Source: an uncultured Porphyromonadaceae bacterium
GTDB taxonomy: Bacteria; Bacteroidota; Bacteroidia; Bacteroidales; Muribaculaceae
Reading direction: 5' to 3'
NCBI GenBank assembly: GCA_947567425.1
Contig: CANOLV010000025.1
Span: 1 to 36,554, forward strand
Length of the DNA stretch: 36,554 bases
Translations under genes and position numbers: made by a program
The notes under the pieces: generated by a model
Told to the model about the DNA's origin: nothing
The model's database searches: none
What the model saw: the letters and a program-made list of their open reading frames with translations, nothing else
Shown: piece after piece, positions 1-36,554 of the stretch
Layout of the letters: the number at the start of each line of letters is the position of its first letter
Numbering within the stretch: position 1 is the first letter of the stretch

Positions 1-75
1 AATGCCTTTCAGCTTGATACGCCTAAAACTGTGCGTTTCTATTTGGATTCTTCATTTCGTCGAAGCTACACGTAG
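1..75 (+). CDS. Possible 3' end of a gene that begins before the window
   Basis: Frame 1 is open from the first base to a TAG at 73-75 and reads as 24 residues with a plausible coding composition (it contains TPKTVRFYLDSSF). It could be the C-terminus of an upstream plus-strand gene. The stretch is too short to recognise a family, and another frame is also open here, so this is only a suggestion. The AT-rich DNA from 76 to 212 shows no further gene. Confidence 0.3.
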   Translation, partial: NAFQLDTPKTVRFYLDSSFRRSYT

Positions 76-212
76 TATCACATACACTTGTTGTTTAACT
101 TTCAAGATTTGGATGCGACTATAGTGGCGGCTTCGAAATAATCGTATTTGTTGTTGATTCATATATTTTATTATTTATTGGTATATGAGCGCGATGTTTG
201 AAAATAAAAGAG

Positions 213-220
213 TATATTTG
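213..220 (+). promoter_or_regulatory. Bacteroidetes-type -7 element for the S41 protease gene
   Basis: TATATTTG matches the TAnnTTTG -7 consensus of the Bacteroidetes primary sigma factor. A TTTG lies upstream at 197-200, but the spacing is only 12 nt, so the -33 half is not convincing. Transcription from here would give a leader of about 75 nt before the ATG at 302. Confidence 0.4.
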
Positions 221-301
221 TTGCAAGAAATCAATTGTGATATTTTGTGGCTTATATGAGCCGGATATTATCTGGAATTGATGAAATAAAGAAAGACTGA
301 G

Positions 302-1948
302 ATGAAACATTTAATATCTATCGGATGCATATTGCTTTTTTTGACATTCGGTGTGTCCGCTCAACCGAATGCCGGAATTGAGTCCAATACGCAGAATATG
401 TCAAACGATTCGCTCGTTAATGATTTCCGATTTTTTTGCGATATGCTGGAAGCCACTCATCCCGATCCATATACCGGATTTGGAGGACGTCCGTTTTTTT
501 ATATTGAACGCGATTTGGCGTTAAGCAGAATTGCCGACGACAGCCTCGATCTGAATGGTTTTTGTGACGTTTTGAATGAATTTACGGTGCCATTGAAGGA
601 TTTGCATACATTTGTGCAATATCCTAAATCGGATGTCATTAAGGTAAAATATGTTCAACGGATAGCATTTGCGGTATTGAACGACGGACTGATGGTGTCC
701 GGCATAGCAAAGCCATATTCACATCATTTAGGTTCTCGCCTGATAGCAATAAATGGTGTGCCTGTCGACACACTTGCTTTCAGAATGGCACGAATCATGC
801 CGAGCGAGAATTTTGTTGGAGATCTGCAAAATTTGTCGTCATGTGGAAACCAGGATGAGATATTGAGCAAGCTTGGAGTTCAGTTCAGCGACAGTGTCGA
901 GTATAAGTTGCAGACTCCTCGCTCCGACACCATATTCATAGACTTGCAGATTGTTGAGAGAGAACATTTAGCAGATGTTGAGATGGCAAGGCTGAACAGC
1001 TCCTTGACACTTCCGGAGGAGAATCTGCAATTTGCATTTATCGATGGGTCGGACAATATAATGTATCTGCGTCTGTCAAGTATAATGGCCCGCGAAAATT
1101 ACAGGTATTGTCATGAAAATGGATGGAACAATGCCATGAGCGACATCTCTTATTACTATCAGTCAATAGGAAAGGAGATGCCCGGAGATGTAAGGGAGGC
1201 TATCAATGCGATACCGTCATTTTCAGAAGAGTTTTCCAAGATGCTTCTTTCGATGAAGGATAGGGGATCTGAATATCTGATTATAGATATGCGGGGAAAT
1301 GGAGGCGGTTGGACTCCTATAACATATCCATCGATGGTTATGATGTTCGGCGACGAATACTGTCGCAAGGATTTTGAGGTTAAAAGTATCCGCCGGCTTT
1401 CTGATCTATATCTCCGTAAGATCAATCGACCTATAGATCAATTAAACCTGTCGTGGGGCACGGAGTTTGAGATCGGGGATTATTTTACAATGAATGAATA
1501 TCAGGAGGGCGACATAGCTTATCACAGAAACCGTGTGCTGCGGAATGCTTTAACGGAAACGCCGGAGCTTTTGCAATCGCTAAACGGCGAACCTCTTTAT
1601 CGACCTAAGCGAATATTTGTCATAACTGATCCGCATACGAACAGCGCCGCATTTCATTATGCGTTTTATCTATGGAAAATGAATGCTACTTTAGTCGGTG
1701 TGCCGTCAAGTCAGGCGCCAAATACATTTATGGAAGTTACGCCCTTCAGGCTTCCGTATACGGGTCTGATGGCAAGTGCCTCAAATACGATGCAACAATT
1801 CTTCCCGGTGGACAGTCCTTTCGCAAAAGTCCTTAAGCCTAATGTTGAGATGACATCACAGGACTATTATGACTTTAAACTTGATGCTAATGCTCCGGTC
1901 CTGAAGATTCTGGAAATATGCGGGAATGAAAAAGGAATAAACCGCTGA
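302..1948 (+). CDS. S41 family (C-terminal processing-like) peptidase, secreted
   Basis: This 548-residue protein starts with a Sec signal peptide (MKHLISIGCILLFLTFGVSA, cleavage near AQP), so it is exported to the periplasm or cell surface. The middle contains a PDZ-like stretch (about residues 125-170, with LGSRLIAINGVPVDTL). The C-terminal half carries the S41 core: a strand followed by DMRGNGGG near residues 330-337, and the likely nucleophile Ser448 in HTNSAAFHYAF. S41 enzymes are Ser/Lys-type proteases that cleave peptides from a free C-terminus. Bacteroidales encode many divergent members with unknown substrates. The catalytic Lys is not obvious from the motif alone. The gene has its own upstream promoter-like element and converges on the nitrilase gene with only 7 bp between the stops. 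The family call is firm; the substrate is unknown. Confidence 0.8.
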   Translation: MKHLISIGCILLFLTFGVSAQPNAGIESNTQNMSNDSLVNDFRFFCDMLEATHPDPYTGFGGRPFFYIERDLALSRIADDSLDLNGFCDVLNEFTVPLKDLHTFVQYPKSDVIKVKYVQRIAFAVLNDGLMVSGIAKPYSHHLGSRLIAINGVPVDTLAFRMARIMPSENFVGDLQNLSSCGNQDEILSKLGVQFSDSVEYKLQTPRSDTIFIDLQIVEREHLADVEMARLNSSLTLPEENLQFAFIDGSDNIMYLRLSSIMARENYRYCHENGWNNAMSDISYYYQSIGKEMPGDVREAINAIPSFSEEFSKMLLSMKDRGSEYLIIDMRGNGGGWTPITYPSMVMMFGDEYCRKDFEVKSIRRLSDLYLRKINRPIDQLNLSWGTEFEIGDYFTMNEYQEGDIAYHRNRVLRNALTETPELLQSLNGEPLYRPKRIFVITDPHTNSAAFHYAFYLWKMNATLVGVPSSQAPNTFMEVTPFRLPYTGLMASASNTMQQFFPVDSPFAKVLKPNVEMTSQDYYDFKLDANAPVLKILEICGNEKGINR

Positions 1949-1955
1949 TTCGGGA

Positions 1956-2753
1956 CTATATAATCTCGAACGAGTCCATAGACCTGTATGCGGGAAACTT
2001 CTCCCTGAATTTGTCAAGTTCGTCTTTTTTTAGGTCTGCGATGATGCAGTGGGAGTTTGTTCCGGCGGTCCCGTTGCCGGCGATACATCGTCCGCGGGCA
2101 TCGAAAATGGCAGAAGTACCGGAGTATTGTCCATAGTCGTCGGCCCCGGAACGGTTGCACCCGACTACGTATGCCTGATTTTCAATGGCTCGCGCTGTCA
2201 GGAGTATGTTCCAAGGATATGCTCTGGAATCAGGCCAGTTGGCCATTACGATCAGCAGATCGTAGGCCGTGCCTATGTTGCGGAGCCATACCGGGAATCT
2301 AAGGTCGAAGCATACGGCTATGGTTATGTTCCATCCCCTGAACCTGAACACGGGCATGGATATTTCTCCTTTTGAATATACGGCATCCTCACCGCTTATA
2401 GAGAATAGATGGCGCTTGTCGTAGAACACCTTGTCGCCTGACGGCTCGATGAAAAATGCGCGGTTATACAAGTTGTCGCCGTCGCGGGCTATAAATGAGC
2501 CGCAAATGGCCATGTTATAGCGTTTAGCCCAACTGGTGACCAGGCTTATCGTGCGGCCGGAGTTTGGCTCGGCCACGTTGTATGCAGTGGACTGTTCGAC
2601 GATGAATCCGGTGGAGAACATTTCCGGCAAAACGGCGATGTCGCATCCTTGCGGCAACATGCTGATGGCTTTTTCGGCATTGATCAGATTCTGCTCTACA
2701 TCTGTCCAGGCAATGTCGAGCTGCATTGCGGCCACTTTTAAAGTCCTATTCAT
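1956..2753 (-). CDS. Carbon-nitrogen hydrolase, omega-amidase (Nit2/YafV) type
   Basis: The product is a nitrilase-superfamily amidase of 265 residues counted from the ATG at 2753. The catalytic triad is visible: Glu44 (VLPEMFSTGF), Lys113 (YDKRHLF) and Cys148 (VCFDLRFP). The CFDLRFP signature is typical of the YafV/Nit2 branch, which hydrolyses alpha-ketoglutaramate and alpha-ketosuccinamate to repair metabolites made by glutamine transaminases. The protein has no signal peptide and is cytoplasmic. An ATG 33 nt further upstream (2786) is in frame, but its product would lack family homology at the start. The chosen ATG overlaps the last codons of the upstream acyltransferase gene by 8 nt, suggesting translational coupling. 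The exact substrate is inferred from the subfamily. Confidence 0.85.
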   Translation of the reverse strand: MNRTLKVAAMQLDIAWTDVEQNLINAEKAISMLPQGCDIAVLPEMFSTGFIVEQSTAYNVAEPNSGRTISLVTSWAKRYNMAICGSFIARDGDNLYNRAFFIEPSGDKVFYDKRHLFSISGEDAVYSKGEISMPVFRFRGWNITIAVCFDLRFPVWLRNIGTAYDLLIVMANWPDSRAYPWNILLTARAIENQAYVVGCNRSGADDYGQYSGTSAIFDARGRCIAGNGTAGTNSHCIIADLKKDELDKFREKFPAYRSMDSFEII

Positions 2754-3291
2754 CTGCGGTAATGAACTTTTCCGGGTACTTTGCATAGAACTGACTGTAA
2801 AACTGCTTTATAGCACGCATGTCAGCCTCGATATCTCCTGTCGGTTTGTACTCGCGGGTTATCTCTATGATTTTGTATTTGTAGTCTATGCCTCCAAGCA
2901 GAAGCGGTATGTCGGCTTCCATGGCTATGTGCAGGAAGCCTGTGCGCCACTTTGCAGTGGCTTTGCGGGTGCCTTCGGGTGTGATGGCAAGAACCAGGCG
3001 CTGGGAATCATTGAACTTTTTAACGATGGATTCCGTAAGCGATCCACCTCTCTTTTTTGGTACGGGTATACCTCCTATCGCGCGGAAGAAGTAGCCTAAC
3101 GGCCATCTGAACCAGGCTTCTTTCATGAGGAATCCGGCTTTGCGACCCACAGATCTGTATGCGAGTTCGCCGAGCAGGAAGTCCCAGTTGCTCGTGTGAG
3201 GAGCTACGCATATAAGACATTTAGGATAGTCGGGCGTAGATATTTCTACCTCCCACCCGGCCATCCTTAATAGCCATTTTGAAATATTCAT
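2746..3291 (-). CDS. PlsC-family 1-acylglycerol-3-phosphate acyltransferase-like protein
   Basis: This 181-residue protein carries the glycerolipid acyltransferase motifs: HTSNWD (His32-Asp37, the HX4D catalytic motif) and EGTR (residues 106-109). A PEG/IPVPKK-type region lies between them. Members transfer acyl chains to lysophosphatidate or related lysolipids at the inner face of the cytoplasmic membrane. The protein is shorter than canonical PlsC (about 240 residues) and lacks an obvious N-terminal membrane anchor, so it belongs to the short variants common in Bacteroidetes. The acceptor may therefore not be lysophosphatidic acid. It is first in a two-gene minus-strand unit with the omega-amidase; the functional link between them is unclear. 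Confidence 0.8.
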   Translation of the reverse strand: MNISKWLLRMAGWEVEISTPDYPKCLICVAPHTSNWDFLLGELAYRSVGRKAGFLMKEAWFRWPLGYFFRAIGGIPVPKKRGGSLTESIVKKFNDSQRLVLAITPEGTRKATAKWRTGFLHIAMEADIPLLLGGIDYKYKIIEITREYKPTGDIEADMRAIKQFYSQFYAKYPEKFITADE

Positions 3292-3376
3292 CTCAGTTTA
3301 AATCAATCAGACTTTTTCGTTAGAGAATTATCACGGAAGAGCCATTGGGAACAACCGTGCCATGAGCAGAAATGAT

Positions 3377-3736
3377 TTAAGCCTTGTTGGCTTTGTTGGC
3401 ATCCTTCTGTGCCTGGGGAAGAGCGGCGTTCATTTCGTGTACGATATCCTCCACGCTTTGATTGAATTCGTTGATCAGCTTTGTGTAGCCTTTGCGGAAA
3501 TATGCTTCGCGTGCCACTTTATATTCATGTGCGGTCGGGAACGACGATGCAGTCTTATCGAAAGCGAAAGATACGTTGTCTACTGTCGAATACTGCAGGT
3601 CGGCAACTTTGAATATGATCTCTTCCATTTTCTTTTTGTCAATATTGGGAACCAGATCACGTGCTACGAGACATTCTCCGGCGAGGTCTCCGCATATAGC
3701 CTTGATGGCCTTTTTGAGTTCGCGTTTATTTGCCAT
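3377..3736 (-). CDS. Conserved hypothetical protein, small and helical
   Basis: This 119-residue protein begins MANKRELKKAIKAICGDLAGECL and ends in a Lys/Ala-rich tail. It is predicted to be largely alpha-helical and charged, with no signal peptide, membrane span or catalytic motif that I can recognise. Coding potential is good: it reads cleanly, is balanced in charge and has no low-complexity artefact. I have the impression that it is a family restricted to Bacteroidales, but could not check. It stands alone, with 85 bp to the acyltransferase gene downstream and the large intergenic region upstream. The function is unknown. Confidence 0.7.
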   Translation of the reverse strand: MANKRELKKAIKAICGDLAGECLVARDLVPNIDKKKMEEIIFKVADLQYSTVDNVSFAFDKTASSFPTAHEYKVAREAYFRKGYTKLINEFNQSVEDIVHEMNAALPQAQKDANKANKA

Positions 3737-3788
3737 AACTTTATGGGGTTAGAATTATTGTTGAAAAATTTTTTGCTAATATAGGCAT

Positions 3789-3796
3789 TATTTTTG
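3789..3796 (+). promoter_or_regulatory. TAnnTTTG-like -7 element upstream of a possible structured RNA
   Basis: TATTTTTG fits the Bacteroidetes -7 consensus, and no protein-coding start follows within a sensible distance. A TTTG is at 3772-3775, but the spacing (13 nt) is short. If active, it would start a transcript near 3803 that runs into the structured region ending at about 4147. Confidence 0.3.
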
Positions 3797-3831
3797 AAAC
3801 GTGTCCACTTTTGGCATATAAATATTCGCGC

Positions 3832-4147
3832 ACCTCGGGGAGTGCCGCGGCTTTAGAATCTACGCAAACTTTTGCATGAGTGCGTTTTCAAATCGCGTTT
3901 ACGTGGCTTGCGGTGCAAATGCTATAATACTGTATCGTCTGTAAAAACTCCCCCGATCATAGAACATTTACCCGGCCTTTCGGATCGCGCAATCTTCAAG
4001 GGTCAAGGACCCGTAAGTTTGCCGTTGTGTCGCGCATCCCGACAGTTGATGGGTATGTGGTACAACATCAAACAGCTCGTGAGCATTGCCAAGGAAGTGA
4101 AGCTCAGAAACACTTGCCCATAGCATAACTTCGCTAAGCAAATTTTA
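3832..4147 (+). ncRNA. Candidate structured non-coding RNA, family not identified
   Basis: The region is more GC-rich than its AT-rich flanks and holds no convincing gene; an 83-codon reading frame here has no protein-like features. Several nested complementary stretches suggest RNA structure. Local hairpins are GGGTC (4000-4004)/GACCC (4008-4012) and GTTTG (4017-4021)/CAAAC (4069-4073). The second encloses GTTGT (4024-4028)/ACAAC (4062-4066) and GTCG (4029-4032)/CGAC (4040-4043). A collinear long-range arm pairs 3878-3882, 3886-3889, 3898-3902, 3907-3910 and 3918-3923 with 4111-4115, 4107-4110, 4097-4101, 4090-4093 and 4082-4087. A terminator-like hairpin follows at 4114-4147. I see no tmRNA, RNase P or SRP signature; a 6S-like RNA is possible but unproven. 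The pairings were found by eye, so chance is a real alternative. Confidence 0.35.
4114..4146 (+). terminator. Possible intrinsic terminator of the candidate RNA
   Basis: TTGC (4114-4117) and TAGC (4121-4124) pair with GCTA (4133-4136) and GCAA (4138-4141), followed by ATTTTAT. The stem is interrupted (a 3-nt bulge on one side, 1 nt on the other), so it is a weak but correctly oriented terminator. Confidence 0.35.
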
Positions 4148-4155
4148 TCATATTT

Positions 4156-4202
4156 AGCCAATATTGGCTTTGTGTTGAATAAAATATGTGCTTTTTATTC
4201 AA
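4156..4202. repeat. Cluster of palindromes in the region ahead of the agmatine operon
   Basis: AGCCAATATTGGCT (4156-4169) is a perfect 14-bp palindrome. Five bases later TTGAATAAAA (4175-4184) is mirrored by TTTTATTCAA (4193-4202). A third copy of TGAATAAAA follows near 4217-4225. These could be binding sites for a regulator or a bidirectional terminator. They lie about 130 bp upstream of the -33 element of the agmatine operon, so direct promoter control is uncertain. Confidence 0.4.
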
Positions 4203-4335
4203 TACAAAGGTTTAACTGAATAAAACGAGTTATATTTTTAGTCTGATATGACGACAATGAAAAACAATTACCACAATTACCATAAGTCATTTTTAATGCT
4301 TTAATATGGTTTAAATATTAAAAATTATGAAAATA

Positions 4336-4367
4336 TTTGCCAGTTATATTGCTACGTTGTATATTTG
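4336..4367 (+). promoter_or_regulatory. Promoter of the agmatine deiminase operon
   Basis: TTTG at 4336-4339 and TATATTTG at 4360-4367 are separated by 20 nt, an ideal match to the Bacteroidetes promoter. The expected transcription start is near 4374, giving a leader of about 50 nt before the ATG at 4427. Confidence 0.7.
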
Positions 4368-4426
4368 GAGCGTAGAATGAGAAAAATCTATACTTAAAAT
4401 TAAATACTTGATATTGTAATCACAAA

Positions 4427-4660
4427 ATGGATGACATAACCGATATCTTTCTGCACATTATCCGTCAGTATGGAAGTGTCGATATTGCGGATGCCGAGTT
4501 CAAGAAGATGATTCATGAGGATCCTGAACTTAGAGAGCAATATAAGGAATGGTGCAGTGCCGTGGGAAGTTCCGAGAAGATGGGTTTTCTCGATTATTGC
4601 GACGAATATCTCGATTCGCAGGAATCCATATATGATACTCTGAATGATTATGATGAATGA
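4427..4660 (+). CDS. Small acidic conserved hypothetical protein
   Basis: This 77-residue, strongly acidic helical protein begins MDDITDIFLHIIRQYGSVD and ends ESIYDTLNDYDE. No catalytic motif, signal peptide or membrane span is visible. It is the first gene behind a strong consensus promoter, and its stop overlaps the start of aguA, so it is translationally coupled to the agmatine pathway. That position suggests a regulatory or chaperone-like role in polyamine synthesis, but this is inference from context only. Coding is supported by the promoter, the overlap and the clean composition. Confidence 0.7.
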   Translation: MDDITDIFLHIIRQYGSVDIADAEFKKMIHEDPELREQYKEWCSAVGSSEKMGFLDYCDEYLDSQESIYDTLNDYDE

Positions 4661-5699
4661 GGATAATAAAGAGCGCGGAGTCCGTTTGCCTGCGGAATGG
4701 GAACCTAACGGATGTGTGATTTTGTCCTGGCCGCATGAGCTGACCGACTGGGCTCCGATGCTTGATGAAGTTACGGAGTGTTTTGTAGAGATAGCGAGTG
4801 CGATTGCCGATGAAGAGAGTGTGGTGATTGTAGCTCCGGATGTGTCAGTTCCGAGGCGGTTGCTCGATTCGCATCCGCATAAGGATAGGATAATATACTT
4901 TGAATGTCCTACGAATGACACGTGGGCGAGAGACTTCGGTCCGATAACCGTGCGTGTCGACGGCGTTCCGTCAATATATGACTTTAAGTTCAACGGCTGG
5001 GGATTGAAATTTGCCTCAGACAAGGATAATCTCATCACTTCGGCAATGTCGCGGTCGGGATTGCTGCGTTGCCGTTATGTCAATAAGCTCGGCTTTGTGC
5101 TTGAGGGCGGATCCATCGAGAGCGACGGACGAGGTACGCTTCTGACTACTTCTACGTGTCTGATGTCGGCCAACCGCAACGGGGAGATGTCGCGCGACGA
5201 GATTGAGGCTTATCTGAAAAATGCTTTCGGGCTCGACCGGGTACTTTGGCTCGACCATGGTGCTCTTGCCGGCGATGACACGGACAGCCATATCGACACT
5301 CTTGCGCGATTGGCTCCGTGCGACACGATACTTTATACATCCACCGACGATGTGGATGACGAGCACTTTGAGGAGTTGCGTAAGATGGAGGATGAATTGA
5401 AGGCCATGCGTACGGCCGAGGGCCGACCGTACAATCTGATCGCCCTTCCGCTTCCGGATGCCATATACGACGATGGCGACAGGCTTCCGGCCACATACGC
5501 CAATTTTCTGATTCTCGGACGTTCGATTCTGATGCCGTCGTACGGACAACCTCGAAAAGACATGCTCGCCTCGCAGATACTGCGGATAGCATTCCCAGAC
5601 CATAAGGTAAGGATGGTGGACTGCAGGGCATTAATCAAGCAGCATGGATCGCTTCATTGCGTGACTATGCAGATCCCTAAAGAAATAATAGCAATATGA
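4653..5699 (+). CDS. aguA: Agmatine deiminase
   Basis: This member of the peptidyl-arginine-deiminase-like family (about 348 residues) hydrolyses agmatine to N-carbamoylputrescine and ammonia in the cytoplasm. Characteristic motifs occur in order: LPAEWEPNGCVILSWP near the N-terminus, NDTWARDFGP (near residue 90), GGSIESDGRG, HGALAGDDTDSHID with the catalytic His/Asp, and the C-terminal nucleophile Cys in GSLHCVTMQIP (about residue 336). ATGs at 4644, 4650 and 4653 are all in frame. The last is preferred because it gives the usual short N-terminus and an 8-nt overlap with the upstream stop. The aguB start overlaps the aguA stop, so the two pathway enzymes are coupled. Identification is firm, since both pathway steps are adjacent. 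Confidence 0.93.
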   Translation: MNEDNKERGVRLPAEWEPNGCVILSWPHELTDWAPMLDEVTECFVEIASAIADEESVVIVAPDVSVPRRLLDSHPHKDRIIYFECPTNDTWARDFGPITVRVDGVPSIYDFKFNGWGLKFASDKDNLITSAMSRSGLLRCRYVNKLGFVLEGGSIESDGRGTLLTTSTCLMSANRNGEMSRDEIEAYLKNAFGLDRVLWLDHGALAGDDTDSHIDTLARLAPCDTILYTSTDDVDDEHFEELRKMEDELKAMRTAEGRPYNLIALPLPDAIYDDGDRLPATYANFLILGRSILMPSYGQPRKDMLASQILRIAFPDHKVRMVDCRALIKQHGSLHCVTMQIPKEIIAI

Positions 5700-6583
5700 G
5701 CAAGATACTTAATGTCGGAATCATACAGCAGTCAAACACTGCCGACATAAATGAGAACCGACGCCGAATAGGAGATAAGATAGCTGAGCTTGCAGGCCAG
5801 GGTTGTTCGCTGATAGTGAATCAGGAATTGCACGACTCACTGTATTTCTGTCAGACAGAGAATGTGGACACGTGCGACCTGGCGGTGGCGATACCCTCGG
5901 AAGTGACTGAATTTTACAGTGCACTTGCCAAGAGACACGGAGTGGTGATAGTCACGTCGCTGTTCGAGCGTAGGGCGCCGGGGTTGTATCACAATACGGC
6001 TGTGGTGTTTGAACGCGACGGTTCCATCGCCGGCAAATACCGCAAAATGCATATACCGGATGATCCGGCATATTATGAGAAATTCTATTTTACTCCGGGA
6101 GATATAGGTTTTGAGCCTATATCCACGTCGGTCGGACGTCTTGGCGTGTTGGTATGTTGGGACCAGTGGTATCCGGAGGCCGCGCGCCTTATGGCGCTCC
6201 GCGGGGCGGAGATACTGATATATCCGACTGCGATAGGTTGGGAAAGTTCCGATACGGATGCAGAGAAGGCTCGTCAACGCGAGGCTTGGATCACTGTCCA
6301 GAGGGGACACGCTGTGGCCAACGGACTTCCGGTAGTGGCCGTGAACAGAGTCGGGCTTGAACCGGATCCATCCGGAGTTACGGGAGGCATCACTTTCTGG
6401 GGCAGTTCATTTGTGGCCGGTCCGCAGGGCGAATTTATTTATGATGCTCCGACAGACGAGGAAGCTACCGTCAAAGTCGCGATAGATATGTCGCGGTCGG
6501 AATCGGTGAGAAGATGGTGGCCATTTCTTCGCGACCGCAGGATAGACGCCTATCAGGGCCTGGTCAAAAGATATATAGATTGA
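5696..6583 (+). CDS. aguB: N-carbamoylputrescine amidase
   Basis: This 295-residue nitrilase-superfamily enzyme converts N-carbamoylputrescine to putrescine, CO2 and ammonia, completing the agmatine route. The triad is visible: Glu in NQELHDSLYF, Lys in KYRKMHIPDD, and nucleophile Cys154 in VLVCWDQWYPEAARL. The sequences HDSLYFCQTENVD and YYEKFYFTPGD are characteristic of the AguB subfamily and separate it from the omega-amidase at 1956-2753. The ATG overlaps the aguA stop by 4 nt (ATGA), indicating translational coupling. A strong hairpin terminator follows 27 bp after the stop. The route gives this organism an ornithine-decarboxylase-independent source of putrescine. Confidence 0.94.
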   Translation: MSKILNVGIIQQSNTADINENRRRIGDKIAELAGQGCSLIVNQELHDSLYFCQTENVDTCDLAVAIPSEVTEFYSALAKRHGVVIVTSLFERRAPGLYHNTAVVFERDGSIAGKYRKMHIPDDPAYYEKFYFTPGDIGFEPISTSVGRLGVLVCWDQWYPEAARLMALRGAEILIYPTAIGWESSDTDAEKARQREAWITVQRGHAVANGLPVVAVNRVGLEPDPSGVTGGITFWGSSFVAGPQGEFIYDAPTDEEATVKVAIDMSRSESVRRWWPFLRDRRIDAYQGLVKRYID

Positions 6584-6609
6584 CTCTTCCTGCTTATGAA
6601 TTGATAATG

Positions 6610-6657
6610 CCGGACCGTCGATCCTGATGCTTGATTTTAGCTGGATCGACGGTCCGG
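6610..6657. terminator. Bidirectional terminator between aguB and tyrA
   Basis: A perfect 15-bp inverted repeat pairs 6610-6624 (CCGGACCGTCGATCC) with 6643-6657 around an 18-nt loop. It is followed on the plus strand by TATTTTCTATTAT. It lies between two convergent operons and can serve both. Confidence 0.85.
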
Positions 6658-6666
6658 TATTTTCTA

Positions 6667-7440
6667 TTATCTAAGATTGCCGCGCACTCTGTCAAGATAT
6701 ATCTGCATGGCTTCCGAGTCGTGCGACTCGACTATTTGCTGCAGTTCCGATAGCTTTTGCTGTATCTTTTTGAGCTGTCCGGAAGTGTTGGGATTGAACA
6801 GAATCTCACTCAGCAGGTAGTCGTCCTCGCTCATAAGTCCGTCGGCGATGGCTTTATGTCGTTTAAACGTGGTGCCCGGAGCATCCTGATGCTTCATGCA
6901 GCTTGCGAATACGAGAGTCGACGCGAACGGTATGGACAGAGAGTAGGCTATAGTCTCGTCGTGCTGCTGAAATGTGTACTCTTCAATGTGGAGGTTGAGC
7001 TGTTGGTACAGGTCTTTGAAGAATATTTTCCCGAGATGGTCGCCCTCAGCGATTATTATGGCATTCTCCTGGCTAAGATTGCTCAGAGATGCGAATGTCG
7101 GTCCGAACATCGGGTGGGTTGACACGAACGGATGTCCGCTTTCGGCGTAGAATTCCGGCAGATGGGTTTTCACAGATGCGATGTCGCTCAGAATGCATTT
7201 GTCCGGCAGGTAGGGCATTATTTTCTGGAATGCCTGAATGGTGTATTTGACCGTGGCGGCGTTTATCACCATTTCTGGGGCAAAATCTTCAATCTCCTGC
7301 ATCGAGGAGAAGCGCCGGCAGTTGAAGGTGAACAGCAGGCGTCGAGGATCAGTGTCGAATATGGCCACCTCATGCTTTGTGGAAAGCACGTCGCAGAAAA
7401 ACGACCCCATCTTACCGGCTCCAAGTATAAGAATCTTCAT
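6667..7440 (-). CDS. tyrA: Prephenate dehydrogenase
   Basis: This protein of about 257 residues begins with a Rossmann NAD(P)-binding fold (MKILILGAGKMGSFF), followed by SDIASVKTHLPEF and HPMFGPTF, both typical of TyrA. It oxidatively decarboxylates prephenate to 4-hydroxyphenylpyruvate, the tyrosine branch. The frame is open 66 nt further upstream, but that extension overlaps the preceding gene and would precede the Rossmann strand, so the ATG at 7440 is preferred. It begins 13 nt after the DAHP synthase/chorismate mutase stop and is the last gene of the operon. No ACT domain is present, so feedback control probably acts elsewhere, e.g. through the attenuator ahead of pheA. Confidence 0.9.
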   Translation of the reverse strand: MKILILGAGKMGSFFCDVLSTKHEVAIFDTDPRRLLFTFNCRRFSSMQEIEDFAPEMVINAATVKYTIQAFQKIMPYLPDKCILSDIASVKTHLPEFYAESGHPFVSTHPMFGPTFASLSNLSQENAIIIAEGDHLGKIFFKDLYQQLNLHIEEYTFQQHDETIAYSLSIPFASTLVFASCMKHQDAPGTTFKRHKAIADGLMSEDDYLLSEILFNPNTSGQLKKIQQKLSELQQIVESHDSEAMQIYLDRVRGNLR

Positions 7441-7453
7441 CTTGTGGCGGTTT

Positions 7454-8533
7454 TTATCGGGTACGGTCGTTGAACACTTCAATCTGTTGTCGCACTGACT
7501 CCTCATGTATGGCAGACAGAACCGTGCGCATGAATTCAGGATCCATGCCCATGTCGGATGCCAGTTTCACGCGCGACTGCATGATTTCGTCGTGGCGGCC
7601 TATCTGAAGCACCGGCATGCGGTGTTCCTTCTTGTATTGGCCGATTTCGCGTGAAACGCGCATGCGCTTGTTGAGCACTTCAAGGAGTTCGTTGTCGATC
7701 TCGTCGATCTGCTGGCGCAATATCGACAGGCTTTCGGTGGTCACGGTCGAGTCGCGGTGGACAAGTGTGTTCAGGATAAAATTAAGTACGTCAGGTGTCA
7801 CCTGCTGGTCCTTGTCGCTCCATGCGCAGTCGGGTTCGCAGTGGCTTTCAATGATCAGACCGTCGAAACCCATGTCGAGCGCCTGCTGCGACAGCGGAGC
7901 CACAAGCTCGCGCTTTCCGCCGATGTGGCTTGGATCGCAGATCAGCGGCATGTCGGGAAATCTGCGTCGGAGCTCGATGGGTATGTGCCATTGGGGCAGG
8001 TTGCGGTAAAGATGCTTTCCGTAGGCGCTGAATCCCCGGTGTATGGCTCCAAGGCGTCGTACACCTGCATTGTAGATTCGCTGCAGAGCTCCGATCCAAA
8101 GTTCAAGGTCGGGATTGACGGGGTTTTTGACCAATACCGCGATGTCTTTTCCCGACTCCTTTATGGCATCGGCGATCTCCTGCATGGCAAACGGATTGGC
8201 CGATGTTCGTGCGCCGATCCAGAGTATGTCTATGCCGGCATTAAGTGCCAGTTCAACGTGCTGGCGTGTGGCCACTTCGATGGTGAGCAGCATGCCCGTC
8301 AGTTCTTTGACCTCTTTTAGCCATTCCAGACCTTCGGCTCCGACTCCTTCAAATCCGCCCGGTTTGGTGCGTGGTTTCCAGATGCCTGACCGGAATATCT
8401 TGATGCCGTTACGGCTGAGTTCGGTGGCGGTGGCGATGACCTGCTCTCTCGTCTCGGCGCTGCAGGGTCCGGCGATTATCATCGGCGAACCGATTCCGAG
8501 CGTCTCTGATATTATGGGTTTTAAATCGTTCAT
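7454..8533 (-). CDS. Bifunctional DAHP synthase / chorismate mutase (type II, C-terminal)
   Basis: This 359-residue fusion has an N-terminal class-I DAHP synthase/KDO8P-synthase-like barrel (residues 1-260: AGPCSAET at 21-28, KPRTKPGGFEGVG near 53-65, CDPSHIGGKRE near 199-209). The C-terminal AroQ chorismate mutase helices are residues 270-352 (LRQQIDEIDNELLEVLNKRM). It therefore catalyses both the entry step of the shikimate pathway and the chorismate-to-prephenate step. This gene order of mutase at the C-terminus is usual for Bacteroidetes. The gene lies 41 bp after the aminotransferase gene and 13 nt before tyrA on the minus strand. Both prephenate-using enzymes (PheA and TyrA) come from the same operon. 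Confidence 0.93.
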   Translation of the reverse strand: MNDLKPIISETLGIGSPMIIAGPCSAETREQVIATATELSRNGIKIFRSGIWKPRTKPGGFEGVGAEGLEWLKEVKELTGMLLTIEVATRQHVELALNAGIDILWIGARTSANPFAMQEIADAIKESGKDIAVLVKNPVNPDLELWIGALQRIYNAGVRRLGAIHRGFSAYGKHLYRNLPQWHIPIELRRRFPDMPLICDPSHIGGKRELVAPLSQQALDMGFDGLIIESHCEPDCAWSDKDQQVTPDVLNFILNTLVHRDSTVTTESLSILRQQIDEIDNELLEVLNKRMRVSREIGQYKKEHRMPVLQIGRHDEIMQSRVKLASDMGMDPEFMRTVLSAIHEESVRQQIEVFNDRTR

Positions 8534-8574
8534 GTCAAATAGGTGTTTTAATAAGTTATGCTTGTTAGTTTATG

Positions 8575-9744
8575 TCAGAGTTGTGAGTCTATCCTATCGA
8601 AGGCTTCGTTCAGCTTCTCTTCGGTGGCGCAAAGTGATATGCGTATGTATCGGTCGCCGTTGCTGCCGAATATGAATCCGGGTGTGATGAACACCCGTGC
8701 ATTGTACAGTACTTTGTCGGCCAAAGATTCCGACGACTGTTCGTCGGCCGGTATGCGCCCCCAGAGAAACAGTCCTCGCTGTCCGGGATCAAATGTGCAG
8801 CCTAAGCGGGTCATTATCTTTTCTGCGATTTTGCGCCGTGAGGCATAGACTCCGTTCAGCTCTCTGAACCAGTCGGCGTCGGCTTCCAGGGCTTTTGCGG
8901 CGGCGAGCATCATCGGCCTGAATTGGCCGGAGTCGACATTTGACTTGACTTTGAATATCCAGTTGACGAATGTCGGGTTGCTGGCCAGCATGGCCATTCT
9001 CCATCCGGCCATGTTGTGTGATTTGCTTAAAGAGTTCAGCTCCACGGCTATCTCTTTGGCTCTGTCCACTTGCAGTATGCTCAGAGGCTTTTCGTTAAGG
9101 ATGAAGCTGTAGGGGTTGTCGTGGGCTATGACTATCCCGTGCTTTTTGCCGAAGGCCACGACTTTTTCAAATAGCTCCATCGAAGCCGGAGTGCCGGTGG
9201 GCATGTGGGGATAGTTGATCCATAGAAGTTTGATCTTATCCAGCGGTAGCGATCGTTCCATGGCGTCGAAATCGGGTATCCACCCATTCTCCTCTGTCAG
9301 GTCGTATGTGTAGATGTCGGCCTGGACAAGTCTGCTCGCCGAAGTGTATGTGGGGTAGCCAGGATTCGGCACCAGCACTCCGTCGCCGGGATTCAGGAAT
9401 GCGAGCGATATGTGGAGTATGCCCTCTTTGGATCCGATCAGGGGCTGGAGTTCGTTGGCCGGATTAAGGTCGACCCCATACCAGCGTCTGTACCATACGG
9501 CGATGGCTTTGCGCAATTCGGGGATGCCTATCCCCGGCTGATAGCTGTGGGTGTCGGGCTTGTTGATTTCAGCTACTGCCGTATCTATGACGGTGCGGTG
9601 CGGAGGTCTGTCGGGACCGCCTATGCCGAGCGATATTATGTCGGCGCCTTTAGCGTTAAGTTCGGCTATCTCCTTCAATTTTTTGGAGAAATAATATTCC
9701 TGTATGGCCGATACTCTGTCGGCGGGTGTGATGGTCTTGCTCAT
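8575..9744 (-). CDS. PLP-dependent class I/II aminotransferase, probably aromatic
   Basis: This 389-residue fold-type I aminotransferase has NPGYPTYTS (residues 127-135), NYPHMPTG (177-184; the usual NYPNNPTG is altered) and HDNPYS with the cofactor-binding Asp209. The Schiff-base Lys241 is in NSLSKSHNMAGWRM. The sequence resembles the LL-diaminopimelate/aspartate aminotransferase group. Its place between pheA and aroG/tyrA argues that it transaminates phenylpyruvate and 4-hydroxyphenylpyruvate to Phe and Tyr. It begins 3 nt after the pheA stop. Substrate preference is inferred from context. Confidence 0.85.
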   Translation of the reverse strand: MSKTITPADRVSAIQEYYFSKKLKEIAELNAKGADIISLGIGGPDRPPHRTVIDTAVAEINKPDTHSYQPGIGIPELRKAIAVWYRRWYGVDLNPANELQPLIGSKEGILHISLAFLNPGDGVLVPNPGYPTYTSASRLVQADIYTYDLTEENGWIPDFDAMERSLPLDKIKLLWINYPHMPTGTPASMELFEKVVAFGKKHGIVIAHDNPYSFILNEKPLSILQVDRAKEIAVELNSLSKSHNMAGWRMAMLASNPTFVNWIFKVKSNVDSGQFRPMMLAAAKALEADADWFRELNGVYASRRKIAEKIMTRLGCTFDPGQRGLFLWGRIPADEQSSESLADKVLYNARVFITPGFIFGSNGDRYIRISLCATEEKLNEAFDRIDSQL

Positions 9745-9747
9745 AAA

Positions 9748-10596
9748 CTATACTTCTTTTTTGCATTCGACATATTCGCCGAGGACTCTGAGTTCATTGG
9801 TCAACGGTCTGACGGCTTCGATGGATTGACGGTATCTGATATAGCTGTCGAATGTCAGGTCGGCATAGAATCTGTATTCCCATTCGCGCCCCACGATAGG
9901 CATTGACTGGATTTTCGACAGGTTGATGTCGTAAAAGGAGAGTATGGTCAGCACTTTTGACAGTGCGCCTTTGGCATGAGGCAGGGTGAATACGATCGAC
10001 GACTTGTCGACCACCTTTTCAGATGGTTTCAGCTCCGGCATGGTGGCCGGGTCGGCGAGGATAAGGAACCTTGTGAAGTTGCGCTTGTTTGTCTCGATAC
10101 TTTTTTCAAGAATGTTCAGTCCGTAGAGTTCGGCCGCATACTCGCCGCATACGGCGGCATGTCCCATGAGCCCATGCTCGGCAATCTCCTTCGCGCTTCC
10201 TGCCGTGTCAAACTTCTCGATGCGCTTCATATTTGGATATCTGAGCAGAAACTGCTCGCACTGGCGCAGGGCCATGGGGTGGGAATTGACTTCGGTCAGC
10301 TCATGGATCGACTGGCCGGGCAGGGCGGCGAGTGAATGCGATATGCGCATTTTGATTTCACCGATGATTTTGGACTGGCTGTTGCGCAGCAGTTCGTGGT
10401 TCTGCAGCAAAGCTCCGGCTATGGTGTTCTCGATGGCCATTATGCCTAACAGCGCCGGGTCGGAATCCAGTGTCTCGAACATTTCCTGAAACGAATCACA
10501 GGGAATTGTCTTAATGTCTTCGCCGGAGAAGTAGAGCCTTGCCGCCGCATCGTGGTAGCATCCGGCCACGCCTTGTATCGTAACGCGCTTATCCAT
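9748..10596 (-). CDS. pheA: Prephenate dehydratase with ACT domain
   Basis: This 282-residue protein joins a prephenate dehydratase domain (about 3-180, with IENTIAGALLQNHELL, the TEVNSHPMAL region and the conserved TRF at 175-177) to a C-terminal ACT domain (about 199-275). It converts prephenate to phenylpyruvate. In the ACT domain the usual GALxxxL loop is present (GALSKVL, 210-216). The phenylalanine-binding ESRP motif, however, reads QSMP (230-233), which may mean altered or weaker allosteric inhibition. It is the first structural gene of the aromatic operon and lies 129 nt downstream of the leader peptide start codon side of the attenuator (the leader stop is at 10726). It uses the ATG at 10596. 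Confidence 0.93.
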   Translation of the reverse strand: MDKRVTIQGVAGCYHDAAARLYFSGEDIKTIPCDSFQEMFETLDSDPALLGIMAIENTIAGALLQNHELLRNSQSKIIGEIKMRISHSLAALPGQSIHELTEVNSHPMALRQCEQFLLRYPNMKRIEKFDTAGSAKEIAEHGLMGHAAVCGEYAAELYGLNILEKSIETNKRNFTRFLILADPATMPELKPSEKVVDKSSIVFTLPHAKGALSKVLTILSFYDINLSKIQSMPIVGREWEYRFYADLTFDSYIRYRQSIEAVRPLTNELRVLGEYVECKKEV

Positions 10597-10643
10597 TTGT
10601 CATATATATTTATGTATGATTGTAGATTAAACTATTTGTTAAA

Positions 10644-10679
10644 AGAAATCCCGCTGCCATTGCCGGAAGCGGGATTTCT
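10644..10679 (-). terminator. Attenuator terminator hairpin in the pheA leader
   Basis: Read on the minus strand, a perfect 12-bp stem pairs AGAAATCCCGCT (10679-10668) with AGCGGGATTTCT (10655-10644) around a 12-nt loop, and TTTAAC follows directly. The T-rich run occurs only on the minus-strand side, so it terminates transcription coming from the leader promoter, upstream of pheA. Its 5' arm overlaps the partner of the antiterminator. Confidence 0.85.
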
Positions 10680-10727
10680 GAATATCGTTGTCAGTTTGTC
10701 AAACTTTTACACATAAAGTCCCGCTTC
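10666..10727 (-). promoter_or_regulatory. Antiterminator: alternative pairing in the pheA leader
   Basis: On the minus-strand transcript GAAGCGGGA (10727-10719) is perfectly complementary to TCCCGCTTC (10674-10666). Forming this 9-bp helix consumes the 5' arm of the terminator (10668-10679), so the two structures exclude each other. The first strand begins inside the leader peptide's stop codon, so a ribosome that reaches the stop masks it. The loop contains a small hairpin of its own (AGTTT/AAACT, 10693-10705). Confidence 0.82.
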
Positions 10728-10779
10728 AATCTCTTGCGAAATAAAAGTAAGAAAAATAATATGCGTAAAATCGTGTCAT
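10726..10779 (-). CDS. Aromatic leader peptide (Phe/Tyr attenuation)
   Basis: A 17-codon frame reads MTRFYAYYFSYFYFARD and stops at TGA 10728-10726. Nine of 17 residues are aromatic: Phe at 4, 9, 12 and 14, and Tyr at 5, 7, 8, 11 and 13. It starts about 20 nt after the predicted transcription start, precedes the antiterminator and terminator, and lies upstream of a phenylalanine/tyrosine operon. That arrangement is exactly the E. coli pheL logic. Expected behaviour is inferred: when charged tRNA-Phe or tRNA-Tyr is scarce the ribosome stalls within the run, 10719-10727 stays free, the antiterminator forms and the operon is read. When charged tRNA is plentiful the ribosome reaches the stop and the terminator forms. 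The peptide itself probably has no function. Confidence 0.85.
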   Translation of the reverse strand: MTRFYAYYFSYFYFARD

Positions 10780-10806
10780 TGACTGTCCGTTTTTATATCT
10801 ATGCCA

Positions 10807-10838
10807 CAAAATTAATCTATTTGTTTTGTAACTCCAAC
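10807..10838 (-). promoter_or_regulatory. Promoter of the aromatic operon leader
   Basis: On the minus strand GTTG (10838-10835) and TAATTTTG (10814-10807, a full TAnnTTTG match) are separated by 20 nt. Transcription would start near 10800, about 20 nt before the leader peptide ATG at 10779. Confidence 0.7.
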
Positions 10839-10852
10839 TTTTTTGTCGATTA

Positions 10853-10886
10853 TTTGCGAAAATCCTAATATTTTATTTTATATTTG
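10853..10886 (+). promoter_or_regulatory. Promoter of the PD-(D/E)XK-like gene
   Basis: TTTG at 10853-10856 and TATATTTG at 10879-10886 are spaced by 22 nt. The -33 elements of this promoter and of the divergent aromatic operon promoter lie only 14 bp apart. The ATG at 10912 follows the expected start site by about 19 nt. Confidence 0.6.
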
Positions 10887-10911
10887 CGTTATGCACAATT
10901 AATTACCTTAC

Positions 10912-11682
10912 ATGAATCCTAAATTTAGAGCGATGAGTAAAATGACCATAAGCGGCGACAGCTATATGATTAATAGTAAGAAGGTGTTCCGTGGAATCGG
11001 CATTGACGATTCTGACATCGAGAAAGTGGCTGACTTTGCCTATAAGATGTGTTTCGGCGAGGGGCATCACCGCAATCATCGCACCGGAGGTACGTTGGAA
11101 AGGGGAGCCGCGGAAAAGTTCTGCAATACGTTTCAGGGTAAATTGGCGGAGATATGTCTGTTGAGAGCGTTCAGCGCCGCCGGACTTGAGTGTGCCGAGC
11201 CCAATTTTGACATTTACGGAGAGGGCATATGGGATGATACGGACCTGGTGGTGGCCGGAAAGACGGTCAGCGTCAAATCCGCGGCATACTTTTCCAACCT
11301 TCTTCTGCTTGAATGCGCCGATTATGACGACAGTGGAAATTACTTGCCGAATCTTGTCGCGGGAGGCACGGCCTCTTACGATTATTATGTATTGGTAAGG
11401 ATATCGCCTGACATAAAAAGTATCTTCAAAAGGGAGAGAATGATGTGGCTCGACAATATTTCGCGCGAGGATGTTATGAGAGTCATTAATTCCGAGGACT
11501 GGAAGTATGATGTCGGGGGATGTATCAATCACCGGATGCTGGTGGATATGATCAGATGTAAATACATTATACCGAAGGACGCTCTGTTAAACGGAAGTAC
11601 CCGGATGGATGCCGCGAACTATTATGTGCAGGCTGGTGATATGGCAGGCTTGGAAAAGTTGATCGAGGCGCTTCGCCGATAA
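10912..11682 (+). CDS. Putative PD-(D/E)XK-fold nuclease (restriction-endonuclease-like), orphan
   Basis: This 256-residue protein of uncertain family has a central segment that looks like a restriction-endonuclease core. A helix carries Glu80 (QGKLAEICLLRAF), followed by Asp111 in WDDTDLVVAG and a strand ending TVSVKSAAYF with Lys122. This gives E...D...(S)XK, with the usual second acidic residue replaced by Ser120. The rest shows no known motif. No DNA methyltransferase is adjacent: the neighbours are the aromatic operon (divergent) and rpsP. It could be a solitary nuclease, a defence effector or a repair enzyme. ATGs at codons 8 and 11 are alternatives, but 10912 fits the promoter. The call rests on motif spacing only. 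Confidence 0.5.
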   Translation: MNPKFRAMSKMTISGDSYMINSKKVFRGIGIDDSDIEKVADFAYKMCFGEGHHRNHRTGGTLERGAAEKFCNTFQGKLAEICLLRAFSAAGLECAEPNFDIYGEGIWDDTDLVVAGKTVSVKSAAYFSNLLLLECADYDDSGNYLPNLVAGGTASYDYYVLVRISPDIKSIFKRERMMWLDNISREDVMRVINSEDWKYDVGGCINHRMLVDMIRCKYIIPKDALLNGSTRMDAANYYVQAGDMAGLEKLIEALRR

Positions 11683-12059
11683 GGGATTCCCGGGAATGCA
11701 GGTGAGAATGTGCTGTCGATATTAATTGATTGGCTTACAGTGACGTGTGGCGCATAATCGTGGCGCGGGGGAAGTGTGGCGTAAACTTTTTTTGAAAAAA
11801 TCGGATCTTGGACTAAATATTCGCCGCCTGTTTCGGAATATATAGTATATTCGGTTATGGCAGACCGTTCCGGAATAAGTAGGTTGCGGAAATATTTTGT
11901 GAAGAATCCAAATAGAAGCCGCACCATAGAAGCTCCCCACTGTAGAAGTCGCACTTTTTTCTTGAAAATAGGGGATGGATGGTTTGGCTGATTGGAATAA
12001 ATTGCGTAACTTTGCAGTCGCATTTTTGCAATACAAAACCACTTAAATTAATTAACTAA
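11683..12059. other. Intergenic region ahead of rpsP with short repeats
   Basis: There is no convincing gene in these 377 bp; open frames on the minus strand look like chance. A perfect palindrome ATTCCCGGGAAT (11686-11697) follows the upstream stop by 3 nt. GTGGCGC/T occurs three times in a row (11747-11753, 11760-11766, 11776-11782). TAGAAG followed by a GC-rich hexamer recurs three times between about 11910 and 11955. The rpsP promoter occupies the right end. Confidence 0.5.
11983..12014 (+). promoter_or_regulatory. Promoter of rpsP
   Basis: TTTG at 11983-11986 and TAACTTTG at 12007-12014 are 20 nt apart. The expected leader is about 39 nt. It is a close match to the Bacteroidetes consensus, as expected for a highly expressed ribosomal protein gene. 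Confidence 0.75.
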
Positions 12060-12614
12060 ATGGCAACAAAGATCAGATTACAGCGCCGTGGTCATAAGGA
12101 CTATGCGTTTTATCCAATTGTAATCGCCGATAGCAGGGCACCACGAGATGGTAAATTTATTGAAAGGATAGGTTCATATAATCCGAACACTAATCCTGCT
12201 ACAGTAACTTTAAACTTCGAGCGGGCTTTGTATTGGCTTGGTGTAGGTGCTCAACCCACCGACACAGTGCGTTCGATACTTTCCCACGAAGGTGTTCTGA
12301 TGATGAAGCATCTTATGGGCGGTGTCAAGAAAGGTGCGTTTACTGAAGAAGAAGCTCAGCGTCGTTTCGAAGCTTGGAAGAGCCAGCGTCAGGCAGCTGT
12401 CGATGCAGCCAAGGCTACTATCGCAAGCAAGAAGGAGCAGGATCTGAAGGCGCGTCTGGAGGCTGAGTCAGCTATCAATAAGGCAAAGGCTGAGGCCGTA
12501 GCCAAGAAGAAAGCTGAACTCGCTGCCGCAAAGGCTGAAGCTGAAGCCGCAGCCGCCGCTGAACAGGTGGCAGAAGGCGAAGGCGCCGCTGAAGAAGCTC
12601 CCGCCGCTGAATAA
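12060..12614 (+). CDS. rpsP: 30S ribosomal protein S16
   Basis: The first 80 or so residues are canonical S16 ([42 protein letters not shown]...[17 protein letters not shown]). S16 is an early assembly protein of the 30S body. At 184 residues it is about twice the length of E. coli S16. The extra C-terminal half is a charged, Ala/Lys/Glu-rich, probably coiled helix ending in a low-complexity acidic tail. Such extensions are usual in Bacteroidetes S16. It has its own strong promoter and a terminator 22 bp after the stop, so it is monocistronic here, apart from the rimM-trmD-rplS partners known from E. coli. Confidence 0.95.
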
Positions 12615-12635
12615 TCAGATAGGCAACTTACAAGA

Positions 12636-12670
12636 AATACCCTCCGCCGAGACAAGGGCGCGAGGGTATT
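12636..12670 (+). terminator. rpsP terminator
   Basis: AATACCCTC (12636-12644) pairs with GAGGGTATT (12662-12670), a perfect 9-bp stem, followed by TTGTTTTATA. The end of the stem and the T-tract overlap the -33 element of the cmk promoter. Confidence 0.75.
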
Positions 12671-12700
12671 TTGTTTTATAATGTAATTTAGCTAAATTTG
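12670..12700 (+). promoter_or_regulatory. Promoter of the cmk-ispH-tatD operon
   Basis: TTTG at 12670-12673 and TAAATTTG at 12693-12700 are 19 nt apart. The -33 element lies in the T-tract of the rpsP terminator. The leader to the ATG at 12741 would be about 34 nt. Confidence 0.65.
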
Positions 12701-12740
12701 CGGTATAATAAAGCAATCTTCTAATGCATCATTTTCGATT

Positions 12741-13436
12741 ATGTCCAATAAGAAAATCATAATTGCCGTCGACGGCTATTCGTCATCGGGCAAGAGTTCG
12801 ATGGCACGCGCTCTGGCGTCGGCCATCGGCTATCGTTATATAGATTCCGGAGCCATGTACCGTGCGGTAACTTTGTGGGCCATGCGCCACGGGCTTGTAG
12901 ACTCGGGCGAGGTGGCATCGCAGAGCCTTATAAAGTCGCTGCCCGAAATCCGCATAGATTTCCGGCCAAACCCCGACGGTTCGCAGTCGACGATGCTCGA
13001 CGGGGAGGATGTCGAAGCAGAGATCCGCCAGATGGAGGTGTCGAACAATGTGTCGCAGGTGGCCGTGATTCCGGAGGTGCGCCATCGGTTGGTGGCCCTG
13101 CAGCAGGAATTCGGAAGAGAGAAGGGCATAGTGATGGACGGACGCGACATTGGCACTACGGTATTTCCGAATGCCGAGATGAAGGTCTTTGTCAATGCAT
13201 CGCCTCAGACCAGAGCCGAGCGACGCTTCAAGGAGCTTGCCGACAAAGGGGTGGCGACTACTTATGAGGAAGTGCTCGACAATGTGATGAAGCGCGACCA
13301 TATCGACGAGACGCGTGAGGAGAGTCCGCTCCGCAGGGCCGACGATGCCGTGGTGCTGGATAATTCACAGATGTCTGTCGAGGAGCAGAACCGCTGGCTG
13401 ATGTCGTTATATAACAGTATAGCAGATGCGGATTGA
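12741..13436 (+). CDS. cmk: Cytidylate kinase
   Basis: This 231-residue NMP kinase phosphorylates CMP/dCMP with ATP in the cytoplasm. It carries the P-loop GYSSSGKSS (residues 11-19), the substrate loop YIDSGAMYRAVTLWAM, and the C-terminal signature GRDIGTTVFPNAEMKVF with the lid region RRFKEL...RDHIDETREESPLRRADDA. Its 3' end overlaps the ispH start by 11 nt. It is the first of five tightly packed genes. Pairing of cmk with ispH is seen in several bacteria. Confidence 0.95.
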   Translation: MSNKKIIIAVDGYSSSGKSSMARALASAIGYRYIDSGAMYRAVTLWAMRHGLVDSGEVASQSLIKSLPEIRIDFRPNPDGSQSTMLDGEDVEAEIRQMEVSNNVSQVAVIPEVRHRLVALQQEFGREKGIVMDGRDIGTTVFPNAEMKVFVNASPQTRAERRFKELADKGVATTYEEVLDNVMKRDHIDETREESPLRRADDAVVLDNSQMSVEEQNRWLMSLYNSIADAD

Positions 13437-14289
13437 GATAGACGAGGCCTCAGGATTCTGTAACGGTGTGGTCTCTGCCATACGCAAAGCGGAGTCGGAA
13501 CTCGACGAGTCGGGGACCTTGTACTGCCTTGGCGACATAGTGCACAACAGCGACGAAGTGGACCGGCTGTGCCGCCGTGGCCTTGTGACCATAACCCATG
13601 CCGACCTGAATTCGCTTGAAGGGGTCAAGGTGCTGCTCCGTGCCCACGGTGAGCCTCCGTCGACATATTCGCTTGCGCGGGAACGCAATATTGAGATAAT
13701 CGATGCCACGTGTCCGGTGGTGCTCCATCTGCAGAGACGTATAAAAGAGTCGTATGATTCGCTCGGTTCAGGCGAGCAGATAGTCATCTACGGCAAGCGC
13801 GGACACGCCGAGGTCAACGGCCTTGTCGGACAGACGAGGGGTGAGGCCATCGTGGTAGAGGATGTCGAGGGGCTTTCGCAGGTGGATTTCAGCCGCGACA
13901 TAACGCTGTATTCGCAGACCACCAAGTCGATTGACGGATTCAAGGAGATGATAGCGGAGATAGAACGCCGCAAAAGCTCCGGAACAAGGTTCCGCTACCA
14001 TGACACGATCTGCCGTCAGGTAGCCAACAGAGTGCCAAGGCTGCGTGCATTCGCGGCGGCTCATCAGGTGATCCTGTTTGTGAGCGGCAAAAAGAGCAGC
14101 AACGGCAAGTTTCTGTATGCCGAGTGCTCCGCAGTCAATCCGAGGACTTATCTGATAAGCAATCCTGAGGAGATAAATCCGGACTGGCTCAAAGGAGCCG
14201 CGACGTTGGGAATATGCGGAGCCACGTCGACTCCCCGGTGGCTTATGGAAAATGTGAGAGAGCGAGTAGGCTTATTGACAAATATATGA
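13426..14289 (+). CDS. ispH: 4-hydroxy-3-methylbut-2-enyl diphosphate reductase (MEP pathway)
   Basis: This 287-residue IspH/LytB is the last enzyme of the non-mevalonate pathway and makes IPP and DMAPP with a [4Fe-4S] cluster. The three cluster cysteines are Cys12 (ASGFCNGV), Cys96 (DATCPVV) and Cys196 (DTICRQVANR). Substrate-binding His40 (DIVHN), His74 (RAHGEP) and the HAEVNG motif (127-132, with the catalytic Glu) are also visible, as are TTKS (165-168) and SSNG (224-227). It overlaps cmk by 11 nt and the next lipoprotein gene by 4 nt. The polyprenyl synthase two genes downstream uses its products, so the operon has an isoprenoid theme. Confidence 0.95.
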   Translation: MRIEIDEASGFCNGVVSAIRKAESELDESGTLYCLGDIVHNSDEVDRLCRRGLVTITHADLNSLEGVKVLLRAHGEPPSTYSLARERNIEIIDATCPVVLHLQRRIKESYDSLGSGEQIVIYGKRGHAEVNGLVGQTRGEAIVVEDVEGLSQVDFSRDITLYSQTTKSIDGFKEMIAEIERRKSSGTRFRYHDTICRQVANRVPRLRAFAAAHQVILFVSGKKSSNGKFLYAECSAVNPRTYLISNPEEINPDWLKGAATLGICGATSTPRWLMENVRERVGLLTNI

Positions 14290-14591
14290 CAGTTATGAAT
14301 TACCGAATGTCAATTGTGGTGCCGTTTCTGGCACTTATGGCTTGTTCCGCCGGTGAGCAGGAGCGTGCCGAAGAGTCGTCGAGACTTGGGGAGGCCGACG
14401 CCAGAAAGCTGATCGAAGAGTCGGAGTCGATGACCATCATGCAGATGGAGGGCGCGATTGTCCAGATAAGGGCTAATGAATATGCCTACCGCGAGGCCGG
14501 GCATGATAAGGCCGCGGATGCTTATGTGGCCTCTTTTGAGTCGTATATGCGTGAAAACGCCGATTCATTGGCAAACATAATATTCAATTAA
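14286..14591 (+). CDS. Small putative lipoprotein of unknown function
   Basis: Counted from the ATG at 14286, which overlaps the ispH stop as ATGA, the product has 101 residues. The N-terminus MTVMNYRMSIVVPFLALMAC resembles a type II signal peptide with a lipobox ending at Cys20. The mature part is acidic and helical (EESSRLGEADARKLIEESES). A second ATG at 14295 would also leave the signal intact. No family is recognised. The in-frame extension upstream to 14214 lies inside ispH and is rejected. It is part of the cmk-tatD operon, with 14 nt to the next gene. Confidence 0.7.
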   Translation: MTVMNYRMSIVVPFLALMACSAGEQERAEESSRLGEADARKLIEESESMTIMQMEGAIVQIRANEYAYREAGHDKAADAYVASFESYMRENADSLANIIFN

Positions 14592-14605
14592 AACATTTGC
14601 AAAAT

Positions 14606-15571
14606 ATGAAGATGAAAAACGAATATATCCGTCTGATCGACGAGGCTGTGGCCCGCATACATTACCCGGCGGAGCCGCGGGGTCTGTATGAACCGATTTC
14701 GTATACGCTTGACTGCGGAGGTAAACGACTGCGTCCGATGCTTGTGCTGGCCGCCTGCGAGGCGTGCGGCGGAAGTGCGTCCGATGCGATGCCGCAGGCT
14801 CTCGGCATAGAGATGTTCCACAACTTCACGCTGCTGCATGACGATGTGATGGACCGCGCCGACATGCGCCGCGGTAAGCCGACCGTGCACAACCGCTGGA
14901 ACGAGTCGACGGCCATACTGTCGGGCGACGCCATGCTGACCATGTCCATGCAACTGATGTCGAAGTGCCGGGAAAATATGCTTGCCGGTGTCATGAAGCT
15001 ATTTAACGATACGGCGATGCAGATTTACGAGGGGCAGCAGTATGACATGGACTTTGAGTCGCGCGACGATGTGTCGGTGGCTGAATATATTGACATGATA
15101 AGGTTGAAGACTTCCGTACTTCTCGGGTGCGCCTGCGAGACCGGCGCCATGATGGCCGGCGCTCCGGAGGTGACAAGAAGCGCATTTTATCGTTATGGAG
15201 TGGCTTTAGGCCTTGCGTTTCAGCTTCAGGACGACTGGCTCGACACCTACGGCGACCCATCGGTGTTCGGGAAGAATATCGGCGGCGACATACTTAACGA
15301 CAAGAAAACGTATCTGCGTATAACTGCCATGGACAAGGCTGATGAACATGCACGTGGTCGGATTAAGTCGTTGAACGGTGTCCGTTCTGACGAAAAGGTG
15401 GCTGTGGTACGGGGTATATATGACACTTTGGGAGTGGCCGACGATTGCCGCCGACTTATAGAGTCGTATCTCGACCAGACTCTGAAAGAGCTTGATGCGA
15501 TAGATATTCCGGATGAGGCAAAGGCATTTTTTGCGGAATATGCCAAACAGTCAATATCGAGGCGTTCATGA
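14606..15571 (+). CDS. Polyprenyl (farnesyl/geranylgeranyl-type) diphosphate synthase
   Basis: This trans-isoprenyl diphosphate synthase of about 321 residues has CGGKRLRP, the first Asp-rich motif LLHDDVMDRADMRRG and the second QLQDDWLDTYG, followed by GGDILNDKKTYL. It condenses IPP with allylic diphosphates. The product length (FPP, GGPP or longer) cannot be told safely from sequence alone. A TTG at 14597 and ATGs at 14606 and 14612 are in frame, and the first ATG is preferred. It lies in the same operon as ispH, which supplies its substrates, and its stop overlaps the tatD start (ATGA). Confidence 0.9.
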   Translation: MKMKNEYIRLIDEAVARIHYPAEPRGLYEPISYTLDCGGKRLRPMLVLAACEACGGSASDAMPQALGIEMFHNFTLLHDDVMDRADMRRGKPTVHNRWNESTAILSGDAMLTMSMQLMSKCRENMLAGVMKLFNDTAMQIYEGQQYDMDFESRDDVSVAEYIDMIRLKTSVLLGCACETGAMMAGAPEVTRSAFYRYGVALGLAFQLQDDWLDTYGDPSVFGKNIGGDILNDKKTYLRITAMDKADEHARGRIKSLNGVRSDEKVAVVRGIYDTLGVADDCRRLIESYLDQTLKELDAIDIPDEAKAFFAEYAKQSISRRS

Positions 15572-16335
15572 TAATAGACACGCACACGCACCTTTATCTG
15601 CCGGAGTTTGACGATCCGGCGGCCGCCGTAGGCCGGGCTTTGGATGCCGGGGTGGGGCACATGGTGCTGCCTAATGTAGATCTGACCACCATCGGGCCGA
15701 TGTCGGAGCTTCATGCGTCGTTTCCTGAATGTACGTCTTTGGCCATGGGGCTGCACCCTACGGAAGTGACAGGGAGCTACATGGACGACTTGTCGGCCGT
15801 AAATGACGCGCTTGACAATGCGGCCGGTGTTGTGGCCGTCGGCGAAATCGGGATAGACCTGTATTGGGACAAGACATGGCGCAAGGAACAGATGAATGCC
15901 TTCGGAATCCAGTGCCGATGGGGTCTGGAGAGAGATTTGCCGATCATCATACACTGTCGTGACGGCCTCGACGAGGTGCTCGAGGTGCTGTCGGGGCTGC
16001 CTGACGTACCGCGCGGAGTGTTCCATAGTTTCGGCGGTACGTCGGACGATGTGAGGCGCATCCGCGATACAGGCGACTTTTACTTCGGCATTAACGGTAT
16101 AGTGACATTCAAAAATTCACGGCTTAGGGAGGTGTTGCCGGATATCGGAGCGGACAGGTTGCTTCTGGAGACGGATTCGCCATATCTGGCCCCTGTACCG
16201 CATAGGGGAAAGCGCAATGAATCGGCCTATATAGTGCATACGGCCGCATACGTGGCTTCTGCACTTGGAATCAGCACCGATAAACTCGCGGACATTACGA
16301 CCTCAAACGCCCGCAGGCTTTTCGGCATCGGCTGA
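15568..16335 (+). CDS. TatD family metal-dependent hydrolase (DNase-like)
   Basis: This 255-residue TIM-barrel hydrolase has the TatD metal ligands His6 and His8 (DTHTHLY), Glu93 (GEIGIDLYWD), His129 (IIHCRD), His153 (FHSFGG) and Asp203 (LETDSPYLAP). TatD proteins are cytoplasmic 3'-5' exonucleases linked to DNA repair or quality control. The ATG overlaps the stop of the polyprenyl synthase gene by 4 nt. Its 3' end overlaps the 3' end of the convergent GT2 gene by 33 bp, with no terminator hairpin between them. Confidence 0.9.
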   Translation: MIIDTHTHLYLPEFDDPAAAVGRALDAGVGHMVLPNVDLTTIGPMSELHASFPECTSLAMGLHPTEVTGSYMDDLSAVNDALDNAAGVVAVGEIGIDLYWDKTWRKEQMNAFGIQCRWGLERDLPIIIHCRDGLDEVLEVLSGLPDVPRGVFHSFGGTSDDVRRIRDTGDFYFGINGIVTFKNSRLREVLPDIGADRLLLETDSPYLAPVPHRGKRNESAYIVHTAAYVASALGISTDKLADITTSNARRLFGIG

Positions 16336-17163
16336 TCTGCGGTCTGCCGACATGTCTGTTAATGACTTAGTTACGCGCCGGTTCAGCATCCGGCGTTCGG
16401 GATCGTATATCCATCCCCATTTGTTGAAATAGCGGATCATGTTGACGGTATGTATTCCGAGCATTTTGAGGCTGTGGTAGCTTGCGGCCCGGTGGTCGTG
16501 GACCACGGTCACATTCGGCCAAAACATAGTGTGGTATTTTCGGTGCATGCGCCGGGTCAGATCGATGTCTTCAGGATACATGAAGAATCTTTCGTCGAAA
16601 AGTCCTACCTCTCTCAGGGCGTCCACTCTGAAGAACATGAAGCTTCCCTGATGGTATGGTACGTTCAATGGCTCCCCGTGGTCCCAGAATTTCAGCATAT
16701 ATCGACGGTCGAGGCGATCGCTCAGCAGTCTCGGCATGAATCTTCGGAATATGAGATTCATTGGGGTAGGCAACAGCCTGACGGAATATTGTCGGTTGCC
16801 GTCGGGATATGTCATGGCGGGTATGAGTTGTCCGACATCCGGATTTGATTCCATATACCGAACGATCGGCCCTATGACGTTTTCGCCGAACCGGACGTCG
16901 GAGTTGATCACCAGATGGAAGTCGGCATGTCGTCGCATGGCCATGCGTATGGCTATATTGTGGGCGGCTCCGTAACCGATGTTTTTATCGGTTCGGATGT
17001 ATTCGACGATGGTGTCGTCGTTGACAAATGCGCCGATACGCGCGTCGGGAGAGTTGTCGACAATGTAGATCTTGTCGATGCCGTTTGACTTCAAGGAGCT
17101 TATGCATGTCGATAGCTCCTGTAAATCAGTAAGATATGTCACTATTGACGCTGTCGTTGCCAT
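16303..17163 (-). CDS. Family 2 glycosyltransferase (rhamnosyltransferase-like)
   Basis: This protein of about 286 residues has a GT-A fold: VDNSPDARIG (nucleotide-binding strand), NIGYGAAHNIAIR, the DxD-equivalent NSDV (in VINSDVRFG) and the acceptor-site PEDIDLTRR. This is the WbbL/RfbN-like pattern of rhamnosyl- and related transferases acting on lipid-linked glycans at the inner membrane. The ATG at 17163 is chosen; the codon before it is GTG (17166). It is a single gene, with a promoter-like element just upstream. The 3' end overlaps tatD by 33 bp. The donor sugar is unknown. Confidence 0.85.
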   Translation of the reverse strand: MATTASIVTYLTDLQELSTCISSLKSNGIDKIYIVDNSPDARIGAFVNDDTIVEYIRTDKNIGYGAAHNIAIRMAMRRHADFHLVINSDVRFGENVIGPIVRYMESNPDVGQLIPAMTYPDGNRQYSVRLLPTPMNLIFRRFMPRLLSDRLDRRYMLKFWDHGEPLNVPYHQGSFMFFRVDALREVGLFDERFFMYPEDIDLTRRMHRKYHTMFWPNVTVVHDHRAASYHSLKMLGIHTVNMIRYFNKWGWIYDPERRMLNRRVTKSLTDMSADRRSADAEKPAGV

Positions 17164-17183
17164 CACGGTGCTTAACTGAGATT

Positions 17184-17191
17184 CAAATTTA
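17184..17191 (-). promoter_or_regulatory. -7 element for the GT2 gene
   Basis: The minus strand reads TAAATTTG (17191-17184). No clear TTTG lies 20 nt upstream. Transcription would start near 17177, leaving a leader of about 14 nt before the ATG at 17163. Confidence 0.4.
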
Positions 17192-17251
17192 ATGAAATTT
17201 ATTTATTCACTGTCGTTATTGATAACTTTTTATAACTTGTGTGCCTGGGTG

Positions 17252-17282
17252 TTTGCTGAATAGTGGAGTTGTGTTAACTTTG
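17252..17282 (+). promoter_or_regulatory. Promoter of mutL
   Basis: TTTG at 17252-17255 and TAACTTTG at 17275-17282 are 19 nt apart. The leader to the ATG at 17309 would be about 20 nt. Confidence 0.7.
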
Positions 17283-17308
17283 CGGAAGAATAATATAAAT
17301 CTTGAGTT

Positions 17309-19216
17309 ATGAACGATGTAGTCAGACTACTGCCCGATTCGGTAGCCAATCAGATAGCGGCCGGCGAGGTCATACAGCGACCGGCTTCTGTGATAAAGGA
17401 GCTTGTCGAAAATGCAGTCGATGCGGGCGCGTCCAATATAAAGATATATATAAAAGATGCCGGGAGAACTATGATTCAGGTCGTGGACAACGGATGCGGC
17501 ATGTCGCCGACCGATGCCCGCCTGGCATTTGAACGACACTCCACTTCCAAGATACAGCAGGCTGAAGATCTGTTCTCACTTCATACCATGGGGTTCCGTG
17601 GGGAGGCTCTCGCTTCGATATGTGCCGTTTCGGAGGTCGAGCTCCGGACCATGAGGTCGGGCGATACGATGGGGACGCGCATAGTCATCACCGGATCCAA
17701 AGTAGAGGCGCAGGAGCCGGTTGCATGTGCTGTCGGAAGCACGATGACAGTGAAAAAACTGTTCTTCAATGTCCCGGCGAGAAGAAAATTCCTTAAGAGC
17801 GACAATGTGGAGATGAGCCACATAATACATGAGTTTGAACGTCTGGCCTTGGTTAATCCGAACATAGAGTTTGAGCTTCGCCACAACGACACGGTGGTGC
17901 ACCAATTGCTGAAAGGATCGTTCAAACAGAGAATCGTCGAACTGTTCGGGAAGTCGCTTGACAAGCAGCTGGTGCCGATCGAGTCGGCCACTTCGCTTGT
18001 GAAAGTGTCGGGATTCGTAAGCCGTCCGGAGAATGCACGCAAGCGCGGAGCTTTGCAGTATCTCATGGTGAATGGCCGTAACATGCGTCATCCGTACTTC
18101 CATAAGGCGGTGATGATGTGCTACGATCAGTTGATTCCGTCGGACCATCAGCCAAACTATTTTATAAACTTCGAGGTTGATCCCGATTCTATCGACGTCA
18201 ACATACATCCGACCAAGAATGAGATAAAATTCGAGAACGAACAACCGATATGGCAGATCCTGTCGGCCACCATCAAGGAGGGACTTGGGAAGTTCAATGC
18301 AGTACCGTCGATCGACTTCGACATGACCGACGCACCGGAGATACCTGTGTTCAATCCTAACAGCGAAGGACGCCACGGGCTTGATTTGGATCCTTCATAC
18401 AATCCGTTTAAAAGCACGGTATCGAGGGGTACGGGCTATTCGCCCAACGATGCAGGCTTAAAATCGATAAGGAGCAATATCCAGGACTGGGATAAATTGT
18501 ATGCCGGATTCACAGGCGATTCCGACCAGGCTTTGGAGCGGGCATCGTCGCTCAATGATATGGAGATTTCGCCGGAACCGGCCGGTATGGTGGAGTCGTC
18601 GCTCAACCGGATGGTGGATGAGTCTACCGGAGAGATACTTATGGACACGGATGTTCCGGCGTCGATAATGCAGCTTAAGAGCCGCTATATACTTACACCA
18701 TCGGCGTCAGGACTAATGGTGATCGACCAGCACAGGGCGCATGTCAGGATTCTGTTTGACAGATATATGGATCTGGCCAAGCTCGACGTGCTTGCCTCGC
18801 AACGGTGTATGTTTCCGGAAATGGTGCGTCTGACGGCTTCTGAGAATGTCATAATGGAGGCTCTTTCTGAAGAACTCTCCTCGCTCGGATTTGACATATC
18901 GTATCTCGGCGACTTTACGTGGAGTGTCAACGGTATGCCTTCAGTCTTGCAGGAGGTCAATCCGGTCGAATTGGTGATGTCGATGATAGAGACGTACACT
19001 GCCACCGGGGCGGAGCTTGGCGACAGCATGCGTGGTAAGATAGCCCTGTCCATGGCCAATGCGACGGCGGTAAAGAGCGGACAGCCGCTATCGTTGGCTG
19101 AGATGGAGCATATAGTGAGCGATCTGTTCAAGCTGAGTTCGCCGAATTATACCCCGGACGGGCACGCAGTCATGTCGATTATCTCTTTTGATGATATTCA
19201 AAAGCTGTTTAATTAA
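17309..19216 (+). CDS. mutL: DNA mismatch repair protein MutL
   Basis: This 635-residue protein has the full GHKL ATPase set at its N-terminus: KELVENAVDAGAS, VVDNGCGM, and HSTSKI...GFRGEALASI. The transducer domain follows, and the C-terminal dimerisation domain begins at about residue 450. MutL couples MutS mismatch recognition to strand incision and excision. The C-terminal endonuclease motifs of MutH-less bacteria look degenerate. The DQHA(X)2E(X)4E motif reads DQHRAHVRILFD (from Asp473) with both Glu positions changed. The region near residue 612 that usually holds C-P-H-G-R-P reads YTPDGHA. The protein may thus lack nuclease activity. The gene is monocistronic behind a good promoter; the porin gene 123 bp downstream has its own -7 element. 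Confidence 0.94.
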   Translation: MNDVVRLLPDSVANQIAAGEVIQRPASVIKELVENAVDAGASNIKIYIKDAGRTMIQVVDNGCGMSPTDARLAFERHSTSKIQQAEDLFSLHTMGFRGEALASICAVSEVELRTMRSGDTMGTRIVITGSKVEAQEPVACAVGSTMTVKKLFFNVPARRKFLKSDNVEMSHIIHEFERLALVNPNIEFELRHNDTVVHQLLKGSFKQRIVELFGKSLDKQLVPIESATSLVKVSGFVSRPENARKRGALQYLMVNGRNMRHPYFHKAVMMCYDQLIPSDHQPNYFINFEVDPDSIDVNIHPTKNEIKFENEQPIWQILSATIKEGLGKFNAVPSIDFDMTDAPEIPVFNPNSEGRHGLDLDPSYNPFKSTVSRGTGYSPNDAGLKSIRSNIQDWDKLYAGFTGDSDQALERASSLNDMEISPEPAGMVESSLNRMVDESTGEILMDTDVPASIMQLKSRYILTPSASGLMVIDQHRAHVRILFDRYMDLAKLDVLASQRCMFPEMVRLTASENVIMEALSEELSSLGFDISYLGDFTWSVNGMPSVLQEVNPVELVMSMIETYTATGAELGDSMRGKIALSMANATAVKSGQPLSLAEMEHIVSDLFKLSSPNYTPDGHAVMSIISFDDIQKLFN

Positions 19217-19301
19217 CGTAAATTAATGCATTGCGTGGGCCATTCGTCTAAATTATGCATTTTTTTGAGGTTAACATGGCCGGATTTTCAAGCACTATCA
19301 T

Positions 19302-19309
19302 TAACTTTG
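19302..19309 (+). promoter_or_regulatory. -7 element for the outer-membrane barrel gene
   Basis: TAACTTTG fits the Bacteroidetes -7 consensus. No clear TTTG is present at the right distance upstream. The start codon at 19340 would follow the transcription start by about 24 nt. Confidence 0.5.
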
Positions 19310-19339
19310 TGCTAAATTAAGACAACATAATTGATTATT

Positions 19340-19957
19340 ATGAAAAAATATATTCTTGCATTAGTTATGATGCTGGGGCTTATCGGGTCGTATAATGCTT
19401 CCGCGCAGTTACGTTACGGTCCAATGCTCGGCTTGACTTCCAGCGACTTGAAGTTTAAGCAAGATTTGATAACGGTGGACAAGGGTGTCGGATTCTCGAC
19501 CGGTCTGGCCACGGAAATCATGTTTCCGGGAATCGGTTTCGGTATTAACTCCGGTATTTTTTATGAAATGCGCGGAGCGACATTGAACCTTGGTGAAAAG
19601 AAAATATGGGCATCGCAGGGCTATGGTAAAGAACGGTCTTACCTGCACTATATAGAGATTCCCCTGCATCTGCGCTTTAAATGGACACGTATGGCAGGCT
19701 TGGAAGATTATTGGGCTCCGTTTGTTTTCGGCGGTCCTACATTTTCGATTCTGGCAGGCCATAGTGATATAAAGGCGCTGAAATATGCATACGGAGAAGT
19801 CGGTCTGACCGTCGGCGGTGGATTTGAAATCTTGAAGCGCTGGCAGATCCAGTGCAGTTATACTTGGGGTGTCACTTATTCGGAAAAGACTAAGCTACTT
19901 GACGACTTCAGTGCTAAAAACCGCACTCTTGATGTTCGTGTGGTATATTTATTCTAA
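19340..19957 (+). CDS. Outer-membrane beta-barrel protein, porin/PorT-like family
   Basis: This 205-residue protein has a Sec signal peptide (MKKYILALVMMLGLIGSYNA, cleavage after ASA). It is followed by alternating amphipathic strands (LRYGPMLGLTSS, GFGINSGIFYEMRG, HYIEIPLHLRFKW, PFVFGGPTFSILAG). The last strand, RTLDVRVVYLF, ends in Phe as expected for BamA-dependent insertion. This is the eight-to-ten-strand barrel family abundant in Bacteroidetes and related to PorT/OmpX-type proteins. A TTG nine nt upstream is in frame, but the ATG at 19340 begins the signal peptide. A clear terminator follows, so it is monocistronic. The function is unknown. Confidence 0.8.
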   Translation: MKKYILALVMMLGLIGSYNASAQLRYGPMLGLTSSDLKFKQDLITVDKGVGFSTGLATEIMFPGIGFGINSGIFYEMRGATLNLGEKKIWASQGYGKERSYLHYIEIPLHLRFKWTRMAGLEDYWAPFVFGGPTFSILAGHSDIKALKYAYGEVGLTVGGGFEILKRWQIQCSYTWGVTYSEKTKLLDDFSAKNRTLDVRVVYLF

Positions 19958-19994
19958 GAAATATCTCTTTAGATAAAAGATTTACTTTTATATG

Positions 19995-20022
19995 CTCCGC
20001 CGGTTGTAAAAGATCGGCGGAG
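19995..20022 (+). terminator. Terminator after the barrel gene
   Basis: CTCCGCCG (19995-20002) pairs with CGGCGGAG (20015-20022) around a 12-nt loop, followed by TTCTTTTTTTAT. This is a textbook intrinsic terminator on the plus strand. Confidence 0.9.
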
Positions 20023-20130
20023 TTCTTTTTTTATTTTGCCCTAATCTTAAAAATGATGAAAATGCAAGGTTTATGGCGTAAGGTGTGGGCAGAATTTGGT
20101 AACTTAGCGCGTTAATTAGACTCAAAAGTT

Positions 20131-20469
20131 ATGGCAGACGAAGATTTTAAGCAGTTTGATGAGGCAGACGCCATCAAGTTTATCCGCAACTATATGCCTG
20201 CGGAAATACGTGATCTATATGATGACGACGAGATACTCAACGTCATCGACATGATATGGGATTTCTATGAGTCGGAAGGCTTATTGCAGATTCCCAACCA
20301 GAATGATTCCGACGACGAGACAGCCGCCGACTACAGCGCTATCCTTGCTTATGTCAAGAAGATGCTTGCCAAGGACAAACTGGCTGTGGTCGATGTTGAC
20401 GATGTGCATTATATTGTAGAGGGCGAGCTTGAGTATGAAAAGTCAATCGGTCTTGAGGATGGGTATTAG
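20131..20469 (+). CDS. Acidic conserved hypothetical protein
   Basis: This 112-residue, very acidic, mostly helical protein begins MADEDFKQFDEADAIKFIRN and contains DLYDDDEILNVIDMIWDFYE. No signal, membrane span or catalytic motif is visible. It is cytoplasmic. The reading frame is clean, and the next gene overlaps its end by 35 nt, so it is probably co-transcribed with the OmpA-like gene. TAACTTAG at 20100-20107 is a near match to a -7 element. I believe similar proteins occur in other Bacteroidales, but I do not know their role. Confidence 0.7.
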   Translation: MADEDFKQFDEADAIKFIRNYMPAEIRDLYDDDEILNVIDMIWDFYESEGLLQIPNQNDSDDETAADYSAILAYVKKMLAKDKLAVVDVDDVHYIVEGELEYEKSIGLEDGY

Positions 20470-21217
20470 TATCGGTGGATCTTTGTGCCGCAGACTGATT
20501 GCAGGAATGCTGGTGTCGCTCGCCGCAGTATGCATGTGTCCCGACTCGCATGCTCAGAATATATTTCAGAAATTGATAGGGAAGGAGAGCGTGGAGAGCG
20601 AACGTCATGCTAATGAGAGCAAGAAGCAAAAGAAGCAGAAGGATGGCAAAAAGGATGCTCCTCAGGTAGATGCCACGGAATTGTCGCTCGACGATAACGT
20701 AAATGTTCCGGAAATCCCGTTGAAGCAGAAGGAGACGGTAAAGGAGCACATGACAGCCTTGGCTAAGAAGCTGGCTAAGCGTAAAGTGGCCAAAATCGAG
20801 ACCATGCGTGAAGGAGAGGTGGTAGTGGCCACGATGGGTACCGACATGCTGTTTGCCCCAAATGACACCGTGCTTATGCCCCGAGGAGGCGAATTGCTTA
20901 AGCCTTATTCCGAACTTGTGTCGAGACATCCGGGCATGTATAAGTTTCTTGTGGTGGTGCATACCGACGATACGGGTTCTGACGAGTACACAGATTGGCT
21001 CAGTGAGAAGCGCGTCGAGGCCATATATCAGATCTTGAATCCTGGCAACGGCGATTTGTCGATGGTCGTGCCCTATGCACTCGGTGCTACAGAACCCCGA
21101 GTGCCTAATACATCTATGTCCAACAGAGCGTCTAACCGACGGCTTGAGATATTCGTGGTTCCTGATCAAAAATTGATAAGCCTGGCGAAGTCCAACAAGT
21201 TGACGTCGGGTATGTGA
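20435..21217 (+). CDS. OmpA-family (peptidoglycan-binding) protein
   Basis: This protein of about 260 residues has a signal peptide ending near DSHAQ and a Lys-rich, low-complexity linker (KKQKKQKDGKKD). The C-terminal OmpA/MotB-like domain contains FAPNDTVLMPRGGELLKPYSEL, HTDDTGSDEYTDWLSEKRVEAI and the closing NRASNRRLEIFV. Such domains bind diaminopimelate in peptidoglycan from the periplasm. Three in-frame starts are possible: TTG 20429, ATG 20435 and ATG 20459. The first ATG is listed, but the one at 20459 gives a more standard signal peptide. It overlaps the acidic gene upstream and precedes the TlpA-like gene by 40 bp. Confidence 0.8.
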   Translation: MKSQSVLRMGISIGGSLCRRLIAGMLVSLAAVCMCPDSHAQNIFQKLIGKESVESERHANESKKQKKQKDGKKDAPQVDATELSLDDNVNVPEIPLKQKETVKEHMTALAKKLAKRKVAKIETMREGEVVVATMGTDMLFAPNDTVLMPRGGELLKPYSELVSRHPGMYKFLVVVHTDDTGSDEYTDWLSEKRVEAIYQILNPGNGDLSMVVPYALGATEPRVPNTSMSNRASNRRLEIFVVPDQKLISLAKSNKLTSGM

Positions 21218-21257
21218 GCGGTAATTGTAGATAAATAAGAATAATAATATTTTTTGC

Positions 21258-22322
21258 ATGAAATCATTAGTTTATTCAATAATCGGAATCGGCTTTTTGG
21301 TCGCTGGATGTGCCAGCCAATCTGAGGGTTCGGAGTATAGTGTTAAGGCATCGGTGTCCGATAGCGACAACGGTAAGATGGCTTATCTGATAGATTACGA
21401 CAATGGTGAGAAGCTTGACAGTACCATAGTGGCTCCTGACGGAGGAGTGGAATTCAGCGGTAATGTGGGTGCTCCTGCCATGGTGCGCATGCTTATAGGC
21501 GACAGGCGTGCCGGGGTGTTTATTCTTGAAGGCGGCGATATAACTATTGATTCGCTCGGCAGAGCCACTGGCACCGAGCTGAATGTGAGGTTAAATGAAC
21601 TTGATTCTAAAGAAGACTCGCTTTCGACCGTATATCTCAACCTTTCCGACGATTCACTCCGCAACATAGTGGAGAAGGAGCTTACATCGCTTTATGATTC
21701 GGCAATAAGCGGCAACGTCGGGAATCCGGTCGGATATATAGCTTTTATGAACCGGGCATACAGTCTGGACATGAAACAGCTTGACAGTATAGTGTCTAAG
21801 TATCCGGTATACGGCGACTATACGAGGGTCAAGAAGCTGATGGAGAGCAAAAGAGCCGAGGCAAATACGGCTCCGGGTAAATTATTTGTGGATTTTACCG
21901 TAGGGACTGACAGCACTGCTCAGAAACTAAGCGATTATGTGGGAAAAGGACGATATGTGCTTGTCGACTTCTGGGCGAGCTGGTGCGGTCCGTGCCGTCG
22001 GGAGATGGGAAATATAAAGGAACTTTACAATAAATATCATGCCGATGGACTTGATGTGCTCGGTGTGGCTGTATGGGACGACCCTGAAAATTCAAAAACG
22101 GCCATCGGTCAGCTTGAATTGCCTTGGCCTCAGATTCTTGATGCACAGACCATACCCACTGATTTGTATGGCATATCCGGTATCCCTCATCTGATACTTT
22201 TCGCACCCGACGGGACTATTGAAGCCCGAGGCATGCAGGGCGAAGAGCTTAGGACGGTAGTAGGGCAGGCGATGTACTCGTTTACCCATCCCGCAACCAT
22301 CGAACAAGTGACCGCCATATAA
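21258..22322 (+). CDS. TlpA/ResA-like thioredoxin lipoprotein with N-terminal DUF4369-like domain
   Basis: This 354-residue envelope protein has a lipobox FLVAGC (lipidated Cys18). The N-terminal beta-rich half looks like the DUF4369 domain common in Bacteroidetes (KASVSDSDNGKMAYLIDYDNG). The C-terminal thioredoxin domain has WCGPC (Cys243, Cys246) and the cis-Pro strand ISGIPHLILFAPDG. It probably reduces disulfides in exported proteins, e.g. in cytochrome maturation or oxidative folding, on the periplasmic side of a membrane. It follows the OmpA-like gene by 40 bp. Its 3' end overlaps the convergent VanZ-like gene by 41 bp. Family assignment is firm; the partner is unknown. Confidence 0.88.
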   Translation: MKSLVYSIIGIGFLVAGCASQSEGSEYSVKASVSDSDNGKMAYLIDYDNGEKLDSTIVAPDGGVEFSGNVGAPAMVRMLIGDRRAGVFILEGGDITIDSLGRATGTELNVRLNELDSKEDSLSTVYLNLSDDSLRNIVEKELTSLYDSAISGNVGNPVGYIAFMNRAYSLDMKQLDSIVSKYPVYGDYTRVKKLMESKRAEANTAPGKLFVDFTVGTDSTAQKLSDYVGKGRYVLVDFWASWCGPCRREMGNIKELYNKYHADGLDVLGVAVWDDPENSKTAIGQLELPWPQILDAQTIPTDLYGISGIPHLILFAPDGTIEARGMQGEELRTVVGQAMYSFTHPATIEQVTAI

Positions 22323-22701
22323 TTATAAGAAAGAAATAGCCTGCCAAGGCACCTATGACGTCGGCGAGGAAATCATAGATATCCTCGCCGCGTCCCATTT
22401 TCATGGCACCTTGAATAAGTTCGATCGCCCCTCCAAATGCCGCTGTGACAATAAATGCGACCATCAATTTGGCTTTCGGTACGGCTTCCGGATGCTGAAG
22501 TCCTCTGGCCATATCAAGTCCGATACATAACATCATTCCGCCCATCATTATTGCGTGGACTAATTTGTCGGCTCCCGGAAACAACGGCAGGTCCATGTCG
22601 GGAAGAGGACGCGGCATAAGGGTCAGATATAATATAGCCAGAACTACAATTGCAGTGAACAACCCGGCAGGGCAGTTGTTTATCAGACGTTTAACGTTCA
22701 T
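22282..22701 (-). CDS. VanZ-like small membrane protein
   Basis: This protein of about 139 residues has four predicted transmembrane segments: TAIVVLAILYLTLMP, a second helix starting KLVHAIMMGGMMLCIGL, then LMVAFIVTAAFGGAIELIQ, and IGALAGYFFLIIIW. The VanZ pattern is visible in DKLVHAIMMGGM, GGAIELIQ and RGEDIYDFLADVIGALAGY. VanZ proteins are linked to low-level teicoplanin resistance, but their activity is not known and most homologues have no resistance role. An in-frame extension to 22752 precedes the hydrophobic start, so the ATG at 22701 is preferred. The gene converges on the TlpA-like gene with a 41-bp overlap. Confidence 0.78.
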   Translation of the reverse strand: MNVKRLINNCPAGLFTAIVVLAILYLTLMPRPLPDMDLPLFPGADKLVHAIMMGGMMLCIGLDMARGLQHPEAVPKAKLMVAFIVTAAFGGAIELIQGAMKMGRGEDIYDFLADVIGALAGYFFLIIIWRSLVRWLRDG

Positions 22702-22754
22702 TTCTAAATCAATTATTATGCAAATTTTATTGCAAATATAATAAATATTCAATA

Positions 22755-22789
22755 ATTGGTGATGGAATATAGTATTTTTAGTACTTTTG
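22755..22789 (+). promoter_or_regulatory. Promoter of the tandem symporter genes
   Basis: ATTG at 22755-22758 and TACTTTTG at 22782-22789 are separated by 23 nt. The -7 element is a full match; the -33 half is weaker. The ATG at 22810 would follow the transcription start by about 14 nt. Confidence 0.55.
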
Positions 22790-22809
22790 TGGAATAATAA
22801 TGATTAAAC

Positions 22810-24189
22810 ATGAGTAATAAGGCGCAATTTGGAAGCAAGATTGGGTTAATAGTGGCTACGGTAGGATCAGCCGTGGGGCTGGGAAATGTATGGCGTTTTC
22901 CGGCGGAAGCCCAGACAAACGGTGGGGCTGCATTTCTGCTTTTATATGTAGGATGTGTGTTCCTGCTTGGCATACCGGTGATGCTGGCTGAGTTTTCGCT
23001 CGGACGCGGCCAGCATACAGACTCTGTAGGCGTGTTTAAGAAGCTGGCACCAAAGCGTCCCTGGTGGATAGTCGGAGCATTGGCCATATTGGCCTCTTAT
23101 CTGATATTGTCGTTTTATATGGTCGTGGCGGGCTGGACATTCGAATATATGTGGCAGTCGGTCACCGGCAGTCTTTATGTCCCTGTAAATGGAATTGATA
23201 CAACAATTAGTCCTGACATGCTTGACAATCAGTTCCAGACAAGAATGCAGGAATACATCATGCAGGATTGGAAGCCTTTGTTGCCCACATACATAATGCT
23301 TGCCATTAATTTAGGCATACTTATAATGGGTGTTCAAAAGGGTATTGAGAAGATGTCCAATATACTCATGCCCATGCTGTTTGTATTATTACTGGTGTTT
23401 TGCGGTGTGTCGCTGACATTCCCGAAGGCTATGGAAGGAATGGAGTTCTTCTTTAGCCCGGATTTTTCAAAAATAACTCCTGCGGTAGTGGTAAATGCCT
23501 TAGGACAGGCTTTTTTCTCACTGTCGCTTGGCATGGGTATCCTGATCACTTATTCGAGCTATTTCCCGAAGGACACCAAGCTTGGCAAGACGGCAGTGAC
23601 GGTGTCGATGCTTGATTTGCTTGTGGCCGTTATGATGGGTGTGATAATATTCCCTGCGGTCAAGAGCTTCGGCCTTGACGAACATGGGCTTGAGGGGGTT
23701 ACACTTGTATTTGTGACACTACCTGAAGTGTTTGCCCAGATGCCTGGCACCCAGATATGGTCGTCATTGTTCTTTTTGCTCCTGATGGTGGCGGCGTTGA
23801 CGTCCACCATATCTTTGGCCGAGGTGTCGATCGCATTTATGATGGACCGGTTTAAGATGCGTCGTGTGGCGGCTTGTCTGACAGTCATTCTGCCCTTGTT
23901 TGTTTTGAGTACGCTCTGCTCGTTGTCGCAAGGGTCGCTGTCGTGGTTAAAACTTGCAGGACTCAATATATTCGATTTTCTTGACACGGTGGCCACGAAT
24001 GTCATGTTGCCGGTAGTGGCTATCTTTACTTGTATCTTTGTCGGCTGGCATGTCCCGTCTGATTATTTCAGAAATGAGATGACTAACGAAGGCAGTATTG
24101 TATCGCGGATTTACCGTCCGGCATTGTTTATAATTAAGTATATGGCACCCATTTTGATTGCGGTGGTGCTCATTAGTTCATTTTTGTAA
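22810..24189 (+). CDS. Sodium-dependent transporter, NSS (neurotransmitter:sodium symporter) family, copy 1
   Basis: This 459-residue inner-membrane LeuT-fold protein opens with the TM1 signature ATVGSAVGLGNVWRFP, where the broken helix binds Na+ and substrate. NGGAAFLLLYV and LGIPVMLAEFSLGRG follow, then FFSLSLGMGILITYSSYF (TM6). About 11 transmembrane helices are predicted, as in the bacterial members Tyt1 and MhsT. Bacterial NSS proteins import amino acids such as Leu, Tyr or Trp. The substrate here cannot be fixed from sequence. It is followed 15 nt later by a paralogue in the same orientation, indicating tandem duplication and co-transcription. Confidence 0.92.
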   Translation: MSNKAQFGSKIGLIVATVGSAVGLGNVWRFPAEAQTNGGAAFLLLYVGCVFLLGIPVMLAEFSLGRGQHTDSVGVFKKLAPKRPWWIVGALAILASYLILSFYMVVAGWTFEYMWQSVTGSLYVPVNGIDTTISPDMLDNQFQTRMQEYIMQDWKPLLPTYIMLAINLGILIMGVQKGIEKMSNILMPMLFVLLLVFCGVSLTFPKAMEGMEFFFSPDFSKITPAVVVNALGQAFFSLSLGMGILITYSSYFPKDTKLGKTAVTVSMLDLLVAVMMGVIIFPAVKSFGLDEHGLEGVTLVFVTLPEVFAQMPGTQIWSSLFFLLLMVAALTSTISLAEVSIAFMMDRFKMRRVAACLTVILPLFVLSTLCSLSQGSLSWLKLAGLNIFDFLDTVATNVMLPVVAIFTCIFVGWHVPSDYFRNEMTNEGSIVSRIYRPALFIIKYMAPILIAVVLISSFL

Positions 24190-24204
24190 TTACAGAGATC
24201 AAAT

Positions 24205-25551
24205 ATGTCTGATAATCGTGCCCAGTTCGGAACAAAGCTTGGTGTTATAGCTACCACGGTCGGTTCTGCCGTGGGTTTAGGTAATATATGGCGTTTTCCA
24301 TACGAGGCCGGCACGCACGGTGGCGGCGCTTTTTTGCTGATATACATATTTTTCATATTCGTGATCGGTGTGCCTGTGATATGTGCTGAATTTATCATGG
24401 GCAGATCCACGCGGCGCAATATATTCGGGGCGTTCAGAATGCTCCACACTCGCCGGCAATGGGCCTGGATCGGTTATATGGGAATCCTGGCCTCCATATT
24501 GATTCTGTCGTTCTATTCAGTCGTGGCCGGATGGACATTGGAATATCTGGGCCAGTCGGCAGCAGGCATCGTAGCTTCTACTGACGGTGTGGCAGGAAAC
24601 GGTGGTGGATTTGATGATTTCTCTACAGGATGGCGTCCGGTTATGTGGACGTTGATCTTTCTTGCGTTTAATGCCGTGATAGTGCTTAGGGGTGTAAGGA
24701 AGGGAATTGAGAAAGCATCCAATATACTTATGCCGGTGTTGTTCTTGCTTTTGCTTGCGTTTTGCGTTAACTCGCTCTTTATGTCCGGGGCGAAAGAAGG
24801 TCTGGAATTCCTGTTTAAGCCCGACTTTTCCAAAGTTGACTCGTCGGTGCTGATAGGAGCTTTAGGACAGGCTTTTTTCTCGTTGTCGATAGGACTCGGC
24901 ACGATGATGATATATTCAAGCTACTTCTCGGAAGAAACACCGCTTGTTAAAAGCGCGGCCTTGACCGCTTCGCTGGACACGCTTGTGGCGATATTGGCTG
25001 GTGTTATTATATTTCCGGCAGTGTTCATTTTCAACTGTGAGCCTGCCGCCGGGCCTAAACTTGTGTTTGAGGTGTTGCCGGAGATATTCCACCAGTTGCC
25101 CGGTGGTGTCGTTTGGTCCACGCTATTTTTCTTCCTGTTGTTTTTGGCATCGTTGACATCCACCATTTCGATGAGCGAGATATGTGTGGCATTTTTCTGT
25201 GAACAACTTGGCTTGAGCCGCAGGCGTGCCGCTCTTCTTAACACGGCAATAGCCATGGGGCTGGGCACACTGTGTGCAATGTCGTTCGGATCCTTAAGCG
25301 GGCTTAAGATATTCGGTCTGACCATTTTCAATCTGTTCGACTATGCGGCCAGCAATATTATGTTGCCGTTGGGTGGAATGCTTATATCTGTGTTTGTAGG
25401 CTGGTTTATCGATCGAAATGTGGTCAAGGCTCAATTAAAAGGCACAGGAACCATATCTGAAGGATTCCTGCGCCTGATAGTATTTTCACTGAAGTATGTA
25501 GCCCCTGCCGGAATTGGTCTGGTGTTTTTAGCCGGCTTGGGAATAATTTAG
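24205..25551 (+). CDS. Sodium-dependent transporter, NSS family, copy 2
   Basis: This 448-residue paralogue of the preceding gene has the same N-terminal pattern (TTVGSAVGLGNIWRFP, THGGGAFLLIYI, GVPVICAEFIMGRS) and the same TM6 region (FFSLSIGLGTMMIYSSYF). Differences cluster in the loop between TM3 and TM4 (SAAGIVASTDGVAGNGGGF in this copy), suggesting divergence in surface or substrate preference. It has no promoter of its own, so it depends on the upstream gene. Its 3' end is 22 bp from the stop of the convergent hisS, with no strong hairpin visible between them. Confidence 0.92.
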   Translation: MSDNRAQFGTKLGVIATTVGSAVGLGNIWRFPYEAGTHGGGAFLLIYIFFIFVIGVPVICAEFIMGRSTRRNIFGAFRMLHTRRQWAWIGYMGILASILILSFYSVVAGWTLEYLGQSAAGIVASTDGVAGNGGGFDDFSTGWRPVMWTLIFLAFNAVIVLRGVRKGIEKASNILMPVLFLLLLAFCVNSLFMSGAKEGLEFLFKPDFSKVDSSVLIGALGQAFFSLSIGLGTMMIYSSYFSEETPLVKSAALTASLDTLVAILAGVIIFPAVFIFNCEPAAGPKLVFEVLPEIFHQLPGGVVWSTLFFFLLFLASLTSTISMSEICVAFFCEQLGLSRRRAALLNTAIAMGLGTLCAMSFGSLSGLKIFGLTIFNLFDYAASNIMLPLGGMLISVFVGWFIDRNVVKAQLKGTGTISEGFLRLIVFSLKYVAPAGIGLVFLAGLGII

Positions 25552-25573
25552 AACATATTGAGCTGCTTCGAGC

Positions 25574-26965
25574 TTATAGCATGATTTTCGATGGCAACTC
25601 ATCTATCGCTACAGCCGACTGCTCGCCGCTTGACATGTTCTTAAGCGTCACGGTTCCGTCGGTAAGTTCCGATTCTCCGATAATGGCTACGAACGGTATT
25701 GCCAATGCATTGGCGTAGGCCATCTGTTTTTTCATCTTAGCGGAGTCGGGATAAAGTTCAGCAGAGATGTTTGAGGCCCGGAGTCGCTTGATGGCTTTAA
25801 GGGATGCTATCGCTTCGGCATCGCCCATGTTAAGGAACAGGACTTTTGTGGTGTCGGATGCTTCCGACGGATACAGGTCAAGAGTGTTAAGGACATCGTA
25901 TATGCGGTCGGCACCGAACGATATGCCCACTCCCGACACACCTGGCATTCCGAACACACCTGTAAGGTTGTCATAACGGCCGCCTCCGGTTATGGATCCG
26001 ATCTGTACGTCGAGTGCCTTTACCTCTATAATGGTTCCGGTATAATAGTTGAGTCCTCGTGCAAGCGATACGTCGAGGTCAAGCACTGTGTTGGTCTTTC
26101 CGTCGGCATCGTCGCCTAAGCCGAGTTTCTCTGTAGCTTCAACTATGAACCGGAGTTCCTCTACGCCTTTTTTGCCTACTTCGGAGTTGGCGAGGATTTT
26201 GTCGAGCTGTTCGAGTCTGCTTTGTATAGGACCGTCGATAGACAATATCGGACGCAGAGTTTCCACCGCTTCATTCGACAGTCCACGTTCGATAAGTTCG
26301 GCATTTACTGCATCTATGCCTATTTTGTCGATTTTGTCGATAGCCACGGTAATGTCGATTATCTTTTCTGGAGCTCCGATCAGTTCCGCTATTCCTGCCA
26401 ATACTTTTCGGTTGTTAAGCTTTATGGCGATCCTTATGCCGAGACGAGTGAACACTTCGTTGATCATTTGAAGCAGTTCGACTTCATTGAACAGCGAATC
26501 GGATCCTACGATGTCGGCGTCACACTGATAGAATTCGCGGTAACGACCTTTCTGTGGCCTGTCGGCGCGCCATACCGGCTGAATCTGGAATCGCTTGAAC
26601 GGAAACTGAAGTTCAGCCCGATGCATCACCACGTAGCGTGCAAACGGTACGGTCAGGTCATAGCGCAGTCCTTTTTCACATAGTTGCGAAGTGAGCTTAC
26701 CTGACGGTTCTTCTTCATTTAAAAGCTCTTTGTCGGCGCCTTTAAGATAGTTGCCTGAATTAAGTATCTTGAAAAGCAGTTTGTCTCCTTCTTCACCGTA
26801 CTTTCCCATCAGAGTGGACAGATTCTCCATGGCAGGAGTCTCTATCTGTTTGAATCCGAAGTCGCGGAACACATTTCTGATCGTGTCGAAGATATAGTTG
26901 CGTCGTGCCATTTCTACTGGAGAAAAGTCGCGCGTGCCTTTGGGTATGGAGGGCTTTTGTGCCAT
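25574..26965 (-). CDS. hisS: Histidine--tRNA ligase
   Basis: This 463-residue class II synthetase begins with the HisRS start [18 protein letters not shown]. Motif 2 is visible in the [20 protein letters not shown] region, with [12 protein letters not shown] directly after it. Histidine-specific sequences include [10 protein letters not shown] and [10 protein letters not shown]. The motif 3-type segment [15 protein letters not shown] is followed by a C-terminal anticodon-binding domain ([14 protein letters not shown]). It charges tRNA-His in the cytoplasm. It is a single gene with a promoter-like element 43 bp upstream of the ATG, divergent from the GT4 gene. Confidence 0.95.
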
Positions 26966-27007
26966 TTTGTTATCTGTTATTTGAGTTATTGATTAATTTT
27001 CCAAATG

Positions 27008-27015
27008 CAAATTTA
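27008..27015 (-). promoter_or_regulatory. -7 element of hisS
   Basis: The minus strand reads TAAATTTG (27015-27008), with TTTT instead of TTTG 20 nt upstream (27039-27036). The leader to the ATG at 26965 would be about 36 nt. It lies back to back with the GT4 promoter. Confidence 0.55.
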
Positions 27016-27042
27016 AGTATTATATTCTCCACCTAAAAATAA

Positions 27043-27074
27043 TTTGTGAAAAAGGCTTAAAATAAGTACCTTTG
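27043..27074 (+). promoter_or_regulatory. Promoter of the GT4-flippase-kdsB operon
   Basis: TTTG at 27043-27046 and TACCTTTG at 27067-27074 are 20 nt apart, a perfect Bacteroidetes promoter. Transcription should begin near 27081, after the first in-frame ATG (27077). That ATG therefore cannot be the start, and the one at 27131 is favoured. Confidence 0.72.
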
Positions 27075-27130
27075 CCATGTTAAAAACGTTACATCTTAAA
27101 ATCAGCGCTAAATCTTATAGGGCATCATAT

Positions 27131-28303
27131 ATGGACGAGAAGGAAAAGGTTTACGGACTATTTAACGACAGCTTTCCTCCGGTTTTGGACGGAGTCACGC
27201 TGACAGTCGAGAATTATGTCCGTTGGCTTACTTCGCTGGGGCTGAAAACTTGTGTTGTGACGCCTTGGAATCCGGTAGAACCCGAACATGCCGATTTTGA
27301 CCTATACCGTTATTTTTCGTTGTCGATAGCTTCGCGCAAACCGTATCGCTACGGGTATCCGAAGCTTGATCCGTTTATATGGCGTAAGTTGCGTAGTGTG
27401 CCTTTTGCCTTGGTCCATTCCCACTGTCCATTCTCCTCCGGTCGGCTTGCGCTATATGCGGCGCGCAAGCATGACGTCCCGTTGGTGGCGACTTTTCATT
27501 CCAAATATCGTACAGATCTGGAACATTCGCTCCCGACATGGATGGTAAAGAAAATTATGGGGAGAGTCATGGACTTTTTCAATGCCGCCGATGAAGTCTG
27601 GATTCCCCAGGCACGTGTAGAAGACACGGTCAGGGAATATGGATATAAGGGCCGACTTACTGTGGTGGAGAATGGCATAGACCTTGAAATGGATACGTTT
27701 GACGACATTCTTCGGATTAAGATGCTGTCGCGTGAAAAGTTCGGAATCAAGAGCGACGAGATGTCGCTGTTGTTTGTCGGACAGCATATACGCGAGAAGG
27801 GTGTCTTGACAATAATACGGGCAATGGACTTGCTTCGGGATATTCCTGTCAGGATGACGTTTATCGGTATAGGCTACGCGGTGGAAGAGATGAACTCGCT
27901 GATTCGTCAGCTCGGTCTGTCTGACAGGATTAAGCTGTTGGGCATAGTGCATGACCGGGATGTGCTGAAAGAACATTATGCGGCTGCGGATCTGTTTCTG
28001 TTTCCTTCATTCTACGACAATGCTCCTCTTGTGGTGCGTGAGGCGGCAATGATGGGAACTCCGTCGGTACTCTTGAAAGGAGCCACGGCCTCGGAAGTGA
28101 TCGTCGATGGCGAAAACGGATTTTTGGCCGATAACACGCCTGCGAGCTACGCACAGATGGTCAGAAAGTTATATGCCGACAAGGATAGTTTGTTGCATGC
28201 GGCGCGTGGAGCCTCATCGACGCTTACACGTTCGTGGAAGGATGTCATGGATGAAGTTTATGAACGGTACAAAATAATAATAGAGCGTCATGGCAGAAAA
28301 TAA
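27131..28303 (+). CDS. Family 4 glycosyltransferase, diacylglycerol glycosyltransferase-like
   Basis: This GT-B enzyme of about 390 residues has the opening FNDSFPPVLDGVTLTVENYV, typical of the mannosyl/glucosyl-transferases acting on lipid acceptors. Later motifs are HSHCPFSSGRLAL, VVENGIDLEMD, LLFVGQHIREKGV and the donor site LFPSFYDNAPLVVREAA. The usual EX7E is DX7E here (Asp in FYDNAP). It probably works on the cytoplasmic face of the inner membrane. The start at 27131 is chosen because the upstream ATG precedes the predicted transcription start. The 3' end overlaps the flippase-like gene by 14 nt. Grouping with that gene and kdsB suggests envelope glycolipid assembly; the acceptor is unknown. 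Confidence 0.85.
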   Translation: MDEKEKVYGLFNDSFPPVLDGVTLTVENYVRWLTSLGLKTCVVTPWNPVEPEHADFDLYRYFSLSIASRKPYRYGYPKLDPFIWRKLRSVPFALVHSHCPFSSGRLALYAARKHDVPLVATFHSKYRTDLEHSLPTWMVKKIMGRVMDFFNAADEVWIPQARVEDTVREYGYKGRLTVVENGIDLEMDTFDDILRIKMLSREKFGIKSDEMSLLFVGQHIREKGVLTIIRAMDLLRDIPVRMTFIGIGYAVEEMNSLIRQLGLSDRIKLLGIVHDRDVLKEHYAAADLFLFPSFYDNAPLVVREAAMMGTPSVLLKGATASEVIVDGENGFLADNTPASYAQMVRKLYADKDSLLHAARGASSTLTRSWKDVMDEVYERYKIIIERHGRK

Positions 28304-29354
28304 TGCGTCGTCGCCGGGAGATGCCCCAGAAAAGTCTATCGTATGGAAAGTAATCCTACCGATATTGATAGGATTATGTGTGGTGGTATGGCTATTTCAT
28401 AAGGAGTTCAGTATGGAGCTGTGGCGGTCGATTCATTTTGACGGCCATGTGGTTTTGTGCATATTTCTCGCATGGCTCTGTATGGCCGGACGCGACTTCG
28501 GACTCACCTGGAGATTCCGTACATTGACCGACAGGGATCTGACATGGTGGCAGGCTCTTAAAGTCAACTTCATGTGTGAATTCACTTCATGCATCACTCC
28601 GTCGGCGGTCGGTGGGTCGTCGCTCGGAATGATATTCATGCACCATGAGGGCATAAATCTCGGACGGGCCACAACATTGATGTTTACCACGCTGTTTCTC
28701 GACGAACTGTTTTTCGTAGTGGCATGCCCTGTAGTCATGTCGGTTATTCCATACGCGGAATTGTTTGGATTCAGCGGCAGTCATTTTGAGATTGGGTTGC
28801 GTTGGGTGTTCTGGCTGGTATATGCCGCTATATTTATCTGGACGGCTATCCTGTTTCTGGGCATAATAGTGAAGCCTAATGGCATAAGGAGTGCGCTGAT
28901 ATTCATCTTCAAGCTACCTCTGATACGTCGCTGGCAGCCGGCGGTGATAGCTTTGGGCGACAATATGGTTGCCGCGTCAAAGGATTTGCGGACACGCTCC
29001 TTAAGATGGTGGGCAGAGACTTTTTTTGCAACAGCGCTGACATGGTCGTCGCGGTTTCTGGTGGTCAACGCTCTTTTCATGGGATTTGTTCCGTCGGCGG
29101 ATCAGCTCGTAGTGTTCGGCCGTCAGTTTGTGGTGTGGGTGGTGCTGATGGTCAGTCCGACTCCCGGAGGAAGCGGAGTCAGCGAGTGGCTGTTCACTGA
29201 GTATTACGGCGACATGCTTCACAATGGCGGAATAGCCCTCATCATCGCTTTGTTTTGGCGAATAATAACATATTACGTATATTTGATAATCGGAATATTT
29301 CTGGCTCCTTCGATGCTTACACCGAGGAAAGGGGCTAAGGCGTTCCGTAAATGA
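28290..29354 (+). CDS. Lysylphosphatidylglycerol synthase TM-like / flippase-domain membrane protein
   Basis: This 354-residue polytopic inner-membrane protein has about eight predicted helices. The family signature is visible in FTSCITPSAVGGSSLGMIF (residues 98-116), and in VSPTPGGSGVSEWLF near the C-terminus, where PGGxG lies in a re-entrant loop. The family (MprF N-terminal flippase domain, UPF0104) moves lipids or lipid-linked glycans across the bilayer. This protein lacks the MprF synthase domain. It overlaps the GT4 gene by 14 nt, so the natural guess is that it flips the lipid made by that enzyme. This is inferred from context only. Confidence 0.82.
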   Translation: MAENNASSPGDAPEKSIVWKVILPILIGLCVVVWLFHKEFSMELWRSIHFDGHVVLCIFLAWLCMAGRDFGLTWRFRTLTDRDLTWWQALKVNFMCEFTSCITPSAVGGSSLGMIFMHHEGINLGRATTLMFTTLFLDELFFVVACPVVMSVIPYAELFGFSGSHFEIGLRWVFWLVYAAIFIWTAILFLGIIVKPNGIRSALIFIFKLPLIRRWQPAVIALGDNMVAASKDLRTRSLRWWAETFFATALTWSSRFLVVNALFMGFVPSADQLVVFGRQFVVWVVLMVSPTPGGSGVSEWLFTEYYGDMLHNGGIALIIALFWRIITYYVYLIIGIFLAPSMLTPRKGAKAFRK

Positions 29355-29384
29355 ACAAACTGATATAAAAGCATATTCAATAAT

Positions 29385-30140
29385 ATGAAATTCATAGGAA
29401 TAATTCCGGCACGCTACGCTTCTTCGCGTTTTCCGGGCAAGCCATTGGCTGATATTTGCGGCATGAGCATGATAGAACGTGTCTATCGTCAGGCGTCTAA
29501 GGAACTCGACGATGTATATGTGGCCACTGACGATATGCGTATCGCAGATGCGGTGCGCGATTTCGGGGGCAGGGTGGTTATGACATCCGCCGACCACAGG
29601 AGCGGCACCGACCGATGCTATGAAGCTTACTGTAATGTCGGAAGTGATGCCGACGTGGTGATCAATATACAAGGCGACGAACCTTTTATTGACCCGGCTC
29701 AGATAGCGGAACTCAAAAAATGCTTCGACTTTCCCGATACAAAGATTGCGACTTTGGTGCGCAAATTTGATCCCGAGCTTGGATGGGATGCCCTTTTTGA
29801 CCCGAATCGGCCCAAGGTCACTTTTGATAGTAAGATGAACGCTCTGTATTTCAGCCGATCGATAATTCCGTATGTGCGTAATCACCAGTGGGAGGAATGG
29901 ATACATTCGGCTGAGTTCTACACTCACGTCGGAATGTATGCTTATACTGCCGCCACGCTTTCGGAGATAACGAAACTACCGCAGAGCTCCCTTGAACTTG
30001 CCGAATCGCTCGAACAGTTGCGGTGGTTGCAGAACGGATATAAGATCAGAGTGGGGGTGACAGCTTCGCCTACCATAGGTATTGATACGCCTGAAGATCT
30101 TGAAAGGGCAATTGAGTTCTGCAAATCAATAAATTGCTGA
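29385..30140 (+). CDS. kdsB: 3-deoxy-manno-octulosonate cytidylyltransferase (CMP-KDO synthetase)
   Basis: This 251-residue nucleotidyltransferase has GIIPARYASSRFPGKPL, the nucleotide-binding start of KdsB. It also has TSADHRSGTDRCYEAY (which binds CTP and KDO), NIQGDEPF with the metal-binding Asp, and IGIDTPEDLE near the C-terminus. It activates KDO as CMP-KDO for LPS inner core synthesis in the cytoplasm. The gene lies 30 bp after the flippase-like gene and 6 bp before the M16-like gene. Confidence 0.95.
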   Translation: MKFIGIIPARYASSRFPGKPLADICGMSMIERVYRQASKELDDVYVATDDMRIADAVRDFGGRVVMTSADHRSGTDRCYEAYCNVGSDADVVINIQGDEPFIDPAQIAELKKCFDFPDTKIATLVRKFDPELGWDALFDPNRPKVTFDSKMNALYFSRSIIPYVRNHQWEEWIHSAEFYTHVGMYAYTAATLSEITKLPQSSLELAESLEQLRWLQNGYKIRVGVTASPTIGIDTPEDLERAIEFCKSINC

Positions 30141-30146
30141 TGGATT

Positions 30147-31439
30147 ATGAAAGAGCCTAACCGTCATATAGCTCCTGCGGTGAGTGATTTCGGACATTTG
30201 TCAATACCGGCAATGCGGAAACTTCGCCTTGACAACGGCATAGTGGTGAATGTCATGGATCAGAGTTCTTCTATTGATGTCAGTCGTCTTTCATGTGTGT
30301 TTGCCGGCGGACTGGCTGAATGCGCGTCGCAGACGGTTGCCCGTCTGACGCCCGCTTTGATGCTTGAAGGTACAATGGCTCATCCCGACGGCGGAATGGC
30401 GGAGTTGATCGAGTTCAATGGTGCCCGTCAGGCATTCTCCGTAGAACCGCATTTCACCTCAATGGTTCTTTATACACTTAATTCAAAGGTGAAAGATGTA
30501 TTTCCGCTGTTCCCTCAGATTCTTTTCGATCCTCAGATGTCGGAGCATGCGTATGATGTGGTACGCGACAGGCATATACAGAATGTCGAGATGATGATGA
30601 AGAAGGTGGAGTATAATGCGTCGATGGCCTTCAACAGGCTTACGATGGGTGGGGGACATCCGCTTGCGCGTATGGAAACACCTGACAGTATACGCGGTGT
30701 GGCTCTCGATGATCTGAATGAGTGGTGCGGTAATTTGTTCCGACTTTCCTCCAAGTGCATGACTTTATATCTGGCGGGAAGAATCACTCCGGAGGTGGAA
30801 GATGCCGTCAACGATACGTTCGGAAGTCTGCCTGTCGATGGAGGTGAAGGCGTGGGTCGTTTGATCCGGCCATTTGAGGCATCTGCCGAACATACCGTTC
30901 GCACCCATGTGGAAGGTGCCGTTCAAAGTGCTGTCAGAATCGGGTTGCCTGTCATAGGTCGTAATCATCCGGACTATATAGCGCTCCGCTACCTGGTAAT
31001 GGCTTTGGGTGGATATTTTGGAAGTCGGTTGATGTCCAATATACGCGAGGACAAGGGGTATACTTACGGCATTAATTCATTTTTGCTCGGTCAACCCGAA
31101 GGTGGACTGATGGAGGTGGTGGCTTCGACCGACCCTGTGCATGAAAAACCGCTTATCGATGAAGTGGTGGCTGAAATCAAAAGGCTCTATAAGGGCGATT
31201 TCACCGATGATGAGTTGGACCGTCTGCGCAAACATGCCATGTCGGGACTTGCATCTACTCTCGACAATGCTTTTGAGATGATGGACTATTACCAGACGTT
31301 GCAGACGGCGTTCATCCCGGAGGGCTATTTCGACCGGCAAATAAATGTGCTTGCTAACCTTACGGCGGAGGAGCTTGGACGTGTGGCCAGGGAGCATCTT
31401 CCGTTGGACAGACTGTACATATCCGTGGCGGGAGCTTGA
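30147..31439 (+). CDS. M16-family zinc peptidase homologue lacking the HXXEH site
   Basis: This 430-residue two-domain M16 protein has N-terminal RLDNGIVVNVMDQ and a C-terminal substrate-binding half. The latter contains the conserved ALGGYFGSRLMSNIREDKGYTYG (shown in part) with the R/Y motif near residues 300-307. In the N-terminal half, the place of the metal-binding HXXEH (usually AHFLEHM) reads RLTPA at residues 66-70, so zinc cannot be bound in the usual way. The protein thus looks like a non-catalytic partner subunit, as in heterodimeric M16B pairs, but no active partner is nearby. It follows kdsB by 6 bp. There is no signal peptide, and localisation is uncertain. Confidence 0.82.
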   Translation: MKEPNRHIAPAVSDFGHLSIPAMRKLRLDNGIVVNVMDQSSSIDVSRLSCVFAGGLAECASQTVARLTPALMLEGTMAHPDGGMAELIEFNGARQAFSVEPHFTSMVLYTLNSKVKDVFPLFPQILFDPQMSEHAYDVVRDRHIQNVEMMMKKVEYNASMAFNRLTMGGGHPLARMETPDSIRGVALDDLNEWCGNLFRLSSKCMTLYLAGRITPEVEDAVNDTFGSLPVDGGEGVGRLIRPFEASAEHTVRTHVEGAVQSAVRIGLPVIGRNHPDYIALRYLVMALGGYFGSRLMSNIREDKGYTYGINSFLLGQPEGGLMEVVASTDPVHEKPLIDEVVAEIKRLYKGDFTDDELDRLRKHAMSGLASTLDNAFEMMDYYQTLQTAFIPEGYFDRQINVLANLTAEELGRVAREHLPLDRLYISVAGA

Positions 31440-31474
31440 TCCGGATTATTAAGGTGCGGATTATGCAGCCGCGC

Positions 31475-32266
31475 CTAAGATTTCTGTTTGGCCGCGTATT
31501 TCCTATATGCACGTGCAAGGCGTTTGTGGTAGCCTCGTTTGGCATATTGTTTTCCATTGTAGCGGAGAGCGAATCCGGCCCAGTTTTTTGCTTGCAGGTA
31601 ACCTTCGAGTTTTCGGGATAGGATAAATCTGACGAATAGCTCAAGCTGGTCATGTTCTGAGCGCGACATTAATCGGACATACTCGTCGACCGACGAGCAT
31701 CCGCATTTCTTCCAGTTGAATCCTCCGATTTGAAACATGCCCCAGAAGGTGGCCTCATACGCGATTACTGAATCGATTTCCATGGCCGAGTTTAATCGGG
31801 CATATTGTGCCTGCTGTATGCCTCCGTACTTTTTTCTATTAAGCGGCGCAAATACGGCGGGATGGCTTTTCTGGAATTTGCTCAGCTTTATGCCTTTGGC
31901 GCGTGAGAATTTTTTGAACAGGGACAGGTCAAAATTGATGATCGGCATTCCTGGTTCATCAAACCCTTTTTCCGAGTGTCCGGCCTCGACCAATACCACT
32001 GCTTTTATTGTAGCTACTTCTACTCCGAGCTGTGCGGCGGCTTCAATAAAGTCGGTTTCTGAAAGCCTGATGGACGACGGGTGCGGTTCGGGAAGAAGCA
32101 GAGGTGTCCACGGGTGGAAGGATATTAGCGGCGACAGGCTGTCGGCCAATTCTATGGCCCGGTGCTCTTGCTTGTCCGGTGTTGTCGGACATGACAGATC
32201 GGCTTTAGCTGTCGTGATTGACAGAAAAGCAAAAGTAATGGTGGCGAGAAGAGTTTTAAAACGCAT
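31475..32266 (-). CDS. Secreted N-acetylmuramidase (DUF3380-type)
   Basis: Counted from the ATG at 32266 this is a 263-residue exported protein. A signal peptide (MRFKTLLATITFAFLSITTA, cleavage near KA) and a short linker precede an N-acetylmuramidase domain with LSETDFIEAAAQLGVEVA, the likely catalytic Glu in VVLVEAGHSEKGF, PIINFDLSLFKKF, YGGIQQAQYARL, FWGMFQIGGFNW, and NWAGFALRYNG. The domain, typical of phage endolysins and some cellular hydrolases, cleaves the glycan strands of peptidoglycan. In-frame codons extend to 32320, but they would precede the signal peptide and overlap a hairpin. It converges on the M16 gene (35 bp between stops). It may be read through from pepD. Confidence 0.85.
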   Translation of the reverse strand: MRFKTLLATITFAFLSITTAKADLSCPTTPDKQEHRAIELADSLSPLISFHPWTPLLLPEPHPSSIRLSETDFIEAAAQLGVEVATIKAVVLVEAGHSEKGFDEPGMPIINFDLSLFKKFSRAKGIKLSKFQKSHPAVFAPLNRKKYGGIQQAQYARLNSAMEIDSVIAYEATFWGMFQIGGFNWKKCGCSSVDEYVRLMSRSEHDQLELFVRFILSRKLEGYLQAKNWAGFALRYNGKQYAKRGYHKRLARAYRKYAAKQKS

Positions 32267-32277
32267 CGGATTATAGT

Positions 32278-32330
32278 AAAGGAAGGTGTCGCCGCGGCAT
32301 TCATAATGTGCGGACATCACACCTTCCTTT
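32278..32330 (-). terminator. Long hairpin between pepD and the muramidase gene
   Basis: AAAGGAAGGTGT (32278-32289) and ACACCTTCCTTT (32319-32330) form a perfect 12-bp stem with a 29-nt loop. It lies 18 bp after the pepD stop and 11 bp before the muramidase ATG. On the minus strand the stem ends in TTTACTATAA, a weak T-tract. It may terminate pepD transcription or act as a leader structure for the muramidase mRNA, since no separate muramidase promoter is visible after it. Confidence 0.55.
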
Positions 32331-32348
32331 GACCTTTTTCAGTTTGTA

Positions 32349-33809
32349 TTAAGCCTTCAGTTCTCCTACCTTTTTAAGGATCAGGGTCAGCTGATTCCAG
32401 AAGCGTTCGACTGCGGGAATATGCATTTTCTCAGAAGGGGAGTGTACGCCGCGCAATGTCGGGCCGAACGACACCATGTCGAGATGCGGATACTTTGTGA
32501 GGAACAGTCCGCATTCAAGACCTGCATGGATAGCCTTTATGGCCGGTTTCACACCGTACAGTTCTTCGTAAGAGTCGCTCGCTATCTTCATGATTGTGGA
32601 ATCCATGTTGGGGGTCCATCCTGGATATCCGTCGCCGTGGGTCACTTTTGCTCCTGCCAGAAGGAACAGGGCTTCCAGCTGGTGGGCGATATCATATTTA
32701 CGGCTCTCTACCGAGCTGCGCTGGCTTGTGGTGACAAGGATTGTCGAGTCCGGTTGCATTTTGACCGACGCGAGGTTGGTGGATGTCTCTACAAGACCTT
32801 CGAGGTCATGGCTCATGGATATTACTCCATGCGGGCAGGCATAGAGAGAGCGTATCAACCGTGTGGCGGTGTCGGTGTCGATAGCGAATTCAGGTTTGTC
32901 GGCAGTAGCTATAGTGAGATTCATATTCGGGTCTGTGGCTTTGTATTCATTCTTGACTTTAGCCACAAATTCGTTGAATGCCACCACTACGTTCTCTTTC
33001 TTGGATGTGTGGACACCTGCTATGGCATGTGCTGCACGGGGAATGGCATTGCGCAGATTGCCTCCTGATATTTCGCTGAGGGCTACAGGATGCTTTTGTG
33101 ACAGCTCGAACAGGAAGCGGGCCAGCAACTTGTTGGAATTTGCGCGTCCTTCATGTATGTCGCCTCCTGAGTGTCCGCCGCTCAGTTCAGAGATTTCGAT
33201 GTCAAACCAGTGGTAGTCCATAGGAGCCATTTCGCGTTTGTACTCGAATGTGATGGTGGTGTCGATTCCTCCGGCGCATCCGATGAATATTTCGCCGTCA
33301 TCCTCTGAATCGAGATTGAGCAGGATGGTTCCGTTCATCATGTCGGCGCCGAGATTGTTGGCTCCTGTCATTCCGGTTTCCTCGTCGACTGTGAACAGGG
33401 CTTCGATCGGGCCATGTTCGAGGGTGTCGTCGACCATTACAGCCAGGGAAGCGGCTACACCGATTCCATTGTCAGCCCCAAGGGTAGTGCCGTCGGCATG
33501 TACCCATTCGCCGTCGATGATGGGGGTGATGGGGGTGTTGTCAAAGTCGAAGTCTTTCTTGTTTGATTCGCACACCATGTCCATGTGTCCCTGCAGGATT
33601 ACTGTAGGAGCGTTCTCGTGGCCGGGTGTAGCCGGTTTGCTCATTACGACATTGCCCACGGCATCAGTCTTTACGGCTATGTTGTGCTTTGCGGCAAAGT
33701 CAAGAAGATACTGACGTATTTTCTCCTCCTTCTTGGAAGGACGGGGCACTTTGGTGATTTCGTCGAAAATCCCCCAAATAAGGGAGGGCTTGAGATCCTT
33801 GATAGTCAT
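32349..33809 (-). CDS. pepD: Aminoacyl-histidine dipeptidase (M20C, cytosol non-specific dipeptidase)
   Basis: This 486-residue M20-family zinc dipeptidase has VILQGHMDMVCE (metal His and Asp), TTLGADNGIGVA (bridging Asp), FTVDEETGMTGA (general-base and metal Glu), NLDSEDDGEIFIG, and HAGLECG near the C-terminus with a metal His. It hydrolyses dipeptides such as Xaa-His in the cytoplasm. The gene stands alone. Its ATG at 33809 is followed at once by TIKDLKPSLIWGIFDEITKV, the usual family start. No perfect -7 element is seen upstream, but an inverted repeat lies 45 bp before the start codon. Confidence 0.94.
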   Translation of the reverse strand: MTIKDLKPSLIWGIFDEITKVPRPSKKEEKIRQYLLDFAAKHNIAVKTDAVGNVVMSKPATPGHENAPTVILQGHMDMVCESNKKDFDFDNTPITPIIDGEWVHADGTTLGADNGIGVAASLAVMVDDTLEHGPIEALFTVDEETGMTGANNLGADMMNGTILLNLDSEDDGEIFIGCAGGIDTTITFEYKREMAPMDYHWFDIEISELSGGHSGGDIHEGRANSNKLLARFLFELSQKHPVALSEISGGNLRNAIPRAAHAIAGVHTSKKENVVVAFNEFVAKVKNEYKATDPNMNLTIATADKPEFAIDTDTATRLIRSLYACPHGVISMSHDLEGLVETSTNLASVKMQPDSTILVTTSQRSSVESRKYDIAHQLEALFLLAGAKVTHGDGYPGWTPNMDSTIMKIASDSYEELYGVKPAIKAIHAGLECGLFLTKYPHLDMVSFGPTLRGVHSPSEKMHIPAVERFWNQLTLILKKVGELKA

Positions 33810-33853
33810 TGTCGGATAAATTTATGTTAGTGTATATATTGGTTCGACATAGT

Positions 33854-33883
33854 GGAGAATTGTATATTTTTGTTAAATTCTCC
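33854..33883. repeat. Inverted repeat upstream of pepD
   Basis: GGAGAATT (33854-33861) is mirrored by AATTCTCC (33876-33883) with a 14-bp AT-rich spacer. The spacer contains TATTTTTG (33865-33872), a -7-like sequence on the plus strand. It may be an operator for pepD, for the divergent small gene, or for both. Confidence 0.4.
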
Positions 33884-33946
33884 GCTTTTTCGCAGTCTAA
33901 GTTACAAAATAAATTTTAGATATTACCAAAATTGGAATTGCTTTCT

Positions 33947-33954
33947 TATATTTG
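33947..33954 (+). promoter_or_regulatory. -7 element of the small membrane protein / OmpH-like operon
   Basis: TATATTTG matches the consensus; no good -33 element is present. Transcription would begin near 33961, which limits the downstream gene to the GTG start at 33978 and rules out the longer frame opening at 33852. Confidence 0.55.
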
Positions 33955-33977
33955 CAGTGCAAAATCGTGACGACACA

Positions 33978-34154
33978 GTGAGAATACTGATTCTATCCGT
34001 GATATTGTTGGTTTTGGCGGTGCTTTTGCTCGGTGTAAAAGTGCTGTTTGTCAAGGGTGGGAAATTCCCATCCGGCCATGTCCATGACATACCGGCTCTC
34101 CGGCAACGTAACATATCATGTGCCGCTCACGCTGACGAAAGGAATAAAACATAA
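33978..34154 (+). CDS. Small single-span membrane protein, GTG start
   Basis: This 58-residue protein begins (V/M)RILILSVILLVLAVLLLG, one strong transmembrane helix, followed by VKVLFVKGGKFPSGHVHD and a Cys-containing, charged tail (ALRQRNISCAAHADERN). I have a recollection of small Bacteroidales proteins with the same KGGxFPxxH pattern, but cannot verify it. The frame is open back to 33852, but that part precedes the promoter and is not protein-like. The gene ends 30 bp before the OmpH/Skp-like gene, with which it is probably co-transcribed. The function is unknown. Confidence 0.65.
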   Translation: MRILILSVILLVLAVLLLGVKVLFVKGGKFPSGHVHDIPALRQRNISCAAHADERNKT

Positions 34155-34184
34155 TTATAACATATCTTACATTATTAAATTAAA

Positions 34185-34778
34185 ATGAAGAATTTTGCAC
34201 TTTGTGCCAAGTCACTTATGCTAATTTTAGCGCTGTTTGCAGTCTCGTGCTCAAATATTAACGAACCAGCCTCTGCGAATGCGCCTGCATCTACGGCCGA
34301 TCAGCCTGTAGCGATGATTAATATCCGTTATATCGACGCAGATTCAATCGCCGCTCATTACAATCTTGCGAAGGATTTCAAAGAAGCCCAGATGCGTCAG
34401 GTAAGCAAGATCGACAATGCCCAGCGTTCTCGCGGAGCTGAGATCCAGAAGCTTGCCAATCAGATTCAGCAGAAGATTAATTCCAACGGGTATCTCTCGC
34501 AGGAGAGCTTCAATTCCGACCAGGAACTTCTGAACAAGAAGAACACGGAGGCCCAGAACTATCTGGCATCTCTGCAGCGTGAAGCTGAACAGGAGATGAT
34601 TCAGCAACAGATGCAGCTCAACGATTCGATCGAGGCTTTCATTAAAGAATACAACAAGACCCGCGGATACGATGCTATCCTCTATAAGGCAGTCGGCGTG
34701 TATTTCAATCCGGCTCTTGACATTACCGACGAGGTTATCAAGGGACTTAACGCCCGCTATAACAAAGTTGCGGAATAA
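34185..34778 (+). CDS. OmpH/Skp-family periplasmic chaperone-like lipoprotein
   Basis: This 197-residue protein has a lipoprotein signal (LMLILALFAVSC, lipidated Cys at about residue 22), a Ser/Ala-rich linker and PVAMINIRYIDADSI, the first Skp strand. A long, Gln/Glu-rich coiled-coil hairpin follows (residues 75-160), and then the returning strand YDAILYKAVGVYFNPALDITDEVI. Skp/OmpH proteins form trimers with coiled-coil tentacles that hold unfolded outer-membrane proteins. The lipid anchor differs from the soluble E. coli Skp but is common in Bacteroidetes. A strong terminator follows 19 bp after the stop. Confidence 0.88.
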   Translation: MKNFALCAKSLMLILALFAVSCSNINEPASANAPASTADQPVAMINIRYIDADSIAAHYNLAKDFKEAQMRQVSKIDNAQRSRGAEIQKLANQIQQKINSNGYLSQESFNSDQELLNKKNTEAQNYLASLQREAEQEMIQQQMQLNDSIEAFIKEYNKTRGYDAILYKAVGVYFNPALDITDEVIKGLNARYNKVAE

Positions 34779-34797
34779 CGACTTACGTGATACAGAC

Positions 34798-34830
34798 GAG
34801 GAGCGGAAGGGGATTACCCTTCCGCTCCTC
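34798..34830 (+). terminator. Terminator after the OmpH-like gene
   Basis: GAGGAGCGGAAGGG (34798-34811) pairs perfectly with 34817-34830 around the loop GATTA, followed by GCTTATTATTA. It is a very stable 14-bp stem, with a modest T-tract. Confidence 0.85.
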
Positions 34831-34909
34831 GCTTATTATTAAGAGTATGCCATGGAGGGAAATAGGAGTTGTGGATGAACAAATCCGATGTGATGTTATT
34901 ATTTAAAGT

Positions 34910-35581
34910 ATGAAGATTGAGAAGATGACTTTTGACGGCATGGATTGTTTGTATTGCTTGCATCCGCAAGCTTGCAAAATGGCCTATATTATTTATCCTA
35001 TGCCGGTCAATCAAGAATGGATTGCGGAGTTGGCGGCCGAATATGGTATATCCATAGTGGTGCTTACGGGCATGGAATGGGACGACGACCTTACTCCTTG
35101 GAAGGCTCCGGGAGTCCCTGATGGATCTCCTGACTTCAAAGGACGCGGGGCGGAATTTTTGACTGCACTATCGACTGTTGTGATGCCGGCGGTGGAGAGT
35201 AAGTGTGGTTTCAGCCAAGTGCCTGAGCGGACCTTGTTCGGAGTGTCATTATCAGGACTTTTCGCGCTATGGCAATGGCCACAGTGTGATTTATTTCATA
35301 ATATAGCGACACTTTCTGGCTCGTTTTGGTATGCTGATTTCGTTAAGTGGATATTGGGGCAGTCTTTTTCCGGCAAGACCGGGCGTTGCTTCATGTTGCT
35401 CGGCGATGCCGAGCCTCACTCGAAGAATGCATGCTTTGCCAGTGTTGGAACGTGTACCGAGGAGATTGTAGGCTATCTCCGTAGACAAGGTGTTGCAGTG
35501 ACATATAACATAGTTAAAGGAAATCATTATCAGTATTCTGCCGAGCGACTTAAGATGGCTATTGCCGACATATACGGCTGA
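34910..35581 (+). CDS. Alpha/beta-hydrolase, putative esterase
   Basis: This 223-residue hydrolase of the putative esterase (esterase D/Fes-like) group has the nucleophile elbow GVSLSG with Ser113, a likely acid in LLGDAEPH (Asp166 or Glu168), and His206 in VKGNHYQYSAER, a complete triad in the right order. There is no signal peptide, so it is cytoplasmic. The start MKIEKMTFDGMDCLYCLHPQ looks complete. No promoter is obvious, and the strong terminator upstream separates it from the OmpH-like gene. Its last 23 bp overlap the truncated phage gene on the other strand. That places it at the border of the prophage remnant. The substrate is unknown. Confidence 0.78.
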   Translation: MKIEKMTFDGMDCLYCLHPQACKMAYIIYPMPVNQEWIAELAAEYGISIVVLTGMEWDDDLTPWKAPGVPDGSPDFKGRGAEFLTALSTVVMPAVESKCGFSQVPERTLFGVSLSGLFALWQWPQCDLFHNIATLSGSFWYADFVKWILGQSFSGKTGRCFMLLGDAEPHSKNACFASVGTCTEEIVGYLRRQGVAVTYNIVKGNHYQYSAERLKMAIADIYG

Positions 35582-35963
35582 TGCTTTTTCTTACGTTTGC
35601 CAGTTGATCGCGGGCCACGGGTACAGTCTTGGCAAGTCCGGCCACTTCGCCTTTCAGCTTGGCAAATCCTTCGGCATTCTTCCCGGCCATGGTGTTGGCT
35701 GAGCGCATTGCCTTGTTGAACTCGATGCTCTCCCCTGTTAAACTCTCGATAGTGGCGGAGAGCTGGTTGAGCGCGTCTTTAGTGGCGTTAATTACAGTAA
35801 CGACTGCGGCAGTCTCGAATATGCTTTTCTGAAGCTCATTTGAGACCTTGACATTTTCCGACATGATTTTCTTCAGCGCGTCGGCCTCCATGACGAGATT
35901 CTTCAGACCTTTCCCGCAATCTTCTATATAAAATCCTATAGATATCGTGCTTTTTCCCGACAT
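35559..35963 (-). pseudogene. Truncated phage tail tape-measure protein (N-terminus only)
   Basis: The 134 residues start MSGKSTISIGFYIEDCGKGL and contain EFNKAMRSANTMAGKNAEGFAKLKGEVAGLAKTVPVARDQLAN, a typical tape-measure N-terminal pattern (listed in parts: AMRSANTMAGK, GEVAGLAKTVPV). Intact tape-measure proteins usually have 700-1500 residues. Here the frame ends within the 3' end of the esterase gene, and the last residues (VRKSISRICRQ) appear to be read through foreign DNA. The gene was therefore cut by a deletion that joined phage and chromosomal DNA near 35590-35600. This is a relic of a prophage whose rest is missing to the left. Confidence 0.72.
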
Positions 35964-35965
35964 TG

Positions 35966-35997
35966 TTTGTTATTTGCTGAAAAATTTATTATATTTG
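35966..35997 (+). promoter_or_regulatory. Promoter of the small membrane protein in the phage relic
   Basis: TTTG at 35966-35969 and TATATTTG at 35990-35997 are 20 nt apart, a perfect match to the host promoter consensus. It points away from the tape-measure fragment, towards the 73-codon gene. Confidence 0.68.
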
Positions 35998-36013
35998 ATC
36001 AAAACTTAAAATT

Positions 36014-36235
36014 ATGATGGCTTTCCTTTTTATCATTTGGATTATAAGTATAGTTTTCGCTTTATATCTCGGAGTCTCCGTAGGTCAATTTTGGGGTGCC
36101 TTTTTAGCTTGTATATTTTTTACATTTGGTATGATGAGCCTTGCGGGCATTCAAAAACTCTCTGATGACTGTGAAAAAGAAAGAAAGCGAATATGCAAAA
36201 AGTCCGCTAAAATCATAAGTGATGACGATGATTAG
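36014..36235 (+). CDS. Small two-span membrane protein within the prophage remnant
   Basis: This 73-residue protein has two hydrophobic helices (AFLFIIWIISIVFALYLGV and FWGAFLACIFFTFGMMSLAG) and a highly charged tail (KLSDDCEKERKRICKKSAKI, ending in four Asp). It has a perfect promoter upstream and lies between two decayed phage genes of the opposite strand. Intact reading and its own promoter suggest that it is expressed from the relic. Small two-span proteins in prophages often act in superinfection exclusion, but nothing here proves that. A chance hydrophobic frame is unlikely, given the promoter and the charged tail. Confidence 0.6.
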   Translation: MMAFLFIIWIISIVFALYLGVSVGQFWGAFLACIFFTFGMMSLAGIQKLSDDCEKERKRICKKSAKIISDDDD

Positions 36236-36394
36236 CTAACCAACGACTCGAACCTGCGCTTCTTCTCTTCGGCGGACGGCTCCGGCTGTTTCAGCCGATT
36301 TTTTTGCCTTCCGAGTCCTCGCAAAGCGCACCATCGCCCCATAGTCGGGCTACAGGGGTATGTGGTGCCGTCGATGGTTATTTCAAATCCCCAT
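36232..36394 (-). pseudogene. Decayed phage tail-region gene (frame-disrupted)
   Basis: On the minus strand a stretch reads FEITIDGTTYPCSPTMG, resembling the start of a small tail-assembly protein found upstream of tape-measure genes in Bacteroidales phages (from memory). Two G-runs carry apparent one-base errors. At 36389-36392 one extra G breaks the link between ATG (36394) and GFEITIDG. At 36337-36340 one missing G would otherwise give PTMGAMVRF. The region after that is scrambled and ends at 36232. It supports a dying prophage; the exact identity is uncertain. Confidence 0.5.
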
Positions 36395-36447
36395 TGTTGC
36401 TCATGAAATAAAAAATTGAAGAAGCGCGATAAAAATATCCACAAAAA

Positions 36448-36479
36448 TTTGCACGGTATAAAAAAAACATATACCTTTG
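36448..36479 (+). promoter_or_regulatory. Promoter of the tRNA-Ser gene
   Basis: TTTG at 36448-36451 and TACCTTTG at 36472-36479 are 20 nt apart. The tRNA begins at 36505, about 19 nt after the expected start of transcription. Confidence 0.75.
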
Positions 36480-36504
36480 CACCCGTAAACGACACAGCAC
36501 ATTT

Positions 36505-36554
36505 GGAGAGATGGCAGAGTGGTCGATTGCGGCGGTCTTGAAAACCGTTGAGGG
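36505..36554 (+). tRNA. tRNA-Ser(UGA), 5' part, cut by the window end
   Basis: The sequence starts GGAGAGATGGCAGAGTGG, a typical serine tRNA acceptor and D-arm start. The anticodon arm GCGGT-CTTGAAA-ACCGT follows, with TGA in the loop, which reads UCA-type Ser codons. The long variable arm and 3' half lie beyond the window. tRNA genes are common phage integration sites; the phage relic lies directly upstream. Confidence 0.88.

Follow-up and report, generated by a model that had tools for sequence, protein, structure and literature searches.

The minus strand of the window, i.e. the whole 36,554-nucleotide stretch of DNA analysed here, carries ahead of pheA an element that, judging from its sequence and modelled folding, is very probably a ribosome-mediated transcription attenuator of the trpL/pheL type governing a four-gene operon for phenylalanine and tyrosine synthesis. 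The original prediction had placed a leader peptide, promoter boxes, an antiterminator and a terminator before pheA, and every one of these elements is present in the sequence where it was placed. The features of the leader and of the operon behind it are as follows.

10807..10838, minus: promoter, with GTTGG at 10838-10834, a 19-nt spacer and a -7-like box, TAATTTTG, at 10814-10807
10726..10779, minus: leader peptide ORF, MTRFYAYYFSYFYFARD, 17 codons, ATG to TGA, with 4 Phe and 5 Tyr
10760..10770, minus: strand 1, TTTTACGCATA, leader codons 4-7, forming 11 bp with strand 2b in the minimum free energy (MFE) fold
10719..10727, minus: strand 2a, GAAGCGGGA, the first antiterminator strand, starting inside the leader stop codon
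10705..10715, minus: strand 2b, TATGTGTAAAA, the 3' partner of strand 1
10666..10679, minus: strand 3, of which TCCCGCTTC (10674-10666) pairs with 2a and AGAAATCCCGCT (10679-10668) is the terminator 5' arm
10641..10655, minus: strand 4, of which AGCGGGATTTCT (10655-10644) is the terminator 3' arm, plus a short U-tract
9748..10596, minus: pheA, prephenate dehydratase, first gene of the operon (PF00800, 2.7e-52; PRK11899, 3.2e-56, below the curated cut-off)
8575..9744, minus: class I/II PLP aminotransferase (PF00155, 9e-56)
7454..8533, minus: DAHP synthase with a C-terminal chorismate mutase, 359 aa (PF00793, residues 13-259; PF01817, residues 272-350)
6667..7506, minus: tyrA, prephenate dehydrogenase (PF02153, 1.3e-08; PRK11199, 2.5e-15, residues 21-266, below the curated cut-off)

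Anatomy of the leader and its operon

The leader reads ATG ACA CGA TTT TAC GCA TAT TAT TTT TCT TAC TTT TAT TTC GCA AGA GAT TGA, so that nine of its 17 codons specify Phe or Tyr, and it is probably translated by ribosomes. When the 420 bp before pheA, which starts at 10596, were shuffled with dinucleotide content preserved, none of 5000 shuffles gave an ATG-started short ORF of equal aromatic density. Were an in-frame TTG (10809) used as the start, the ORF would have 27 residues, but this codon sits within the promoter. No tandem repeat was found beneath the aromatic run, and a pattern search with the run alone was uninformative, the genome having 18 matches to TAYTTYTAYTTY and 25 to the reversed control. 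The promoter belongs to the TAnnTTTG type of Bacteroidota, outside the reach of a sigma-70-type consensus scan; such a scan of 10500-10950 returned no sigma-70-type promoter and no terminator-like site. TAnnTTTG is given as the sigma-A -7 box in a passage of PMC9723704, and 64 of 106 leaders have it no more than 60 nt ahead of their ATG, as against 476 of 10600 shuffles.

Folding of the 170-nt leader RNA gives -46.2 kcal/mol (z = -5.39), none of 200 shuffles being equally stable. In the MFE fold the terminator is a 12-bp stem between the leader ORF and pheA; it contains an interior mismatch, and the U-tract behind it is short (UUUCUUUU, then AAC). The antiterminator and the terminator are mutually exclusive, strand 3 (10679-10666) being common to both. 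The same fold adds an 11-bp helix, 1:2b (10770-10760 with 10715-10705), which was absent from the original prediction. Classical attenuators have alternative 1:2, 2:3 and 3:4 helices, and 1:2b corresponds to the first of these; its omission matters because the helix bears on the untranslated state. The pheL/trpL architecture originally proposed is upheld by a conserved frame, co-varying helices and ribosome-sized spacing, whereas the two-helix picture lacked one helix.

No Rfam family reached its gathering threshold in the window or in 16 relatives' loci, so surveys based on Rfam would miss these leaders. Below threshold there were only unrelated families, the best being RsaJ on the other strand (E 0.0085, 20.1 of 100 bits). 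A T-box riboswitch was considered and rejected, the T-box covariance model giving no match.

The operon comprises four genes separated by intergenic gaps of 3 and 41 bases, with one overlap. All the activities attributed to it beforehand, i.e. DAHP synthase, chorismate mutase, PheA, TyrA and an aminotransferase, are encoded within it, although the first two reside in one 359-residue fusion protein. Of the fetched loci, 130 exceed 1.5 kb and have a pheA match; within flanks of at most 1.5 kb, an aminotransferase homologue lies downstream of pheA on the same strand in 111, 30 of which also have DAHP synthase; DAHP synthase alone is found in 16 and neither gene in three. The upstream neighbour is a divergent 256-aa ORF at 10912-11682 (+) with no Pfam or NCBIfam match, whose protein has 60% identity over 175 aa to a stretch of one relative's locus (L003).

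Conservation, co-variation and spacing

Of 61 genomes, counting that of the window, 40 have a pheA homologue, as do 337 of 392 in a sample of the phylum. The 136 upstream regions that were compared comprise 29 of the 30 loci of the first search, 29 new loci from the phylum and 78 of 80 further stretches; the class and phylum regions came mostly from the top of the match list rather than at random, and cover a minority of the phylum's matching genomes. With an aromatic leader defined as an ORF having at least 7 Phe, Tyr or Trp in 15 residues, leaders are found in 107 of the 136 regions, as against 2/136 on the reverse strand and 94/2720 in shuffled sequence. The corresponding figures for at least 9 such residues in 15 are 73/136, 0/136 and 3/2720. 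Conservation in related genomes, on which the original prediction had staked itself, is evident in the window's class, where the aromatic frame precedes pheA in 101 of 107 regions; in other classes of the phylum it does so in 6 of 29.

Five of the same-class regions yielded no leader (L026, L053, L059, L061 and L082), and the sixth miss, L022, has only 133 bp upstream before the contig ends. Four of these regions (L053, L059, L061 and L082) belong to one family, f35, of which six regions were examined, and by eye pheA there lies close behind another ORF. It may be, since pheA in this family so closely follows another ORF, that control is exerted further upstream or has been lost. The six leaders from outside the window's class are those of L038, L046, L049, L118, L119 and L121. 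One genome of family f42 (G126) has a pheA closer to that of the window (8.6e-60) than have the other listed genomes of that family (about 1e-36 to 1e-44). It is possible that operon and leader were transferred together into other classes.

A collection of named organisms, its 80 loci being the best of more than 580 matches and overlapping partly with the other set, such that it is not independent, has the leader in 66 of the 78 loci with at least 180 bp upstream and lacks it in 12. Carriers include Bacteroides fragilis S82, B. xylanisolvens XB1A, B. nordii, B. finegoldii, Parabacteroides and Alistipes. Metagenome-assembled genomes of Muribaculaceae account for many of the top matches in this collection, and the window probably belongs to that family. 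Within the genus, ten leaders including that of the window were compared, with L005, whose leader differs, omitted. Up to codon 14 the variable columns are six third positions, two second positions and no first position, and the aromatic codons vary only as TAT/TAC, TTT/TTC or between Phe and Tyr.

For the analysis of pairing, terminators were located from their own hairpin energy and T-tail, with strand 2a ignored, in 106 of the 107 leaders, L011 being missed by the script. In a swap test, the duplex energy of each leader's own strands was then compared with the mean for strands exchanged from other families. Own pairing beats the mean swap for 3:4 in all 106 leaders and all 25 families (best 5% in 77/106), and for 2a:3 in 102 leaders and 23 families (best 5% in 62/106). 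The view that two helices compete for the same bases is thus borne out, both passing the test with strand 3 in common, and the covariation check that had been proposed finds strands changing together between families. The pairing core itself varies by lineage (GCGGGA, GCCGGG, CAGGAT, GAGGCT and others). An exact 6-mer with at least three G/C is common to the 2a stretch and the leader's own strand 4 in 61 of 106 leaders, as against a mean fraction of 0.198 with other families' strands.

For 1:2b, own pairing beats the mean swap in 84/106 leaders and 20/25 families (best 5% in 33/106). The mean z in the window's family is -2.76 (24 leaders), and the signal is weak or absent in several other families; the helix is thus less certain outside the window's family. 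When 1:2b was tested with ungapped 11-mers the signal was weak (mean 9.17 versus 8.36 pairs; at least 10 pairs in 15/46 versus 7.9% of shuffles), and that test was not relied on, the duplex test being preferred because the partner strand is often interrupted.

Counting from the first base of the final aromatic codon, 2a begins 9-16 nt downstream (median 12) in 92 of 106 leaders. By contrast ORF length varies from 15 to 40 residues, and the start of 2a ranges from -35 to +4 relative to the ORF end. The distance to the run being nearly constant and that to the ORF end variable, 2a appears to be positioned by reference to the aromatic run and the ribosome rather than to the stop codon; the spacing of about 12 nt would be the edge of a stalled ribosome. 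The proposal that 2a begins within the leader stop codon is correct for the window and also fits several congeners; as a general rule it fails, 2a starting ahead of the stop codon in 83 of 106 leaders.

Predicted states of the proposed switch and the amino acids it may read

In the mechanism envisaged for the window, RNA polymerase would start near 10802 and a ribosome would translate the 17-codon leader. Were charged tRNA-Phe or tRNA-Tyr scarce, the ribosome would stall in codons 4-14, on or beside strand 1, leaving 2a free to capture strand 3 before strand 4 exists, so that the terminator would be blocked and the operon transcribed. With both charged tRNAs ample, the ribosome would reach the stop codon and hide 2a, enabling 3:4 to form and transcription to stop near 10641. 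In an untranslated leader, helix 1:2b would withhold 2a from strand 3, giving termination by default, a prediction that applies to the window and about half of its family rather than to the whole phylum.

These states were modelled as a snapshot in which strand 3 has been made and strand 4 has not, the leading edge of the ribosome being set 13 nt from the start of the A-site codon and P(2a:3) being the mean over the best six consecutive pairs. For the window, P(2a:3) is 1.0 for every A-site codon from 2 to 14 and still 0.99 at codon 15, then falls sharply to 0.17 at codon 16, 0.02 at codon 17 and 0.01 at the stop; with no ribosome it is 0.12. Across the set, P(2a:3) exceeds 0.5 in 105 of 106 leaders stalled at the first aromatic codon and in 104 of 106 at the last, for which the leading edge was set to 10 nt; it still does so in 23/106 when 2a is nominally covered and in 74/106 with no ribosome. 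A stall raises P(2a:3) by more than 0.2 above the ribosome-free state in only 37/106 leaders, 14 of the 24 in the window's family among them, and the ribosome-free median in that family is 0.17. The starved and replete states are thus predicted broadly, and termination in the untranslated state is predicted for only some of the leaders; as 74 of 106 leaders form 2a:3 in the model with no ribosome, the untranslated state probably differs between lineages.

Equilibrium folding of the window's leader with ribosome masks has the terminator winning at every ribosome position (P 0.97-0.98), and therefore the switch would have to be kinetic. The same dominance of the terminator in all states is what would be expected of a plain terminator free of translational control, marking the end of an upstream unit or damping expression constitutively, with the aromatic ORF a T-rich by-product. 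That this is the whole explanation is scarcely credible. The upstream neighbour at 10912-11682 (+), its protein conserved in L003, is divergent, so that nothing upstream needs terminating; moreover, changes in the leader frame are mostly at third positions, the spacing of 2a is of ribosome size, and composition-matched shuffles do not yield the ORF. A rather different proposal is a TnaC-like arrest peptide, in which the nascent aromatic peptide together with a free amino acid ligand, and not tRNA charging, would stall the ribosome. In the window's family the N-terminal stretch MTRFYAYY shows good conservation, as an arrest peptide might, but this part of the leader doubles as strand 1 of 1:2b and its conservation can be explained at the RNA level: MTRFYAYY is probably the best-conserved part of the peptide because codons 4-7 form that strand. 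Elsewhere composition is kept and sequence is not, Phe and Tyr swapping at most run positions and Trp entering in 32 of 106 leaders; such free exchange along the run fits codon reading rather than an arrest peptide, which is accordingly a very improbable explanation.

If the element is an attenuator reading codons, there is then the matter of which codons are read. The 106 leaders contain 521 Phe, 437 Tyr and 33 Trp among 2454 residues, and suggest that Tyr is sensed as well as Phe, a suggestion put no more strongly because a Phe-Tyr-Phe leader in Corynebacterium glutamicum answers to Phe alone. It could be that the same attenuator senses Phe only, the Tyr codons reflecting a shared A/T-richness or merely slowing the ribosome. 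In line with this, Phe is the commonest residue at the last position of the run (75/106), and the C. glutamicum AroR leader responds to Phe and not to Tyr in the passages of PMC11802643 that concern it. Yet Tyr equals Phe at position -1 (51 leaders each) and exceeds it at position -3 (72 versus 30), the overall Tyr and Phe counts are of similar order, 105 of 106 leaders have both residues, and the operon makes both amino acids, such that sensing of Phe only is considered unlikely, and dual sensing is preferred. Trp occurs within the main run of 32 of the 106 leaders, in none of the 24 of the window's family and in 17 of 27 of family f31. Runs with Trp, all outside the window's family, include those of L040, L041, L044, L047, L048 and L058. 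Leaders of this type may possibly act as sensors of all three aromatic amino acids.

Related leaders and known systems

Two further operons of the same genome have leaders of comparable appearance. That of hisG (G000:C5, L148) encodes MKISTLSHHHHHHHHQSTTGGDDGMCV, with eight consecutive His codons and a terminator-like GC-rich hairpin; that of ilvD (G000:C27, L265) encodes the Ile/Val/Leu-rich MPTYAIMIISHLNVVITVLPQPGA, with complementary strands CCGGGAGC and GCTCCCGG. In both a GC-rich hairpin follows the leader, and by eye its 5' arm could also pair with a strand in the leader. Among relatives a His-rich leader lies close before hisG in 11 of 20 loci, with a twelfth (L157) distant, and within about 330 bp in 10 of 19 loci as against 13 of 950 shuffles; an Ile/Val/Leu-rich leader precedes ilvD in 11 of the 13 loci scanned, out of 14, as against 13 of 650 shuffles. 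Leaders with Trp runs (WWW or WW) and hairpins were seen by eye, with no chance control, near trpE in 6 of 14 relatives' loci (L162, L163, L164, L166, L167 and L170). A search of the window's own assembly for the TrpE family gave no match, and no convincing Thr leader was found before the 10 aspartokinase loci scanned.

A broader reading, somewhat favoured here, is that ribosome-mediated attenuation is an ancestral and general form of amino-acid control in Bacteroidia rather than a mainly gamma-proteobacterial one. The pheA leader would then be a two-tRNA OR-gate acting on the entry step of the shikimate pathway, which is common to both products, and on the Phe and Tyr branches themselves, with Trp as a third input in many leaders outside the window's family, and would stand beside the like His, Ile/Val/Leu and Trp leaders. 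Bacteroidia are prominent in the animal gut, and if the leaders work as they look, many of these bacteria would control the synthesis of aromatic and other amino acids through leader translation. The leaders would in that case offer a simple way to read out amino-acid supply in such bacteria, and could form the basis of an Rfam family.

The literature search, most subscription journals and supplements being outside its scope, yielded no paper that was recognised as describing a pheA leader in Bacteroidales. A 2010 comparative study by Lopatovskaya and colleagues, cited in PMC4833913, may already include attenuators from Bacteroidetes and could then have priority. The survey PMC3766115, in its available passages, places amino-acid attenuators mainly in gamma-proteobacteria; PMC1262725 and PMC4833913 are, from the parts available, an Actinobacteria survey and a leader-gene study, respectively. 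The original description of such attenuation as little documented in Bacteroidetes is fair, although hints exist in passages of PMC9723704 and PMC7366714. The former reports strong clues for leader-peptide attenuation of amino-acid operons in Flavobacterium psychrophilum, and a structured element upstream of pheA. The F. psychrophilum pheA and hisG 5' elements resemble that of the window in phylum, in gene and in having no Rfam hit, and appear to be identical in kind; the likeness is one of description, the passages stating conservation for Flavobacteriaceae and giving no leader sequence, strands or amino acids. In PMC7366714 leader-peptide-like sORFs are described in B. thetaiotaomicron, the example being BT_4401, not pheA, and its passages give no worked-out mechanism.

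The C. glutamicum AroR leader, as presented in the available text of the review PMC11802643, lies before aroF, which encodes DAHP synthase, has Phe-Tyr-Phe, and is unaffected by Tyr. It thus resembles the window's element in being an aromatic leader ahead of a DAHP synthase operon. It differs in coming from an Actinobacterium and in that only Phe-Tyr-Phe is mentioned, the likeness being one of leader and gene.

The closest parallels are the E. coli pheL-pheA and trpL-trpEDCBA systems, the trpL and pheL leaders of which govern trpEDCBA and pheA according to the same passages of PMC11802643; as in the window, a short leader of cognate codons is followed by a terminator before the first structural gene. 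By contrast with these, the window's leader mixes Phe and Tyr codons within one peptide, would control both branches as well as the committed DAHP synthase step, and has no Rfam match, and strand 2 in its relatives often lies inside the leader ORF (83/106). The mechanism is thus of a known kind; what is remarkable is its class-wide reach and its mixed aromatic codons.
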